Part shown: piece by piece, positions 1 to 64,000 of the stretch
How the letters are laid out: every line of letters begins with the position of its first letter
Numbering within the stretch: the stretch's first letter is position 1
Made by a program: the position numbers and the translations under genes
Assembly: GCF_011059185.1 (NCBI RefSeq)
Contig: NZ_JAALFE010000011.1
Span: 1 to 64,000 of the forward strand
Source of the DNA: Paragemmobacter kunshanensis
GTDB lineage: Bacteria; Pseudomonadota; Alphaproteobacteria; Rhodobacterales; Rhodobacteraceae
DNA length: 64,000 bases
Reading direction: 5' to 3'
The notes under the pieces: generated by a model
Databases searched by the model: none
What the model was told of the DNA's origin: nothing
The model's input: only the letters and a program-made list of their open reading frames with translations

Positions 1-100
1 CCAGAATGCTGCGGGTTCGAGGCTTGATCCACCCGACTTCGGCCGTTTGCGCGACGACAGACACCGCTCGGGGCGAAGAACGCTTGCCCAGCGAGCAAAA

Positions 101-199
101 TCAGGCGATCTTGAAGTCAAGCGGCAGGCCACTTGGGGAATGTCGGTTCAGGTCTGCCGGTCCGGCGATGCGGTCCAAAAGCGGGGTCTGGGTCATCAT
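101..199 (-). pseudogene. dxs: Truncated 5' end of dxs (1-deoxy-D-xylulose-5-phosphate synthase)
   Basis: A short reading frame of 32-33 codons starts at tandem ATGs (199 and 196) behind a clear GGAGG ribosome binding site and stops at 101-103. Its first residues, MMTQTPLLDRIAGPADL, resemble the Dxs N-terminus (TPxLDRVxxPADLK), and dxs follows pufX in Rhodobacter sphaeroides. After about 18 residues the similarity ends, and the frame closes with HSPSGLPLDFKIA. None of the thiamine-diphosphate enzyme domains can be found in the remaining 100 bases of the window in any minus-strand frame. I infer a decayed or rearranged dxs that kept its start signals. It could instead be an unrelated short ORF, because the match is brief. 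A functional dxs would have to lie elsewhere. Confidence 0.5.
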
Positions 200-210
200 G
201 GCCTCCGATG

Positions 211-245
211 AAAAAAGTGCCGTGTCGGGTCTACCAACACGGCAC
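211..245 (-). terminator. Rho-independent terminator of the puf operon
   Basis: Perfect 9-bp inverted repeat gtgccgtgt (217-225) / acacggcac (237-245) with an 11-base loop, followed on the minus strand by six T (211-216). It lies about 120 bases after the pufX stop and just upstream of the dxs remnant, so it would end the puf transcript. Confidence 0.85.
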
Positions 246-328
246 CAGGTCCCTGTCGCCAACAGGAAGGGAACCGGGCTGTGGTTGCGCCCCGGATCCG
301 GGCCGGCGTATGGCCCGAATGGTAGGGA

Positions 329-352
329 TGCGGGCGAAATCCTCCGCCCGCA
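329..352 (-). other. Hairpin directly behind pufX
   Basis: Perfect 8-bp inverted repeat tgcgggcg (329-336) / cgcccgca (345-352) with an 8-base loop, starting 8 bases after the pufX stop codon. There is no T-run, so it is more likely an mRNA 3'-end stabiliser or processing stop than a terminator. The rest of 246-328 shows only further GC-rich pairing and no gene. Confidence 0.5.
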
Positions 353-360
353 CCAAAGGG

Positions 361-585
361 TCAGGCGACCTGCGTTTCCGCAGGGGCCGTGATCAGGAAG
401 GCATTCGGATCGGGGGCCTGCTTGCTTTCCTCGGGCAGCAGAAGGCCCACGCCCCAGACCGCCAGAAGGATCGCCGCCACCGCCAGCACGAAGAGCGCCG
501 CCCACCCTGCCCCGGCCATCATCTGGTAAAGCGCCCAGGACCGAAGGGCAGAACCGGGCTTTTGCTGCATGAAGTCGTCAGACAT
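361..585 (-). CDS. pufX: PufX, LH1-reaction centre core complex protein
   Basis: PufX is the single-span polypeptide that opens the LH1 ring for quinone exchange in Rhodobacter-type core complexes. This 74-residue product has a charged N-terminus, the characteristic LRSWALYQMMAGAGWA segment entering the membrane (about residues 14-29), one hydrophobic helix (about 28-52), then the ESKQAPDPN linker typical of the family. The sequence is poorly conserved outside this region, as is usual for PufX. It is the last gene of pufQBALMX, 11 bases after pufM, and is followed by a hairpin and a terminator. No pufC cytochrome subunit is present, which agrees with a PufX-type organism. Confidence 0.9.
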   Translation of the reverse strand: MSDDFMQQKPGSALRSWALYQMMAGAGWAALFVLAVAAILLAVWGVGLLLPEESKQAPDPNAFLITAPAETQVA

Positions 586-596
586 GTCCTATCTCC

Positions 597-1520
597 TCAA
601 TCCAGCGGCGCGTAGCCGTGGTCCTGCGCCCAGACGTACCAGTTGTCCACGACCGTTCCGGTCAGAAGGATCCCGATCCCGCCCGTCAGCGTGACCAGCA
701 CCGCGAACCACCAGGCCCAGCGGTGAATCCCCTCCATCGTGGCATTGAAGCCCATGGTCCAGCGCCAGAAGAGCGCCGCCCGTTCGGCCGCCGTGCCCCG
801 GTCGGCGATCTGTTCAAGCTCGCGGTCGCCGCCAAAGCGCGACACCGCAAGGATCGTCGCCCCGTGCATCGCGAACAGCAGGGCCGATCCGTAGAGGAAG
901 GCGATGCTCAGCGCGTGGAAGGGGTTGTAGAACAGGTTGCCGTAGGTCAGCGAGAAGTTGTTGGTCCAGTCGAGATGGCTGAAGATGCCGTAGGGCACGG
1001 CTTCCGACCACGACCCCATCAGGATCGGCCGGAACAGGCCCAGCACCAGGAACAGCCAGATCGCGCTGGCGAAGGCCCAGCTCACATGCTTGCCCATGCC
1101 CAGCGCCTCGGCCCGGAGCCAGGTCCGCACCCACCAGGACAGGACCGACACGAGAAGGAAGAAGGATGCGATGATCCACAGCCCCCCTTCGGCGATCGGC
1201 GCGAAGCCCAGGCCGTATTCGGCCGAGGGCGGTTCCAGCGAGAACCAGAACAGGTCACGCATGAAGACCGCCGGGTTGAAGCCCGCCTGATACCAGAACC
1301 AGGCCCCGCAGAGCATGAACCAGACCGCGCCGGACATCAGCGAGATCACCCCCATCGTGCCCAGATAGACGGGCCCGAGCTGGGCATTTCCGAACCAGCC
1401 GGCCAGGGTGGAGAAACTCGCCCCCTTCGTCCGGTTGGACAGTTCCACCCCTTCCACCATCCCCATTTCGGGGGCGGCCTGCACCTGCACCTGGGTGAAG
1501 ATGTTCTGATACTCAGCCAT
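597..1520 (-). CDS. pufM: Photosynthetic reaction centre M subunit
   Basis: One of the two core membrane subunits that bind bacteriochlorophylls, bacteriopheophytins, quinones and the non-haem iron. The 307-residue product has five membrane helices. The ligand residues fall at the same numbers as in R. sphaeroides M: His182 and His202 (BChl ligands, His202 special pair), His219, Glu234 and His266 (iron). The start overlaps the pufL stop by 8 bases (ATGGCTGA), indicating translational coupling. It ends in [12 protein letters not shown] with no cytochrome-docking extension. All key residues are intact, so the reaction centre should be functional. Confidence 0.98.
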
Positions 1521-2361
1521 TTACGCCTCCTGCGATGTCGGCCCACCACGGCAGCTGCAGCCACCAATCCCACCAGACGACCCACTGGTCGAACCAGATG
1601 GTGCCCGAGATGATGATGCAGACCGCGCTCCAGAACCCGGCATTCAGCGCCAGAAGCAGGCCCAGGCGGTGGATCCCGAGGGTGCCCACCGAATAGCCGA
1701 TCAGGTCGCGGAAATAGGTGTCCTCATGATCCGGCGTCCGCATCTCCTTGCCCTTTTCGGGATTGGCGGCGGACAGGATCAGCGCGCCATGCAGCGCCAG
1801 CGCCAGCGCGTTCGTGAAGAAGAACGACACGGCGATCATATGGGCGGGGTTGTAGTGGAAGTTGCCGTAGGTATAGCCCGTGTTGGACACCCAATCGAGA
1901 TGCGTCCAGATGCCATAGGGGAAGGCATAGCCCCAGGCCCCCATCAGAAGCGGGCGGAACACCACCAGCGTCGCATAGGCGAAAATCGCGACGCCAAAGG
2001 CGAAGGGCACATGGAAGCCCATGCCCAGCTTGCGGCAGATCTCCACCTCGCGCAGGGCCCAGCTGATGAAGGCCCCCAGCGCGCAGATGGTGATCAGTTG
2101 CCAAAGCCCCCCCTGCATGAGGGGAGCAAATCCCAGCCCGTATTCCACGGGCGGCGGATCAATCGAAATCAGCCACGGGTTCCACACACCTTCCATGGCC
2201 GTGCCGTAGAAGATCAGGATCGTGCCAAGCGCCGCGAAGAAGAACGTCGTGACGCCAAAGAAGCCGACGTAGAAAGGTCCGACCCAGAAGTCGAACAGGT
2301 TCCCGCCGATCAGCGTGCCCCCCGGCACGCGGTATTTTCGTTCGAAGCTGAGCAGTGCCAT
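1513..2361 (-). CDS. pufL: Photosynthetic reaction centre L subunit
   Basis: Partner of PufM in the reaction centre core, binding the special pair, the active-branch cofactors and QB. The product is 282 residues with five membrane spans. Counting the initiator Met, the expected ligands are His154, His174, His191, Glu213 and His231, one more than the mature numbering of the R. sphaeroides protein. The start [20 protein letters not shown] is the canonical L N-terminus. It is separated from pufA by 114 bases containing a strong hairpin and overlaps pufM by 8 bases. Confidence 0.98.
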
Positions 2362-2428
2362 GCTTCCCTCTCCGCTTTTGTTGCGCCCGGCGGTCGCTTT
2401 TGCCGTCGGAAAACCCGTTCGGGTCGCC

Positions 2429-2457
2429 GCGGGCGAAGAGGCCAGCCCTCCGCCCGC
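2429..2457 (-). other. pufA-pufL intercistronic mRNA hairpin
   Basis: Inverted repeat gcgggcg (2429-2435) / cgcccgc (2451-2457). After a two-base bulge the stem continues with gagg (2438-2441) / cctc (2447-2450) around a 5-base loop. A stable hairpin at this place is known in Rhodobacter; it protects the upstream pufBA message so that LH1 subunits are made in excess over reaction centres. I infer the same role here. Confidence 0.75.
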
Positions 2458-2475
2458 AGCCAGTGCCTTACGGCG

Positions 2476-2655
2476 TCACTCGGTCGCGGCCGCCGGAGCG
2501 GCGCCACCGGCGGCAGCAGCGGTCTGGAACCAGTTCAGGCCGTTGCTCAGAACCACCAGGTGGATCATCGCAGCCAGCAGGAACAGGAAGACACCCTGCG
2601 CGACGAAGACGCGACGGGGATCGAAGATGAGCCAGATCTTGTAGAATTTGGACAT
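2476..2655 (-). CDS. pufA: Light-harvesting 1 alpha subunit
   Basis: Antenna polypeptide that forms the LH1 ring with PufB. It has 59 residues: a short cytoplasmic [17 protein letters not shown] head, one membrane helix with the BChl-binding His32 ([10 protein letters not shown]), and an Ala-rich periplasmic tail. The start at 2655 was chosen over a longer in-frame ATG at 2718 because it matches the LH1 alpha N-terminus and is preceded by GAGGA; the extra 21 codons overlap the pufB end. It lies 13 bases after pufB and is followed by the intercistronic hairpin. Confidence 0.96.
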
Positions 2656-2668
2656 TGCTTGATCCTCC

Positions 2669-2818
2669 TCAGAACCACGGGCGCCAGATGTACGTGGCGA
2701 TATGGGCGACGACGGCAATGGCCACGAAGAGCCAGAGCCCGCTCATATACACCGAGTGCAGTTCCTGCGCCTGCTCGTCGGTAAGACCTGTGAAGCTCAG
2801 GTCAGATTTATCAGCCAT
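2669..2818 (-). CDS. pufB: Light-harvesting 1 beta subunit
   Basis: Antenna partner of PufA. The 49-residue protein has the typical acidic head [20 protein letters not shown], His21 near the membrane surface, the BChl ligand His39 in the helix ([10 protein letters not shown]) and the RPWF C-terminus. The start at 2818 follows a strong GGAGGA; the upstream ATG at 2851 has no family support. The 193 bases between pufQ and pufB hold no gene but contain small hairpins, for example gccgca/tgcggc at 2845-2861, which probably mark mRNA processing of the pufQ-pufBA transcript. Confidence 0.97.
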
Positions 2819-3011
2819 TCTATCCTCCGGATGGGCAGACTGACGCCGCAATCCCTGCGGCCAGGTTCACGGTCGGGCGGAATGCCCTTCCGAGTTTCCG
2901 CCACCCCCCGATGGTCTGGGGGAGGGCGAAGCGGTGACGGGTCGGGCGCAACCCGGATCAGTTCCTTCCGCAAGCGCCCCGGCGGGGCCTGCGGAGATTC
3001 GGCTTCCTTCC

Positions 3012-3233
3012 CTAGGGGCGGAAGATGTTGGGCGTGATCGACCCCGCCTCGCGCCAGGCGCGGGCCAGGGGGCCATGCACCGGCAGGCGCCTCTCCAGAA
3101 CCGTCTGAACGATCCAGGCGATGGCGGCGAAGGGGATCGCGACCAGGAAGATAAGGGCGAAATAGACGTAGAACTCGATGCGCGGCGCGCGGTGGGCGTG
3201 ATGCCCGTTCTCGCCTGCGGTATGATCGCTCAT
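3012..3233 (-). CDS. pufQ: PufQ, bacteriochlorophyll/antenna assembly protein
   Basis: PufQ is a small membrane protein at the head of the puf operon, implicated in tetrapyrrole flow to bacteriochlorophyll and LH complexes. The 73-residue product has a His-rich N-terminus, the [20 protein letters not shown] membrane segment (about residues 17-45), a basic patch and a C-terminal [10 protein letters not shown] motif typical of the family. Its ATG overlaps the bchZ stop in ATGA (3230-3233), so it is coupled to the bch genes upstream, as in Rhodobacter. The puf promoter is therefore expected inside bchZ. Confidence 0.95.
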
Positions 3234-4708
3234 GCAGTTCCTCCCTTTTGTGTTGCGCGGGCCGCGCCACGAAGCGCCTCCACCGTTTCCTTGACCACCC
3301 GCTCTGCGCCCTGGTCGAGCGCGGCCTTTTCGGCCGCATCGCGCAGGGTCCGCGCGGCGGAGATCCGTGTCAGGACCGGATGTTCGGCAACGATCCGGTC
3401 AAGCTCTGCCTGCGCATCGGCATCCCAGGGGAAGTCGCGCCGCAGGGTCGTGGGGGTGGCAGCCGTCGAGTCCATCTCGGACCCCAGCGGCAGGATGTGG
3501 AACAGCGCCTCGAACAGCCCGTTGCAGACCTCCTGCAGTAGCCAGACGCAGCCGGCATAGCCCATGAAGGGCGTGCCGGTATGGCGGCGGATGGCGGCAC
3601 CGGGGAAGCTTGCCGCGATGAAATGCGGCTGCGGTCCATGTCCGGCCTTGAGTTCCGCGAGATACATCTTCTCGTTGATCGACCCCATCAGGACCAGCGG
3701 GCGATGCTGGCGCACCATGGCGCGCACGGCCTCGTTGTTGGTCTTGGCGCCTGCCTGCCGCGCGACGGCAAAGGCGCAAGGCAGGCCAAGGTCGGTTTCC
3801 AGATAGGCGCGGATGCCGCGGGCATAGGTTTCATTCGCCACGATGGCGAAATTGGCGGTGCCAAAGAAATCCTGCGTTACCGACCGCCACAGATCCCAGA
3901 CGGGCTTCAGCGTGGAATGCTTCTCCCGCGCGATGAACGGCTCCGGGTCCAGCCCCAGCAACTCGCCCAGCTTGCGCAGGAATTTCGTCGTGGACTCGAG
4001 CCCGATGGGCGCCTGCAGATAGGGCTTGCCCAGCACCTCGGCCAGACCGCGCCCGAATTCCCGATACATGACGATGTTCACATCGGCATTCACGAGGTTC
4101 CGCATCTCGGCCAGATGCGCGCCCAGCGGCATGACCATGTTGACCTCGGCCCCGATCCCTTCGACCAGACGGCGGATTTCATGCAGGTCGGACGCCATGT
4201 TGAAGACGCCATACATCGGACCAAGGATGTTGACGCGCGGGCGGTCGCCATCCTCGCGCTTCTTCTCGATGGGCATCCGCCCCTTGGTCATGGCGAATTC
4301 GGTGAAGATCCAGGTCATCGCCCGGTCGGCGGCCTGCCACTGATCCTCGTCGATGGTGCGCGGCAGGAAACGCTGGATGTTCGTCCCCATGGGCGTCACG
4401 CCACCGCCGATCATCTCGGCAATCGACCCGGTCACGACCACGGCGGGCAAGGCAGGATCGAGCGTCTTCCAAGCCCGCTTCATCGCGCCCTCGGTGCCGT
4501 CGCGGCCCAGTTCTTCCTCGCCCAGCCCCGTCACCACGATGGGCAATTCATGCGGCGGCAGCGCGTCGGTGTAATGCAGGACGGAGGTCACGGGCAGGTT
4601 CTCGCAGCCCACGGGGCCGTCGATCACCACCTGCAATCCCTTGACGGCGCAGAAGGCATAGACCGCCCCCCAATAGCCGCCCGCACGATCATGGTCCTGG
4701 ATCAGCAT
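3230..4708 (-). CDS. bchZ: Chlorophyllide a reductase subunit Z
   Basis: NifK-like subunit of chlorophyllide oxidoreductase (BchXYZ), which reduces the ring B C7=C8 double bond to give the bacteriochlorin. The start at 4708 gives [20 protein letters not shown], the canonical N-terminus; the five residues before it come from a longer in-frame ATG. The cluster-binding motif GPVGCENLP lies near residue 34 and the nitrogenase-like fold continues to the C-terminus (about 492 residues). It is downstream of bchY across a spacer with three palindromes and overlaps pufQ by four bases. Confidence 0.97.
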
Positions 4709-4727
4709 GCACGCCTCCCCCAACCCC

Positions 4728-4812
4728 GATTTTTCTGCGAAAAATCAGCACCCGGAGCCGAGACCCGAATTTTCGCAGAAAATTCGTTCTTCAGATTTTT
4801 CGCAGAAAAATC
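4728..4812. repeat. Three tandem short palindromes between bchY and bchZ
   Basis: Three perfect 8-bp inverted repeats with 3-base spacers occupy the intercistronic gap: gatttttctgcgaaaaatc (4728-4746), gaattttcgcagaaaattc (4767-4785) and gatttttcgcagaaaaatc (4794-4812). They are AT-rich in a very GC-rich region. The second recurs unchanged at the end of crtA (17334-17352), and related palindromes follow crtC. They may form mRNA hairpins that set the relative stability of the bchY and bchZ segments, or be a mobile REP-like element; which one is not decided by the sequence. Confidence 0.85.
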
Positions 4813-4823
4813 GTGGCGACGGA

Positions 4824-6404
4824 TCATATCATCGCCTCCGCCGCGGCGGCCTTGGCGGCCTTTTCCAGCTTCTTCTGATGCGCCGCGCGGAAATCGGGGC
4901 GCAGGTTCGGCGCGCCTTCCCAGATGCCCGCCGTATCGCCGGTGCCGACGCCTTCGAAGAAGTCCTTCATCCCGTCCATGCGCGCCTTGTTGGCCATGGC
5001 GGCATTCACCACCTGCGCCAGGGACCCCGCCCCCGCAGGCCCCATCAGGGGCCGCGCCGAAATCAGGTTCGTGAAATACAGCGCCGGGATGGCCAGCTCC
5101 TTGGCCTTCTGCACCACCGGGGTCGTCCCGATGGCAAGGTCAGGCCGGAATGCCTCCATCGCCGCGCAGTCATCTTCCAGCGACGCGCGGTATTTCACCG
5201 CGACGCCCCGCGCCTCCAGCCAGTCGCGATCCGCCGCCGACCACTCGTTCCGCGCACAGGCCGTGCCGACATAGGCGACATCCGCCCCGCTTTCGACCAG
5301 CAGCCGCGCGACCAGCAGTTCGGAGCCTTCATAGCCCGACAGCGTGATCCGCCCCTTGATCGGGTTCGCCGCCAAAGCCCCCTTGATCGCACCGCCAAAG
5401 GCATTCTGCGCCGCCGCCACATGCGCCGGGTTCACGCCATAGGCATCGCCAATGGCCGCCAGCCAAGCCATCGTCCCGTCATATCCGACCGGAGCCGATC
5501 CCACGACCTTGCGCCCCGCCGCCTGAAACTCGCGGATTGCCGCCGTGTAGAAGGGATGGATCGCCGCCACCACGCCGCTATCCAGCGCGGCATAGAGCTC
5601 CCGCCACTCGCGGCACGGGACCACCGGCCCCGCGGCCAGACCCATCGGCGCCAGCATCGCCCCGATCATCATCGGGTCCGCCGGGAACATCTCGCCCAGC
5701 AGGGCAACCGTCGGACGATCCGACCGCCCCCGCTCGGGTGCCGCCACAGGCCCCGCCTCGATCTCGCGCCGCGCGTAAGCCAGCATGGCACCGGCCAGCA
5801 CGTCCTTCGCCTCGGCATGGGTCGGCACGCCGAAGCCCGGCACGTCGATGCCCACGATGCGGACACCGTTGATCTCGTTCGGCAGCAGCTTCAGCGGCAC
5901 GCCCGATGCGGTGGGCACGCAGAGGTTCGTCACCACCACCGCGTCATAACGCTCCGGGTCCGCCAGCTCATGCACCGCGTCGCGGATGTCCTCGAACAGC
6001 TTGCCCGTCACAAGCGTCTCAGAGTTGAACGGCACATAGCCCACCGACCGCCGCGCCCCGTAGAAGTGGCTCACAAAGGTCAGCCCATAGACACAGCAGG
6101 CCGACCCCGACAGAACCGTCGCCACCCGCCGCATCCGCAGACCCACGCGCAGCGAGCCGAAGGCAGGACACATGCTCTGCGGCTTGTCATGCGGACCTTG
6201 CGGATAATCCGCCGCATAGCGGTCCAGCACGTCGGAATTCCCCGCAGCCCGCGCCGCAGCTTCCATCTCAGCCGCACCTGCATGGCAACCCAGACCATCA
6301 AGATTGGGGCCATCCGCCACGACCCCGGCCGCACCCACTTCGGGGCGCAGCCCCTCGGTCACGGGCGTCTCGGCGGTGTGGTCATAGCGGATTTCGCCGT
6401 CCAT
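4824..6404 (-). CDS. bchY: Chlorophyllide a reductase subunit Y
   Basis: NifD-like subunit that forms the catalytic heterotetramer with BchZ. Recognisable blocks are PQSMCPAFGSLRVGLRMRR, the SGSACCVYGLTFVSHFYGA cluster region and NLCVPTASGVPLKLLPNEI. The ATG at 6404 overlaps the stop of a 23-codon micro-ORF as TGATG; a GTG one codon upstream (6407) is also possible. About 35 residues at the N-terminus (DGEIRYDHTAETPVTEGLRP and following) precede the part that aligns with the R. capsulatus protein as I remember it, so this may be a lineage-specific extension. It is about 526 residues and belongs to the bchC-X-Y-Z-puf operon. Confidence 0.96.
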   Translation of the reverse strand: MDGEIRYDHTAETPVTEGLRPEVGAAGVVADGPNLDGLGCHAGAAEMEAAARAAGNSDVLDRYAADYPQGPHDKPQSMCPAFGSLRVGLRMRRVATVLSGSACCVYGLTFVSHFYGARRSVGYVPFNSETLVTGKLFEDIRDAVHELADPERYDAVVVTNLCVPTASGVPLKLLPNEINGVRIVGIDVPGFGVPTHAEAKDVLAGAMLAYARREIEAGPVAAPERGRSDRPTVALLGEMFPADPMMIGAMLAPMGLAAGPVVPCREWRELYAALDSGVVAAIHPFYTAAIREFQAAGRKVVGSAPVGYDGTMAWLAAIGDAYGVNPAHVAAAQNAFGGAIKGALAANPIKGRITLSGYEGSELLVARLLVESGADVAYVGTACARNEWSAADRDWLEARGVAVKYRASLEDDCAAMEAFRPDLAIGTTPVVQKAKELAIPALYFTNLISARPLMGPAGAGSLAQVVNAAMANKARMDGMKDFFEGVGTGDTAGIWEGAPNLRPDFRAAHQKKLEKAAKAAAAEAMI

Positions 6405-6475
6405 CACTTCGTCCCCTTCCGGGCCAGCGCGCGCAGCGCCTCTTCCAGTTTCTCAAGCGCGGAAAGATCAAACAT
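6404..6475 (-). CDS. Possible coupled micro-ORF between bchX and bchY (23 aa)
   Basis: A 23-codon frame, starting [10 protein letters not shown] and ending ALARKGTK, fills the gap between bchX and bchY exactly. Its ATG (6475-6473) overlaps the bchX stop by 8 bases (ATGTTTGA) and its TGA overlaps the bchY ATG as TGATG. The peptide is predicted to be one amphipathic Leu/Lys/Glu helix. I recognise no family. The tight overlaps suggest it could be translated, either as a real peptide or as a coupling device that carries ribosomes from bchX to bchY. Chance remains possible at this length. Confidence 0.4.
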   Translation of the reverse strand: MFDLSALEKLEEALRALARKGTK

Positions 6476-7469
6476 CGTCGTAGACCACTTCCAGCGACTT
6501 CACCTCGCCCGCGAACTTGCCGCGCATGTCGGCATCGTTTGCAGGCTCCAGCACGAAATCCGCACCCGTGGTTTCCGCATCGAACAGGCCCAGAAGCCCG
6601 TCCTGCGTCAAAGGCTTGGGCCGCAGCGGCGGCGCATCCGCCACATTGCCCGCCAGCTCCTCGAACAGCGCGCCCCACTGGGTCGCGTGCGTCCCCACGA
6701 TCTGGTAATTCGCCGACTTCCGCCGCAGGTCGTCATCCGCCGGGATCGCGGCAAGGATCGGGATCTTCACAGCCTCCGCAAAGGCCGCAGCCTCGCCCGT
6801 GCCGTCATCCTTGTTGATGACCATGCCCGCCACGCCGACATTGCCGCCCAGCTTGCGGAAATATTCCACCGCCGAGCAGACGTTGTTCGCGACGTACAGC
6901 GATTGCAGGTCGTTCGACGCGACCACGATCACCTTCTGCGCCATGTCCCGCGCGATGGGCAGGCCGAACCCGCCGCAGACCACGTCGCCCAGGAAATCCA
7001 GAAGCACATAGTCGAAGTCCCAGTCGTGGAACCCCAGTTTCTCCAGCAGCTCGAAGCCGTGGATGATCCCCCGCCCGCCGCAACCGCGGCCGACTTCCGG
7101 GCCACCCAGTTCCATCGCAAAGACCCCGCCCCGCTTGAAGCAGACATCACCGATCTTCACCTCTTCCCCCGCCAGCTTCTTGCGGGTGGAGGTTTCGATG
7201 ATCGTCGGGCAGGCCTTGCCGCCGAAGAGCAGGCTGGTGGTATCCGACTTCGGATCGCAGCCGATCAGCAGCACGCGCTTGCCCATCTCGGCCATCATGT
7301 GGCTGAGGTTGGCCAGCGTGAAGGACTTGCCGATCCCGCCCTTGCCGTAGATCGCGATGATCTGCGTCTTCTTGCTGGGCGGGTCCGAAGGCACCTCCAG
7401 CGACGGCTCCTCATGCGCCTCGTCGCGCAGGCGGGTGTCGAAATCCTTCAGGTTGGGAACGTCGTTCAT
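6468..7469 (-). CDS. bchX: Chlorophyllide a reductase iron protein BchX
   Basis: NifH-like ATPase that donates electrons to BchYZ. The P-loop YGKGGIGKS is at residues 41-49, followed by [11 protein letters not shown] (switch I region). The cluster-bridging cysteines lie in GRGCGGRG and GDVVCGGFG. The 333-residue length and the extended N-terminus before the P-loop distinguish BchX from BchL. The start at 7469 was preferred over an ATG five codons upstream because it forms an ATGA overlap with the bchC stop. It is part of bchCXYZ. Confidence 0.97.
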
Positions 7470-8410
7470 GCCGTGGCCTTCCAATCGAGGATCATCTTCA
7501 GGCAGGCCGCATCACCGAAGGCCGTCGCATAGGCCTCAGGCGCGTCGGATGCCGGACGGGTGTGGGTAATCAGACCGGACAGGGACAAGGCCCCGCTTTC
7601 GATCAGCGCGCGGGTGGCAACCAGATCATCGGGCTGCCATTCGGATGCGATGCGGATGCGCGCCTCTTTCATGAAGGCGGGCGGAAAGGCGAAGGAGACG
7701 GGTTCCGTATAGAACCCCGCCAGCACGACCTCGCCCCCCTTGGCCAGCCGCATGACCAGCTGATCCAGCAGGCCCTTGGCGCCCGATGCGTCATAGATCG
7801 CGCGGTAATCCCGGCGCGGGTCGTCTTCGGGCGCGATGCAGGCATAGCCTGCCGCGCCCTCGCGCCGCGCCGGGTTCGTTTCCCAGACCGTCGGCGCAGG
7901 CGCACCCGCCGCGACCGTCAACCGCGCGAGCAGCCGGCCCAGCGTGCCATGCCCCACGATCAGATCGGGCAGCGCCGTGGCAAAGCCCGCCAGCGCATGT
8001 CGCGCCGTGGCCGCCAGCGCCAAGAGCGCGCCTTCGGCGCCCATGCCGCCATCAATGCGTGACACACGATGCGCGGGCGTCACCAGATGGCGCGACGCGC
8101 CCCCAAACAGCCCCTTCACATCGCCCGCAAAACAGTTGGCGCCGGGAACGAAGACATGCTCGCCCACGCGATAGCCCGACTCGGCCCCCGCCTCGACCAC
8201 CACGCCCGCCGCCTCATATCCGGGGACCAGCGGATAGCCCATGCCCGGGAAGGGCGGCATCGTGCCGGTGTAGAACAGCTTTTCGGTGCCGGTGGAAATG
8301 CCGGAATGCGCGATCTCGACCACCAGGTCACCCGCGCCCGGGGCGACGATGTCCAGCGGCTGAAGCGAAAGCTCCCGCGGGCCGGAAAGGATGACTGCAG
8401 TCGTTCTCAC
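7466..8410 (-). CDS. bchC: 3-hydroxyethyl bacteriochlorophyllide a dehydrogenase
   Basis: Zinc-alcohol-dehydrogenase-like enzyme that oxidises the C3 hydroxyethyl group to acetyl, giving bacteriochlorophyllide a. The 314-residue protein has the [13 protein letters not shown] and [16 protein letters not shown] blocks of the family and a degenerate nucleotide-binding domain ([13 protein letters not shown] near the middle). It starts with GTG at 8410 behind a GGGGGA sequence. It opens the bchCXYZ-puf unit and has its own promoter with two PpsR operators. Confidence 0.95.
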
Positions 8411-8464
8411 GTTTCTTCCCCCTGTGCCGCGACTCTCCGGGTTGCGGGAGCGGTATCGGCTATG

Positions 8465-8482
8465 TGTAAGGATAGACTGACA
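8465..8482. promoter_or_regulatory. PpsR/CrtJ operator 1 upstream of bchC
   Basis: tgtaaggatagactgaca matches TGT-N12-ACA exactly. It is one of a pair separated by 8 bases (the other is 8491-8508), the spacing described for the R. capsulatus bchC promoter, where CrtJ binds cooperatively to repress in oxygen. Confidence 0.85.
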
Positions 8483-8490
8483 TCGCTCAG

Positions 8491-8508
8491 TGTCAATTTA
8501 ATTAGACA
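8491..8508. promoter_or_regulatory. PpsR/CrtJ operator 2 upstream of bchC
   Basis: tgtcaatttaattagaca fits TGT-N12-ACA exactly. It overlaps the last codons and the stop codon of crtF, so the bchC promoter is built into the crtF 3' end. Confidence 0.85.
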
Positions 8509-9659
8509 CTTTTTTGTGCGCTGTCGTTGACAGACTTCACCGCCGTCACCACCGAGGTGACAAAGGGCCGGAAACCGGGGCGGATCTGGCAGTCGGAGAA
8601 GCCCGCTTCCTCCAGCATCCGCTGGATTTCCGCGCCCGACCGCGTCCGCCCCGTCTGCATGGCCAGGGTGTAGATGGAGAAATACACATCCGTCGCCGGA
8701 TCGGGCCGCGTGCCGCCCGCCATGGGTTCGGAAATCAGGATGCGCCCGCCGTCGGGCAAGGCTGCCCAGACCGCGCGCAGCAATCCGGCCACCGTGGAAT
8801 CGGCATGGTCATAAAGCACCCGCACCAGCGAGATGGCATCCGCGCCCACAGGCAACGCATCATCCCGGAACGATCCCGGCACGATCCGCACCCGCCCGCC
8901 CATCCCGGCGGCGGTGAACCGCGCCTCCGCCCCCGGCACCACGGCGGGCAGATCGAAGAGCGTCATCTCCAGCCCCGGATGCGCCGCACCCACGGCGGCC
9001 AGAAAGGCCCCCGTCCCGCCGCCCACATCCATCAGATGCCGGATACCCCGGAAATCGACGGCGGCCAGCGTATCGGCCGCCACCAGCCCCTGACTGTCCG
9101 CCATCAGCGCCGAATAGCGCGCGGCAAGCTCCGGGTCCGCAGCCCCCCCCGCGCCAAAGACATAGGGCCAGAACCCCGCCAATTCCGGCTGCGTCTCGCC
9201 CCGGAAAAACGCCACCGGGTCCGCCAGATCGCGGTAGAGGACGGGGTGATGCCGCACCATCGCCTCCAGCCCCGGCACGGCAAGGAACGCCGCCCCCCGC
9301 ACCGTCAGCCGCCACATCCCCCGCCGCTCGGCCATCAGGCCCAGCCCCGCCCCCGCCTTGCACAGGATCGCCATCCGCTCCACCGGCACGCCCGCAGGCC
9401 CCGCCAGCGCGGCCAGCGCCGCAGGCCCCTCGGCCAACCGATGCAGCACCCGCAACTCCACCAGCGCCAGCAGCGCCTGGCTCTGCACGAAGCCCTGCAC
9501 GATGTCGAACAGCGCCGCCCCTTCGGCCCGCGCCATATGCTTCAACCCCGGTACCCGCGCGCAAAAGGCATGGAACCGCGGCGACAGGCCCAACCGGACC
9601 GCCAAGGGCTGCCGCGCCCGGCGACCGGGCGTCACGGACCCCGCCGCCGCGTCGCTCAT
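8502..9659 (-). CDS. crtF: Hydroxyneurosporene O-methyltransferase
   Basis: SAM-dependent methyltransferase that methylates the tertiary 1-hydroxyl of hydroxyneurosporene and demethylspheroidene in the spheroidene pathway. The 385-residue product has an N-terminal dimerisation/winged-helix domain and a C-terminal Rossmann domain with the SAM motif DVGGGTGAFLAAVG (about residues 214-227). Its ATG overlaps the crtE stop as ATGA, and its stop codon sits inside a PpsR operator of bchC. Transcription presumably reads through from crtE-crtF into bchCXYZ-puf. Confidence 0.95.
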   Translation of the reverse strand: MSDAAAGSVTPGRRARQPLAVRLGLSPRFHAFCARVPGLKHMARAEGAALFDIVQGFVQSQALLALVELRVLHRLAEGPAALAALAGPAGVPVERMAILCKAGAGLGLMAERRGMWRLTVRGAAFLAVPGLEAMVRHHPVLYRDLADPVAFFRGETQPELAGFWPYVFGAGGAADPELAARYSALMADSQGLVAADTLAAVDFRGIRHLMDVGGGTGAFLAAVGAAHPGLEMTLFDLPAVVPGAEARFTAAGMGGRVRIVPGSFRDDALPVGADAISLVRVLYDHADSTVAGLLRAVWAALPDGGRILISEPMAGGTRPDPATDVYFSIYTLAMQTGRTRSGAEIQRMLEEAGFSDCQIRPGFRPFVTSVVTAVKSVNDSAQKSV

Positions 9660-10546
9660 CCCCGCACCGGCTGCAGGGCGACGGGCGTCATCCGTTCGGC
9701 ATAGGCCCGCACCATGGCGGCCAGCATCGCCTCGCCGGGGCAGGACGGGATGGAGGCAATCGCCCCGCCCAGAATATCCTTGAGGTAGGACACCGCCCCC
9801 TGCACGCCCAACTCCGCCACGGCAGAGGGGCGCGCATGGGCGGCATCCTGCCCGGCAGGCTTGCCCATCTCGGCCTCGGTCAAAAGCGCATCCTTCAGAT
9901 CATCCGCCACCTGAAACGCCTCGCCGATCCGCGCGCCCAACTCCTCCCACGGCTCGGGCTCCTGCCCCGCCGCGATAGCCCCCATCTGCGTGGCCGCAAT
10001 GAACAGCGCCCCGGTCTTGGCGCGGTGATAGGCGGCGACGTTGACCTCCGCCTCGCTCTCCCAGCCCTGACCCGCGCAAATGCCCCCCGGCATCCCCGTC
10101 CGCTGCGCCAGCACCCGGATCAACTCCACCGCCCTTTGCGGGCTTTCCCCCGCCGCCCGCGCCAGCACCTCGAAGGCCAGCACGATCAGCGAATCCCCCG
10201 CCAGCACCGCGACGGGTTCGCCATAGGCGCGGTGAACGGTGGGCTTGCCCCGCCGGATATCGGCATCGTCGAAACAGGGCAGATCGTCATGGACCAGCGA
10301 CGCGCAATGGATCAGTTCCAGCGCCGCCGCCGCCGCATCCGTCAGATGCGGGCGATCATCGCCACAGGCCCGCGCCACCGAAACAAGGATCGTGGGCCTG
10401 ATCCGCGCGCCCCCCGGAAAGACCGCATGATCCAGCGCCGCCCGCAGCCTGGACGGGGCATCGCCCCCCACAGGCCCCTGCCCCAGCGATAGCGCGGCAG
10501 CCACCGCCGCCTCGATCCGCACGTCCATGCCGCCATTCAGACCCAT
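9656..10546 (-). CDS. crtE: Geranylgeranyl diphosphate synthase
   Basis: Trans-isoprenyl diphosphate synthase making GGPP for phytoene and for the bacteriochlorophyll tail. The 296-residue product shows the first Asp-rich motif as DDLPCFDDADIRRGKPT and the second as FQVADDLKD. The ATG at 10546 has AGGA about 7 bases upstream; a second ATG at 10528 is possible. It is divergent from crtD across 122 bases with two PpsR operators and is the first gene of crtEF-bchCXYZ-pufQBALMX. Confidence 0.95.
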   Translation of the reverse strand: MGLNGGMDVRIEAAVAAALSLGQGPVGGDAPSRLRAALDHAVFPGGARIRPTILVSVARACGDDRPHLTDAAAAALELIHCASLVHDDLPCFDDADIRRGKPTVHRAYGEPVAVLAGDSLIVLAFEVLARAAGESPQRAVELIRVLAQRTGMPGGICAGQGWESEAEVNVAAYHRAKTGALFIAATQMGAIAAGQEPEPWEELGARIGEAFQVADDLKDALLTEAEMGKPAGQDAAHARPSAVAELGVQGAVSYLKDILGGAIASIPSCPGEAMLAAMVRAYAERMTPVALQPVRG

Positions 10547-10597
10547 GACCGTTCCTTTCGCTGTCCTGCCCGGCAGTCTCGCACCGCCATCGCGTGG

Positions 10598-10615
10598 TGT
10601 AAACTAAATCTTACA
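10598..10615. promoter_or_regulatory. PpsR operator 1 in the crtE-crtD promoter region
   Basis: tgtaaactaaatcttaca is an exact TGT-N12-ACA site in the divergent crtE/crtD gap, placed to control both directions. Confidence 0.85.
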
Positions 10616-10621
10616 CATTGT

Positions 10622-10639
10622 TGTAATTCGAGATGGACA
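10622..10639. promoter_or_regulatory. PpsR operator 2 in the crtE-crtD promoter region
   Basis: tgtaattcgagatggaca is an exact TGT-N12-ACA match 6 bases after operator 1 and 29 bases before the crtD ATG. It is less AT-rich than the other sites and may be weaker. Confidence 0.7.
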
Positions 10640-10668
10640 ACTTCAAGGGCTTCCCTACACTCATCGCC

Positions 10669-12288
10669 ATGGAACAGGACCGCGTCATCGTGATCGGGGC
10701 GGGGATGGGCGGCTTGGCAGCCGCCATCCGGCTGGCCGCATCCGGCCTGAAGGTCACGGTGCTGGAGGCCGCCGCCACCCCCGGCGGCAAGGCGCGCGCC
10801 ATCCCCTCGCCCGCAGGGCCGGTGGATACCGGCCCCACCGTCCTGACCATGCGGCATGTCTTCGACGCCCTCTTCGCCCTGAACGGGGAACGACTGGACG
10901 ATCACGCCACGCTTCTGCCGCAGCGCATCCTCGCCCGGCATTGGTGGCCCGGATCACCCGCGCTCGACCTCACCACCGACCGCGCCGAGAATGCCGAAAA
11001 CATCCGCGCGCTCGCCGGCCCGCGCGAGGCGGCGGCCTTCCTGAAATTCGACGCCACGGCCGAGGCCCTTTATCAGGCCTTCGACGCCCCCGTGATGCAG
11101 GCGGCCAGACCCGACCTCCCCGCCATCGCCCGCGCCGCGCTGCGCAAGCCCGCGCTCTGGCCCGCGCTGCTTCCCGGCCTGTCCCTGCACGGTTGGCTGA
11201 AAACCCAGTTCCGCGACCCCCGCCTGATCCAGCTCTTCGCCCGCTATGCAACTTACGTCGGCGGCAGGCCCGCCCGATCCCCCGCCGTCCTGTCGCTCAT
11301 CTGGCGGGCCGAGGCGCGGGGCGTCTGGGCGGTGGAGGGGGGCATGCACCACCTTGCCACGGCCCTTGCCGCCCTTGCCGAACGCATGGGCGTGACCTTC
11401 CGCTACGGCACACCCGCCACCCGGATCCAGCGCCAGAACGGCCATGTCACGGGCGTGCAGATCGCCGATGGCCGCACGCTCCCCTGCACTTCCGTCGTCT
11501 TCAACGGCGATCCCGCCGCCCTCACCGAAGGCCGCATGGGCACCGCCGCCGCAGCCAGCCTGCCCCGCAAAGCCGCGCATCCGCGCAGCCTGTCGGCCCT
11601 CGTCTGGGCCTTCGCCTCCGAGGCGCGGGGCGACAAGGCCCCCCACCTCACCCATCACAACCTCTTTTTCACCGCCAACCCCGAAGCGGAATTCGGCCCC
11701 ATCGGGCAGGGGCGCATGCCCGAGGCCCCCACCCTCTACCTCTGCGCCGAAGACCGCATCCGCGACCCCCGCGCCCGCGCCATGTCGGTTCCCGTCGCTG
11801 ACCCCGCCTCCGGTCCAGCCTCCGACCCCGCCTTCGGCCCCGAACGCTTCGAGATCATCCTGAACGCCCCCGCGGGCCTGCCCGCCCTGCGCCCCGAGGA
11901 TTTCCAGAAATGCCGTCAGATCACCTTCGACCGCCTCGCCCGCATGGGCCTGACCCTGACACCGCCGGGGCCGGAGGCGCTTTCCACCCCCGCCACGCTG
12001 GACCGGCTCTTTCCGGCATCCGGGGGGGCGATCTATGGCAGGTCGCCCGAAGGGATGATGGCCAGCTTCCAGCGCCCCCCGGCCAGGACCGCCCTGCCGG
12101 GCCTCTATCTGGCGGGGGGCGGGGCGCATCCGGGGGCGGGCGTGCCGATGGCAGCCCTCTCCGCGAAGCACGCGGCCGAGGCGATCATGCAGGACCGGAT
12201 TTCCGCGTCGAAGTCGGCCCCGACGGCTATGCCTGGTGGTATCTCGACGGCGTCTCCGACGACGGGCGCCGCGCGGTCTCGGTCATAG
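10669..12288 (+). CDS. crtD: Methoxyneurosporene dehydrogenase (C-3,4 desaturase)
   Basis: FAD-dependent carotenoid 3,4-desaturase of the CrtI family. It has an N-terminal dinucleotide fold VIVIGAGMGGLAAAIRLA and the C-terminal signature GLYLAGGGAHPGAGVPMA that ends this family. The start at 10669 gives MEQDRVIVIGAG; an ATG at 10633 lies inside a PpsR operator and is unlikely. After the normal end of the family (AKHAAEAI, about 12186) the frame runs on for another 33 codons of atypical, Ser/Ala-rich sequence to 12288, fully overlapping the start of crtC. That suggests an indel or an altered junction here. Confidence 0.92.
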   Translation: MEQDRVIVIGAGMGGLAAAIRLAASGLKVTVLEAAATPGGKARAIPSPAGPVDTGPTVLTMRHVFDALFALNGERLDDHATLLPQRILARHWWPGSPALDLTTDRAENAENIRALAGPREAAAFLKFDATAEALYQAFDAPVMQAARPDLPAIARAALRKPALWPALLPGLSLHGWLKTQFRDPRLIQLFARYATYVGGRPARSPAVLSLIWRAEARGVWAVEGGMHHLATALAALAERMGVTFRYGTPATRIQRQNGHVTGVQIADGRTLPCTSVVFNGDPAALTEGRMGTAAAASLPRKAAHPRSLSALVWAFASEARGDKAPHLTHHNLFFTANPEAEFGPIGQGRMPEAPTLYLCAEDRIRDPRARAMSVPVADPASGPASDPAFGPERFEIILNAPAGLPALRPEDFQKCRQITFDRLARMGLTLTPPGPEALSTPATLDRLFPASGGAIYGRSPEGMMASFQRPPARTALPGLYLAGGGAHPGAGVPMAALSAKHAAEAIMQDRISASKSAPTAMPGGISTASPTTGAARSRS

Positions 12289-13106
12289 GCTTCATCGGCT
12301 CGGTCTTCTCGCCCTGGTATGCGTGGAGCGGGCGGCGCAACCCGCAGAACCATGTCTGCCTGAACGTCGCCACCTATGGCCCCGGCGGGCGCTTCACCAT
12401 GACCGACCGTGGCACCGCCGCCCTGCACCAGTCGAAAGACACCCTCACCATCGGCCCCTCCCGCATGCACTGGACCGGCCGCGACCTGGTGATCGACGTG
12501 AACGAGGTCTCCTCGCCCCCCCTCATCTCCCGCGTGCGGGGCCGCATCACGCTGACGCCTTCCGCCGTGACGGGCGTGGAACTGGCCCTCCACCCCCGCC
12601 ACCAATGGCGCCCCTTCGCTCCCATAGCCCGCATCGACGTGAACCTGACCCAAGGCCACCGCTGGCAGGGGCATGGCTATTTCGACGCGAATTTCGGCAC
12701 CACCGCGCTGGAGCGGGATTTCGATTTCTGGACATGGGGCCGCTTTCCCATGCAGGACCGCGCGCTCTGCCTCTACGACGCCACATGGCGCGACGGCACC
12801 CAGCAGGATTTCGCGCTGGAAGTCACCCCCTCGGGCGAGGCGCGCGAGGTGAACGCGCCCCCCCGCACCCCCTTCGCCCGCACCGCATGGCTGGTCCGCC
12901 GCGAAACCCGCGCCGATCCCGGCACGAGGCCGCGTCAGGTCCTGCCCATGCTGGATGCGCCCTTCTATTCCCGCTCCGTGGTGGAAACCCGGCTGATGGG
13001 CGAGGTGACGCAAGGCGTGCATGAGGCGCTCGACCTCACCCGCTTCCGCCAGCCACTCCTGAAACCGATGCTGGCCGTCCGCGTGCCAAGGCGCAGCGGC
13101 TGGTAA
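12189..13106 (+). CDS. crtC: Hydroxyneurosporene synthase (carotenoid 1,2-hydratase)
   Basis: CrtC adds water to the 1,2 double bond of neurosporene or lycopene. The conserved sequence runs from GPDFRVEVGPDGYAWWYLDG through FIGSVFSPWYAWSGRR and NVATYGPGGRFTMTDRG to a basic C-terminus (about 305 residues), and looks intact. The start given is only where family similarity begins. In this frame there is no ATG, GTG, TTG or CTG between an implausible ATG at 11910, deep inside crtD, and the CTG near 12360 and ATG at 12399. The expected ATG (12187) is one base out of frame. The gene may have a frameshift at its start or use an unusual initiation mechanism. A four-hairpin array follows its stop directly. 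Confidence 0.85.
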   Translation, partial: AGPDFRVEVGPDGYAWWYLDGVSDDGRRAVSVIGFIGSVFSPWYAWSGRRNPQNHVCLNVATYGPGGRFTMTDRGTAALHQSKDTLTIGPSRMHWTGRDLVIDVNEVSSPPLISRVRGRITLTPSAVTGVELALHPRHQWRPFAPIARIDVNLTQGHRWQGHGYFDANFGTTALERDFDFWTWGRFPMQDRALCLYDATWRDGTQQDFALEVTPSGEAREVNAPPRTPFARTAWLVRRETRADPGTRPRQVLPMLDAPFYSRSVVETRLMGEVTQGVHEALDLTRFRQPLLKPMLAVRVPRRSGW

Positions 13107-13203
13107 CCGGAAATTGCGTCAATTTCCGGCGCGATTTCTGCACGCAGAAATCGCCTGAAAATCTGACACAGATTTTCGCCGCGCAACGGCAGGGCCGTTG
13201 CGC
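13107..13203. repeat. Array of four perfect hairpins after crtC
   Basis: Four consecutive perfect inverted repeats begin at the base after the crtC stop: ccggaaatt/aatttccgg (13107-13129), gcgatttctgc/gcagaaatcgc (13131-13154), gaaaatctg/cagattttc (13157-13177) and gcgcaacggc/gccgttgcgc (13181-13203), with loops of 5, 2, 3 and 3 bases. There is no T-run. The middle two share the TTTC...GAAA character of the bchY-bchZ palindromes. They lie between the convergent crtC and tspO genes and could end or stabilise both messages. The remaining bases to 13301 show nothing else. Confidence 0.85.
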
Positions 13204-13301
13204 GATACCCCGTTTTGCCGTCCGCTGGGTGCATACGCCCTGCTGCACTGGACGGCTGCACCGAGTGCTGCCATCCCGTTTCCGGCCAAAGCCTTGATTT
13301 C

Positions 13302-13760
13302 TCAGGCCGCCACGTTCCGATGCCACACGGACCGGTTCAACATCCCCGCCACGGTAACCCAGGCCAGATAGGGCGCAAAAAGCGCCCCCGCGATGGCGTC
13401 ATGCTGCCAGAAGGCGACCATCGTCGCCGCCACCGCCAGCCACAGAAGGAAGATGATCACCAGCCCCGCCCCGATCCGCCGCAGCCCGAAAAAGACAGGC
13501 GTCCACAAGGTGTTGAGCGCGATCTGCACCGACCAGAGCGCCAGCGCCTGCCCCGTATCCGGCAGCATCGCCACCCGCGCCGCCGCCGCCGACATGGCCA
13601 GATAAAGAACCGTCCAGGCCACCGGGAACAGCCAGTCCGGCGGCGTCCAGCGCGGCTTGGCAAGGCCCCGATACCACTCCCCCGGCTGGAACATCGCCCC
13701 CGTCGCCGCCGCCGCCCCGCAGGCCGCCAGATAGGTCAGAAACAGCGTGAAATAGTCCAT
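13302..13760 (-). CDS. tspO: TspO/MBR family tryptophan-rich sensory protein
   Basis: Outer-membrane-associated tetrapyrrole-binding protein that, in R. sphaeroides, tunes photosynthesis gene expression in response to oxygen. The 152-residue product has five predicted membrane helices and the family blocks W-Y-RGLAKPRWTPPDWLFPVAWTVLY, LWSVQIALNTLWTPVFF and the late aromatic-rich LLWLAVAATMVAFW. Its place between crtC and crtB is the usual one. It is transcribed toward crtC, with the hairpin array between them. Confidence 0.93.
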   Translation of the reverse strand: MDYFTLFLTYLAACGAAAATGAMFQPGEWYRGLAKPRWTPPDWLFPVAWTVLYLAMSAAAARVAMLPDTGQALALWSVQIALNTLWTPVFFGLRRIGAGLVIIFLLWLAVAATMVAFWQHDAIAGALFAPYLAWVTVAGMLNRSVWHRNVAA

Positions 13761-13840
13761 AGCGCCCTCCGCATCCCTGCGGGGCGCGATCTAGCCCGGC
13801 TTGCGCCTTCGTCCAAGAAAAACCTTGCGCCCCAAGGCGT

Positions 13841-14845
13841 TCAGGCCAGCCCCCGGTCCTGCGCCTCAAGCTGCGCCAGCACCGCAAGCAGCGCATCGCT
13901 GCGCCCCCGCCGCGCCGCGTCCCGCGCAGCGGCCCGCACCAGAAAGGCCACCTCCGGCTCCGGTTCCGCATGCAGCACCGCCGCGCGCGGCCCCACCGCC
14001 GACAGCGCGGCCTTGGCACCCGCGGCCACCAGACAGGCCAGCTTCCGCCCCTGCCCCGTCCGCGCCCGCGCCGTCACGCTGTCGCCCCGCGCGCGGCGCA
14101 CGCAGGTGCCGATCGCGCCATAGATCAGCCCCGCCGCATGGATGCCCGGACGGCAGGACAAAGGCAGCGACGCCACCCCCGCATCCGCCCGCGCATAAAG
14201 CCTGTCCGCCTCATCGAGCAGCCGCAACGTCGCCCGCGCCACACCGGGATAGGCCTTTGGCCGCGCCAGAAACCCATCGGGATCAATGCCTTCCGCCCGC
14301 AGCCATGCCAGCGGCAGATACAGCCGCCCCGCCCGCGCATCCTCGCCCACATCCCGCGCGATGTTGGTCAGTTGCATCGCCAGACCAAGGTCACAGGCCC
14401 GCGCCAGGGCATCCCGGTCGCGCACCCGCATGAGGACGCACATCATCGCCCCCACCGCCGCCGCCACCCGCGCCGAATAATCCATCACCCCCGACAGCGT
14501 CTCATACCGCCGCCCCACCGCATCCCAGGCAAACCCCTCCAGCAGCGCCTCGGGCAGGGCGCGGGGCATCTCGAACCCCTCCACCACCGCGGCAAAGGCC
14601 CGGTCGGCGGGCGCATCGGCGGGCGTTCCGCGATAGACCAGATCCAGCCGGTCGCGCAGACCCAGCACCGCCCCGGCCTTGTCGGCCCCCTCATCCACTG
14701 CGTCATCCGACATCCGGCAAAAGGCATAAAGCGCCAGCGCCGGGTCACGCACGGCAGGCGGCAACAGCCGCGACGCCGCATGGAAGGACAGCGATCCGGT
14801 GCGGATCGCCTCGCGGCAATGGGCCATGTCGCGCGGGTCGATCAT
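13841..14845 (-). CDS. crtB: Phytoene synthase
   Basis: Condenses two GGPP to phytoene, the first step specific to carotenoids. The 334-residue product carries both Asp-rich substrate motifs, RMSDDAVDEGAD (about residues 44-55) and NIARDVGEDARAGRLYLP, separated by the usual distance. The start at 14845 was chosen because it forms an ATGA overlap with crtI; the longer frame upstream has no family match. It is the second gene of crtIB. Confidence 0.96.
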   Translation of the reverse strand: MIDPRDMAHCREAIRTGSLSFHAASRLLPPAVRDPALALYAFCRMSDDAVDEGADKAGAVLGLRDRLDLVYRGTPADAPADRAFAAVVEGFEMPRALPEALLEGFAWDAVGRRYETLSGVMDYSARVAAAVGAMMCVLMRVRDRDALARACDLGLAMQLTNIARDVGEDARAGRLYLPLAWLRAEGIDPDGFLARPKAYPGVARATLRLLDEADRLYARADAGVASLPLSCRPGIHAAGLIYGAIGTCVRRARGDSVTARARTGQGRKLACLVAAGAKAALSAVGPRAAVLHAEPEPEVAFLVRAAARDAARRGRSDALLAVLAQLEAQDRGLA

Positions 14846-16416
14846 TCGGCGGCCATCCTCAATTCCTCGCGCTGCCGCAACAGCTTCGGCGCATCGGGCA
14901 CTAGCATCCCCAGCACCTCTGCCGTCCCGATCACGCCCGGCAGCCCCGCCCCCGGATGCGTGCCCGCCCCGGCAAGAAACAGCCCCGGCAGCTCTTCCGA
15001 GATGTTGTGCGGCCGGAACCACGCCGATTGCAGGATGCGCGGCTCGATGGAGAATCCCGCACCGTACGGCGACAGGTAACGGTCGCGAAAGGTTTCGGGC
15101 GTAAAGGTGATCTCCTCGGTGATGCGGTCACGGAAACCGGGGATCAGCCGCTCGTCCAGCATCCGCGCCATCTTGGCGCGATAGCGCGGTTCCTCCTCGG
15201 CCCAGTCCACGCCGTTGTCGAAACCAAGATGGGGCACAGGCGACAGCGCATAGAAAGTATCATCGCCCTCGGGCGCGCAGGACGGATCGGTCACGCTTGG
15301 CCGATGCACATAAAGGCTCATGTCATCCGCCAGCTTCCCGCGGATGAAGATATCCTTGATATGCTCGCGATAGCGTGGCCCCACGACGATGGAGTGATGC
15401 CCAACGTCGCGCCACATCTCGCGCGTGCCCTTGGTCCCGAAATACCAGACATAAAGCCCCATCGACCAGCGCGCATCCTTCACCTTCCGGTCGGTCCAGC
15501 GCTTCCTCGGCAGGTTGCGCAAGAGCCGCGTATAGGTATGCCCCGCATCCGCATTGCTGACGACCAGGCCTGCACGCATCACCTCGCCGCCCGTCAGCCG
15601 AACCCCCGCCGCACGGCCATTTTCCACAACGATTTCATCCACTTCCGTATTGTGGACAACCTCGCCCCCCTGCGCCGCGATCACCCGCGCCATGGCCTCG
15701 GCAATCGCCTGCACGCCGCCCATCGCGTAATGCACGCCAAAGGCCTTCTCCAGATGGCTGACAAGGATATACATCGACGTCACGTTGAACGGGTCACCCC
15801 CGATGAACAGCGGATGGAAGGACAGGGCAAAGCGCAGCCGTTCATCCTTCACGCGCCGCGCGGCATGGGCATAGACCGACCGATCCGCCCGCATCATCCC
15901 GAATTTCGGCAGCACCTTGATCAGGTCCAAGAGCCTGTGCATCGGCCGCCGCCCAAGATCCTCATACCCGAACCAATAGCGCGCCTCGCTGTCCTTCAGG
16001 AACGTCTCGTAACCCCTTGCATCGGATGGCGAAAGCCGCGCCACCTCGGCCTTCATCGCAGCCTCGTCCTGCCGCGCGGCAAAGGTCGATCCATCGGGAA
16101 ACCGTATCTCGTAGAAGGGCTCCATCGGCACCAGCCGCACATCCCGGTCGAAATCCCGCCCGCAGGCCGCCCAAAGATCGCGCAAGCCTTGCGGAACCGT
16201 CACGATGGTCGGCCCCAGATCGAACCGATGCCCGCCCTGCGTGATCGACGACCCGCGCCCGCCCACCCGGTCCAGCCGGTCGATCACCGTGACCCGCCAC
16301 CCCTTCGCCCCCAGCCGCATAGCCGAGGCAAGGCCGCCAAGCCCCGCGCCGATGACGATGGCATGATCTGCCTCAGGCAGAGAGGATGCGGGGCGAGGAT
16401 GCAGAGTCTGTTCCAT
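14842..16416 (-). CDS. crtI: Phytoene desaturase
   Basis: FAD-dependent desaturase converting phytoene to neurosporene. The 524-residue product has the N-terminal dinucleotide-binding motif AIVIGAGLGGLASAMRLGAKG and the C-terminal block GLFLAGAGTHPGAGLPGV. The start at 16416 (MEQTLHPRPASSLPEAD) was selected as the first ATG after the PpsR operator; the longer frame runs through that operator. It is divergent from crtA and overlaps crtB by four bases. Confidence 0.97.
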   Translation of the reverse strand: MEQTLHPRPASSLPEADHAIVIGAGLGGLASAMRLGAKGWRVTVIDRLDRVGGRGSSITQGGHRFDLGPTIVTVPQGLRDLWAACGRDFDRDVRLVPMEPFYEIRFPDGSTFAARQDEAAMKAEVARLSPSDARGYETFLKDSEARYWFGYEDLGRRPMHRLLDLIKVLPKFGMMRADRSVYAHAARRVKDERLRFALSFHPLFIGGDPFNVTSMYILVSHLEKAFGVHYAMGGVQAIAEAMARVIAAQGGEVVHNTEVDEIVVENGRAAGVRLTGGEVMRAGLVVSNADAGHTYTRLLRNLPRKRWTDRKVKDARWSMGLYVWYFGTKGTREMWRDVGHHSIVVGPRYREHIKDIFIRGKLADDMSLYVHRPSVTDPSCAPEGDDTFYALSPVPHLGFDNGVDWAEEEPRYRAKMARMLDERLIPGFRDRITEEITFTPETFRDRYLSPYGAGFSIEPRILQSAWFRPHNISEELPGLFLAGAGTHPGAGLPGVIGTAEVLGMLVPDAPKLLRQREELRMAAE

Positions 16417-16432
16417 GATCCTGATGATAGAG

Positions 16433-16450
16433 TGTCTAGTTTGATTTACA
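16433..16450. promoter_or_regulatory. PpsR operator 1 between crtI and crtA
   Basis: tgtctagtttgatttaca, an exact TGT-N12-ACA, is 17 bases upstream of the crtI ATG and probably overlaps its promoter. Confidence 0.85.
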
Positions 16451-16508
16451 ATATCACAGAACACACCGTCGCACTCGCCCCTTTTCGCTTCCCCTTGGCG
16501 GCGCAAAA

Positions 16509-16526
16509 TGTCAGACTAAGTTTACA
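16509..16526. promoter_or_regulatory. PpsR operator 2 between crtI and crtA
   Basis: tgtcagactaagtttaca, an exact TGT-N12-ACA, lies 25 bases before the proposed crtA start. It forms a spaced pair (58 bases) with the crtI site, as in the divergent crtA-crtI region of R. capsulatus. Confidence 0.85.
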
Positions 16527-16550
16527 CCATCCCGCACGGAGGGTTGCGCC

Positions 16551-17399
16551 ATTTCTGTCACCAGCCTCAGCCTCTTCCGTTTCAACGGTCTCCTGCCGCG
16601 CCTGTGGGTCATCGGCCAGATGGGCGCGGCACGCCTTGCCCTGCGGCGGGAACACCGGGCGCTCTTCTGGAAACTGTGCGGATCGGGCACCGGGGAAGGC
16701 TTTACCCCGCGCCCGAACTGGGGCGTCTGGGCGATTGTCGCAGTCTGGCCGGATGAAGCCACGGCCCGGGCGGCGGTGGCGGAAAGCCCGGTCTGGCGGC
16801 GCTGGCGCGCCCGCGCGACCGAGGCCTGGACTGTCTTCCTCGATCCCCTGTCGGCGCGCGGCCGTTGGGCAGGCGTCAACCCTTTCCTGCCCGAAGCCGC
16901 CACACCCGGCGAACAGCGCGGCCCGCTTGCGGCGCTGACCCGCGCCACGGTGAAGCCCGCGCGCGCCCTGCGGTTCTGGGATCGGGTGCCGTCCATCTCG
17001 GCGGTGATCGGACGCGATCCGAATGTGGCCTTCAAGATCGGCATCGGCGAGGTGCCGCTCCTGCATCAGGTGACCTTCTCGATCTGGCCCGACACGGCCA
17101 GCATGGCGGCCTTTGCCCGGGGCGATGGCCCCCATGCCCGGGCGATCCGCGCCGTGCGCGATGGCAACTGGTTCAACGAAGAGCTTTACGCCCGCTTCCG
17201 CCTGTTGGGCAGCACGGGCTGCTGGAACGGGTCAGACCCCATCGCCTCTCTCGGCGCACAGGAACCGTCTGCGAAGGTTCCTGACCCCAATCCTTCGGCA
17301 ACGGATCGGGCAGCCAGCGAACCCCTTTCCCCAGAATTTTCGCAGAAAATTCGTCCCCAAGGAATTTCGCAAGAAATCCTTGCACTTACGGTGTCATGA
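16551..17399 (+). CDS. crtA: Spheroidene monooxygenase
   Basis: Haem-dependent oxygenase that puts the 2-keto group on spheroidene, giving spheroidenone in oxygen. The conserved body includes FWKLCGSGTGEGFTPRPNWGVWAI and NVAFKIGIGEVPLLHQVTFSIWP. The family N-terminus SVTSLSLFRFNGLLPRLWVIGQ lies upstream of the first ATG (16620), and the codon at the initiator position is ATT (16551), 7 bases after GGAGGG. I therefore place the start there. A conventional start at 16620 would lose about 23 conserved residues. The last ~17 codons are encoded by two palindromes of the local repeat family. Its stop overlaps the bchI start (ATGA). Confidence 0.88.
   Translation: MSVTSLSLFRFNGLLPRLWVIGQMGAARLALRREHRALFWKLCGSGTGEGFTPRPNWGVWAIVAVWPDEATARAAVAESPVWRRWRARATEAWTVFLDPLSARGRWAGVNPFLPEAATPGEQRGPLAALTRATVKPARALRFWDRVPSISAVIGRDPNVAFKIGIGEVPLLHQVTFSIWPDTASMAAFARGDGPHARAIRAVRDGNWFNEELYARFRLLGSTGCWNGSDPIASLGAQEPSAKVPDPNPSATDRAASEPLSPEFSQKIRPQGISQEILALTVS
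17334..17382. repeat. Palindromic repeats inside the crtA 3' end
   Basis: gaattttcgcagaaaattc (17334-17352) is identical to the middle palindrome between bchY and bchZ. It is followed by a second, imperfect one (aaggaatttc ... gaaatcctt, 17359-17381). Both lie within the crtA frame and encode PEFSQKIRPQGISQEIL at the C-terminus of CrtA. Confidence 0.85.
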
Positions 17400-18403
17400 T
17401 GAAGCAACCCTTCCCCTTTTCAGCCATCGTCGGCCAGGAGTCGATGAAACAGGCGATGATCCTGACGGCGATTGATCCCTCCATCGGCGGCGTCCTTGTC
17501 TTCGGGGATCGCGGAACGGGCAAATCCACCGCTGTGCGGGCGCTGGCCGCGCTCTTGCCGGAGATCGACGCCGTTGAGGGCTGCCCTGTCAGTTCCGCCA
17601 GCGCCGATCAGGTGCCGGACTGGGCGCAGGGCGCGACCGGGCGGATGATCCGCAAGGCGACGCCCGTCGTCGATCTGCCGCTGGGCGTGACAGAGGATCG
17701 CGTGCTGGGCGCCTTGGACATCGAACGCGCGCTGACCCGGGGCGAGCGGGCCTTCGAGCCGGGCCTGCTGGCGCGGGCAAACCGGGGCTATCTCTATATC
17801 GACGAGGTCAACCTGCTGGAGGATCACATCGTCGATCTGCTGCTGGACGTGGCGCAATCGGGCGAGAACGTGGTAGAGCGCGAGGGCCTGTCGATCCGCC
17901 ATCCGGCGCGCTTCGTGCTGGTCGGATCGGGCAATCCCGAAGAGGGCGAGTTGCGCCCGCAGTTGCTGGATCGGTTCGGCCTGTCGGTCGAGGTGACATC
18001 GCCGCGCGACGTGGAAACGCGGGTCGAGGTGATCCGTCGCCGGGACAGTTATGAAACCAATTACGGCGCCTTCATCGAAACCTGGAAGCCGCAGGATGCC
18101 GCCTTGCGCAACCGGATCATCGCCGCGCGCGGGGCGCTCGCCTCGGTCAAGACGCCGAATACCGCGCTGCATGATTGCGCCAGTCTCTGCATCGCCATCG
18201 GATCGGACGGCCTGCGCGGCGAGTTGACGCTGCTGCGCGCAGCGCGGGCGCTGGCGGCCTTTGAAGGCGATGACAGTGTCAGCCGGCTGCATCTGAAGGC
18301 GGTCGCGCCGATGTGCCTTGCGCATCGCCTGCGCCGCGATCCGCTGGATGAGGCGGGATCGACCACCCGCGTGATCCGCGCTGTGGGCGAGGTTCTGCCC
18401 TGA
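17396..18403 (+). CDS. bchI: Magnesium chelatase subunit I
   Basis: AAA+ ATPase subunit of Mg-chelatase (BchHID), which inserts Mg2+ into protoporphyrin IX at the start of the bacteriochlorophyll branch. The Walker A motif is GDRGTGKST (about residues 37-45) and Walker B is GYLYIDEVNLLEDH. The sensor segment FVLVGSGNPEEGELRPQLLDRFG is intact. Length 335 residues, normal for the family. Its tandem ATGs overlap the crtA stop, and its TGA is followed directly by bchD. Confidence 0.97.
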   Translation: MMKQPFPFSAIVGQESMKQAMILTAIDPSIGGVLVFGDRGTGKSTAVRALAALLPEIDAVEGCPVSSASADQVPDWAQGATGRMIRKATPVVDLPLGVTEDRVLGALDIERALTRGERAFEPGLLARANRGYLYIDEVNLLEDHIVDLLLDVAQSGENVVEREGLSIRHPARFVLVGSGNPEEGELRPQLLDRFGLSVEVTSPRDVETRVEVIRRRDSYETNYGAFIETWKPQDAALRNRIIAARGALASVKTPNTALHDCASLCIAIGSDGLRGELTLLRAARALAAFEGDDSVSRLHLKAVAPMCLAHRLRRDPLDEAGSTTRVIRAVGEVLP

Positions 18404-18429
18404 TCCCCGCCGATGATCCCTGGGGCCGG

Positions 18430-20088
18430 GTGGAAACCGCGCTCGCCTGTCTGGCTGTCGATCCGGCCGGATTGCGCGGGCTTTGGCTGCGGGCGGCTGT
18501 CGGGCCGGTTCGCGATCTGGTGACAGATGCCCTCTGCGCCCTGCCCCTGACACTGCGGCGCATTCATCCGACGATCGGCGATGATGCGCTGCAGGGCGGG
18601 CTTGACCTGCCCGCGACGCTGGAAAGCGGGCGGCCGGTGATGACGCGGGGCCTGCTGGATCAGCCCTGCGCGCTGATCCTGACCATGGCGGAACGCTGCC
18701 CGCCGGGGCTTGCGGCCCGTCTGGCCGCAGCACTGGATGGGCGCGGGCATTGTCTTGTCGCGCTGGATGAGGCTGCCGCCCCGGATGAGGGATTGCCCGC
18801 CGGGCTGACGGATCGGCTTGGCCTGTTCCTCGATCTTGACGGGCTGGCCTGGGGCCAGTGTCGCCCCGCCCTGCCCGATCCCGCAAGGCTTGAGGCGGCA
18901 CGGGAGCGGCTGGGCGATCTGCGGCTGACACCGGGCCAGCTGGACGCGCTGACGCGGGCTGCGGCGGAACTGGGCATCGCATCGCTGCGCGCGCCCCTGC
19001 TGGCCGCCGCCGCCGCGCGGGCCCATGCGGCATGGCAGGGACATGAGGCGATTAGCGAGGCGGATCTGAAGGCCGCGGCGATGCTGGTCTTTGCGCATCG
19101 CGCGACGGTGCAGGATGAAGCCGCCGAGGACATGCCCGAGGATGCCCCCCCGCCGGAGCCGCCGCCCGACGCCACAGGCGAAGAGGCAAAGGCCGAAGAT
19201 CCGGGCCAGTCGATCCCGGACGAGATGCTGGTCGAGGCCGCCCTTGCCGCCCTGCCGCGCGACCTGCTGGAAAGCCTGGCAACCGGGCGGGCCGCCCGGG
19301 CCGCAAAGGCCGCCGGGGGCAGCGGGGCGGAACAGTCAGGCAATCGCAGAGGCCGACCCTTGCCGTCGCGGCACGGGGCGCTGTCGCAGGGCGCGCGGGT
19401 CGATATCGTGGCCACGCTGCGGGCCGCCGCGCCCTGGCAGCCGCTGCGCCGCCGTGACAGCCTGCGCCCCGGCGCGCTCTTGCATATCCGCGGCAGCGAC
19501 ATCCGGTTGCGGCGCTATCGGGAAACTTCGGACAGGGTGCTGGTCTTTGCTGTCGATGCCTCGGGATCGGCCGCCTTTGCACGGCTGGCCGAGGCGAAGG
19601 GGGCCATCGAATTGCTGCTGGCCCAGGCCTATGCCCGGCGCGACCATGTCGCGCTGCTGTCCTTCCGGGGATCGCGGGCGGAACTGCTCTTGCCGCCGAC
19701 ACGGTCGCTGGTGCAGACCAAGCGCCGCCTTGCGGGGGTGCCCGGCGGCGGCGGTACGCCGCTGGCTTCGGCGCTGCAACTGGCCATGGCCACCGCGCTG
19801 CAGGCCAAGGCACGCGGGCTGACGCCCACCATCGCCCTGCTGACGGATGGGCGGGGCAATATCGCGCTGGATGGCACGGCTGACCGTGCCCGCGCCGAGG
19901 AGGAAAGCCAGAGGCTTGCCCGTCAGTTGCGCCAGAGCGGGACACCCGTGATCGTGATAGATGTGGCGAACCGCCCGCAGCCCGCGCTCTTCGCGCTGTC
20001 GCAGATCATGGATGCGCCCTATATCGCGCTGCCCCGCGTCGATGCGCGGCGGCTGTCGACGGTTCTGGGCGCGGCGCTGGACGGCTGA
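18430..20088 (+). CDS. bchD: Magnesium chelatase subunit D
   Basis: AAA+-like plus integrin-I/VWA subunit that couples BchI to BchH. It has an inactive ATPase-like N-terminal domain, an acidic Pro-rich linker (DAPPPEPPPDATGEEAKAED) and a C-terminal VWA domain with the metal-site motif DASGSAAFARLAEAKG. The first ordinary start is this GTG at 18430. In-frame sequence upstream (PADDPWGR) looks like the conserved N-terminus and begins at ATC (18403), where the bchI stop forms TGATC instead of the usual TGATG. The real start may therefore be that ATC. It is followed by bchO after one base. Confidence 0.94.
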   Translation: METALACLAVDPAGLRGLWLRAAVGPVRDLVTDALCALPLTLRRIHPTIGDDALQGGLDLPATLESGRPVMTRGLLDQPCALILTMAERCPPGLAARLAAALDGRGHCLVALDEAAAPDEGLPAGLTDRLGLFLDLDGLAWGQCRPALPDPARLEAARERLGDLRLTPGQLDALTRAAAELGIASLRAPLLAAAAARAHAAWQGHEAISEADLKAAAMLVFAHRATVQDEAAEDMPEDAPPPEPPPDATGEEAKAEDPGQSIPDEMLVEAALAALPRDLLESLATGRAARAAKAAGGSGAEQSGNRRGRPLPSRHGALSQGARVDIVATLRAAAPWQPLRRRDSLRPGALLHIRGSDIRLRRYRETSDRVLVFAVDASGSAAFARLAEAKGAIELLLAQAYARRDHVALLSFRGSRAELLLPPTRSLVQTKRRLAGVPGGGGTPLASALQLAMATALQAKARGLTPTIALLTDGRGNIALDGTADRARAEEESQRLARQLRQSGTPVIVIDVANRPQPALFALSQIMDAPYIALPRVDARRLSTVLGAALDG

Positions 20089-20089
20089 G

Positions 20090-20953
20090 ATGGTGTTCGA
20101 CCGCATCCCCCCGGACTGGCCTTATCGCGACAGGGCCCGCCGCATCGCCAGCCCGCCGCATGACTGGTGCGTTGTCGATGCAGGCGAAGGGCCACCGCTG
20201 TTGCTGTTGCACGGCGCGGGCGGGTCCGGGCACAGTTTCCGCAAGCTGATCCCGTTGCTGACGCCGCATTACCGCGTCATCGTGCCGGACCTGCCGGGAC
20301 AGGGCTTTACCCGATCGGGGGCGCGCGGGCGCTATGGGATTGATCCCATGGCCGAGGATATCGTGGCGCTGTGCCGCAAGCTTGACCTGTCGCCGCTGGC
20401 CGTGATCGGGCATTCGGCGGGGGCGGCGCTGGCCCTGCGCCTGTCGGATTTCCTGCCGCTGAAGGGGGTGATCGGCATCAATGCCGCGCTGGGGGCCTTT
20501 GAAGGCGCGGCGGGCGTTCTGTTTCCCCTGCTGGCGCGGGTTCTGGCCGTGACCCCGTTCATCCCGCATGTCGTGGCCCGGCTCTGGGGCCATGCCGCCA
20601 CCGTGAACCGCCTGCTGGACTCCACCGGATCGCGGCTCGATCCCGAGGGGCAGGCGCAGTATCTGACGCTGGTTCGGGATGCGGCCCATGTCGACGGAAC
20701 GCTGGGCATGATGGCGCAATGGCGGGTGGATGAGCTTATGGCGCAGCCCCGCCCAGTCGCGACGCCGACACTTCTGATCGCCTCGACCGGGGATATGGCC
20801 GTGCCGGCCCGCGTTTCGCGGGATGCGGCGCGGCATCTGAAGGTTGCGACCTATGCCGAACTGCCCGACTTCGGGCATCTGGTCCATGAGGAGGCGCCAG
20901 AGGCGGTGGCCGAACTGATCCTGCCCTGGCTGGATGCCCTGCCGCGCGGCTGA
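20090..20953 (+). CDS. bchO: BchO, Mg-chelatase-associated alpha/beta hydrolase
   Basis: Alpha/beta-hydrolase-fold protein always found next to bchID; its role is unproven and is thought to assist Mg chelation or chelatase assembly. The 287-residue product has the oxyanion segment LLLLHGAGGSGHSF, the nucleophile elbow VIGHSAGAALALRL and a late PDFGHLVHEEAP with the catalytic His. The start at 20090 (MVFDRIPPDWPYRDRAR) is one base after the bchD stop. It is convergent with idi, with only 12 bases between them. Confidence 0.92.
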   Translation: MVFDRIPPDWPYRDRARRIASPPHDWCVVDAGEGPPLLLLHGAGGSGHSFRKLIPLLTPHYRVIVPDLPGQGFTRSGARGRYGIDPMAEDIVALCRKLDLSPLAVIGHSAGAALALRLSDFLPLKGVIGINAALGAFEGAAGVLFPLLARVLAVTPFIPHVVARLWGHAATVNRLLDSTGSRLDPEGQAQYLTLVRDAAHVDGTLGMMAQWRVDELMAQPRPVATPTLLIASTGDMAVPARVSRDAARHLKVATYAELPDFGHLVHEEAPEAVAELILPWLDALPRG

Positions 20954-20965
20954 TCGGCGCCGGGC

Positions 20966-21529
20966 CTAGCGGCCCGAAACCAGACTGCCAAAGATGCGAT
21001 GCATATGCTCACCCAGATAGATGCGCAGCCAGGGGGTGAATTTCTCGGGGTTGCGCGCCACCTCGGCGGCGAGGTCATAGAGATCGACCCAGCGCACTGC
21101 GGCCACCTCATCGGGATTGGGCTGAACCGGCAGATCGGGCGCGGTTTCGGCGACGAAGATGTCGACCAGTTCATGTTCGATCAGGCCATTGCCCACCTCG
21201 GCCCGATATTCGACGCGATCGGCAAAGGCGGGAAAGAGGCCGGCAATGCCCAACTCCTCGCGCAGGCGGCGCACGGCGCAGGCGGCGGGATCCTCATCCC
21301 AGCGCGGATGGGTGCAGCAGGTATTCGCCCAGAGCCCCGGCGTGTGATACTTGGACAGCGCGCGCTGCTGGATCAGCACGCGGCTGCCGTCGATCACGAA
21401 GACCGACACCGCCTTGTGGCGCAGCCCGCGCTGATGCACCTCAAGCTTGCCCACCGGCTGCAGGCGGCCATCGACCCAGGCGGGGACCATCTCCTCGGTG
21501 ACGGCAGGGGGGAAAAGGGTCGCGTTCAT
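20966..21529 (-). CDS. idi: Isopentenyl-diphosphate delta-isomerase (type I)
   Basis: Nudix-fold enzyme interconverting IPP and DMAPP, feeding carotenoid and phytyl-chain synthesis. The 187-residue product has the metal/active-site segments LWANTCCTHPRWDEDP (catalytic Cys) and RRLREELGIAG (Nudix-like helix). It lies 4 bases downstream of bchP, the usual place in Rhodobacter PGCs, and is probably in the bchG operon. Confidence 0.94.
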   Translation of the reverse strand: MNATLFPPAVTEEMVPAWVDGRLQPVGKLEVHQRGLRHKAVSVFVIDGSRVLIQQRALSKYHTPGLWANTCCTHPRWDEDPAACAVRRLREELGIAGLFPAFADRVEYRAEVGNGLIEHELVDIFVAETAPDLPVQPNPDEVAAVRWVDLYDLAAEVARNPEKFTPWLRIYLGEHMHRIFGSLVSGR

Positions 21530-21533
21530 CGCA

Positions 21534-22712
21534 TCAGGTCCATACCGGAGAGACCAGCCGCAGCAGATGCGCCATGTTCTTGATCCCGATCTTCACATGG
21601 GCCATCGGCCGCGCCTTCACCAGCTTCTTGTTCATATAGGCCTCGAAGGTCAGCTTCTGCACATCCACGTCATGGCAGAGGCTGACGAACCTCTCGCGCC
21701 GTTCATCGCTCCGATAATAGGCATCCTGCATCGACCGCAAGACCCGGAACACGGTTCCATGTTCCCGCATGAACAGCTTGCGCGCGATGCGCAGATCCGA
21801 GGCACGGCCCGAGGCGAGTGCCGCCTGCGCCGCCGTCGCCGCAACGCGGCCCCCGGCCATGGCGTAGAATATCCCCTCACCCGACGACGGCGCCACAACC
21901 CCGGCGGCATCCCCCGCCAGCACCACGTCACGGCCATTGTCCCAGCGATCCATGGGGCGGAGCGGAATGGGCGCGCCTTCCTTGCGGATCGTCTCGCATT
22001 CCGTCAGGCCAGAGGCCGCACGCAGATCAGCGGTGGCCTTCTTCAGGTCCACCCCATCCAGCCCCGTGCCCATCCCCACGCTCGCCTGCCCGCCATGCGG
22101 GAACACCCAGCCATAGAAATCAGGGCTGATCCGCCCGTCATAGATCACATCGCAGCGGTCGGGGTCATAGTCGGGCGACGGTTCGGGGGCCTTGATGATT
22201 TCATGATAGGCGATGACATAGGGGATCTTGTCGCCGCCGGGCACTTCGGCCCGGGCGACCACAGACCGCGCGCCATCCGCACCGATCACCAGCTTCGTCG
22301 CCGACCGCTTCTCGACCCCCGTCGCCTTGTCGCGCCAGACGACATGGGTTCCCGCGCCGTCGCGTTCGATCCGAAGGTAGGTTCCCGTCAGCCGCTCTGC
22401 CCCCGCCTTTCCGGCCCGGTCGCGCAGGTATTCGTCGAAATGCTCGCGGTCGACCATGCCGACATAGCCGTTCTCGATGGGGATATCGACCATGCGGCCC
22501 GTGGGCGAAATCATCCGCGCCGTGGTGATCCTGGCCACGATCTGCTCATCCGCGATGCCGAAATCCTTGATCGCACGCGGCGGGATCGCCCCCCCGCAGG
22601 GCTTGATCCGCCCCGCCCGGTCCAGCAGCGCCACGCGCTTGCCCGCCCGCGCCAGATCCTCTGCCGCCACGGCACCCGAAGGCCCGCCACCCACCACGAA
22701 GACGTCGTACAT
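21534..22712 (-). CDS. bchP: Geranylgeranyl reductase
   Basis: FAD-dependent reductase that reduces the geranylgeranyl tail of bacteriochlorophyll in three steps to phytyl. The N-terminal motif is DVFVVGGGPSGAVAAEDLAR, followed by the LLDRAGRIKPCGGAIPPRAI block, and GRDVVLAGDAAGVVAPSSGEG binds FAD further on. Length 392 residues, normal. It is preceded by the BCD-family transporter gene (3-base gap) and followed by idi. Confidence 0.96.
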   Translation of the reverse strand: MYDVFVVGGGPSGAVAAEDLARAGKRVALLDRAGRIKPCGGAIPPRAIKDFGIADEQIVARITTARMISPTGRMVDIPIENGYVGMVDREHFDEYLRDRAGKAGAERLTGTYLRIERDGAGTHVVWRDKATGVEKRSATKLVIGADGARSVVARAEVPGGDKIPYVIAYHEIIKAPEPSPDYDPDRCDVIYDGRISPDFYGWVFPHGGQASVGMGTGLDGVDLKKATADLRAASGLTECETIRKEGAPIPLRPMDRWDNGRDVVLAGDAAGVVAPSSGEGIFYAMAGGRVAATAAQAALASGRASDLRIARKLFMREHGTVFRVLRSMQDAYYRSDERRERFVSLCHDVDVQKLTFEAYMNKKLVKARPMAHVKIGIKNMAHLLRLVSPVWT

Positions 22713-22715
22713 GGT

Positions 22716-23999
22716 TCACTCCCCCGGTATCAGTTGCGCGCGGGGCAGACGACCGCCCCGCCCCTCGACCACCCGCGCGGCAATCAGCGCGGACAGCACG
22801 AACAAACCCGCCTCGGCCAGGAAGACCGCGCCGAAGGCATCCTGAACCGGCATCACCAGCCGCAGCCCATCCGCCGCCGCCGCCCCCACCAGCCCGCCGA
22901 ACCCGGCCGCCAATGCCTGCGCCGCGCCCCAGAGACCCATCCGCGTCCCCTCCCGCGCATTGCGCCCCTGGCCGGCCAGCGCCATCATCGTCCCGATCGC
23001 CGCCACGGCGAACATCCCGTTGAAAAAGCCAAGGCTCACCACCGCAGGCACCAGCGCCCCGCCCGTCTGCCCCAACCCCGCAATCGCCAGCAAGGACAGC
23101 GCGGACCCAAGGCACCCCGCCATCACCCACATCCGCAACGACCCGATCCGCAGCCCCGTCGCCGCGATGCCGACCAGCAGCATCCCCACGAAGACGCCGC
23201 CATTCTGCGCGCCCGAAAGCTGCGTGCTTTCCCCCGGCGCGAAACCGAAGACCAGCCCCGCATAGGGCTCCAGTATCAGCTCCTGCATGAAATAGGCGGT
23301 CATCGACAGGAAGATGAACAGCGTGAAGACCCGCGCCTTCCGCTCCGCCCAGACCTCCGCCATCCCCTGCCGGAAGGGCAGCGCCTCCGCCTCCCGCTCC
23401 GCCACCACGCGCCGCTCGATCCCCCAGACGGCGGCGGCGGTCAGCACCACCGCGCCCAGGGTCACGACGCCCACGATCTCCAGCAACAAGGCAGGGGTAT
23501 AGGGGTCCAGCAGCGCCCCCACCGTCCCTGCCGTCACGGCAATGCCAAGGATCATCATCAACCAGGTGATCGTCGCCGCCGCCGCCCGGCGCCGCGGCTC
23601 TGTCGCCGTCGCCAGAAGCGCCAGAAGCGACGTCCCCGACGCGCCCACGCCCACCCCGATCAGGGCATAGGCGAGAACCGAAAGCGCCAGCCCCGCGCCA
23701 AATCCAGACGGGAACAAAACCACCGCCACCGCTGCAAGGAACGCACCCAAAGCCAGCGCCGCCATCCCCCCGATGATAAAGGCGGTGCGGTTCCCCTTGG
23801 TATCCGACCGGAACCCCCAATTGGGCCGCGTGATCTGGATGCCATAGTGCAAGGCCACCAGCAGCCCCGGCAGCACCGCAGGCAGCGCCAGTTCCACCAC
23901 CATCAGCCGGTTCAGCGTCGATGTGGTCAGCACCACCACCGCGCCCAGACACATCTGCACAAGGCCCAGCCGCACGATCTGGACCCATGTGAGCTTCAT
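22716..23999 (-). CDS. BCD-family MFS transporter (PucC/LhaA-like, Bch2)
   Basis: Twelve-span membrane protein of the bacteriochlorophyll delivery family, the homologue of the R. capsulatus ORF428 located between bchG and bchP. It begins MKLTWVQIVRLGLVQMCLG and contains the family segments TLNRLMVVELALPAVLPGLL and LILEPYAGLVFGFAPGESTQL (427 residues). The family is thought to help insert pigments or assemble LH complexes. The start overlaps the bchG stop (ATGA). A second, more distant family member, lhaA, is at 38702. Confidence 0.92.
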   Translation of the reverse strand: MKLTWVQIVRLGLVQMCLGAVVVLTTSTLNRLMVVELALPAVLPGLLVALHYGIQITRPNWGFRSDTKGNRTAFIIGGMAALALGAFLAAVAVVLFPSGFGAGLALSVLAYALIGVGVGASGTSLLALLATATEPRRRAAAATITWLMMILGIAVTAGTVGALLDPYTPALLLEIVGVVTLGAVVLTAAAVWGIERRVVAEREAEALPFRQGMAEVWAERKARVFTLFIFLSMTAYFMQELILEPYAGLVFGFAPGESTQLSGAQNGGVFVGMLLVGIAATGLRIGSLRMWVMAGCLGSALSLLAIAGLGQTGGALVPAVVSLGFFNGMFAVAAIGTMMALAGQGRNAREGTRMGLWGAAQALAAGFGGLVGAAAADGLRLVMPVQDAFGAVFLAEAGLFVLSALIAARVVEGRGGRLPRAQLIPGE

Positions 24000-24895
24000 G
24001 CCAGCCCCCGCAGCGCAAAGGCCGAAATCATCATCCCCGTGACATACAGCACCACGCCCGTCCCGTTATACCAGGGCGCCTTGCCCTTCGGATCGCGGAA
24101 CAGCACGCGCATCGCCGCCACCTGCAGCACCAGCACCGCCAGCACGCCCAGCGCGTGCCAAGGCTTGCCCCAGAGCAGCAGCAGCGGAATGATCAAGGCC
24201 TGCGCCATGCCCATCACCGTGCAGGCGATCTTGGCCGCGACCTCCGGCCCCAGCACCACGGGCAAGGACCGCACGCCATGCTGCCTGTCGCCCTCCAGCG
24301 CCTTGAAATCGTTCAGCGTCATGATCCCATGCGCGCCAAAGGCGTAAAGCAGCGCGATGATCACCACCTCGAACCGCGGCGCGGCCTGCAACAGGACCGC
24401 CGCGCCCGTGAACCACGGCAGCCCTTCATAGGACAGCCCCACCAGCCCCGGCCCCCACCAGCCCGACCGCTTCAGCCGCACAGGCTCGGCGCTATAGGCC
24501 CATGCCGCCACGACCCCCGCGACAGTAGCCCAGAACCCCCAGGTCCCCAGCAGCGATCCAACCCACAGTGACAGCGCCGTCATGGCAAGGGCGATCCACA
24601 GCCCCCACCGCCCCGGTATCCGCCCCGAAGGGATCGGACGATCCGGCTCGTTCACCGCATCCACATGCCGGTCGCACCAGTCATTCGCGGCCTGAGACAT
24701 CCCGCAGACGATCGGCCCCGCCAGCACCATGCCCAAAAGGACCATCCCCCAATTCCCCGACAGGGGCACACCGGAAGACACCGACCCGCAGAGATAGGCC
24801 CAGATCGGCGGGAACCATGTGATCGGCTTGATCAGCCGCAGCATGGCGCGCGGTTCGGGAAGGCGACGGGGCTGTATGGAATAGCTGACAGTCAT
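23996..24895 (-). CDS. bchG: Bacteriochlorophyll a synthase
   Basis: UbiA-type prenyltransferase that esterifies bacteriochlorophyllide a with geranylgeranyl diphosphate. The first Asp-rich motif is NDWCDRHVDAVNEPDRPIPSG (about residues 92-111) and the second region is NDFKALEGDRQHGVRSLPV. Eight or nine membrane helices are evident in 299 residues. It is the first gene of bchG-(BCD transporter)-bchP-idi, with a PpsR site 44 bases upstream. Confidence 0.96.
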   Translation of the reverse strand: MTVSYSIQPRRLPEPRAMLRLIKPITWFPPIWAYLCGSVSSGVPLSGNWGMVLLGMVLAGPIVCGMSQAANDWCDRHVDAVNEPDRPIPSGRIPGRWGLWIALAMTALSLWVGSLLGTWGFWATVAGVVAAWAYSAEPVRLKRSGWWGPGLVGLSYEGLPWFTGAAVLLQAAPRFEVVIIALLYAFGAHGIMTLNDFKALEGDRQHGVRSLPVVLGPEVAAKIACTVMGMAQALIIPLLLLWGKPWHALGVLAVLVLQVAAMRVLFRDPKGKAPWYNGTGVVLYVTGMMISAFALRGLA

Positions 24896-24938
24896 GCTCC
24901 AACTACATAGCAGAATTCAGAGTCGGACAAGCCCAAAC

Positions 24939-24956
24939 TGTAAACTTTACCTGACA
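24939..24956. promoter_or_regulatory. PpsR operator upstream of bchG
   Basis: tgtaaactttacctgaca is an exact TGT-N12-ACA match in the bchJ-bchG gap. It implies that bchG-bchP-idi has its own PpsR-controlled promoter separate from bchE-bchJ. I find no second exact site here. Confidence 0.8.
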
Positions 24957-24960
24957 CTGG

Positions 24961-24982
24961 CTTCATCTTGGCCCAAATACCC
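24961..24982 (-). repeat. Copy of a Rhodobacterales intergenic repeat tail
   Basis: On the minus strand this reads GGGTATTT, five bases, AAGATGAAG, the tail of an interspersed element I know from many Rhodobacteraceae intergenic regions. Here it lies right next to the PpsR operator. Related copies are at 37059-37108 and, less well conserved, 49023-49075. Confidence 0.55.
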
Positions 24983-25013
24983 AAAATCCGACATCTGCCA
25001 CCCCACGCGCCGC

Positions 25014-25622
25014 TCAGGCATGGGGCAGCACCTCGAACCGGCAGGCCCCATCCCCCGCTGCCGCGCAGGCGACCTCGCGCACCACGCATCCCTTCCAGAC
25101 CAGCCGCGCAAACAGCCGCTCGAACACCGCCGCGTGCCAGTGGCACATCGGGTGATCCCCCCGCAGCCCCGCTACCAACGGATTGCCCGCCACCTCGAAC
25201 ACCAAGGGCCTCCACCCCGCGATGCGGAACGCCCCCGACCCCGCGAAAGTCCAGGCATGCCGCGCAATCGCCCCCGCCAGCACCCGCGCGCCCAAAGGCG
25301 CAGGCAACGCCCGGATCACCCATTGCGCCACGCGCGGGATGCGGTGGCGCAGGATGTAACTCCCCGTCGCCAGCCCCGCCAGACGCAGCAGCCCCTCCGC
25401 CCGCTCCGGCACCGCCATCCGCAGCGCCAGATGCACCGCCGCCGCGTCGGCCTCAGGGATCATCCCCAGCGCGGGATCCGGCACCGCCACCCCCGCCGCC
25501 GCCATCACCTGATCGCGGAGAGCGCGCCCCTCCACCCGGTCCAGCACCGCGACAAGCTGGGTGATCGCATTCGGCCCGATCCGCGCCTCCGCCGCCGCAA
25601 CAGGGACGAAGCCGCCGTCCAT
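25014..25622 (-). CDS. bchJ: BchJ, V4R-domain bacteriochlorophyll biosynthesis protein
   Basis: Small protein once assigned as the 8-vinyl reductase; current evidence suggests an accessory role such as substrate delivery. The 202-residue product has an N-terminal region GPNAITQLVAVLDRVEG and a C-terminal V4R-like fold ending VVREVACAAAGDGACRFEVLP. The start at 25622 (MDGGFVPVAAAEARIG) is 4 bases after the bchE stop; the upstream residues of the longer frame overlap bchE. It is the last gene of bchE-bchJ. Confidence 0.9.
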   Translation of the reverse strand: MDGGFVPVAAAEARIGPNAITQLVAVLDRVEGRALRDQVMAAAGVAVPDPALGMIPEADAAAVHLALRMAVPERAEGLLRLAGLATGSYILRHRIPRVAQWVIRALPAPLGARVLAGAIARHAWTFAGSGAFRIAGWRPLVFEVAGNPLVAGLRGDHPMCHWHAAVFERLFARLVWKGCVVREVACAAAGDGACRFEVLPHA

Positions 25623-25626
25623 GACC

Positions 25627-27279
25627 TCAGGCCTCCTCGTCCATCTGCTGCTTGCCGCCGCCACAGGCCGCGACCTCGGGCATCTTGAACTTCCGCTCCT
25701 CCGCCCGCTCCGCCATCTGCGCCTTCACTGCCGCCCGCCGCTCGGCGGCCTTCGCGGCCTTGTCGGCGCTCGCCTCCCAATCCGCCATCTGGGCATCGGC
25801 AATCGTCCGCGTCTCGTCGAAGTGGAAATCCACCTTCCCCTTGGTCTGCGGCCCCCAATAGCCCGCCTTGCCAAGGTCATAGAAGGTTCGCCCCACCCCC
25901 GCCTTCAGAAACGCCTTGAGGCAGCCCAGCAGATAGCGCCGCCGGAAGCCCGTCCCGCGCCACGGATAATGGAACAGCGCCTTGCGCATGTAGAAACGGC
26001 GGTAATTCTTCATCACCCCGTCCAGAAGTTCCCCCCGCGTCAGCGCGGCAGGCTTCATGATGGGCGTGACGAAATTGTACTTCGAAAAGTCGAACACCTC
26101 CACCTGATCCCGTATCTCCTGAAACAGCGGAGTGAACGGCCAAGGCGTATACATCGACCAGTTGGCAAGGTCCGGCTGCCAGTCCCAGGCCATCTGGAAC
26201 GTCTCTTCCAGCGTCTCCTTCGTCTCGTTCTCCAGTCCCACGATGAACTGCGCCTCGACGAAGATATCCGCCTCGCGCAGCAGGCGGATCGCCTCCTTGT
26301 TCTCGGCGACGGTGGTTTCCTTGTTGAACAGGTCCAGCTTCAACTGCGCCGCGGCTTCCGTCCCCAGCGACACATGCACCAGCCCCGCCTTGCGGTAGAA
26401 CTTCAACAGATCGCGGTCGCGGTAGATATCCGTCACGCGGGTATTGATCCCCCAGGTCACCCGCTCGTTCAGGCCGCGGTCGATCAGCTCCTGACAGAAT
26501 TCGACGAATTTCTTCTTGTTGATGGTGGGCTCCTCGTCCGCAAGGATGAAGAACCCCACCCCGTGATCCGTCACCAGCCGCTCGATCTCATCCGCCACCT
26601 TCTTGGGATCGCGCACCCGGTAATCGCGCCAGAACTTCCATTGCGAACAGAAGGAACAGGTGAAGGGACAGCCCCGCGCCATGTTGGGGATCGCGACCTT
26701 CACGCCCAAAGGCACATAGATATACTTGTCCCAGTCAAGGATCGACCAATCCGGGTCGATCGCATCCAGATCCTTCACCGTCGACGCAGCCTGCGTCGCC
26801 ACGATCTCATCCCCATCCTTGAAGGCCAGCCCGCGTATCTTGCGCCGCCCCTCCGGCCACAGCCCATCCCGCACCGCCTCCATCAGGTTGACGAGGATCT
26901 CTTCCCCCTCCCCCCGCACGATCACATCGACCCAGGGCGCCTCTTCCAGCACCTGGCGGAACATGAAGGTGGCATGGATGCCGCCCAGAACGCGCAAGGC
27001 ATCGGGGCAGGCTTCCTGCGCGATGCGAAGGGTTTCCTCGGCCTCGTAGATTGCGGGCGTGATGGCCGTCAGACCCACCACATCGGGTTTCAGCGACATC
27101 AGCCGCGCGCGCAGCTCATCATGGCCGATATGATGCGTCATCGCGTCGATGAAGTGGATGTCATCAAAACCGGCGCGGCGCAGGTGGCCGGTCAGATAGG
27201 CCACCCAGGCGGGCGGCCAGTTCCCCGCAATCTCTGCCCCGCCGGAATGGTAATTCGGGTGGATGAAAACGATACGCAT
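25627..27279 (-). CDS. bchE: Anaerobic Mg-protoporphyrin IX monomethyl ester cyclase
   Basis: Radical-SAM, cobalamin-dependent enzyme that closes ring E using water-derived oxygen. It has an N-terminal B12-binding-like domain ([15 protein letters not shown]), the radical-SAM cysteines in [14 protein letters not shown] (about residues 200-213) and a C-terminal region rich in charged residues ending [12 protein letters not shown]. The start at 27279 has GGGGG six bases upstream. An aerobic cyclase, acsF, is also present in this window, so ring closure can run with or without oxygen. Confidence 0.97.
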
Positions 27280-27296
27280 CTTGTCCCCCTGCATTA

Positions 27297-27314
27297 TGTA
27301 AACGCAAGTTGACA
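27297..27314. promoter_or_regulatory. PpsR operator 1 upstream of bchE
   Basis: tgtaaacgcaagttgaca is an exact TGT-N12-ACA match 18 bases before the bchE ATG. Confidence 0.85.
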
Positions 27315-27332
27315 GTTTTTCGCGTTCAGACC

Positions 27333-27346
27333 TTGACGTATGTCAA
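27333..27346. promoter_or_regulatory. FNR-type (FnrL) palindrome upstream of bchE
   Basis: TTGACgtatGTCAA is a perfect palindrome that keeps the FNR core TTGA-N6-TCAA. FnrL is known to control bchE in R. sphaeroides. The right half overlaps a PpsR operator, so the anaerobic activator and the aerobic repressor may compete. Confidence 0.65.
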
Positions 27347-27358
27347 TTTCAAACGACA
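27341..27358. promoter_or_regulatory. PpsR operator 2 upstream of bchE
   Basis: tgtcaatttcaaacgaca is an exact TGT-N12-ACA match, 26 bases upstream of operator 1. The remaining bases to the ppsR stop (27359-27490) hold a 7-bp hairpin cggcctg/caggccg (27375-27396) without a T-run and no gene. Confidence 0.85.
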
Positions 27359-27490
27359 ATTTCAGGGGTGAGGGCGGCCTGCATCAGGACAGGCCGAAAG
27401 CGGGGGGGCAGAATGCCAGGAGCGGGGGAGGCCATTGTCGCGACAGCGCAGCACAGCAATGCACCCGGGACAGGTGGCCCTGTTGCGCGC

Positions 27491-28906
27491 CTATTCGCCG
27501 TCCTTGTTCAGCAGGCCATATTTCCGCAGCTTCACATACAGCGACTGCCGCGACAGGCTGAGCATTTCCGCCGCCGCAACGCGGTTGTTCCGCGTCAGTT
27601 CCAGCGCGGTTTCGATGCACATCTTTTCGATCACATCGGTGGTTTCGGCGACGATGTCCTTCAGCGTGCTGGATCCCACCAGTTCCATCACATTGCGCAC
27701 GCCATCGTCAGGCTGGCCAAAAGCCGGGCGCCGCAGCGTCTCGGCCCGGCTGGCATCGCGCACGACGAGGACAAGCACCGGATTGGGCCTGTCATTCAGC
27801 CACGTCGCAGAAATCTCGACCGCGATCTGCCCCATGAAATCCGTCGTCAGGCGCGTCGCATAAAGCCGCAACTGGCCCGTCCGCTTCACGTTGTCCAGAA
27901 GGACACGAAGATCGACGGCCCCCCGCGCGAGGAAATCGGTCAGCGACCGACCGCGCACCGCGGCCATGTTGGCGGTATCGGTCAGGTTCAGGAAGGCCTC
28001 ATTCGCCGCGCGGATATTGCCTTCGCCATCGGCGAAGACGATCCCGTCGACGCCTTCGTGGTAAAGCCGCGAAAGGTTGTCGCCCAATTCATCCTGCGAG
28101 GCAGGGCCGCCCTTCGTCATGTCCATCTGGCACAGAAGGATCCGCTCGCCCGCCGCGCGAAACACCGTGGGCGAAAGGAATAGCCGCTTCTGCGAGCGCC
28201 GCGCCGTCAATTCGACCGGCAGCGCGCTTTCCGCAACCGCCAGATTGGCGAGGCTTTCCAGAAACTCACCCCGGCGACGGCCTTCGAATTCCTGCGCCAT
28301 GGCCGCGCCGATCAGATCCGACCGGCTGCCGCCCAGAAGCTGCGCCGCTGCGGGGTTGATGTCGGTGATCCGCCCCGAGGACATGGAGACCATCACGACC
28401 GGATCGCGGATCACCTCCATCAGGACGCGATAGCGCGTGTCCATTTCCCGCTGCGTTTCATAGTCGCGTTCCAGCGCAAGCTGGGCCTGAACGAGTTGCT
28501 GCTGCACTTCGGCAATCGGGCGCAGGTCGCGCCCCAGCATCAGGATCGAGTCGTCCGCCCCGATGCGATGCAGCGAATAGCGGACGGGAAATTCCCAGTT
28601 CGACTGGTCGGCGTGGTTCAGTTCAACCGCCGTGTCGCCATGGCGTGCGCCCTGCATGCCAGCCAGCCGCGCGTCAAGCTTGCGAAGGCTTTCATCCGTC
28701 AGCACATCGCGCAGATTTGACCCTTCCCAATCGGTCAGCTGACCGAAGCTGCGGTGATGGGGATTGACGAGAACGGAAATGATGCGGCGGGACGGCGATA
28801 CGAGCAGGGCAATATCTGACGCAGTCGCAAGGATCTCGCTCAGGAGATCGGGAGCGATCAGCGGCAACTTTCCGCCATTGAGCAAATGTCTACCGTCGGT
28901 CGTCAC
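27491..28906 (-). CDS. ppsR: PpsR/CrtJ transcriptional repressor
   Basis: Aerobic repressor of bch, crt and puc genes, binding TGT-N12-ACA. The 471-residue product has an N-terminal region, a glutamine-rich linker (IAEVQQQLVQAQLALERDYE), two PAS domains (about 155-260 and 280-390) and a C-terminal Fis-type helix-turn-helix (LELTRNNRVAAAEMLSLSRQ). Both redox cysteines are present (Cys259 in AGERILLCQM and Cys430 in EKMCIETAL). It begins with GTG at 28906; a TTG seven codons on is also possible. It lies 51 bases downstream of ppaA, its antirepressor partner. Confidence 0.97.
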   Translation of the reverse strand: MTTDGRHLLNGGKLPLIAPDLLSEILATASDIALLVSPSRRIISVLVNPHHRSFGQLTDWEGSNLRDVLTDESLRKLDARLAGMQGARHGDTAVELNHADQSNWEFPVRYSLHRIGADDSILMLGRDLRPIAEVQQQLVQAQLALERDYETQREMDTRYRVLMEVIRDPVVMVSMSSGRITDINPAAAQLLGGSRSDLIGAAMAQEFEGRRRGEFLESLANLAVAESALPVELTARRSQKRLFLSPTVFRAAGERILLCQMDMTKGGPASQDELGDNLSRLYHEGVDGIVFADGEGNIRAANEAFLNLTDTANMAAVRGRSLTDFLARGAVDLRVLLDNVKRTGQLRLYATRLTTDFMGQIAVEISATWLNDRPNPVLVLVVRDASRAETLRRPAFGQPDDGVRNVMELVGSSTLKDIVAETTDVIEKMCIETALELTRNNRVAAAEMLSLSRQSLYVKLRKYGLLNKDGE

Positions 28907-28957
28907 GCTCTATCCGATCTTGCGCCGCTGCCTTGCGGGAAGCGGCCCTGACATGGG

Positions 28958-29749
28958 TCAACTCAGTTCCTCGAGGGCGGCCTGTCCGATGTGAATGCCC
29001 AGCGCCAGCAGCGCGTGGGAAAGATCACTTGTCACCAGATCGGCCCCCGTGTTCCGCACGATTTCCTCCGTGCCGTCGACAATGGCCCCGCCGACCACCA
29101 CCTTCAACGCAGACTTTCCTGACTCTTTAAGCGCTTTTACCACTGCACGGCAAGATTCAAGCCTGCCACCCGAAGCGATGGAGACCATCGCCCCGTCAAA
29201 GCTGCGCTGGGCAAGAAGCCTGGACAGTTCCGAAGCCGTCGGCGCGATCCGCAGCGAGACCGAGATCCCGACCCGGCGCAGGCGGCCGGCCAGCACCATT
29301 GCGCCCAGCGTGTGCTGTTCGCCACTTGGCAGAATCAGAAGAAGCGTCGGCCCCACACGCGGCCCCTGGGCATCGGCCGACCAGTTCGCCCCGATGTCGC
29401 GCAGGATGGCCTGCATGCGGGCCACCCCCATTGTCACTTCGGCAAAGCTGAGCCTGTCGCATTCCCAGGCCAGGCCAAGCCGCCGGGCCATTTCGGGAAT
29501 GTAGACATCGGCAAAGACATCGGGGCTGAGGCGGCTGCGGCGGAGTTCGGGCTTCATCTCTTCGAAACTGCGCAGATTGCCCGACAGGATTGCCCGCAGG
29601 AACCGGTCGAAGACATCCTCCCGGATGACGGGATCCTCGCCCCCGTCGCGCGTCACGAGCCGCGCGACGACATCCGCTGCGAATTGCGAAACGCCGCCCA
29701 TCTGGCCGTCGGCCCGATGCGCCGCCTTCAGTTGCAGTCCCTGTTCCAT
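28958..29749 (-). CDS. ppaA: PpaA/AerR, B12-binding regulator of PpsR
   Basis: Cobalamin-binding photoreceptor/antirepressor that modulates PpsR. The 263-residue product has a helical N-terminal half (RFLRAILSGNLRSFEEMKPE) and a B12-binding-like Rossmann domain (LPSGEQHTLGAMVLAGRLRR). The start at 29749 was chosen because GGAG stands six bases upstream; the longer frame to 29782 has no ribosome binding site. The gene precedes ppsR in the same direction and diverges from bchF, with two PpsR operators in the gap. Confidence 0.93.
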   Translation of the reverse strand: MEQGLQLKAAHRADGQMGGVSQFAADVVARLVTRDGGEDPVIREDVFDRFLRAILSGNLRSFEEMKPELRRSRLSPDVFADVYIPEMARRLGLAWECDRLSFAEVTMGVARMQAILRDIGANWSADAQGPRVGPTLLLILPSGEQHTLGAMVLAGRLRRVGISVSLRIAPTASELSRLLAQRSFDGAMVSIASGGRLESCRAVVKALKESGKSALKVVVGGAIVDGTEEIVRNTGADLVTSDLSHALLALGIHIGQAALEELS

Positions 29750-29842
29750 TCTTGGCTCCACGGCCCCGCAAGTCCAGCGCATCAGCAGACGCGCACCCCC
29801 CTACAGATGGCCTTCAATTACTGTCCGCCTTTGGTTCTAGAT

Positions 29843-29860
29843 TGTCAAAGCAAATTGACA
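29843..29860. promoter_or_regulatory. PpsR operator in the ppaA-bchF gap (ppaA side)
   Basis: tgtcaaagcaaattgaca is an exact TGT-N12-ACA match, 94 bases upstream of the ppaA start. It may give feedback control of ppaA-ppsR or act with the distal site on bchF. Confidence 0.85.
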
Positions 29861-29984
29861 CCCCCAGAGCCAAAAGAATCTTTTGCCCGCAAAACACATG
29901 AGAATACGCTGTAATTATATGCGTTATTGGCTGTTTCTTCGGGTTTTCCGGCGAAAGGCCTGCATTTCCGGATCGAGATCAATG

Positions 29985-30002
29985 TGTAAGTTTCAGTTGA
30001 CA
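29985..30002. promoter_or_regulatory. PpsR operator upstream of bchF
   Basis: tgtaagtttcagttgaca is an exact TGT-N12-ACA match. Its end forms TTGACA, and a possible -10 (TAACCT) follows after 16 bases, so PpsR would cover the -35 box of the bchFNBHLM promoter. The 310-base gap 29750-30060 holds these two sites and no gene. Confidence 0.85.
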
Positions 30003-30060
30003 CTTCCACACCCGGCGCTAACCTTTCCCAGCGAGGAGCCGAAAGGAGAGGCGTCTGAAG

Positions 30061-33434
<3,374 letters not shown>

Positions 33435-33445
<11 letters not shown>

Positions 33446-36400
33446 TCGCTATGCATCGCCGGAAGAATTGGGCGTCCCGACCCGGGGCGACGGTGTCTAT
33501 CGCTTTGTCATCGTAACGCTGGACGCCCATGCCGCAGGCCCCGCCGCCCGCGTGGCCCCCGCGCTGGCCAAGGACTTCCCCGGCATCGAAGTGTCGATCC
33601 ACGCCGCCGCCGAATGGGCCGAAAACCCCGTGGCGCTGGCCCGCGCCAAGGCCGCGATCCGCGCCGCCGACATCGTCGTGGCAAACCTTCTGTTCATCGA
33701 GGAACATATCACCGCCGTCATCGAAGACCTGCGCGCCGTGCGCGATGGGCTGGATGCCTTCGTCGGCGTCATCGCCGATCCGCAGATCGTGAAGATGACG
33801 CGGATGGGCGAGTTGGACATGTCCAAACCCGCCTCCGCCGCCATGCAACTGCTGAAGAAGTTGCGCGGGTCGAACGCCCCCTCGGGATCGTCGGGCGAAA
33901 AGCAGATGAAGATGCTGCGGCGGCTGCCCAAGATCCTCCGCTTCCTGCCCGGCAAGGCGCAGGACCTGCGGGCCTGGTTCCTGTCCATGCAATACTGGCT
34001 GGGCGGGTCGGACGACAACATCGAACAGATGATCCGCTACCTCGTCTCGCGCTACTCGGCCAACCGCGACTGGAAAGCGGTTTCGGCCAAACCCCCGGTC
34101 GACTATCCCGATGTCGGGCTCTACCACCCCGACCTCGCCGCGCGCATCACCACCAACGTGGCGGACCTCCCCCGCCCGGTGGGAGCGGTCTCGACCGTGG
34201 GGCTCCTCATGCTGCGGTCCTACATCCTCGCCTCGGACACCGCCCATTACGACGCGGTGATCCGGGCCTTCGAGGCCAAGGGGATCGCCGTCCTTCCCGC
34301 CTTCGCCGGGGGCCTCGACGGTCGGCCCGCCATCGACGCCTTCTTCAAGGGGCGCACCGACGCGATGGTGTCACTGACCGGGTTCTCCCTCGTCGGAGGC
34401 CCCGCCTATAACGACAGCCCCGCCGCCGTCGCCGCACTGGAAGAGTTGGACATCCCCTACATCGCCGCCCACCCGCTGGAATTCCAGACGCTGGGCCAAT
34501 GGGGCGCGTCGGGCGGCGGCCTCGGCCCGGTGGAAACCACCATGCTCATCGCGCTCCCGGAAATCGACGGCGCGACGAACCCCACCGTCTTTGCCGGCCG
34601 CCACGACCTGAACGGCTGCGCGGGCTGCAAGCTGAACTGCCGCGCGGCGTCGGAAGAGGCGATCACCACCCGCGCGATGGCCCCCTGCTTCGAACGCATC
34701 GACGCGCTGGCCGACAAGACCGCCCGCCTCACCGCCCTGCGCCGGTCGCAAGTGGCCGAACGCAAGGTCGCCGTTGTCCTCTACGGCTTCCCCCCGAACG
34801 CAGGCGCGGCAGGCACCGCCGCCTACCTCGGCGTCTTCGAAAGCCTCTTCAACACGCTCCACGCGATGGCCGCCGAAGGCTACGACCTGACGCCCCCCGC
34901 CACGCTGGACGATCTGCGCGAGGCCGTCATGGGCGGCACGTCGCGCATGTATGGCCAACCCGCCAACGTCCACACCATCATCCCAGCCGCCGAAATGGTC
35001 GCGAAAACGCGCTGGCTGTCCGACGTCGAACGCGTCTGGGGCCCCGCCCCCGGTCGCCTGCAGACCGACGGGCGCGGCGTGATGATCCTCGGCGCGCAAT
35101 TCGGCAAGGTCTTCGTCGGCCTGCAACCCGTCTTCGGCTACGAGGGCGACCCGATGCGCCTTCTCTTCGAAAAGGGCTTCGCCCCGACCCATGCCATGAT
35201 GACCTTCTACCGCTGGCTGCGTGACGATTTCCGCGCCGATGTCCTGCTGCATTTCGGGATGCATGGCGCGCTGGAATTCCTGCCGGGCAAACAGGCGGGC
35301 GTGTCCGAAACCTGCTGGCCCGACCGCCTGATCGGCAACATGCCCAACGTCTATCTCTACGCCTCCAACAACCCGTCCGAGGCGACGCTGGCCAAGCGCC
35401 GGTCGAACGCCGTGACGATCACCCACCTGACGCCACCGCTTGCCCAGTCGGGCCTCTACAAAGGCCTGCAAGACCTCAAGGACTCCCTCTCCCGCTGGCG
35501 CGCCGCCTCGGATGACGCGCCGGACCGTGCGGACCTGTGGGAGTTGATCGTGGAACAGTCCCGCGCCGTGGACCTCGACCCCACGGACCCCGCGCAACTC
35601 TGGGTGAAACTGCTGGAAACCGAAGGCGCGCTGATCCCCGACGGGCTGCACGTCCTTGGCCGCCCAATGGGGCCGAATGAACGCCGCGACTACATCGACC
35701 TGATCGGCGCGACGGGGGCAGAGGCCGAGGCGCTGGATGCCAAGCTGCAGGCCCAGACCGAAATCCCCGCCATCCTCCGCGCGCTTGGCGGCCATTTCAC
35801 CAGCCCCGTCCCCGGCGGCGACCTGATCCGGTCCACCGACATCCTGCCCACGGGCCGCAACATCCACGCCTTCGACCCGTTCCGCATGCCCACCGCCTTC
35901 GCGCTGAAGGACGGCACATGCCAAGCCCAGCGCCTGCTCGACACCCACCCCACCCTGCCGCGCACCGTGGCGCTGGTCCTCTGGGGATCGGACAACATCA
36001 AATCCGACGGCGCACCCCTCTCGCAGGCGCTGGCGCTCATGGGGGCCAAGCCCCGCTTCGACCATTACGGCCGCCTCTGCGGGGCCGACCTCATCCCGCT
36101 TGCCGAACTTGGCCGCCCGCGCATCGACGTGGTGATGACCCTTTCCGGCATCTTCCGTGACCTGCTGCCGCTGCAAACCCGGATGCTGGCTGAGGCCGCA
36201 TGGAAGGCCGCCGTGGCCGAGGAACCGATCTCCCAGAACTTCATCCGCGCCCATGCGCTGGCCTATGCCGACGAGATGGGCGTGGACATGGAAACCGCCG
36301 CGCTGCGCGTCTTTTCCAATGCCGAAGGGGCCTACGGGTCCAACGTCAACATCATGGTGGGGTCCTCGGCCTTCGGCGAAGAAGACGAACTCGCCGACGC

Positions 36401-37028
36401 CTATGAAAACCGCAAATCCTTCGCCTATGGCCGCAACGGCAAGGCCACGCAGAACGCGGCCCTCCTGCAAAAGACGCTGAAGGACGTGGACCTCGCCTAT
36501 CAGAACCTCGAATCCGTGGAACTGGGCGTCACCACGGTGGACCAGTATTTCGACACGCTGGGCGGCATCGCCCGCGCCGTGAAACGCGCGCGCGGCGGGC
36601 AGGAAACCCCGGTCTATATCGGCGACCAGACGCGCGGCGGCGGCACCGTCCGCACACTGAAGGATCAGATCGCGCTGGAAACCCGGTCGCGCAGCCTGAA
36701 CCCCAAGTATTTCGAAGGCCTCCTCCGCCACGGCGCCGAAGGCGTCCGCCAGATCGAGGCGCAGGTATCGAACACCTTCGGCTGGTCCGCCACCACCGCA
36801 CAGGTCGATCCTTGGGTTTATCAGCGCCTGTCGGAAACCTTCGTGCTGGACGAGGCGATGCGCCGCCGTCTGGCCGCCCTCAACCCCGAAGCCTCCTCGC
36901 GCATGGCCCAGCGCCTGCTGGAGGCGTCGGACCGCAACTACTGGCAACCCGATGCCGACACGCTCGCCGCGCTGCAACGCGCCGCGGACGAGCTTGAGGA
37001 TCGGCTGGAAGGGATCGCGGCGGAATGA
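33435..37028 (+). CDS. bchH: Magnesium chelatase subunit H
   Basis: Porphyrin-binding catalytic subunit of Mg-chelatase, about 1197 residues, the largest protein here. The start at 33435 ([20 protein letters not shown]) overlaps the bchB stop by 11 bases; the earlier in-frame ATG lies well inside bchB. Conserved segments include the [21 protein letters not shown] block and, near the end, [20 protein letters not shown] and [15 protein letters not shown]-like sequence. A long antisense frame opposite bchH is a GC-rich shadow. Confidence 0.97.
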
Positions 37029-37058
37029 CCCAAACGCGCACCCATGACCACTGCCGGA

Positions 37059-37108
37059 GCGGGGGGCCAGCCCCCCGCACCCCCCGGGGTATTTTCCCCG
37101 AGACGAAG
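37059..37108 (+). repeat. Rhodobacterales-type intergenic repeat with GC hairpin
   Basis: The bchH-bchL gap holds a perfect hairpin gcgggggg/ccccccgc (37059-37078) followed by a CCCCCGGGGTATTTT stretch and GAGACGAAG. This hairpin plus GGGTATTTT...AGANGAAG layout is common between genes in Rhodobacteraceae genomes. It may weaken read-through into bchL or be a neutral repeat. Related sequence is at 24961 and 49023. Confidence 0.6.
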
Positions 37109-37128
37109 ACCATTTCGAAAGGAAATGA

Positions 37129-38034
<906 letters not shown>

Positions 38035-38036
38035 GA

Positions 38037-38705
38037 ATGCAGGACTATTCCGCCACGCTCTCCCGCGTCGAGGACTATTTCGACCGCAGCGCCACCAAGG
38101 TGTGGGAGCGCCTGACCTCTGATGCGCCCGTCAGCCGCATCCGCCAGACCGTCCGCGAAGGCCGCGACCGGATGCGCGCCATCATGCTGTCGCGCCTGCC
38201 CGCCGACCTGACCGGCGCACGCGTGCTGGACGCTGGCTGCGGCACCGGGCTGATGACGGCGGAACTCGCCGCGCGCGGGGCCGATGTGGTGGCGGTGGAC
38301 ATCTCGCCCCAGCTCATAGCCATTGCCGAGGCGCGCCTGACCGAAGACCTGCGCCCTCGCGTCACCTTCGCCAGCGGCGACATGACCTGCACGAGCCATG
38401 GCCGCTTCGACTTCGTCATGGCGATGGACAGCCTGATCTACTACCGCACCCCCGACATCGCGGCCGCCCTGCGCAAGCTGGCGGACCGGACAGCGGGCCA
38501 CATCACCTTTACCGTCGCCCCGCGCACGCCTTTCCTGATGACCTTCTTCACCATCGGCAAGGCCTTCCCGCGCGCCGACCGCTCGCCCACCATGATCCCG
38601 CAGGACTGGCGCGCCATCGCCCGCCATACGGGCGGCGACCTGGGACGCGTCGAACGCGTCAGCCGCGGCTTCTACATTTCCGAATGTCTGGAGTATCGCG
38701 CATGA
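38037..38705 (+). CDS. bchM: Mg-protoporphyrin IX O-methyltransferase
   Basis: SAM-dependent methyltransferase forming Mg-protoporphyrin monomethyl ester, the substrate of both ring E cyclases. SAM motif VLDAGCGTGLMTAELAARGA (about residues 63-82), then VVAVDISPQLIAIA. Length 222 residues. Its stop overlaps the lhaA start (ATGA). Confidence 0.96.
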   Translation: MQDYSATLSRVEDYFDRSATKVWERLTSDAPVSRIRQTVREGRDRMRAIMLSRLPADLTGARVLDAGCGTGLMTAELAARGADVVAVDISPQLIAIAEARLTEDLRPRVTFASGDMTCTSHGRFDFVMAMDSLIYYRTPDIAAALRKLADRTAGHITFTVAPRTPFLMTFFTIGKAFPRADRSPTMIPQDWRAIARHTGGDLGRVERVSRGFYISECLEYRA

Positions 38706-40147
38706 TCCTCCGCAAGAAAGACCTGCAACGCTTCACCGCCAACTGGCTGCCCTTCGCAGATGTGGCCTCCGAAGGGCTGCCTCTGGCACAACTCCTGCGG
38801 CTGTCGCTGTTTCAGGTGTCGGTCGGCATGGCGCAGGTCCTTCTGCTCGGCACGCTGAACCGCGTGATGATCGTGGAACTCTCGGTCCCCGCCATGATCG
38901 TGGCCGCGATGATCGCCATCCCCGTCCTCGTCGCCCCCTTCCGCGCGCTGCTGGGCCACCGTTCCGATACCCACCGCTCTGCGCTGGGGTGGAAGCGCGT
39001 GCCCTACCTGTGGTTCGGCTCGCTCTGGCAGATGGGGGGGCTTGCCGTCATGCCCTTCGCCCTGCTGGTCCTCTCCGGCGACCGCACGTTCGAGGTGCCT
39101 TATGCGGGCGAAACCCTCGCCGCCATCGCCTTCCTGATGACCGGCCTCGGCATGCACATGACGCAGACGGCAGGCCTCGCGCTGGCCTCGGACCGCGCCT
39201 CCGACGAGACACGCCCCCGCGTCGTGGCGCTGCTCTATGTGGCGAACCTCCTTGGCATGGGTATCTCGGCGCTGGCCATCGGCTGGCTTCTGCAGAACTT
39301 CGACCCGCTCACGCTGGTCAAGGTCGTGCAGGGCTGCGGCCTCGCCACGCTGATCCTCAACCTCATCGCGCTGTGGAAACAGGAACGCTTCCGCCCGATG
39401 ACCAAGGCGGAACGCGAAGAACCCCGCCCCCGCTTTGCCGATGCCTGGGCCGATCTCATGGCAGGCGGCACGGCGGGCAGGCTGCTTGTCGTCGTCGTCC
39501 TCGGCACGCTGGGCTTTGCCATGCAGGATGTCCTCCTCGAACCCTATGGCGGTGAAATCCTCGGGCTGAGCGTCTCGCAGACCACCTTCCTTACCGCCAT
39601 GTCGGCCATGGGGGCGCTGACCGGGTTCATCCTCGCCGCCCGCTGGCTGGCACGCGGCACCGATCCCTACCGCCTTGCCGCGCGCGGCATCCTTGCAGGG
39701 ATCGCCGCCTTCTCCGCCGTCATCTTCGCGGCCCCGCTCCATTCCACTGCGCTCTTCTTCGCGGGGGCGGGCCTCATCGGCTTTGGCGCGGGGCTCTTTG
39801 CCATCGCCACCCTGACCGTCGCCATGACCATGTCCGTGGGCGGCCTTGCCGGCGCGGGCATCGCGCTTGGCGCTTGGGGCGCGGCACAGGCCACGGCGCA
39901 GGGCGTCTCCATCTTCCTCGGCGGCACGATCCGCGACGTCGTGGGCCACCTTGCCACCGCAGGAACCCTCGGCCCCGGCCTTGCCGATCCGTCGATGGGC
40001 TATTCCTTCGTCTACCACATCGAAATCGCGCTGCTTTTCGCGACGCTTGCCGCGCTCGGACCGCTTGTCCGCCTGCGGCCCCTTCACGACCCGAACCAAG
40101 CCACGTCCGGCGATGCGCGCCTGCGCCTTGCCGAATTCCCAACCTGA
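38702..40147 (+). CDS. lhaA: LhaA, LH1 assembly factor (BCD-family transporter)
   Basis: Twelve-span MFS-like protein of the PucC/LhaA family needed for LH1 assembly, located as usual before puhA. It begins [20 protein letters not shown] and has the family segments [40 protein letters not shown] and [20 protein letters not shown] (481 residues). The start at 38702 was chosen for the ATGA overlap with bchM. The puhA promoter is probably inside its 3' part. Confidence 0.94.
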
Positions 40148-40164
40148 CCCCGGAGGACCATCAC

Positions 40165-40935
40165 ATGGTAGGTGTCAACTTCTTTGGAAACTTCGATCTG
40201 GCAAGCCTGTCGATCTGGCTCTTCTGGGCCTTCTTCGCGCTGCTGATCTACTATCTGCAGACCGAGAACATGCGCGAAGGCTATCCGCTGGAGATGGAGG
40301 ACGGCTCGCCCGCCCCGAACCAGGGCCCCTTCCCGGTGCCAAAGCCCAAGACCTTCAAACTGCCGCATGGCAAGGGCGAGGTCGTGGCCCCCTCGACCGC
40401 GAACGAGGCGGCCCACCGCCGCAGCGATCTGGCGCTGGCGCGCACGGCGGTTTCCGAGGGCTTTCCGCATGCCCCGACCGGCAATCCGATGACCGATGGC
40501 GTCGGCCCCGCCTCCTGGGTGCCGCGCCGTGATGAGCCGGAACTGGATGGCCACGGCCATGCCAAGATCGTGCCCATGGGTCAGGCCAAGGGCTTTGTCG
40601 TCAGCGCGGGCCGCGATCCGCGTGGCTTGCCCGTGCAGGCCGCCGATCTGGAAGTCGTGGGTCGGGTTTCCGACATGTGGGTCGACGCCCCTGAGCAGCT
40701 TGTCCGCTATCTGGAGATCGAGCTGAACGAAGGCGGCAAGCGTCTTGTTCCCATGACCCTGGCCCGCATCTGGCCCGACCGCGTGCGCGTTCGCGCCATC
40801 GCATCGGACAGCTTTGCAGGCATTCCGCAGACCAAGTCGCTGACCACTGTCACGAAGCTCGAGGAAGACAAGATCTCGGGCTACGTCGCCGGTGGCTGGA
40901 TGTACGACGCCGACAAGCGCAAGCACGGCTTCTGA
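40165..40935 (+). CDS. puhA: Photosynthetic reaction centre H subunit
   Basis: Third reaction centre subunit: a single N-terminal membrane helix ([20 protein letters not shown], about residues 12-31) and a cytoplasmic beta-barrel domain that shields the quinone sites. The 256-residue protein includes [31 protein letters not shown] and a C-terminal [20 protein letters not shown]. The start at 40165 ([11 protein letters not shown]) has GGAGGA upstream. A GC hairpin follows. Confidence 0.97.
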
Positions 40936-40943
40936 CGCAAAGG

Positions 40944-40969
40944 GGGGCGGCCTGCGCCCGGGCCGCCCC
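40944..40969 (+). terminator. Hairpin between puhA and puhB
   Basis: Perfect 9-bp inverted repeat ggggcggcc (40944-40952) / ggccgcccc (40961-40969) with an 8-base loop, followed by gtctta rather than a true T-run. It is likely a partial terminator or stabiliser that makes puhA message more abundant than puhB. Confidence 0.55.
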
Positions 40970-41000
40970 GTCTTACCCCAAGCTTGAAAGGGTCTGAACC

Positions 41001-41642
41001 ATGTCAGACCATGATGATTTCGCCTTCGACGTGGCCCCCGGTATCCCCGCGCCACTCCCCAAAGGGGAAGAGGTCCTCTGGCAGGGCCGCCCCGATACAA
41101 ACGCCCTCGCCCGCGAGGCGTTCAAGATCCGCTGGATCGCCGGATACATGGCGCTGATCGTGCTGTGGAAGGCCGGTATGGGCCTTGCCGACGGGGGCCT
41201 TGCCCTGGCGGTGCTGCGCGGCCTGCCCTATCTGGTGCTGGCCGTGGCTGCGGTTGCGGTGGTCTGGCTGCTGGCATGGGCGCAGGCCCGCGCCACGGTC
41301 TATACCGTCACCTCGGCGCGCGTGCTGATGAAGATCGGTGCCGCCCTGTCGGTCACCTACAACATCCCCTTCGCGCAGGTGGGAACCGCCCGGCTTGATC
41401 TGAAACCCACTGGAACCGGCACGATCGCGCTGGAAACGCTGGGCGAGACGCGGCTTGCCTTCATGGCGCTGTGGCCGCATCTGCGGCCCGGGCGGATGAA
41501 ACGCACAGAACCCGCCCTGCGCTGCATTCCCGATGCGGAACGCGTGGCGCGGCTGCTGGCCGAGGCGGCCGAGGCGCGCCTTGCCATGCCCGTCGTCACC
41601 CGCGCCGATGCGGCGCTGGCCGATGCCGTCGCGGCGGAATGA
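41001..41642 (+). CDS. puhB: PuhB, reaction centre assembly protein
   Basis: Membrane protein needed for efficient reaction centre assembly. The 213-residue product has an N-terminal GIPAPLPKGEEVLWQGRPD, two or three membrane spans (about residues 45-95) and a PH-like domain (YTVTSARVLMKIGAALSVTY through LALWPHLRPG-like sequence). Located between puhA and puhC, 11 bases before the latter. Confidence 0.92.
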   Translation: MSDHDDFAFDVAPGIPAPLPKGEEVLWQGRPDTNALAREAFKIRWIAGYMALIVLWKAGMGLADGGLALAVLRGLPYLVLAVAAVAVVWLLAWAQARATVYTVTSARVLMKIGAALSVTYNIPFAQVGTARLDLKPTGTGTIALETLGETRLAFMALWPHLRPGRMKRTEPALRCIPDAERVARLLAEAAEARLAMPVVTRADAALADAVAAE

Positions 41643-41653
41643 GGAGAGCGGCC

Positions 41654-42109
41654 ATGACACAACGCCAACCCGCCCTTCACAACCAGAAGACCGAGATGAT
41701 CCCGACAGCCCTGCTGCGCGCGATGTTCGCGCTGGCGGTGGTCAGCCTTGCCATCACGACGGCCGCCGTGGTTTCGGGCCGCCCGACCGTGGGCCAGCCC
41801 AAGGCGGCCGAGGTGGTCTCCTCCCGCGCGATCATCCTTGAGGGCCTTGATGCGCAGGCCGTCACCGTTCGCAATCCGGATGGCACGCTTCTGGCCGACC
41901 TGCCGCATGGCGGGTTCATCACCGTGATCCAGAACGCCATGGCGCGCGAGCGTCTGGTGCATCGGATCGAAGGCAATCCCCCGCTGAACATCGTCCGCTA
42001 TGCCAATGGTCGCCTCGTCGCCGAGGATCCGGCCACCGGATGGAGCGCCGAGCTTTATGCCTTCGGCGGGGACAACAAGGCCGCGTTCGAACGGCTGCTC
42101 GACCAATAA
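41654..42109 (+). CDS. puhC: PuhC, reaction centre-LH1 assembly protein
   Basis: Single-span protein that helps organise the RC-LH1 core. The 151-residue product has one N-terminal helix (LLRAMFALAVVSLAITTAAV, about residues 20-41) and a periplasmic domain. The start at 41654 (MTQRQPALHNQKTEMIP) follows GAGGAG; the longer frame upstream overlaps puhB. It is followed by bciE after 13 bases. Confidence 0.9.
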   Translation: MTQRQPALHNQKTEMIPTALLRAMFALAVVSLAITTAAVVSGRPTVGQPKAAEVVSSRAIILEGLDAQAVTVRNPDGTLLADLPHGGFITVIQNAMARERLVHRIEGNPPLNIVRYANGRLVAEDPATGWSAELYAFGGDNKAAFERLLDQ

Positions 42110-42122
42110 GGGAACCAGAAAG

Positions 42123-42419
42123 ATGGGACTTTTCACCAAAGCAAAGGAACAGGTGCCCTGCACCGTCGAGGTGAGTCATCGCTTCGAAAGCCTGCACGCC
42201 CATGTGCGTTTCAACAACGGCGCCGTGGTCCATCCCGGAGATGAGGTTCTTGTCCATGGCACGCCCGTTCTGGCGGCCTATGGCGAGGTCGTCATCGAGG
42301 ACCGCACCGCCACGATCACCCGCGCAAGCTGGCTTGAGCGCCAATGGACCCGCCTGACGGGCGACCTTGGCTTCATGGAGCTTTGCGAATTCTCCTTCTC
42401 CGAAGAGGTGACGCTGTGA
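42123..42419 (+). CDS. bciE: Probable BciE, AcsF cyclase subunit
   Basis: Small soluble 98-residue protein (MGLFTKAKEQVPCTVEVSHR ...) directly upstream of acsF, overlapping it as GTGA. Alphaproteobacterial oxygen-dependent cyclases need an extra small subunit, BciE, encoded in the PGC; size and position fit that protein. It has no membrane segment, and beta-rich stretches such as VVIEDRTATITRASWLERQW. The name is an inference from context and memory of the family, not from a database search. Confidence 0.75.
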   Translation: MGLFTKAKEQVPCTVEVSHRFESLHAHVRFNNGAVVHPGDEVLVHGTPVLAAYGEVVIEDRTATITRASWLERQWTRLTGDLGFMELCEFSFSEEVTL

Positions 42420-43525
42420 ACGCCCATGCCCAACCGCAGCATGACACCACCCATGGCGAGCTGCACGCCGAGATGGCCGATGCCTTCGACACCACCGCGA
42501 TGGCGACCGAGACCACGCTTCTCAACCCGCGCTTCTACACCACCGATTTCGACGAGATGGATCGCATCGACGTGACCCCCGTCCGCGCGGAATGGGACAA
42601 GCTGATCGCGCAGATGAAGTCGGATCCGAACCGGGGGCATTTCAAGAAGAATGCCGATTGGGATACTGTCGACTGGCAGGGGATGGACCCTGCCCTGCGC
42701 GCGGAATTCATCGACTTCCTCGTATCGTCCTGCACCGCCGAATTCTCGGGCTGCGTGCTGTACAAGGAGATGAAGCGGCGTGGCACCAATGCCGACATCT
42801 GCGAGCTGTTCAACTACATGGCCCGCGACGAGGCACGCCATGCCGGTTTCATCAACGACGCCCTGCGCGAGGCGGGCGTTGCCGTGAACCTGGGCTTCCT
42901 GACCAAGGCGAAGAAATACACCTATTTCCGGCCCAAGTTCATCTACTACGCGACCTATCTTTCGGAAAAGATCGGCTATGCGCGCTACATCACCATCTAC
43001 CGCCACCTCGAGGCGCACCCCGAACAGCGCTTTCACCCGATCTTCAAATGGTTCAGGGAATGGTGCAATGACGAGTTCAGCCATGGCGAAGCCTTTGCCC
43101 TGCTGATGCGCACCGACCCAAAGCTGACGCAGTCTTTCGCCAACAAGCTGTGGATCCGGTTCTTCCTGACGGCGGTCTATTCCACCATGTGGGTGCGCGA
43201 CCATGCGCGGGTGGATTTCCACAACGCTCTGGGCGTGGATATCGACTGGTATGACCAGGAGGTGTTCCGCAAGACCTCGATCATCGCGCGGCAGGTCTTT
43301 CCGGTGGAACTGGATATCGACCATCCCCGCTGGCTGCCCGGCCTGCGCCGCATGGACCAGGCCATGCGCGACATGGACGCGGCCAAGCGCAAGGGCGGTA
43401 TCGGCGGCTGGATCGGCCACAAGACCGCCACCCTGCGCGCCGCGCTTGCCTTCGCGGGCCTCTACCTGATCCCGGTCAAGCATATGACGCCCCCGGCAGA
43501 TGTCCGGCTGGAGCCGTCCTTTTGA
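42416..43525 (+). CDS. acsF: Aerobic Mg-protoporphyrin IX monomethyl ester cyclase
   Basis: Di-iron oxygenase that forms ring E with O2. Iron-ligand motifs are visible as EFSGCVLYKEMKRR, ARDEARHAGF and NDEFSHGEAF. It starts with GTG (42416) overlapping the bciE stop, giving about 369 residues; an ATG at 42473 is a less likely start because it drops family sequence. The coexistence with bchE lets the cell make pigment across oxygen tensions. A hairpin that covers the puhE ribosome binding site follows. Confidence 0.95.
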   Translation: MNAHAQPQHDTTHGELHAEMADAFDTTAMATETTLLNPRFYTTDFDEMDRIDVTPVRAEWDKLIAQMKSDPNRGHFKKNADWDTVDWQGMDPALRAEFIDFLVSSCTAEFSGCVLYKEMKRRGTNADICELFNYMARDEARHAGFINDALREAGVAVNLGFLTKAKKYTYFRPKFIYYATYLSEKIGYARYITIYRHLEAHPEQRFHPIFKWFREWCNDEFSHGEAFALLMRTDPKLTQSFANKLWIRFFLTAVYSTMWVRDHARVDFHNALGVDIDWYDQEVFRKTSIIARQVFPVELDIDHPRWLPGLRRMDQAMRDMDAAKRKGGIGGWIGHKTATLRAALAFAGLYLIPVKHMTPPADVRLEPSF

Positions 43526-43593
43526 CCCCTGAACACGCATATCGCCGCGCAAGCGGTGGTTGCGGCGGCGGGATGGGCGCGTCCCACCGCCCG

Positions 43594-43625
43594 GCGCGGT
43601 CCCCCTCAGAAGGGGGGGGCCGCGC
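43594..43625 (+). promoter_or_regulatory. Hairpin burying the puhE ribosome binding site
   Basis: The outer stem gcgcgg (43594-43599) / ccgcgc (43620-43625) and the inner stem ccccct (43601-43606) / aggggg (43611-43616) enclose a CAGA loop. The 3' arm is the only Shine-Dalgarno-like sequence of puhE and ends at the base before its ATG (43626). The structure would limit puhE translation unless opened, for example by ribosomes arriving from acsF. Confidence 0.6.
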
Positions 43626-44462
43626 ATGACAAATCCATGGCTGGCCGCCATTGCCGCCCTGTTCCTGTGGTGGTTTTCGACCGGCATCATCATCTGGCGT
43701 GTCAAGCGGGCCGATCGCGAGGGGCGCGACGCGCATCTGTGGTCGGTCATCCTGGGCCTGCCGCTTCTGGCGGGCGGCTTTGGCGTGATGCGCCACAGCC
43801 TTGACGATGCCAGCGGAACCGGCGCCTTCGCGGCCTTCGTCGCTGCGCTGGCGATCTGGGGCTGGATCGAACTGGCCTTCCTTTCGGGCGTGATCGCAGG
43901 GCCGAATACCCGCCCCTGCCCGCCTTTCGCCCCGTTGTGGGAGCGCTTCCTGCGCGCCTGCGGCACCATCGCCTGGCATGAACTTGCGCTGATGGGCACG
44001 CTTGGCGTGCTGGCACAGATGAGCGAGGGGGCCGAGAACCGCTTTGGCGTCTGGACCTTTGCGATCCTGTTCTTCGCGCGGATTTCGGCCAAGCTGAACC
44101 TGTTCTTCGGCGTGCCGCGCATCCATACCGAGTTTCTGCCGAAACCCCTGGCGCATCTGCCCAGCCATTTCCGCATCGCACCGATGAACGCTGTCTTTCC
44201 CGTCTCGATCACCGTGCTGTCCTTTGCCGTGGCCTGTTTCCTGGAACGGCTCTGGTCCGCCACGGATGCGGGACAGACCATCGGCTATACACTGCTTTCC
44301 GCCCTGACCCTGCTTGCGCTTCTGGAGCATTGGTTCATGGTCCTGCCCCTTCCCGACCAGAAGCTCTGGCGCTGGATGATGCCATCCGATCGCGCCGACC
44401 TGACACCAGCAAACGCATCGGGCACGGCAAGACCCGAAAAGCCACTGACAGTGAGGAAGTGA
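43626..44462 (+). CDS. puhE: PuhE, photosynthetic complex assembly protein (DUF3623 type)
   Basis: Membrane protein with about seven spans that affects bacteriochlorophyll production and RC-LH1 assembly. It starts [20 protein letters not shown] at 43626 (278 residues) and contains the conserved [13 protein letters not shown] and [20 protein letters not shown] segments. The start was chosen as the first ATG after acsF; the frame upstream is not family-like. Four bases separate it from hemA. Confidence 0.92.
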
Positions 44463-44466
44463 CGAC

Positions 44467-45678
44467 ATGGACTTCGACGCAATTTTCCAGGAACAGATCG
44501 ACGCGCTGAAGGCGGAGGGCAACTATCGTGTCTTCGCCGATCTGGAGCGGCGCTGTGGTTCCTTTCCCCGGGCCGCCAATCACAAGGACGGCGCGGTGCG
44601 CGAGGTCACCGTCTGGTGTTCCAACGATTATCTGGGAATGGGCCAGAACGAAACCGTGGTGAAGGCGATGGTCGAGGCCGTGCAGACCTGCGGCACGGGC
44701 GCGGGCGGCACGCGCAACATCAGCGGCACCAACCACCACCACCTGCTGCTGGAACAGGAACTGGCCGAGTTGCATGGCAAGGAGGCGGCGCTTCTCTTCA
44801 CCTCCGGCTATGTGTCGAACTGGGCCGCCCTTTCCACCCTCGGCGCGCGCATCCCCAATGCGGTGATCCTGTCGGATGAGAAGAACCACGCATCGATGAT
44901 CGAAGGCATCCGCCATTCCCGCGCCGACAAGGTGCTGTGGAAACACAACGACTGGCGCGATCTGGACCGCAAGCTGCATGCCGTGGGCGACCGGCCCAAG
45001 ATCGTGGCCTTTGAGAGCGTTTATTCGATGGACGGCGACATCGCCCCCATCCGCGAAATCGTCGAGGTCTGCGAAGCCCACGGCGCGCTGTCATATATCG
45101 ACGAGGTCCATGCCGTCGGCATGTATGGCCCCCATGGCGGCGGCGTGACCGAGGAACTGGGTCTCGCCCACCGCATCGACCTGATCGAAGGAACCTTGGG
45201 CAAGGCCTTTGGCTGCGTCGGCGGCTACATCACCGGCTCCGCCGCGCTTTGCGATTTCGTCCGCAGCTTCGCCTCGGGCTTCATCTTCACAACCGCCCTG
45301 CCCCCGGCCGTGGCTGCCGCCGCCGCCGCGTCGATCCGTCATCTGAAACAGTCGGACGAGGAGCGCCGGATGCAGAAGCAGAACGTCGCCAAGCTGCGCG
45401 CGAGGCTTGACCGCGCGGGAATCCCCCATATGGCCAATGACAGCCACATCATCCCGGTGATGATCGGGGACCCGGTCAAGTGCCGCATGGTGTCGAACAT
45501 CTTGATGGATGACTGGGGCATCTATGTGCAGCCGATCAACTATCCCACCGTGCCGAAGGGCACCGAACGGCTGCGCATCACGCCAGGCCCCCTGCATAGC
45601 GATGCCGATATCGACCATCTGGTGACCGCCCTCGCCTCGCTCTGGCAGCGCTGCGCCGTGGCGCATGCGGTGGCCTAG
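44467..45678 (+). CDS. hemA: 5-aminolevulinate synthase
   Basis: PLP enzyme condensing glycine and succinyl-CoA to 5-aminolevulinate, the committed tetrapyrrole step in alphaproteobacteria. The active-site lysine lies in [19 protein letters not shown]. The N-terminal substrate-binding region [20 protein letters not shown] and [17 protein letters not shown] are intact. Length 403 residues. It has GAGGAAG seven bases upstream of ATG and follows puhE, so it is probably co-expressed with photosynthesis genes. Confidence 0.97.
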
Positions 45679-45766
45679 GCGAAAATCCTCACATCCTGAT
45701 CACGAAGTCTTGCCAGAACGAAAAGCCGAACCAGTTTAGTATCGCCCAAGAAACCGGGAGGATCCC

Positions 45767-46246
45767 ATGAAGACCAGACTGACTGCCCTTGCCGTCCTTT
45801 CCACCGTCCTCGCTGCCCCCGCTTTTGCAGCCGGCGACGCCGAAGCGGGCGCCAAGGTGTTCAACAAGTGCCAGACCTGCCACGTCGTCGCGAATGAAGC
45901 GGGCGAAGTGCTGGCCGGCAAGAATGCCAAGACCGGCCCGAACCTTTACGGGATCGTCGGTCGTGCAGCGGGCACCTATCCGGAGTTCAAGTATGGCGAG
46001 TCGATCGTCGCCCTTGGCGCATCTGGCTTTGCCTGGACGGAAGAGGATATCGTGGCCTATGTCGCCGATCCGGCCAAGTTCCTGAAGGAAAAGACGGGCG
46101 ACAGCAAGGCCAAGTCGAAGATGTCGTTCAAGCTGACAAATGCGACCGAGGCGGCGAATGTGGCGGCCTTCCTTGCCAGCTTCTCGGCCGCGCCAGCCGC
46201 CGCAGAAGGCGAGGCGGCCCCCGCCGAGGGCGAAGCGACCAACTGA
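45767..46246 (+). CDS. cycA: Cytochrome c2
   Basis: Periplasmic electron carrier between the bc1 complex and the reaction centre. Signal peptide of about 22 residues (ending LAAPAFAA), haem-binding CQTCH near residue 35, and the methionine ligand in KSKMSFKL. Length 159, slightly longer than the R. sphaeroides protein because of an Ala/Glu-rich tail (AAPAAAEGEAAPAEGEATN). It has GGGAGGA upstream and an own terminator. As no cytochrome RC subunit is encoded here, it is the likely direct donor. Confidence 0.95.
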   Translation: MKTRLTALAVLSTVLAAPAFAAGDAEAGAKVFNKCQTCHVVANEAGEVLAGKNAKTGPNLYGIVGRAAGTYPEFKYGESIVALGASGFAWTEEDIVAYVADPAKFLKEKTGDSKAKSKMSFKLTNATEAANVAAFLASFSAAPAAAEGEAAPAEGEATN

Positions 46247-46272
46247 TCCGACCTTGTCACGACCGATGATGG

Positions 46273-46296
46273 AAGGGCCGCCACTGGGCGGCCCTT
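46273..46296. terminator. Bidirectional terminator between cycA and urtE
   Basis: Perfect 10-bp inverted repeat aagggccgcc (46273-46282) / ggcggccctt (46287-46296) with a 4-base loop, ending TTTCC on plus and TTCC on minus. It lies 27 bases after the cycA stop and marks the border between the photosynthesis cluster and the urea genes. Confidence 0.8.
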
Positions 46297-46305
46297 TCCG
46301 CATTG

Positions 46306-47004
46306 TCAGACCGAGACCGTGGCCCGCAGCACATCCTGAGACAGATCGGCCTTGCTGCCCTGCAAGGCCACCGCCCCGCGCTTCAGCACATAGAACCGGT
46401 CCGCCAGCCCATAGGCAAAATCGAAATACTGCTCGACCAGGATGATCGCCATGTCGCCCTTGCCGCGCAGATAGGAAATCACCCGCCCGATCTGCTGGAT
46501 GATGTTCGGCTGGATCCCCTCGGTCGGTTCATCCAGAAGCAGGACGCGCGGCCGCATGATCATCGCCCGCGCAATCGCCAGTTGCTGTTGCTGACCGCCG
46601 GACAGGTCGCCCCCCCGCCGATGCCCCATGTCCTTCAGCACCGGGAACAGCTCGTAGATTTCGTCGGGGATGCGATGTTCGGAGCGTGGAAGCAGCGCAA
46701 AGGCCGTCTCCATGTTCTCTTTCACCGTCAGCAGCGGAAAGATCATCCGCCCCTGCGGCACCACCGCCAGACCGCGCTGCGCCATGCCCTGCGGCGGCAC
46801 CTTCGGCACCTCTTCCCCGCCAAGGAACACCCGTCCCCCCGACCGCGGATGCGTCCCCGCCAAGGCCTTCAGGAGCGAGGTCTTGCCCACCCCGTTCGTC
46901 CCCATCACGCAGGTCACTTCCCCCGCCTTCGCCTCCATGTCGATGCCATGAAGGATCTGCGACCCGCCGTAATGCAGCGTCAGCCCCTCGGTCCTGATCA
47001 TCAC
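46306..47004 (-). CDS. urtE: Urea ABC transporter ATP-binding protein UrtE
   Basis: LivF-type ATPase of the UrtABCDE urea importer. Walker A is [18 protein letters not shown] (about residues 34-51), the signature [20 protein letters not shown] and Walker [14 protein letters not shown]. It ends VLRATVSV (232 residues). Its start overlaps the urtD stop as ATGA. Urea rather than branched amino acids is inferred from the adjacent urease genes and the family pattern of urtA-E. Confidence 0.94.
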
Positions 47005-47744
47005 CCGCGCCCCAGATAGACTTCGATCACCTGTTGGTTCTTCGTGACGTGATCCAGCGACCCTTCGGCCAGAACCGCCCCTTCATGCAGCACCGTCACC
47101 TTGCAGTTCAGCCGCCGCACGAATTCCATGTCATGCTCCACCACCACCACCGCGCGGGTCTTGGCCATCTCCACCAAGAGCGCCGTCGTATGTTCCCGCT
47201 CTGCCAGCGTCATCCCCGCCGCAGGTTCATCCACCAGCAGAAGGCGGGGTTCCTGCGCCAGCAGCATCCCGATCTCCAGCCATTGCTTCTGCCCATGGCT
47301 CAACTCCCCCGCCTTGCGCGGCAGGTGGTCGGCCAGCCCCACCTCTTGTGCCAATGCTTCTACCCTGGTGCGGTCTTCGGGCCTTTCCTTCCAGAACAGC
47401 ACCCTCCACGGCGCGCGATGCGCCTTGAGCGCCATGGTCAGGTTCTCGGCCACTGTCTGATCCTCGAACACCGTGGGCCGCTGGAACTTGCGCCCCACCC
47501 CTGCCCGCGCGATCTGCGCCTCGGACAGCGACAGCAGCGAGACCGACCTTTCGCCAAAGGTGACGGAGCCGGTATCGGGCCGCGTCTTGCCGGTCACGAT
47601 ATCCATGAAGGTCGTCTTGCCCGCCCCGTTCGGCCCGATGATCGCACGAAGCTCCTGCGCGCCGATGGAAAAGGACAGGTTGTTGATCGCCCGGAACCCG
47701 TCGAAGGTCACCGACACGCCCGACACTTCCAGAAGCGCGCTCAT
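47001..47744 (-). CDS. urtD: Urea ABC transporter ATP-binding protein UrtD
   Basis: LivG-type ATPase partner. Walker A is [18 protein letters not shown] (about residues 36-53), signature [20 protein letters not shown] and Walker [17 protein letters not shown]. The [13 protein letters not shown] block is characteristic of UrtD. Length 247 residues. Overlaps urtC and urtE by four bases each. Confidence 0.95.
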
Positions 47745-48991
47745 TCCTTCGCCTCCTTCTCCATCAGCGCCCCGTCATCCGGCCCCAGCGCCGCGCCCTT
47801 CCGGTCCGGCGCGCGCACCCCCTGCCACAGGTCGAACACCCCCCCGATCCCCTTGGGCGCAAACAGCGTCACCGCCACGAAGGACAGGCCCAAGAGTACC
47901 AGCCACCAATCCACCCAGTTGATCGTATAGAAGCCCAAGGGCACTGAAGGCGCCCGCCCCCCGGTGAACCACGACGACAGAAGCGACACGAAGGCCGCCC
48001 CGATCACCGCACCATACAGCCGCCCGCGCCCGCCGATGGCAACCCAGACCGCCAGATAGATCGACGCGATGGGCGCCAGTTCCGCCGGATTGATGATTCC
48101 CGCCTGCGGATAGTAAAGCGCCCCCGCAATCGCCGCGATCACCGCCGTCAGGGTGAAGACGAAAAGCTTATATCCTTCAACGGAATAGCCAAGGAACCGC
48201 ACCCGCTGCTCGTCATCCCGGATGGCCCGGATCACCGATCCGAACTTGCCCGACACGACCCAGGCCAGCAGCACGTAACCAAGACCCAGCGCCAGCGCCG
48301 ACGCCCAGAAGAACCAGACCGACACCCGATCCTGCGACACCTCCGCCAACCCCGGCATGTTCTGCAACCCCGACAAGCCGTTGTTGCCGCGCAGCCCGCT
48401 GTCGTTCTGGAACAGATAGAGCGCCAGCGCCAAGGTCATCGCCTGCGTCAGGATCGACAGATACACCCCCGTCACGCGCGACCGGAAGGCCAACCACCCG
48501 AAGACCAGCGCCAGCACCCCCGGCACCGCCACGACCAACGCCAGCTGCGCCCAGAAACTATGCGCAAAGACCCAGATCGGCGGCAATTCCGACGCCCCCA
48601 CGACGCCGAAGATCTGCACCGCGATCCCCTGCCCTATCTCCTCCGGCGTGGCAGGCAGCCCCCCCTGCGCCAGCGCCGCGACCACGATCTCCTCGGTCCG
48701 CGCATACATCAGCCACATGCCCAGCATGTAGCCGCCAAGGGCAAAGAATGCCATGTGGCCAAGGCTCAGGATGCCCGCATAGCCCCAGATCAGGTCCATC
48801 GCCAGGGCGACAAGGCAGAGGCACAAAGTCTTGCCCAGCGTCTTGACGAAGGACGTGGACAGGAACGCCACCCCATAGGCTTCGGACAGCACCGTCACGC
48901 CCAGCGTGAAGAGGGCAAGGATCAGGATGAACCACAGGACGGATGGGTTCTTGGCAAGGAAGGAACGCTCGACGGAGGTTTGGCGCGTCAT
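47741..48991 (-). CDS. urtC: Urea ABC transporter permease UrtC
   Basis: LivM-type permease with about nine or ten membrane helices. The start at 48991 (MTRQTSVERSFLAKNPSVLW) has GAGG six bases upstream; five more in-frame codons precede it. Conserved block FRSRVTGVYLSILTQAMTLA is present. Length 416 residues. Separated from urtB by 100 bases that contain a repeat. Confidence 0.93.
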   Translation of the reverse strand: MTRQTSVERSFLAKNPSVLWFILILALFTLGVTVLSEAYGVAFLSTSFVKTLGKTLCLCLVALAMDLIWGYAGILSLGHMAFFALGGYMLGMWLMYARTEEIVVAALAQGGLPATPEEIGQGIAVQIFGVVGASELPPIWVFAHSFWAQLALVVAVPGVLALVFGWLAFRSRVTGVYLSILTQAMTLALALYLFQNDSGLRGNNGLSGLQNMPGLAEVSQDRVSVWFFWASALALGLGYVLLAWVVSGKFGSVIRAIRDDEQRVRFLGYSVEGYKLFVFTLTAVIAAIAGALYYPQAGIINPAELAPIASIYLAVWVAIGGRGRLYGAVIGAAFVSLLSSWFTGGRAPSVPLGFYTINWVDWWLVLLGLSFVAVTLFAPKGIGGVFDLWQGVRAPDRKGAALGPDDGALMEKEAKE

Positions 48992-49022
48992 GTCAGCCTC
49001 GCGCATTGCATCGCCTGCGGGA

Positions 49023-49075
49023 CCGGGGGTTTCACACCCCCGGACCCCCGTGGGATATTTGACAACGGAAAATGA
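49023..49075 (+). repeat. Rhodobacterales-type intergenic repeat in the urtB-urtC gap
   Basis: Hairpin ccgggggt/acccccgg (49023-49043) followed by ACCCCCGTGGGATATTTG and a degenerate purine-rich tail (gaaaatgag). It has the same layout as the copy at 37059, but points against the direction of the urt genes. The rest of 48992-49091 holds no gene. Confidence 0.5.
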
Positions 49076-49091
49076 GGGTAAGACATCACCA

Positions 49092-51041
49092 TCAATCCCC
49101 CGCCGCGCGGCCCTTGAGGGCGATGATCCCCCTCGGGCGGAACTGGATGAAGAGGATGATGAACAGGATCATGTAGGTCTGCGCCGCCAGCGTGTTCGAC
49201 GGGTTCAGCCATTCGATCCCCTTCTGCAGCACGCCGATCAGCGCGGCCCCCGCCAGCGTCCCCCAGATGTTGCCGACGCCGCCCACCACCACCGTCATGA
49301 AGCTTTGCACGATGTAGTCGGACCCGAGCTCCGACGTCACCTTGGCGAAGAGGCCGATGGCCACCCCGGCGATCCCCGCAATGCCCGACCCCAGACCGAA
49401 GGTCAGCATGTTTATGCGGTCCGGGTTGATCCCCATGCTCGCCGCCATGGAGGGGTTCTGCGTGACCGCGCGAACCTCCAGCCCCAGCCGCGTCTTCTTC
49501 ATCAGCCAGAGGAAGAACAGAAGGAACACCAGCGCCAGCACGAAGATGGCAATTCGGATATAGCTGATCGACACGACGTCGTTGAAGGTCAGCGCCCCGT
49601 CGAGCCAAGCCGGCGCCGTCAGGGGCCGCGCCTGCGTGCCGAAGATGTTCTTGGCAATCTGCTGCAATGCGATGGAAATGCCGAAGGTCGCCAAGAGCGT
49701 CTCCAGCGGGCGCTTGTAGAGGTGGCGGATCACCAGCCGCTCCATCGCAACGCCCGCGGCAAAGGTCACGGCAAAGGCCAGGGGCAGCGCCAAGATGATC
49801 GACAATGTGTAATTCGTGATGAACAGCTGGACCACATAGCCCGTATAGGCGCCCATCATGATGAATTCGCCATGCGCCATGTTGATGACGCGCATCACGC
49901 CGAAGGTGATGGCAAGGCCGATGGCCGCAAGGAAATAGATCGAGGCCAGCGATATGGCATCCAGCGCAAGGTCCGCCGTCTGCATTGCGCCGACCTTGAT
50001 CGTGATCGCATCCAGCGCCGCCCTGGCCGCCGTGGTCACGGCAGGGTCGGGCTCGGCATAGACTTCGGCAAAGCGATGGGCGGCGATGGCCGCCGCGACC
50101 TCGGAATCCGTGGCAGCGGGCGGCACGGTTCCTGCCGCCTCCAGCGCCGTATAGGCCCGGTCGCGCGCGTCCTGCGTGCCGAGTTCGGCCACAGGCACGC
50201 CACCCACGGCCCCGTCCACGATATTGGCGACCAGCGCCGCGCGGGCCTCTTCCACTGTCAGCCGTGCAGGCGCCATTCCGGCGGCGACAAGCAGGTCATG
50301 AGCCTCGACCTCTGTCAGGTCCTCACCCGGCACGAGGTCGCGCGCAAGGTTCGCCCCTTCGGACGGTTCGCCCGCAAAGGCCACGCGCGACGTCGCCAGC
50401 AACGGGTTCAGCGCCCCGCGCAGATCAAGGCCAAGGTCCGCCCCGAACCCCTCGATGGCCGCGACCCGGGCCGCGCTGTCAGGGTCGAAGCGCAGGGTCA
50501 GAAGACGCTCCAGCCGTTCCTTCTGAGCCTTCAGAACAGGGTCGGTCTCACCGGGAATGGCCACGCGCAAGGGCGCAAGATGCGACTCTTCGGGATCGCG
50601 TGCGATCGAGGTCAAGGCCTCTGCCCGCGTCTCCGGGTCCGGGTCCGAAAGCGTGAACTGGACGAGTGCCGTCGCGATCAGGCCGCGCACCCCTGCATTG
50701 GGGCGCAATTCCACCATGTCGGATTTCGGGGCCGTCCCGGCATCTGCCCCGGTCAGGTCACGCAGGATCCACTGATGCCCGCTTGCCTCGATCAGGAAGA
50801 AGACGCCATCCGCCTTGCGCAGGCCCAGCCCCTTTTCGGCCCATGCCGCCAGAACGGTGGCGGCGACAGGGTCGCCACTGGCGGCCAGCGCATCGATCAC
50901 CGGCCCGATCTTCGCCCGTGTCGGCTTTTCCACCAAAGCGCGGTTTTCGTTCAGGATTTCGGCAGCGGTGCCCTGCGCCTCTGCCAGTCCCGGCAAGGCC
51001 AGCAGCAGCGCCGTGGCAAGGGAAAGAAGGAAATGTCGCAT
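49092..51041 (-). CDS. urtB: Urea ABC transporter permease UrtB
   Basis: LivH-type permease with a long N-terminal periplasmic part. The start at 51041 gives a signal peptide (MRHFLLSLATALLLALPGLA, then EAQG), followed by about 340 residues of helical-repeat-like sequence, then the permease domain from DLALDAISLASIYFLAAIGL with VMRVINMAHGEFIMMGAYTG. Total about 649 residues. Large N-terminal extensions are known for UrtB. The longer frame to 51176 overlaps urtA and is not used. Confidence 0.94.
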   Translation of the reverse strand: MRHFLLSLATALLLALPGLAEAQGTAAEILNENRALVEKPTRAKIGPVIDALAASGDPVAATVLAAWAEKGLGLRKADGVFFLIEASGHQWILRDLTGADAGTAPKSDMVELRPNAGVRGLIATALVQFTLSDPDPETRAEALTSIARDPEESHLAPLRVAIPGETDPVLKAQKERLERLLTLRFDPDSAARVAAIEGFGADLGLDLRGALNPLLATSRVAFAGEPSEGANLARDLVPGEDLTEVEAHDLLVAAGMAPARLTVEEARAALVANIVDGAVGGVPVAELGTQDARDRAYTALEAAGTVPPAATDSEVAAAIAAHRFAEVYAEPDPAVTTAARAALDAITIKVGAMQTADLALDAISLASIYFLAAIGLAITFGVMRVINMAHGEFIMMGAYTGYVVQLFITNYTLSIILALPLAFAVTFAAGVAMERLVIRHLYKRPLETLLATFGISIALQQIAKNIFGTQARPLTAPAWLDGALTFNDVVSISYIRIAIFVLALVFLLFFLWLMKKTRLGLEVRAVTQNPSMAASMGINPDRINMLTFGLGSGIAGIAGVAIGLFAKVTSELGSDYIVQSFMTVVVGGVGNIWGTLAGAALIGVLQKGIEWLNPSNTLAAQTYMILFIILFIQFRPRGIIALKGRAAGD

Positions 51042-51103
51042 GATACCCTGCGGCAAGGAAAAGGGGGGCCGGATCATCCAGCCCCCCGCATGTCGCGACT
51101 GGA

Positions 51104-52384
51104 TCAGTAGTTCGACTTGATCTGGACGCAGGTCTTCGTCTCGGTGTTGTACATCCCGCAGTCGAGGTTCTGCCAATCGGCCTCCAGCACCGCCGATTCC
51201 GGCAGGAAGTCGGTCCAGGCGTCGCCGGGGACGGGTTCGGTCTGGCTGATGATGTCGAACTGCCCATCCGCGCGGATCTCGCCGATCAGGACCGGCTTGG
51301 TCAGGTGGTGGTTCGGCAGCATCTTGGCGATGCCCCCGGTCAGGTTCGGCACTTCCAGCCCATACATCGCCTCGCGTACCGCATCCACATCGGTGGTTCC
51401 GGCCTTTTCAACGGCCTGCACCCACATGTTGAAGCCGATGACATGGGCCTCCATCGGGTCATTGGTCACGCGCTCGGGCCCGGCGAAGGCCTTCCACTTT
51501 TCGATGAAGGCCGCATTTTCCGGCGTATCGGCCGACTGGAAGTAGTTCCAGGCCGCCAGATGGCCGACGAGGTTTGACGTATCCAGACCCGAGAGTTCCT
51601 CTTCGCCCACCGAGAAGGCGACGACGGGGATTTCATCGGCAGAGACGCCAGCCGCTGCCAATTCCTTGTAGAAGCCGATATTGGCATCGCCGTTGATGGT
51701 GGAGATCACACCCACCTTCTTGCCATCCGCGCCCAGCGCCACGACATCGGCCACGATCTTGGACCAGTCGGAATGGCCGAAGGGCGTATAGTTCACGAAG
51801 ATGTCTTCCTTCGCGATGCCCTTGGAGACGAGGTAGGATTCAAGGATGTTGTTCGTGGTGCGCGGATAGACATAGTCCGTCCCCAGAAGCGCGAACTTCT
51901 CTACCCCCAGTTCCTCGAGGAAGTAGTCCGTCGCCGGGATCGCCTGCTGGTTCGGCGCGGCGCCAGTGTAGAAGACGTTCTTGGACGATTCCTCGCCCTC
52001 ATACTGCACCGGATAGAACAGCAGGCCGTTCAGTTCCTCGATCACCGGCAGCACCGATTTGCGCGAAACGGAGGTCCAGCAGCCGAACATCACGTCCACA
52101 TTGGACACGGTCAGCAATTCGCGCGCCTTTTCCGCAAAGAGCGGCCAGTCGGAGGCCGGATCGACCACGACCGCCTCGAGCTGCTTGCCAAGCAGGCCGC
52201 CCTTGGCGTTCTGCTCTTCGATCAGCATCAGCATCGTGTCCTTCAGCGTCGTCTCCGAAATCGCCATCGTGCCCGACAGCGAATGCAGGACGCCGACCTT
52301 GATCGTCTCCTCCTGCGCCAGCGCGGCACCGGCGAGGGCCATGCCCATCGCGCCACTCAGCATCATTCCCTTCAATCCGTTCAT
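51104..52384 (-). CDS. urtA: Urea ABC transporter substrate-binding protein UrtA
   Basis: Periplasmic binding protein for urea (or short amides). Signal peptide in the first ~23 residues (MNGLKGMMLSGAMGMALAGA ALAQ), then ETIKVGVLHSLSGTMAISET, the UrtA/FmdD signature. GCWTSVSRKSVLPVIEELNG and FYTGAAPNQQAIPATDYFLE are typical. The start at 52384 follows GGAAAGAGGAAGATCC. Length 426 residues. First gene of urtABCDE. Confidence 0.95.
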   Translation of the reverse strand: MNGLKGMMLSGAMGMALAGAALAQEETIKVGVLHSLSGTMAISETTLKDTMLMLIEEQNAKGGLLGKQLEAVVVDPASDWPLFAEKARELLTVSNVDVMFGCWTSVSRKSVLPVIEELNGLLFYPVQYEGEESSKNVFYTGAAPNQQAIPATDYFLEELGVEKFALLGTDYVYPRTTNNILESYLVSKGIAKEDIFVNYTPFGHSDWSKIVADVVALGADGKKVGVISTINGDANIGFYKELAAAGVSADEIPVVAFSVGEEELSGLDTSNLVGHLAAWNYFQSADTPENAAFIEKWKAFAGPERVTNDPMEAHVIGFNMWVQAVEKAGTTDVDAVREAMYGLEVPNLTGGIAKMLPNHHLTKPVLIGEIRADGQFDIISQTEPVPGDAWTDFLPESAVLEADWQNLDCGMYNTETKTCVQIKSNY

Positions 52385-52742
52385 GGATCTTCCTCTTTCC
52401 AGAGGCCAGCCGAAGGCACCCTTCCCTTTCCCGGGGCGGGTGACTATCTTCGACAGGCAACTTCGGTTGCACCTCGTGCGGCGGGGGCGGACTTCCACAT
52501 CATGTCCCCTGCCGCACATCCCTGTTCCTGACGGGTCCGTTCCGTCCCCGCAGGCAAAGAAGAACGCCTTCGCCGCGCTGCGGCAATCGCCGCCGCAGGA
52601 ACAGGCAGTGCGGAAGGCAAAACCACCCGCATCCGCCCAAACCTTCCGCAGTTCGCAGGCCGTCGCCGAAGTTTTGGGCGATCACTAACCCGGCATCTGC
52701 CGACTCAGGCCGCATCCGGGCGGCAAAGTGTCGGAAATGCGG
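52385..52742. other. Non-coding region upstream of urtA
   Basis: About 360 bases between the urtA start and the hairpin behind ureG. No frame in it resembles a protein. It must contain the urtA promoter on the minus strand. I looked for a sigma-54 (-24/-12) element, as expected for nitrogen control, and found only a poor match with wrong spacing near 52465-52480. Confidence 0.6.
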
Positions 52743-52772
52743 AAGGCCGGGTCATGATGACCCGGCCTTTTT
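52743..52772 (+). terminator. Strong hairpin between ureG and urtA
   Basis: Perfect 12-bp inverted repeat aaggccgggtca (52743-52754) / tgacccggcctt (52758-52769) with a TGA loop, followed on plus by TTTTT. The T-run is on the plus strand, although the adjacent genes run on minus. It sits 21 bases beyond the ureG stop and probably ends the urease transcript, possibly as a reverse-oriented block as well. Confidence 0.7.
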
Positions 52773-52790
52773 CCTCTTGCTGCCCGGATT

Positions 52791-53411
52791 TCAGGCTGCC
52801 AGCACCAGACCGCCTTCGCGGCGCAGGAAATCGACGATCTCGGCCACGCCCTGCCCCTGCCGGAGCCGTGCCATCACATAGGGGCGGCTTCCCCTCGCCC
52901 GGCGCGTGTCCTCTTCCAGCAGCACCGGATCGACCCCGACATAGGGCGCGAGATCGGTCTTGTTCACCACCAGAAGATCGGACCGGGTGACCCCTGGCCC
53001 GCGCTTGCGCGGGATGTCCTGCCCCGCCGCCGTGTCGATCACATAGATCGTCAGGTCGGCCAGTTCCGGGCTGTAGGTCGCGGCGAGATTGTCGCCGCCG
53101 CTTTCGATCAGGATCAGGTCGAGGTCGGGGAAGGCCCCGCGCAGATCGGCAACGGCGGCAAGGTTGATGCTGGCATCCTCGCGGATCGCCGTATGGGGGC
53201 AGCCGCCGGTTTCCACCCCCCGGATCCGTTCGGCCGGCAGGACCTGCGCGCGCATCAGGTATTCGGCATCCTCGCGCGTGTAGATGTCATTGGTGATCAC
53301 CGCCATGGAACAGCGATGCGCCAGCGCCCGGCAAAGCTGTTCGGTCAGCGTGGTCTTGCCCACGCCGACCGGGCCGCCGATGCCCACCCGCAATGGTCCA
53401 TTGGATGTCAT
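52791..53411 (-). CDS. ureG: Urease accessory GTPase UreG
   Basis: GTPase that drives nickel delivery into apo-urease with UreF/UreD (UreH). P-loop [17 protein letters not shown] (about residues 8-24), metal-binding CPH in [17 protein letters not shown], and [12 protein letters not shown] for guanine binding. Length 206. Its start overlaps the ureF stop (ATGA). Last gene of the urease group. Confidence 0.96.
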
Positions 53412-54046
53412 GTCTTGAAGATCCTCACGTCGAGTGTTTCATGGCGCATCGCGGCCAGATCCGCGCCCAAGGCCGCGCTTTCCAGCGCATCGGGGCCAAG
53501 GGTCGATGCGGTTTCCGCCAGGGATGCGATCAGGGGATGCAGGGCCGCCAATGCGGCCTGCCCTTCCGTCTGGCCCAGAGGAACGAAACGCACGGCGGCC
53601 GAGACGAGGTTGCTGGCGAAGGCGTGCAGATAAAGCGCGATCACCTGCGCCGCGGGCAGGCCAAGCCCTGCCGCCGCCGCCCCGAAGGCCACGGGAAGGG
53701 GGGCCGACAGCGCCGCCTGCCCTGTCAGCGCCGCGACAGTGCGGGCGAAGGCTTCGCCCTGTTCCGTGGTTTCCCGCAACCGTTCTGCCGAAGGCTGGAC
53801 GGCGCGCGACAGTGTGGCAAGCGCCGCGTGATCCGCCCCGGGCTGCAGCGAAGCGGCCAGAAGGATGGCATCCTGCCGCCCGGCACCAAAGCGCAGGACA
53901 TCGGCCAGCCAGGCCTCCAGATCGGCGGCAGAGCGGATGCCGCCATCCGCGATCACCTGCTCCATGCCGTGGGAATAGGCGAAGCCCCCCGTCGGAAAGG
54001 CGGGCGACAGCCATTGCACCAGCGTCATCAGGGCATCGGCGGTCAT
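53408..54046 (-). CDS. ureF: Urease accessory protein UreF
   Basis: All-helical scaffold that links UreD and UreG during urease activation. It has the family N-terminus [20 protein letters not shown] and the [11 protein letters not shown] and [17 protein letters not shown] segments. Length 212 residues, overlapping ureE and ureG by four bases each. Confidence 0.93.
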
Positions 54047-54618
54047 TCCTCGGGCGGCTCCGCCTCGTCCTCATCGGTGCGATGCGAGGCATGGTGATGC
54101 ACCTGCATGCTGCCCGGCGGATGTGCATGCGCCAGGGTAAAGACATGCGGCACATGGCCATGGCCGTGGTCATGGCCCATGGTGCGGCCATGGCCATAGG
54201 CCCCGCCTTCGGGACGGAAGGGTTCCATCGCATGGGTGACGGTTGCGCCAAGTTGCACCAGCATCGCCTTCAGCACATGATCGTCACGGATCACGAGGCG
54301 GTCTTCCTCGATCTGGCAGGGCGTGTGGCGGTTGCCGACATGCCAGGCCAGACGCGGCAGATCCCCCTGCACGACAAGCACCGGCTCTGCCGCGGCCTCG
54401 ACCGCGATCAGCCGCCCGTCGAGCAGTTCGAAGCAATCCCCCGCGTCGACGCTGACGGTTTCGGGCAGGTCGATCATCACACCGCGTTCCGACACGGTCA
54501 TCAGCCGTTTGCGCCGCAGGAACCTTTCATCATAGCCCAGCACCACATGATCGACGGGCTGGCGGGTTCCCAGCACGGCATGGCGGACAAGGGATTGGGC
54601 GAGGGGATAATCGGTCAT
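54043..54618 (-). CDS. ureE: Urease accessory nickel chaperone UreE
   Basis: Nickel-binding metallochaperone. The two-domain body (LVRHAVLGTRQPVDHVVLGY through RHTPCQIEEDRLVIRDDHVL) is followed by a long His-rich C-terminus (GHGRTMGHDHGHGHVPHVFT, HAHPPG, HHHASH) typical of nickel-storing UreE proteins. Length 191 residues. First gene of ureEFG; the next urease gene upstream, ureC, is separated by an oppositely oriented small gene. Confidence 0.93.
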   Translation of the reverse strand: MTDYPLAQSLVRHAVLGTRQPVDHVVLGYDERFLRRKRLMTVSERGVMIDLPETVSVDAGDCFELLDGRLIAVEAAAEPVLVVQGDLPRLAWHVGNRHTPCQIEEDRLVIRDDHVLKAMLVQLGATVTHAMEPFRPEGGAYGHGRTMGHDHGHGHVPHVFTLAHAHPPGSMQVHHHASHRTDEDEAEPPEE

Positions 54619-54752
54619 GTGGTCCTGTCCTTCCGGAGGATGGCCAGGCCTGCGCCGGGCCGGAGGGCGGCATGGGCGCGTTTTGGCGATGCCTCCTCAT
54701 CGCTTCTTAACCTGCGCCTGCGAGCCTTGCGAAAGCAAGAAGGGAGTCGCCG

Positions 54753-55073
54753 ATGCATCACCTGTCCCCAGCCGATGAACTGGCCGAGATCCGGGCCGAA
54801 ATCGCCCGTCTCAAGGCGCGCGAGGCGCGTCTGCGCGAAAGCCTGATCAATGCCGCTCCTGCGGCACTGGTCGGGCGCTGGCACCGGGTGGAGGTGGCTG
54901 AACAGCGCCATCGCATCTTTGATCCCGCGCTGCTGCCGCCCGCCATCCGCGAAAACCCCGCCTACTGGCGCGACAGGGTGCAGACCACGGTCCGGACGGT
55001 TGCCGTCCAGGCGGGACCGCCGCGCCCCGGCTGGCCGATCCGCCGCGCGGGCGATCAGCGCGCCATGCATTGA
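54753..55073 (+). CDS. Conserved-looking hypothetical protein between ureE and ureC
   Basis: A 106-residue product with no family I can name. It has an ATG preceded by GGGAG, an N-terminal coiled-coil-like helix (DELAEIRAEIARLKAREARL), a middle WHRVEVAEQRHRIFD segment and a Pro/Arg-rich end. It is on the plus strand, opposite to the flanking urease genes, and sits where ureC would otherwise continue to ureE. The codon pattern is like its neighbours. Short proteins with an N-terminal coiled coil occur in Rhodobacterales near urease, but that is recollection, not a search. Confidence 0.65.
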   Translation: MHHLSPADELAEIRAEIARLKAREARLRESLINAAPAALVGRWHRVEVAEQRHRIFDPALLPPAIRENPAYWRDRVQTTVRTVAVQAGPPRPGWPIRRAGDQRAMH

Positions 55074-55129
55074 GCGGCTGGCCGGGTGCGGCACGGCAGC
55101 GGGCGGAAGGCAGGTTCGGGGAAACATGG

Positions 55130-56872
55130 TCAGAACAGGAAATACCGTTGCGCGAGGGGAAGCTCTGCCGCCGGCTGGCAGGTGAGCAGGACGCCATCGG
55201 CGCGCACCTCGTAGGTTTCGGGATCGACCTCGATCTGCGGGGTGGCATCGTTCAGGCGCATGTCGCGTTTGCCGATGCCACGGCAGCCCTCGACAGCGAC
55301 AACCTCTTTCGCCAGGCCATAGGCCCCCTTCACATCCGCCTCCAGCCCGGCCCGGCTGACGAAGGTTACCGCATTGCGGACGAGGCTGCCCCCGAAGGCC
55401 CCGAACATGGGCCGCGTATGCACCGGCTGCGGCGTGGGGATGGAGGCGTTGGGATCGCCCATCTGCGCCACGACGATGCAGCCGCCGATCAGCACCATGT
55501 CGGGCTTTGCCCCGAAGAAGGCGGGCGACCATAGCACCAGATCGGCGCGCTTCCCCTCTTCCACGCTGCCGATATGGGGCGAAAGACCGTGGGCGATGGC
55601 GGGGTTGATCGTGTATTTGGCGATGTAGCGGCGGACGCGGAGATTGTCATTCTCGCCCTGTTCGCCCTCAAGCCGCCCGCGCTGCTGCTTCATCTTGTGC
55701 GCCGTCTGCCAGGTGCGGGTGATCACCTCGCCCACGCGGCCCATCGCCTGACTGTCGGAAGAGATCACCGAGAAGGCGCCCAGATCGTGCAGGATATCCT
55801 CGGCCGCGATGGTTTCGCGCCGGATGCGGGATTCGGCGAAGGCCACATCCTCGGGCACCTTGCGATCGAGGTGGTGGCAGACCATCAGCATGTCGAGATG
55901 TTCTTCGATCGTGTTCACCGTATAGGGCATCGTGGGGTTGGTGGAGGACGGCAGGATGTTCTGGCTGCCCACCACCTTGATGATGTCGGGCGCGTGGCCG
56001 CCCCCTGCCCCTTCGGTGTGGAAGGCATGGATGGTGCGCCCGCGGATCGCGGCGAGGGTGTTTTCGACGAAGCCGGATTCGTTCAGCGTGTCGGTATGGA
56101 TCATCACCTGAACATCCATCGCATCGGCCACCGTCAGGCAGCAGTCGATGGCGGCGGGGGTTGTGCCCCAATCCTCGTGCAGTTTCAGGCAGGAGGCCCC
56201 GGCGCGGACCTGTTCCTCCAGCGCGGCGGGAAGCGAGGCATTGCCCTTGCCCGCAAAGGCGAGGTTCATGGGAAAGGCATCCGCCGCCTGCATCATCCGC
56301 ATGATGTGCCAGGGCCCCGGCGTGCAGGTGGTGGCCAGCGTGCCATGGGCAGGCCCGGTGCCGCCGCCCAGCATGGTGGTGATGCCGGAATGCAGCGCAT
56401 CGTCGATCTGCTGGGGCGCGATGAAATGGATATGGGCGTCCATGCCGCCCGCCGTCAGGATGCGCCCCTCGCCCGCGATGATCTCGGTCCCCGGGCCGAT
56501 GATCACGTCGACGCCCGGCTGCGTATCGGGATTGCCGGCCTTGCCGATCCTGGCGATCCGCCCGTCGCGCAGGCCGACATCGGCCTTGTAGATCCCCGTC
56601 CAGTCCACAATCAGCGCATTGGTAATCACCGTGTCCATCGCCCCAGCCGCGCGGGTGATCTGGCTTTGCCCCATGCCGTCGCGGATGACCTTGCCGCCGC
56701 CGAACTTCACCTCTTCGCCATAGCGCGGGGCATTGGCCCCACCGGCAGAGCGTTCGGCGATCAGGTCACGCTCCACCTCGATGATCAGATCGGTATCGCC
56801 CAGTCGCAGCCTGTCCCCCACGGTGGGACCATACATGTCGGCATAGGCGGCGCGGGAGATGGCGAAGGGCAT
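55130..56872 (-). CDS. ureC: Urease alpha subunit
   Basis: Catalytic urease subunit. Nickel-ligand histidines are in [15 protein letters not shown] and [14 protein letters not shown]; the carbamylated lysine is in [11 protein letters not shown]. The flap segment [20 protein letters not shown] is intact. It ends [10 protein letters not shown] (580 residues, a little over the usual 570). AGGAG lies seven bases before the ATG. It is cut off from ureDAJB by 2.5 kb of unrelated genes and so needs its own promoter or long read-through. Confidence 0.97.
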
Positions 56873-57035
56873 CGGATCACTCCTGAAGGGGGCGGGATGG
56901 CAGGATCAGCGCGTGCCGCGCCGCTGACAGATTGACGCAAGCGGGGGGCCGGGTGCATGCTTTCGGATATGTGGCCCGTGCCGCGGCACGGGGGTCGCCT
57001 GGTAAGCCGAACCCAACAAAATCAAGGAAAAAGCC

Positions 57036-57902
57036 ATGACGAGGGACGTCACTTTTCGCGGGCATCTGCCTGCCCTGCTTTCGGCAATTCTCATGATGGC
57101 AAGCGCCGCGAATGCCGAACCCAGCCTTGAGCGCGGCGAATACCTCGTCCGCGGGCCGGGCGGATGCGGGAATTGCCACACCCCGATGGGGCCCGAAGGC
57201 CCTCTGATGGATCTCGAACTGACGGGCCGCGTGGTGGAGGATATCGAGCCCTTCCGTGCCGTAGCCCCCAACCTGACGCCTGCCGGGCGGATAGCGGGTT
57301 GGTCCGACGCGGATCTGGCGAAGGCCATCCGCGAGGGGCTGCGTCCCGACGGCACGCTGATCGGGCCACCGATGCCCTTCACCATGTATCGCGGCCTGTC
57401 GGATGACGACCTTGCCTCGATGGTGATGTTCCTGCGCAGCCTGCCCGCCGTGGAAAGCGCCGCGCCCTTGCCTGTTTCGGAGTATCGTATCCCGCTGCCC
57501 CCCGCCTATGGCCCCCCGGTCGAAAGCGTCAGCGCGCCGCCGGCAGGAGTGACGGCGGAATATGGGGCCTATCTGGCCGGGCCTGTCGCGCATTGCATGG
57601 AATGTCATACAACCATGGGGCCGCAGGGGCCGATGGTGGGCACCCATCTTGGCGCGGGAGGGTTCGAATTTCACGGGCCCTGGGGCACTTCGGTCGCGTC
57701 GAACCTGACCAGCCATGCGGATGGGCTGGCAGGCTATGACGATGCCGAGATCGCGGCCATGATCACCGAAGGCAGGCGCCCCGATGGCAGCGCGATGCTG
57801 CCGCCCATGCCCTATGGGCATTTCAAGGCCTTCACGCCCGATGATCTGGCGGCCGTGATCCTGTATCTGCGCAGTCTGCCCCCGATCCCCGATCAGGGCT
57901 GA
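57036..57902 (+). CDS. Diheme c-type cytochrome
   Basis: Exported protein with a signal peptide (RGHLPALLSAILMMASAANA) and two haem motifs, CGNCH near residue 44 and CMECH near residue 187, each in a similar domain with a Met-rich loop (PPMPF and PPMPY). That two-domain layout resembles cytochrome subunits of membrane-associated dehydrogenases. Length 288. It stands alone on the plus strand between ureC and the AhpD/cyclase pair; its redox partner is not evident. AGGAAAA precedes the ATG. Confidence 0.85.
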   Translation: MTRDVTFRGHLPALLSAILMMASAANAEPSLERGEYLVRGPGGCGNCHTPMGPEGPLMDLELTGRVVEDIEPFRAVAPNLTPAGRIAGWSDADLAKAIREGLRPDGTLIGPPMPFTMYRGLSDDDLASMVMFLRSLPAVESAAPLPVSEYRIPLPPAYGPPVESVSAPPAGVTAEYGAYLAGPVAHCMECHTTMGPQGPMVGTHLGAGGFEFHGPWGTSVASNLTSHADGLAGYDDAEIAAMITEGRRPDGSAMLPPMPYGHFKAFTPDDLAAVILYLRSLPPIPDQG

Positions 57903-57928
57903 CCACCGCCGGAGGGCGGAGGGGGCAA

Positions 57929-58108
57929 TCATCCCTTCGCCCGCCGCTTTCCCGCAGGAGTGCCGGGATGGGCCTGCGCGGACAAGGCAGGCACCGCCCC
58001 CGGCATCCACCAGAGGGCAAGCTGCCATGCCCCGCTGAGCATGCGCTGCTGCATTTCAAGCGCGCCGAAAGCCAGCTCCATCTGCATGCGGATCGCGTCG
58101 CAAGGCAT
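57929..58108 (-). CDS. Small hypothetical protein (59 aa) downstream of the AhpD-like gene
   Basis: An ATG (58106-58108) six bases after the AhpD-like stop, behind GGAGGG and GGGG, opens 59 codons ending at 57929. The product begins MPCDAIRMQMELAFGALEMQ, has a Met-, Trp- and Leu-rich helix and a basic tail PAGKRRAKG. I recognise no family. Position, ribosome binding site and composition support a third gene of the cyclase-AhpD operon, but its size leaves doubt. Confidence 0.5.
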   Translation of the reverse strand: MPCDAIRMQMELAFGALEMQQRMLSGAWQLALWWMPGAVPALSAQAHPGTPAGKRRAKG

Positions 58109-58114
58109 TATCCC

Positions 58115-58519
58115 CTACCCTCCCTTTACGTCAAACCGTTCATCCACCGGCACCTGCAGCGCTGTGGCCAGCGCGTTGGTCTGCGCGGCCATGGCGATCA
58201 CGGCCAGCAATTCGCCATGCTGTGCCTCGGTCATGCCCTTTGCCCGTGCCGCCGCCGTGTGGGAATGGATGCAATAGCTGCATCCATTGGCGACCGAGAC
58301 GGCGACATAGATCATCTCCTTGACCAGCGGATCGAGCGTGCCGGGCCCCATCACCGCCTGCAGCCGGTCCCATGTGGCGCGCAGCAAGGCCGGATCGGCG
58401 GCCAGCGCGCGCCAGAAGTTGTTGACGTAATCGGTCTGCCGTTTGGTGCGGATGTCGTCGAAGACGGCGAGGGCCTCGGCCCCCGCCTCTGCGTCCGAAA
58501 GGATCGGAACCACGGCCAT
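58115..58519 (-). CDS. AhpD-like / carboxymuconolactone decarboxylase family protein
   Basis: The 134-residue product has the redox-active CSYCIHSH motif (CxxC plus His) of the AhpD/CMD family, in KEMIYVAVSVANGCSYCIHS. Such proteins act as alkylhydroperoxidases or unassigned antioxidants. Its ATG overlaps the stop of the cyclase-family gene (TGATG), so both are co-translated. Substrate unknown. Confidence 0.88.
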   Translation of the reverse strand: MAVVPILSDAEAGAEALAVFDDIRTKRQTDYVNNFWRALAADPALLRATWDRLQAVMGPGTLDPLVKEMIYVAVSVANGCSYCIHSHTAAARAKGMTEAQHGELLAVIAMAAQTNALATALQVPVDERFDVKGG

Positions 58520-59334
58520 CAGACCACCGCCATCACGCGGGCCGGGCCGCCCGTGCCGCCCTTGTGCTTGGGCGCGCCGATGAAGACGGTCGCGCCGGTG
58601 GCGGGCAGGCCGTCAAGTCCGGCGAGGTTCTCGATCCCGAAGCGCCCGCCCGGAAGCCAGCTGAAATGCACCGCGAAATCGGCGGAATTGCCGGGATCGA
58701 GCGAGAGCGTGTCCACCCCGATGCAAGCCACGTCGAGCCCCGCCAGCATGTCCGTCGCGGCCTTGCTGAAGCCGGGGAAGGCGAACTTGCCTTCGGGATC
58801 GTTGCGGAAGGAAGGATCGCCCACCTTCGCCGCCCAGCCGGAATTCATCGCGACGCAGGATCCGGCGGGGATTTCGCCATTGGCGCTGACCCAGGCTTCG
58901 ATATCGGCGGGTTCGACCATGGCGTTGGGATCTTCCGCGGCCTTTGCCTTCAGGTCGATGATGCAGAGCGGGCAGACCAGACGTTCGGGGGCGAGATCGG
59001 CGACGGAGGTGCCGTCTTCGGTGAAATGCAGCGGCGCGTCGATATGGGTGCCGGTATGTTCGTAGATCGTCAGCTTCCAGAGCTGATAGCCGGAATCGGC
59101 GAATTTCACCGCCGGTTCGTAAAGGATGCCGGGATTGCCGTCGAAGGTGGGGAAAGCGCCGTCATAGGCATGGGTCAGGTCCACCACACGGCCTGCGGCC
59201 TGCGCAAGCGCGGGCTTGGCCGTGGTCAGGCCCGAGGCCATGACGGCAGCGGTGGTTGCGGCGGCGCCGGTGAACAGGGCGCGGCGCGACAGCATGGATT
59301 TCTTCACGGAGTCGATCAGACAGGCATCACACAT
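58519..59334 (-). CDS. Cyclase-family protein (putative metal-dependent hydrolase), Tat-exported
   Basis: Kynurenine-formamidase-like cyclase fold: the metal-binding HTGTHIDAPLHF lies near residue 94, after VVDLTHAYDGAFPTFDGNPG. An N-terminal twin-arginine signal (SRRALFTGAAATTAAVMASG) predicts export to the periplasm. Length 271 residues. Upstream GAGAGAGGA supports the start. With the AhpD-like partner and the nearby diheme cytochrome, it may detoxify or oxidise a small amide, lactone or aldehyde; nothing shows which. Confidence 0.87.
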   Translation of the reverse strand: MCDACLIDSVKKSMLSRRALFTGAAATTAAVMASGLTTAKPALAQAAGRVVDLTHAYDGAFPTFDGNPGILYEPAVKFADSGYQLWKLTIYEHTGTHIDAPLHFTEDGTSVADLAPERLVCPLCIIDLKAKAAEDPNAMVEPADIEAWVSANGEIPAGSCVAMNSGWAAKVGDPSFRNDPEGKFAFPGFSKAATDMLAGLDVACIGVDTLSLDPGNSADFAVHFSWLPGGRFGIENLAGLDGLPATGATVFIGAPKHKGGTGGPARVMAVV

Positions 59335-59434
59335 CGGTCAATCCTCTCTCTGCTGGTTGCAACGGACGGGGCCGGTCCGGCATCCGCCCGAGGCGTTCAG
59401 CGTTCCATCCGCCCAGCCCTCGCGTCAAGCGAAG

Positions 59435-59740
59435 TCACAGCGGCCCCATCACCCTTGCGTTGAAACCATAGACCTCGCGCCCGCCTGACAGCGGCACCAG
59501 ATGCACCTCGCGGCTTTGGCCCGGTTCGAAGCGCACCGCCGTTCCGGCCGGGATGTCCAGCCGCTTGCCCATCGCGGCCGCCCGGTCGAAGGCCAGACCC
59601 GGATTGGTTTCGGCGAAATGGTAGTGGCTGCCCACCTGCACCGGGCGGTCGCCGGTATTGGCGACCATCAGAACCGTCACCTCGGCCCCGTCATTCAGGA
59701 TTATCTCGCCCTCGGCTGGGAAAATCTCACCCGGGATCAT
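59435..59740 (-). CDS. ureB: Urease beta subunit
   Basis: Structural urease subunit. [20 protein letters not shown] is the canonical N-terminus, followed by [20 protein letters not shown]. The 101-residue length is normal. It follows ureJ after 14 bases and is the last gene of the ureDAJB block. The expected next gene, ureC, lies 2.5 kb away. Confidence 0.96.
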
Positions 59741-59754
59741 CGCAGGCGCCCCCC

Positions 59755-60327
59755 TTAGCCGAAGACCAGCGACAGGCCGCCCAGCGCCGTGCCGACGCCC
59801 AGAAGCCGAAGCGTTCCGCTTGCGGCAAGGCGGTTCAGGGCAAGCCCGATGGCAAGCCCCACGAGATGCAGCCCCATCGTCGCCAGGGCAAAGCCCGCCG
59901 CATAGAGCGCAAGCCCCGTCTCCGGCCCTTCGGCCCCATGGGCATGGCCGTGGAAGAGGCCGAAGGCCGCCACGGCCAACGCCGCCCAGCCCGGCGGAAG
60001 GCGCAGCGCGAGGGCCGCCGCCACGCCCAGAAGGACGACCGAGGCAAGGATCATCGGCTCTACCCCCGGCAGGGGCAGACCCGCGAGGCCAAGCATCCCC
60101 CCGGCCAGCATCGCCCCGACAAAGGCCAGCGGCAGCGCCCAGAGCGCCCGCCCGCCCAGCATCGCGGCCCAGAGGCCGACGGCCAGCATCGCCAGCAGGT
60201 GATCCATGCCGCCGACGGGATGGCCAAGACCGGAAAGGAAGCCGGAGCCGTGCCCTTCATGGGCCAGAACGGCCGCGGGCATGGCCACGAGGAGGGCCGA
60301 CAGAAGCAGGGAAGACCGGATTGCCAT
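59755..60327 (-). CDS. ureJ: HupE/UreJ-type nickel transporter
   Basis: Membrane protein of 190 residues with a signal peptide and about six spans. It has the family motifs [22 protein letters not shown] near the N-terminus and [16 protein letters not shown]. HupE/UreJ proteins import nickel. Its place between ureA and ureB supplies metal for the urease. Confidence 0.92.
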
Positions 60328-60339
60328 GGCGGATACCTT

Positions 60340-60638
<299 letters not shown>

Positions 60639-60642
<4 letters not shown>

Positions 60643-61478
60643 CGACCGTTCTCCTGATATTGCCAGACGCGCGGCAGGACTGCGCCGCGCCGCAGGACGG
60701 AAAGCGCCCGCGCGATCTGGCGGCGCAGCGGCCAGCCGTCCTGCGCCATGGCGCGCAGGACCAGCCTGCCGTCATAGGCCGAGGCCGCGGCCTGCACGCC
60801 CGGTTCATCCAGCACGCGCCGCAGGGGGGCCAAGGCATCGCCAAGGCCCGGGGCCAGCATGACAAGGCTGGCAAAGCAGCGCGCGCCGCCCAGAACGGCC
60901 TGCCCGGCGGCAAGGGCGGCGGTTTCCAGAACGAGGGGTTCCAGATGCAGGAGCGCGCCGTTGCGCCGGATCTCGCGCCGGTCACGGAAGGCGAGGTGGT
61001 GGACCGTCTCGCCCATGGCATGGCGGCCCAGCACCACCGCCTCGAGCGCGAGGCAGCCGGCATCGGGGGCAAGGTCGATGCGCGTGGTGCGGTCGAGGGA
61101 GGCGGCGTCGAAGAGGATGGTTTCCTGGGGCAGCCAGTCGAGCCAGCCACCCGCACCGACGCCCAGCGCCACCTCGACCCGGGCGGTGCCGGAGGCGGCG
61201 CGATAGGCGCGTTCGGCGGTTTGCGTGGTGGCGATGGCCCGCACGCCATCGCCCAGATGCAGGGAGTAGGACAGCCGATCCCCGCCCGTCAGGCCGCCCG
61301 AGGTGTTCAGGAAGACCACTTCCGGCACAGCCCCCACGCGGGGCAGGATGGCCTTGGCCGAGTCCTGCTGCCGCAGGTCCACCAGACGGACCCGCCCACC
61401 GTCCTGACGCAGGCGCACCGCCGCCTCGCCGCGGCTGCGCTGCATCTGGGGGGTGGGGATGGTGGTGTGGGCGGTCAT
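60639..61478 (-). CDS. ureD: Urease accessory protein UreD (UreH)
   Basis: Scaffold that starts the urease activation complex with UreF and UreG. Family blocks are [40 protein letters not shown] and a later [20 protein letters not shown]. Length 279. First gene of the urease group; it overlaps ureA. Confidence 0.94.
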
Positions 61479-61555
61479 CGAACTCGGCCGGTGGATTCCG
61501 CCTCATCCAAGGCCGAGGCGGGAGGCGGTTCAACGCAAGCCGGGGGGGCGGAAAG

Positions 61556-61619
61556 GCCGGGCTGCCCGAATGCCCGGCATGCGCCCGGATTTCGGGCGGA
61601 TTGCCCAAATCATGGGCAA
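61556..61619. repeat. Three tandem hairpins upstream of ureD
   Basis: In the gap between mtlK and ureD (61479-61666) three perfect inverted repeats follow each other: gccgggc/gcccggc (61556-61578), cgcccg/cgggcg (61582-61598) and ttgccca/tgggcaa (61601-61619). There is no T-run. They may end mtlK transcription or sit in the ureD leader. No gene is seen in the gap. Confidence 0.6.
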
Positions 61620-61666
61620 AGGCGAAAGGCGCTGCGGGATTGCGCCAGGGGTGGCGGCGCGCGACC

Positions 61667-63109
61667 TCAGCCCTTCAGGAAATCGGCCAGAACGGCGCGG
61701 GTGCCCCTTGCGCCGAGATCGGACAGGAAGGCCCCGAAGATGGCAAGGCAGTCTCGGTTCTGCGCGAGATCGCCATAGATATCCTCCATCCCCAGCCAGG
61801 CCGCAGGATCGGCGGCGGCGGCGCGGGCATTGGCCTGCAGCCTGTCCCAGTTCGGATCATTGGCCTCGATCAGCTTGCCGGAATCCGAAATTCCCATGCA
61901 ATACCGGCACCATAGCGCCGATTCCAGAAGCAGGCCGCGCGGCAGGATCCCGCGCGCCAGATTGTCGGCGATGGAGGGGATGATGAATTTCGGCTGCCGG
62001 TTCGACCCGTCAAGGCAGAGCCTGCGTTCGGTATCGGCCACCTCGGGGTTCGAGAAACGCTCGCGGATCAAGGTGAAGTAATCGTTAATATTCGTGTCCG
62101 GCACGGGGGGGGCGATCGGGATGATTTCCTCGCGTTCCACCTTTTCCAGAAAGCCCGCGATCAGCGGTTCGGCCATCGCCTCATGCACATATTCGATATC
62201 CATCAGGCCGCCGGGATAGGCGATGATCGCATGGCCGCCGTTCAGGATGCGGATCTTCATCGCCTCATAGGCGTGGACATGGGGGGTGAAGGTGACGCCG
62301 ACCTTTTCCAGCGCCGGGCGGCCTGCGGGGAAATTGTCCTCAAGCACCCATTGGCGGAAAGGTTCGCAGGTGACGGGCACGGGATCATCGGCAAGGCCGA
62401 AGGCCGCGGCCATGGCGCGTTCGCGCGGGCCGGTGGCGGGGGTGATGCGGTCCACCATGCCGTTGGGGAAGGCGACCTCTGTCTCGACCCAATCCGCCAG
62501 CGCGGGATCGGAGAGGCGCGCAAGGCCCGCGACTGCGGCCCGGGTGACATGGCCGTTGCCGGGAAGGTTGTCGCAGGACATCACGGTGAAGGGCGCAAGA
62601 CCCGCCGCGCGACGCGCCTTGAGCGCGGCCAGGATCGCGCCGAAGACGGTGGCGGGGCGGTCGAGATGCTGCGCATCAGCGACGATGTCAGGATGGGCGG
62701 GATCGAAGCGGCCGGTGGCCGGATCGACGTAATAGCCGCCCTCTGTCACGGTGAGCGAGACGATGCGGATCTCGGGGCGGGACATGGCGGCGATGAGCGC
62801 GGCATTGTCGGGCTGCACCTCGAGGAAGTCGATCATCGCGCCGATGCGCCGTGCGGTCTTGCCCGCGGGATCGAGTTCGATGACGGTGGACAGACAGTCC
62901 TGCGCCTTGAGCGCGTCGCGCATCCGCGCGTCGGTGGCCCGAACGCCTGCGCCGATGATGGCCCAATCCATGCCTTCGCCAAGGGCGAACAGATCGTCCA
63001 GATAGACGGCCATATGCGCGCGGTGGAAATTGCCAAGGCCGATATGCACGATGCCGGGGCTGAGGCGGCTGCGGTCATAGGCGGGAAGCGCATGGGGATG
63101 GACGGTCAT
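61667..63109 (-). CDS. mtlK: Mannitol 2-dehydrogenase
   Basis: Long-chain polyol dehydrogenase oxidising mannitol (and arabinitol or sorbitol) to ketoses. The N-terminal fold is IVHIGLGNFHRAHMAVYLDD. The catalytic region includes EVAFPNGMVDRITPATGP and KIRILNGGHAIIAYPGGLMD. The start at 63109 was chosen because the longer frame is not family-like; length about 480 residues. It follows smoS by 93 bases in the same direction. Confidence 0.93.
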   Translation of the reverse strand: MTVHPHALPAYDRSRLSPGIVHIGLGNFHRAHMAVYLDDLFALGEGMDWAIIGAGVRATDARMRDALKAQDCLSTVIELDPAGKTARRIGAMIDFLEVQPDNAALIAAMSRPEIRIVSLTVTEGGYYVDPATGRFDPAHPDIVADAQHLDRPATVFGAILAALKARRAAGLAPFTVMSCDNLPGNGHVTRAAVAGLARLSDPALADWVETEVAFPNGMVDRITPATGPRERAMAAAFGLADDPVPVTCEPFRQWVLEDNFPAGRPALEKVGVTFTPHVHAYEAMKIRILNGGHAIIAYPGGLMDIEYVHEAMAEPLIAGFLEKVEREEIIPIAPPVPDTNINDYFTLIRERFSNPEVADTERRLCLDGSNRQPKFIIPSIADNLARGILPRGLLLESALWCRYCMGISDSGKLIEANDPNWDRLQANARAAAADPAAWLGMEDIYGDLAQNRDCLAIFGAFLSDLGARGTRAVLADFLKG

Positions 63110-63202
63110 TCTGGGCCTCGGGTGGTCTGGGATGACCTGCGGCGGGGGTGCCGCCGCAGGATTAGGCAAAGGTTTACAGCGGGAACGGCGGGCGGCGCAT
63201 GA

Positions 63203-63973
63203 TCAGGCCATCCAGTTGCCGCCATCGACGCCGAAGCATTGGGCGACGATGTATTTCGCCTCGGGCGTGGCAAGGAAGATGGCCATGCCGGTCAGATCCC
63301 CGGCCGTGCCCATGCGCCCGAAGGGAACGGCCGCGCCCACTTCGCGCTTTTTCTGGCCCGGCGCCTTGCCTTCGTATTTGGCGAAGAAGGCATCGACCCC
63401 GTCCCAGTGTTCGCCATCCACGACGCCCGGGGCGATGGCGTTGACGTTGATGCCATGGGCGATGAGGTTCAGCCCGGCGGATTGCGTGAGGCTGATGACG
63501 GCGGCCTTGGTGGCGCAATAGACGGCGACCAGGCTTTCGCCGCGGCGGCCGGCCTGGCTGGCCATGTTGATGATCGTGCCCCCCTGCCCGCGCGCGATCA
63601 TGTGGCGGGCGGCGGCCTGCATGCAGAAGAGCGTGCCCGCGACATTGACGGCGAAGAGCCGGTCATGGTCGGCGCGGGTGATTTCGGCGATGGGGGCTGC
63701 GGAAAAGAGGGCCGCGTTGTTGATCAGGATGTCGAGATGGCCAAGCCCGGCGATGGCCGCGGCAAAGCCTGCCTCGATGCTGTCCTGGCTTGTGACATCC
63801 ATCTGCACGGCGATGGCCTGCGGGCCAAGCGCGGCGGCGGCGGCGGCCACGGCATCGGCGTTGATATCGGCCAGCGCCACGCGCGCGCCTTCAGCGATAT
63901 AGGCGCGGGCGAATTCGAGGCCGATGCCGCGCGCCGCGCCGGTGATCAGGGCGGTCTTGCCTTGCAACCTCAT
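63203..63973 (-). CDS. smoS: Sorbitol (L-iditol 2-) dehydrogenase, SDR family
   Basis: Short-chain dehydrogenase of 256 residues. The cofactor motif is LITGAARGIGLEFAR (about residues 9-23) and the active site YCATK (catalytic Tyr and Lys) after IINMASQAGRRG. The C-terminus GQKKREVGAAVPFGRMGTAG matches SmoS/PolS of Rhodobacter. Its ATG overlaps the stop of an upstream gene (ATGA). Confidence 0.93.
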   Translation of the reverse strand: MRLQGKTALITGAARGIGLEFARAYIAEGARVALADINADAVAAAAAALGPQAIAVQMDVTSQDSIEAGFAAAIAGLGHLDILINNAALFSAAPIAEITRADHDRLFAVNVAGTLFCMQAAARHMIARGQGGTIINMASQAGRRGESLVAVYCATKAAVISLTQSAGLNLIAHGINVNAIAPGVVDGEHWDGVDAFFAKYEGKAPGQKKREVGAAVPFGRMGTAGDLTGMAIFLATPEAKYIVAQCFGVDGGNWMA

Positions 63974-64000
63974 GCCAGGGCCTTTCCGTCGGGGCCGAAG
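63970..64000 (-). CDS. C-terminal end of an upstream polyol-operon gene (probably ABC ATPase)
   Basis: The last nine codons, FGPDGKALA, then TGA overlap the smoS ATG as ATGA. FGPDG(K/R) endings are common in UgpC/MalK-type sugar ATPases such as SmoK, which precedes smoS in R. sphaeroides. Only 31 bases are in the window, so the assignment rests on context. Confidence 0.5.
   Translation of the reverse strand, partial: FGPDGKALA

Follow-up and report, generated by a model that had tools for sequence, protein, structure and literature searches.

Short AT-rich palindromes in the photosynthesis gene cluster of Paragemmobacter kunshanensis as probable modules of REP-like composite elements

Palindromes at the locus

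The window, by which we mean the whole stretch of DNA analysed here, comprises the first 64,000 nucleotides of contig NZ_JAALFE010000011.1 of Paragemmobacter kunshanensis (Rhodobacteraceae; assembly GCF_011059185.1) and includes genes for photosynthesis. Genes were called with a home-made codon-usage caller, and NCBIfam confirms the names BchZ, BchY, CrtA, CrtC and BchI, the first four of which had been used in an initial annotation. The bchZ (3230-4708) and bchY (4824-6404) genes, both with NCBIfam matches, lie on the minus strand and are separated by a spacer (4709-4823) holding three hairpins. These palindromes are AT-rich within a window of 66% GC, and have perfect 8-bp stems and a 3-nt loop that reads TGC or GCA depending on the strand. 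In operon order, the first two lie on the minus strand at 4794-4812 (GATTTTTC TGC GAAAAATC) and 4767-4785 (GAATTTTC TGC GAAAATTC) with their centres 27 nt apart, and the third (4728-4746) has the opposite orientation, with the TGC loop on the plus strand and its centre 39 nt from that of the second (centres 4803, 4776 and 4737). No fourth hairpin was seen in this array of the window genome, and a scan of window positions 4600-4900 against Rfam gave nothing at the gathering score and three sub-threshold matches only.

Two further arrays are located near or within carotenoid genes. Related palindromes had been reported after crtC, and perfect hairpins indeed lie at 13131-13154 and 13157-13177, but the array consists of four perfect hairpins rather than two (13107-13204, strand unassigned), the others being at 13107-13129 and 13180-13204, with centre distances of 24.5, 24.5 and 25 nt. 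Likewise, the exact palindrome reported in crtA is present at 17334-17352, as the three are between bchY and bchZ, but it does not stand alone. It is the third hairpin, and the only perfect one, of a four-hairpin composite on the plus strand (17260-17381), with imperfect hairpins at 17260-17282, 17289-17307 and 17359-17381 and centres at 17271, 17298, 17343 and 17370, i.e. a pitch of 27, a centre of 45 and a pitch of 27.

The crtA frame as called (16620-17399, plus strand, 259 aa) runs through all four hairpins. The NCBIfam model for CrtA (spheroidene monooxygenase) covers residues 1-204 only; as the match begins at model position 24, translation may in fact start further upstream. The C-terminal tail past residue 204 of the called frame (17232-17399) is encoded through the hairpin array and may represent a putative protein extension. 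In the same numbering, residue 216 is the last of CrtA in the congeners G297, G302, G104 and G300, all without the composite; CrtA of G295 is also long, and there a similar composite has partly different arms.

Abundance and position in the genome

The initial annotation was right about the recurrence of the palindromes and understated it. The sequence GAWTTTTCGCAGAAAAWTC (GAWTTTTC-GCA-GAAAAWTC) has 68 exact copies in the window genome (42 forward and 26 reverse) against none for a reversed-pattern control, and occurrence merely at chance frequency, which would have spoken against the observation, is not what was found. The genome-wide search proposed at that stage, here with up to three mismatches, returned 61 forward and 63 reverse matches, among which a single palindrome may be counted on both strands, and 0 and 0 for the control. 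This sequence represents two arm choices within a larger family that has the core TTC-TGC-GAA and covarying arms. With the two majority arms set aside, all five outer pairs were complementary in 25 of the 43 occurrences of the core TTCTGCGAA in seven sequence sets, the chance of this being about 1 in 1024 per occurrence, and 43 of 45 matches to GANNNTTCGCAGAANNNTC in G295 were fully paired, with nine different arms (counted by eye). The arms vary yet pair, and complementarity is thus kept while the sequence changes.

Perfect hairpins with a 3-nt loop and stems of at least 8 bp numbered 184 in a 0.79-Mb sample of the genome, compared to 34 in one order-2 random version, and since the sample was mostly picked around known copies these 184 are not to be read as a density. 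GCA/TGC was the commonest loop among them (62 of 184); it also leads among the AT-rich hairpins in the examined stretches of G077, G070 and G295, and is not the leading loop in those of G104, G300 and G302. The number of GCA-family copies ranges from 0 to 111 in the 19 genus genomes, and the two main arms have at least one copy in 29 of 295 family genomes. Additionally, nine viral-contig stretches contain the pattern.

Among 67 copies in the window genome, 66 are intergenic and one lies inside crtA. Copies occur mostly behind genes: 29 are located between convergent genes and only one of the 66 between divergent genes, with 20 and 16 in tandem spacers, where the loop sense is not fixed. Intergenic length would predict 10.9 convergent, 35.0 tandem and 20.1 divergent copies among the 66 (chi-square p 3e-11), with a base rate that is approximate because of the way the sample was picked. 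When the TGC strand is taken as sense, copies often begin a few nucleotides past a stop codon, and a GC-rich hairpin often comes next.

The convergent and 3' location and the neighbouring GC-rich hairpin would suit transcription terminators or parts of terminators, and intrinsic-terminator-like sites are commoner in tandem gaps with elements (4/28) than without (15/398). We nevertheless consider such a role very unlikely, given that neither the bchY-bchZ array nor the crtA array has a T-run immediately after it, that one array sits between bchY and bchZ, and that terminator-like sites are equally common in convergent gaps with (5/22) and without elements (18/72). From this last comparison, the elements do not replace terminators. 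Replacement had been suggested by a convergent site (site A, see below) at which genomes without the composite, G300 and G302 among them, keep a terminator-like hairpin with a T-run, and was not borne out in the convergent gaps.

Tandem and inverted arrays

The full element is an inverted array of four hairpins, with a tandem pair on either side of a centre and the two pairs oppositely oriented, and exists in two sister families. Full elements span approximately 100-140 bp in the examples read, and many copies are single or incomplete, the bchY-bchZ array of the window being a three-hairpin version. In the GCA family, same-strand neighbours within 30 nt have a pitch of 27 in 9 of 15 pairs (range 24-29, by eye), the pairs coming from the window-genome sample, G295 and the listed part of G296; the order of neighbours is TGC then GCA in 12 of 26 cases, GCA then TGC in 2 and the same in 12. 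The sister family, G[N4]YTG-ACG-CAR[N4]C with ACG/CGT loops, has between 1 and 129 copies per genome in the genus. Among its listed cases in G295 (all 77) and G296 (73 of 129), the same-strand pitch is exactly 24 nt in 43/43, and plus precedes minus in every mixed cluster. The post-crtC array of the window has about the pitch of this ACG family, and its first three hairpins resemble ACG-family arms, with an unusual loop order. The 24-nt tandem half-unit was present in three of 394 genomes drawn from the family, namely the window genome, G104 of its genus and G277. Searches with the ACG composite gave no match in plasmids or in phages, and the plasmid search with the bchY-bchZ array gave one matching record, from Gemmobacter aquarius (now Paragemmobacter aquarius), which G296 evidently represents, as the plasmid coordinates agree.

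Neighbouring hairpins on the same strand seldom share arms. In the ACG family, identical arms were found in 1 of 53 same-strand pairs, ten of these from the window genome, against 9.1 expected (permutation p 0.00025), while opposite-strand pairs have identical arms about as often as expected by chance (13/82 versus 15.1). This rarity is in line with direct repeats being lost through slippage, or with hairpins having to fold independently of their neighbours.

These features bear on whether the palindromes are binding sites, as the initial annotation had offered among three guesses. Dyad symmetry, a conserved core and identical words in several genera are what operators for a duplex-DNA-binding protein could have, but the arms change as long as pairing persists, which fits a duplex reading poorly, and the near absence of copies between divergent genes also argues against it. 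Furthermore, at 10.5 bp per turn, pitches of 24 and 27 would not share a helical phase. Altogether, we give operators very little credence.

The bchY-bchZ junction among relatives

The bchY-bchZ junction is present in 18 of the 19 genus genomes; the genes overlap without a spacer in 11 of these, and a spacer is found in seven, including the window genome. The GCA family fills the spacer in the window genome, in G297 and in G295, whose four hairpins all differ in their arms. G311 has a single decayed hairpin there, G302 a GTAG-flanked pair, and G298 and G307 a hairpin pair built on a TTCGAA core. Across 80 titled relatives, the junction is overlapping or short in 39, spaced in 40 and in neither class in one (L043). 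Perfect hairpins of at least 8 bp, belonging to several unrelated families, occur in 19 of the 40 spaced junctions (shuffle mean 1.1, maximum 4 of 100), direct repeats with a period of 10-12 in 11 (shuffle mean 0.95), and either of the two in 27. For comparison, among spacers 40-250 nt long, taken from seven sequence sets, perfect hairpins were found in 49/238 tandem, 30/49 convergent and 2/60 divergent spacers, and the junction is thus hairpin-richer than the average tandem spacer (19/40 versus 49/238, Fisher p 0.0006).

The junction counts slightly favour the main rival explanation, according to which these are functional intercistronic or 3'-end mRNA hairpins and selection keeps some hairpin, of any family, for mRNA decay, processing or translational coupling. 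The occupation of the post-crtC site by at least two different hairpin sets in congeners and the frequent start of copies a few nucleotides past a stop codon point in the same direction. However, a spacer is lacking in 39 of the 80 relatives and such a hairpin in 21 of the 40 spaced junctions, the one-mismatch copies of the window genome show no excess of G-U over A-C (5 and 5, both small numbers), the single stems are weak at about -4 kcal/mol, and the loop sense varies in tandem spacers. Hairpins within polycistronic messages, another of the initial guesses, are possible, although as the explanation of the elements we find selection for mRNA structure rather doubtful.

Other repeats share this junction. 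In L009, L011, L013, L031, L032, L040 and L049 the spacer contains 3-5 direct repeats with an 11-nt period and no hairpins, the repeat unit being lineage-specific (GTCGGTATTNN, ATGCACANNNN and others), and similar-looking repeats lie in gap 40 of G104, G300 and G302. L001, G302 (L235) and L008 have an inverted pair, GGTGCGTGC..GCACGCACC, whose stems enclose CTAC/GTAG and which would appear to be a GTAG-type REPIN-like element at the same spot as the bchY-bchZ array. A third hairpin pair, made up of CAAATTYCTTCGAAGRAATTTG and a second TTCGAA-core hairpin, is present, as such or in a near form, at bchY-bchZ (L019, L026, L046, G298 and G307), after crtC (G300, G302, G297) and at site A (G298). 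Finally, a GGGGG-CCCCC hairpin followed by ACCCCC..GTATTT-like and AGATGAAG-like sequence is located at 37029-37131 and 49007-49091 of the window, and recurs in orthologous gaps 29 and 43 as well as at bchY-bchZ of several relatives.

Turnover between congeners and covariation of the arms

The arms are interchangeable and the elements turn over between congeners. After crtC, the window genome and G104 have three hairpins in common with loop changes only, and G300, G302 and G297 carry a different hairpin pair. A further junction is occupied in G305 by four hairpins that belong to the GCA family or come close to it, and in G296 by four ACG-family hairpins. Of 18 genomes, six carry the ACG composite at the convergent site A, where G310 has only remnants and G298 another hairpin pair; G300, G302, G306 and G296 are without the composite, and G301, G311, G309, G299, G307 and G308 are not comparable. 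The site A flanks are 77-90% identical, the congeners being far apart. Comparison of empty and filled sites at bchY-bchZ, crtA and site A revealed no clean-ended insertion or target duplication; gap 40 of G295 is among the further examples of such sites. At some sites, the elements were inherited vertically and their structure was retained, and a few junctions, L006 among the cases, are occupied in more than one genus. The cross-genus junctions involve an IscR-like and an enoyl-CoA hydratase-like gene (both named by eye) and are too few to judge. Conservation of position in close relatives, on which the initial annotation had made its observation depend, consequently holds in part: certain positions are shared, but the hairpin families and the arms change from genome to genome.

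Compensatory change of the arms has occurred in place at one site. Relative to the window genome, 168 of 195 cells at site A were unchanged, 19 were double Watson-Crick changes, 2 were G-U and 6 were broken, compared to 0-3 double changes in slid controls with the partner shifted by 1-3 columns. These counts are of cells and not of events, as several sequences share changes by descent, and the pairs follow a four-hairpin reading of the window genome's own sequence, a choice that favours this reading over its slid versions. RNAalifold, when given the whole site A alignment, preferred to pair hairpin 1 with hairpin 4, and the four-hairpin reading was counted instead. Site B, compared among the window genome, G297, G304, G305 and G301, with G310 (remnants only) outside the count, had 3 double-change and 8 broken cells and was no better than its slid controls (0-3).

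Exchanges between T-A and A-T account for at least 9 of the 19 double changes at site A (unambiguous positions listed, relative to the window genome). Such exchanges cannot pass through G-U, which makes copying of one arm to the other in a single event, by template switching or conversion, an attractive explanation. Template switching is reported to homogenise the arms of inverted repeats and to maintain hairpins (PMC8604942, PMC8794818). Selection on the folded strand would also preserve pairing.

Relation to described repeats

Rickettsia palindromic elements are inserted in frame in genes. As in these elements, the reading frame stays open across the crtA composite, which would lengthen the protein, but the composite is alone in this respect, just 1 of 67 copies lying in a called gene. 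Elements of this kind are named in PMC3733652.

In the broad sense of a high-copy extragenic palindrome, the family resembles REPs, being a 19-bp palindrome with convergent and tandem placement and grouping in opposite orientation. Mobile palindromes of the REP/RPE type are the best of the three initial guesses and are partly supported: copy number, extragenic position 3' of genes, inverted doublets and presence or absence among congeners all agree, but a link to RAYT is lacking. The palindromes are REP-like in this broad sense and closest to the alphaproteobacterial CGTC REPs. The latter, according to PMC3733652, are mostly alphaproteobacterial, have 8-9 bp stems, AT pairs near the base, a loop of 4-5 nt and a CGTC (or TGTC, CCTC) tag at one end, and form opposite-orientation dimers behind genes without a dedicated transposase. 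Stem size, AT pairs near the base, opposite-orientation dimers, location behind genes and the lack of a known transposase are shared with the window-genome family. Unlike CGTC REPs, this family has a 3-nt loop and no constant tag (CGTC 10, CGTT 17, CGTG 14, CGTA 2 and other 24 of 67 copies, the last class including TGTC and CCTC without a separate count), and also has fixed-pitch tandem pairs within an inverted array and interchangeable arms. Neither Rhodobacter nor Paracoccus is mentioned in the main text of PMC3733652.

The inverted groups of small palindromes that form the repeated unit are a further likeness, to REPINs (PMC3116915) and BIMEs, from which these elements differ in the absence of GTAG and RAYT and in having up to four hairpins with different arms instead of a one-sequence doublet. 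Inverted doublets, extragenic position and patchy distribution would also be in line with classical GTAG REPs moved by RAYT, as would the GTAG-flanked pair that L001/G302 and L008 have at bchY-bchZ. This identity is scarcely credible and was rejected, as both defining features, the GTAG tag and a cognate RAYT, are missing. GTAG or CTAC lies beside the stem in only 2 of 67 copies. Y1_Tnp (PF01797, which includes RAYT and IS200-type Y1 transposases) was detected in 30 of 295 family genomes, which include neither the window genome nor the six others richest in the repeat (G077, G070, G216, G274, G091 and G166); in the 19 genus genomes none passed the cut-off, with one weak sub-cut-off match in G300. 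The association with a RAYT transposase that the initial annotation had suggested looking for was thus not seen in these genomes. Similarly, inspection by eye of the first residues in the 25 most shared clusters among 462 adjacent proteins revealed nothing transposase-like. Among the best literature matches, in titles and abstract openings and with limited coverage of subscription journals, no description naming the GCA or ACG family was found.

Discussion

The palindromes are, in our assessment, probably modules of REP/BIME-like composites that are not driven by RAYT, are kept perfect by paired arm changes and are passively transcribed. We infer that copies could spread as single-stranded DNA hairpins during replication, with a factor other than RAYT moving or copying the elements. 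A change in one arm would pass to the other by template switching inside the hairpin or by conversion among copies, which might keep the stems perfect without RNA selection. The elements would survive behind genes, where they may be least harmful. Where transcribed, they would add small intercistronic hairpins as by-products, perhaps occasionally useful ones, and the possible protein tail of CrtA would likewise be a by-product.

Several observations count against the REP/BIME-like explanation. No mobilising enzyme was found, and no clean ends or target duplication were seen; covariation at site B was no better than in slid controls; and a few junctions carry elements in two or more genera. Template switching should invert the loops too (PMC8604942, available portion), yet the order of orientations is nearly strict. 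In addition, vertical inheritance with structure kept at some sites would be explained by function as well. It is tentatively conceivable that the tetra-hairpin is instead a unit recognised as folded single strands by an enzyme or an RNA-binding factor that reads hairpin pairs at a fixed spacing and with a conserved triloop, the arms being free "words" that are required only to pair and, for the hairpins to fold separately, to differ from their neighbour. If true, small elements recognised by their folded structure would form a new class, separate from REP/RAYT and served by a dedicated system for mobilisation or processing.

The elements add REP-like families in a genus where no RAYT passes the cut-off. 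The double changes of stems in place, with few G-U intermediates, make it possible to compare template switching and selection as sources of apparent "covariation", and call for caution in RNA discovery. Further, the bchY-bchZ junction, either empty or filled by unrelated hairpin families within one genus, represents a natural experiment, in which the effect of such repeats on the expression of an operon is directly testable.
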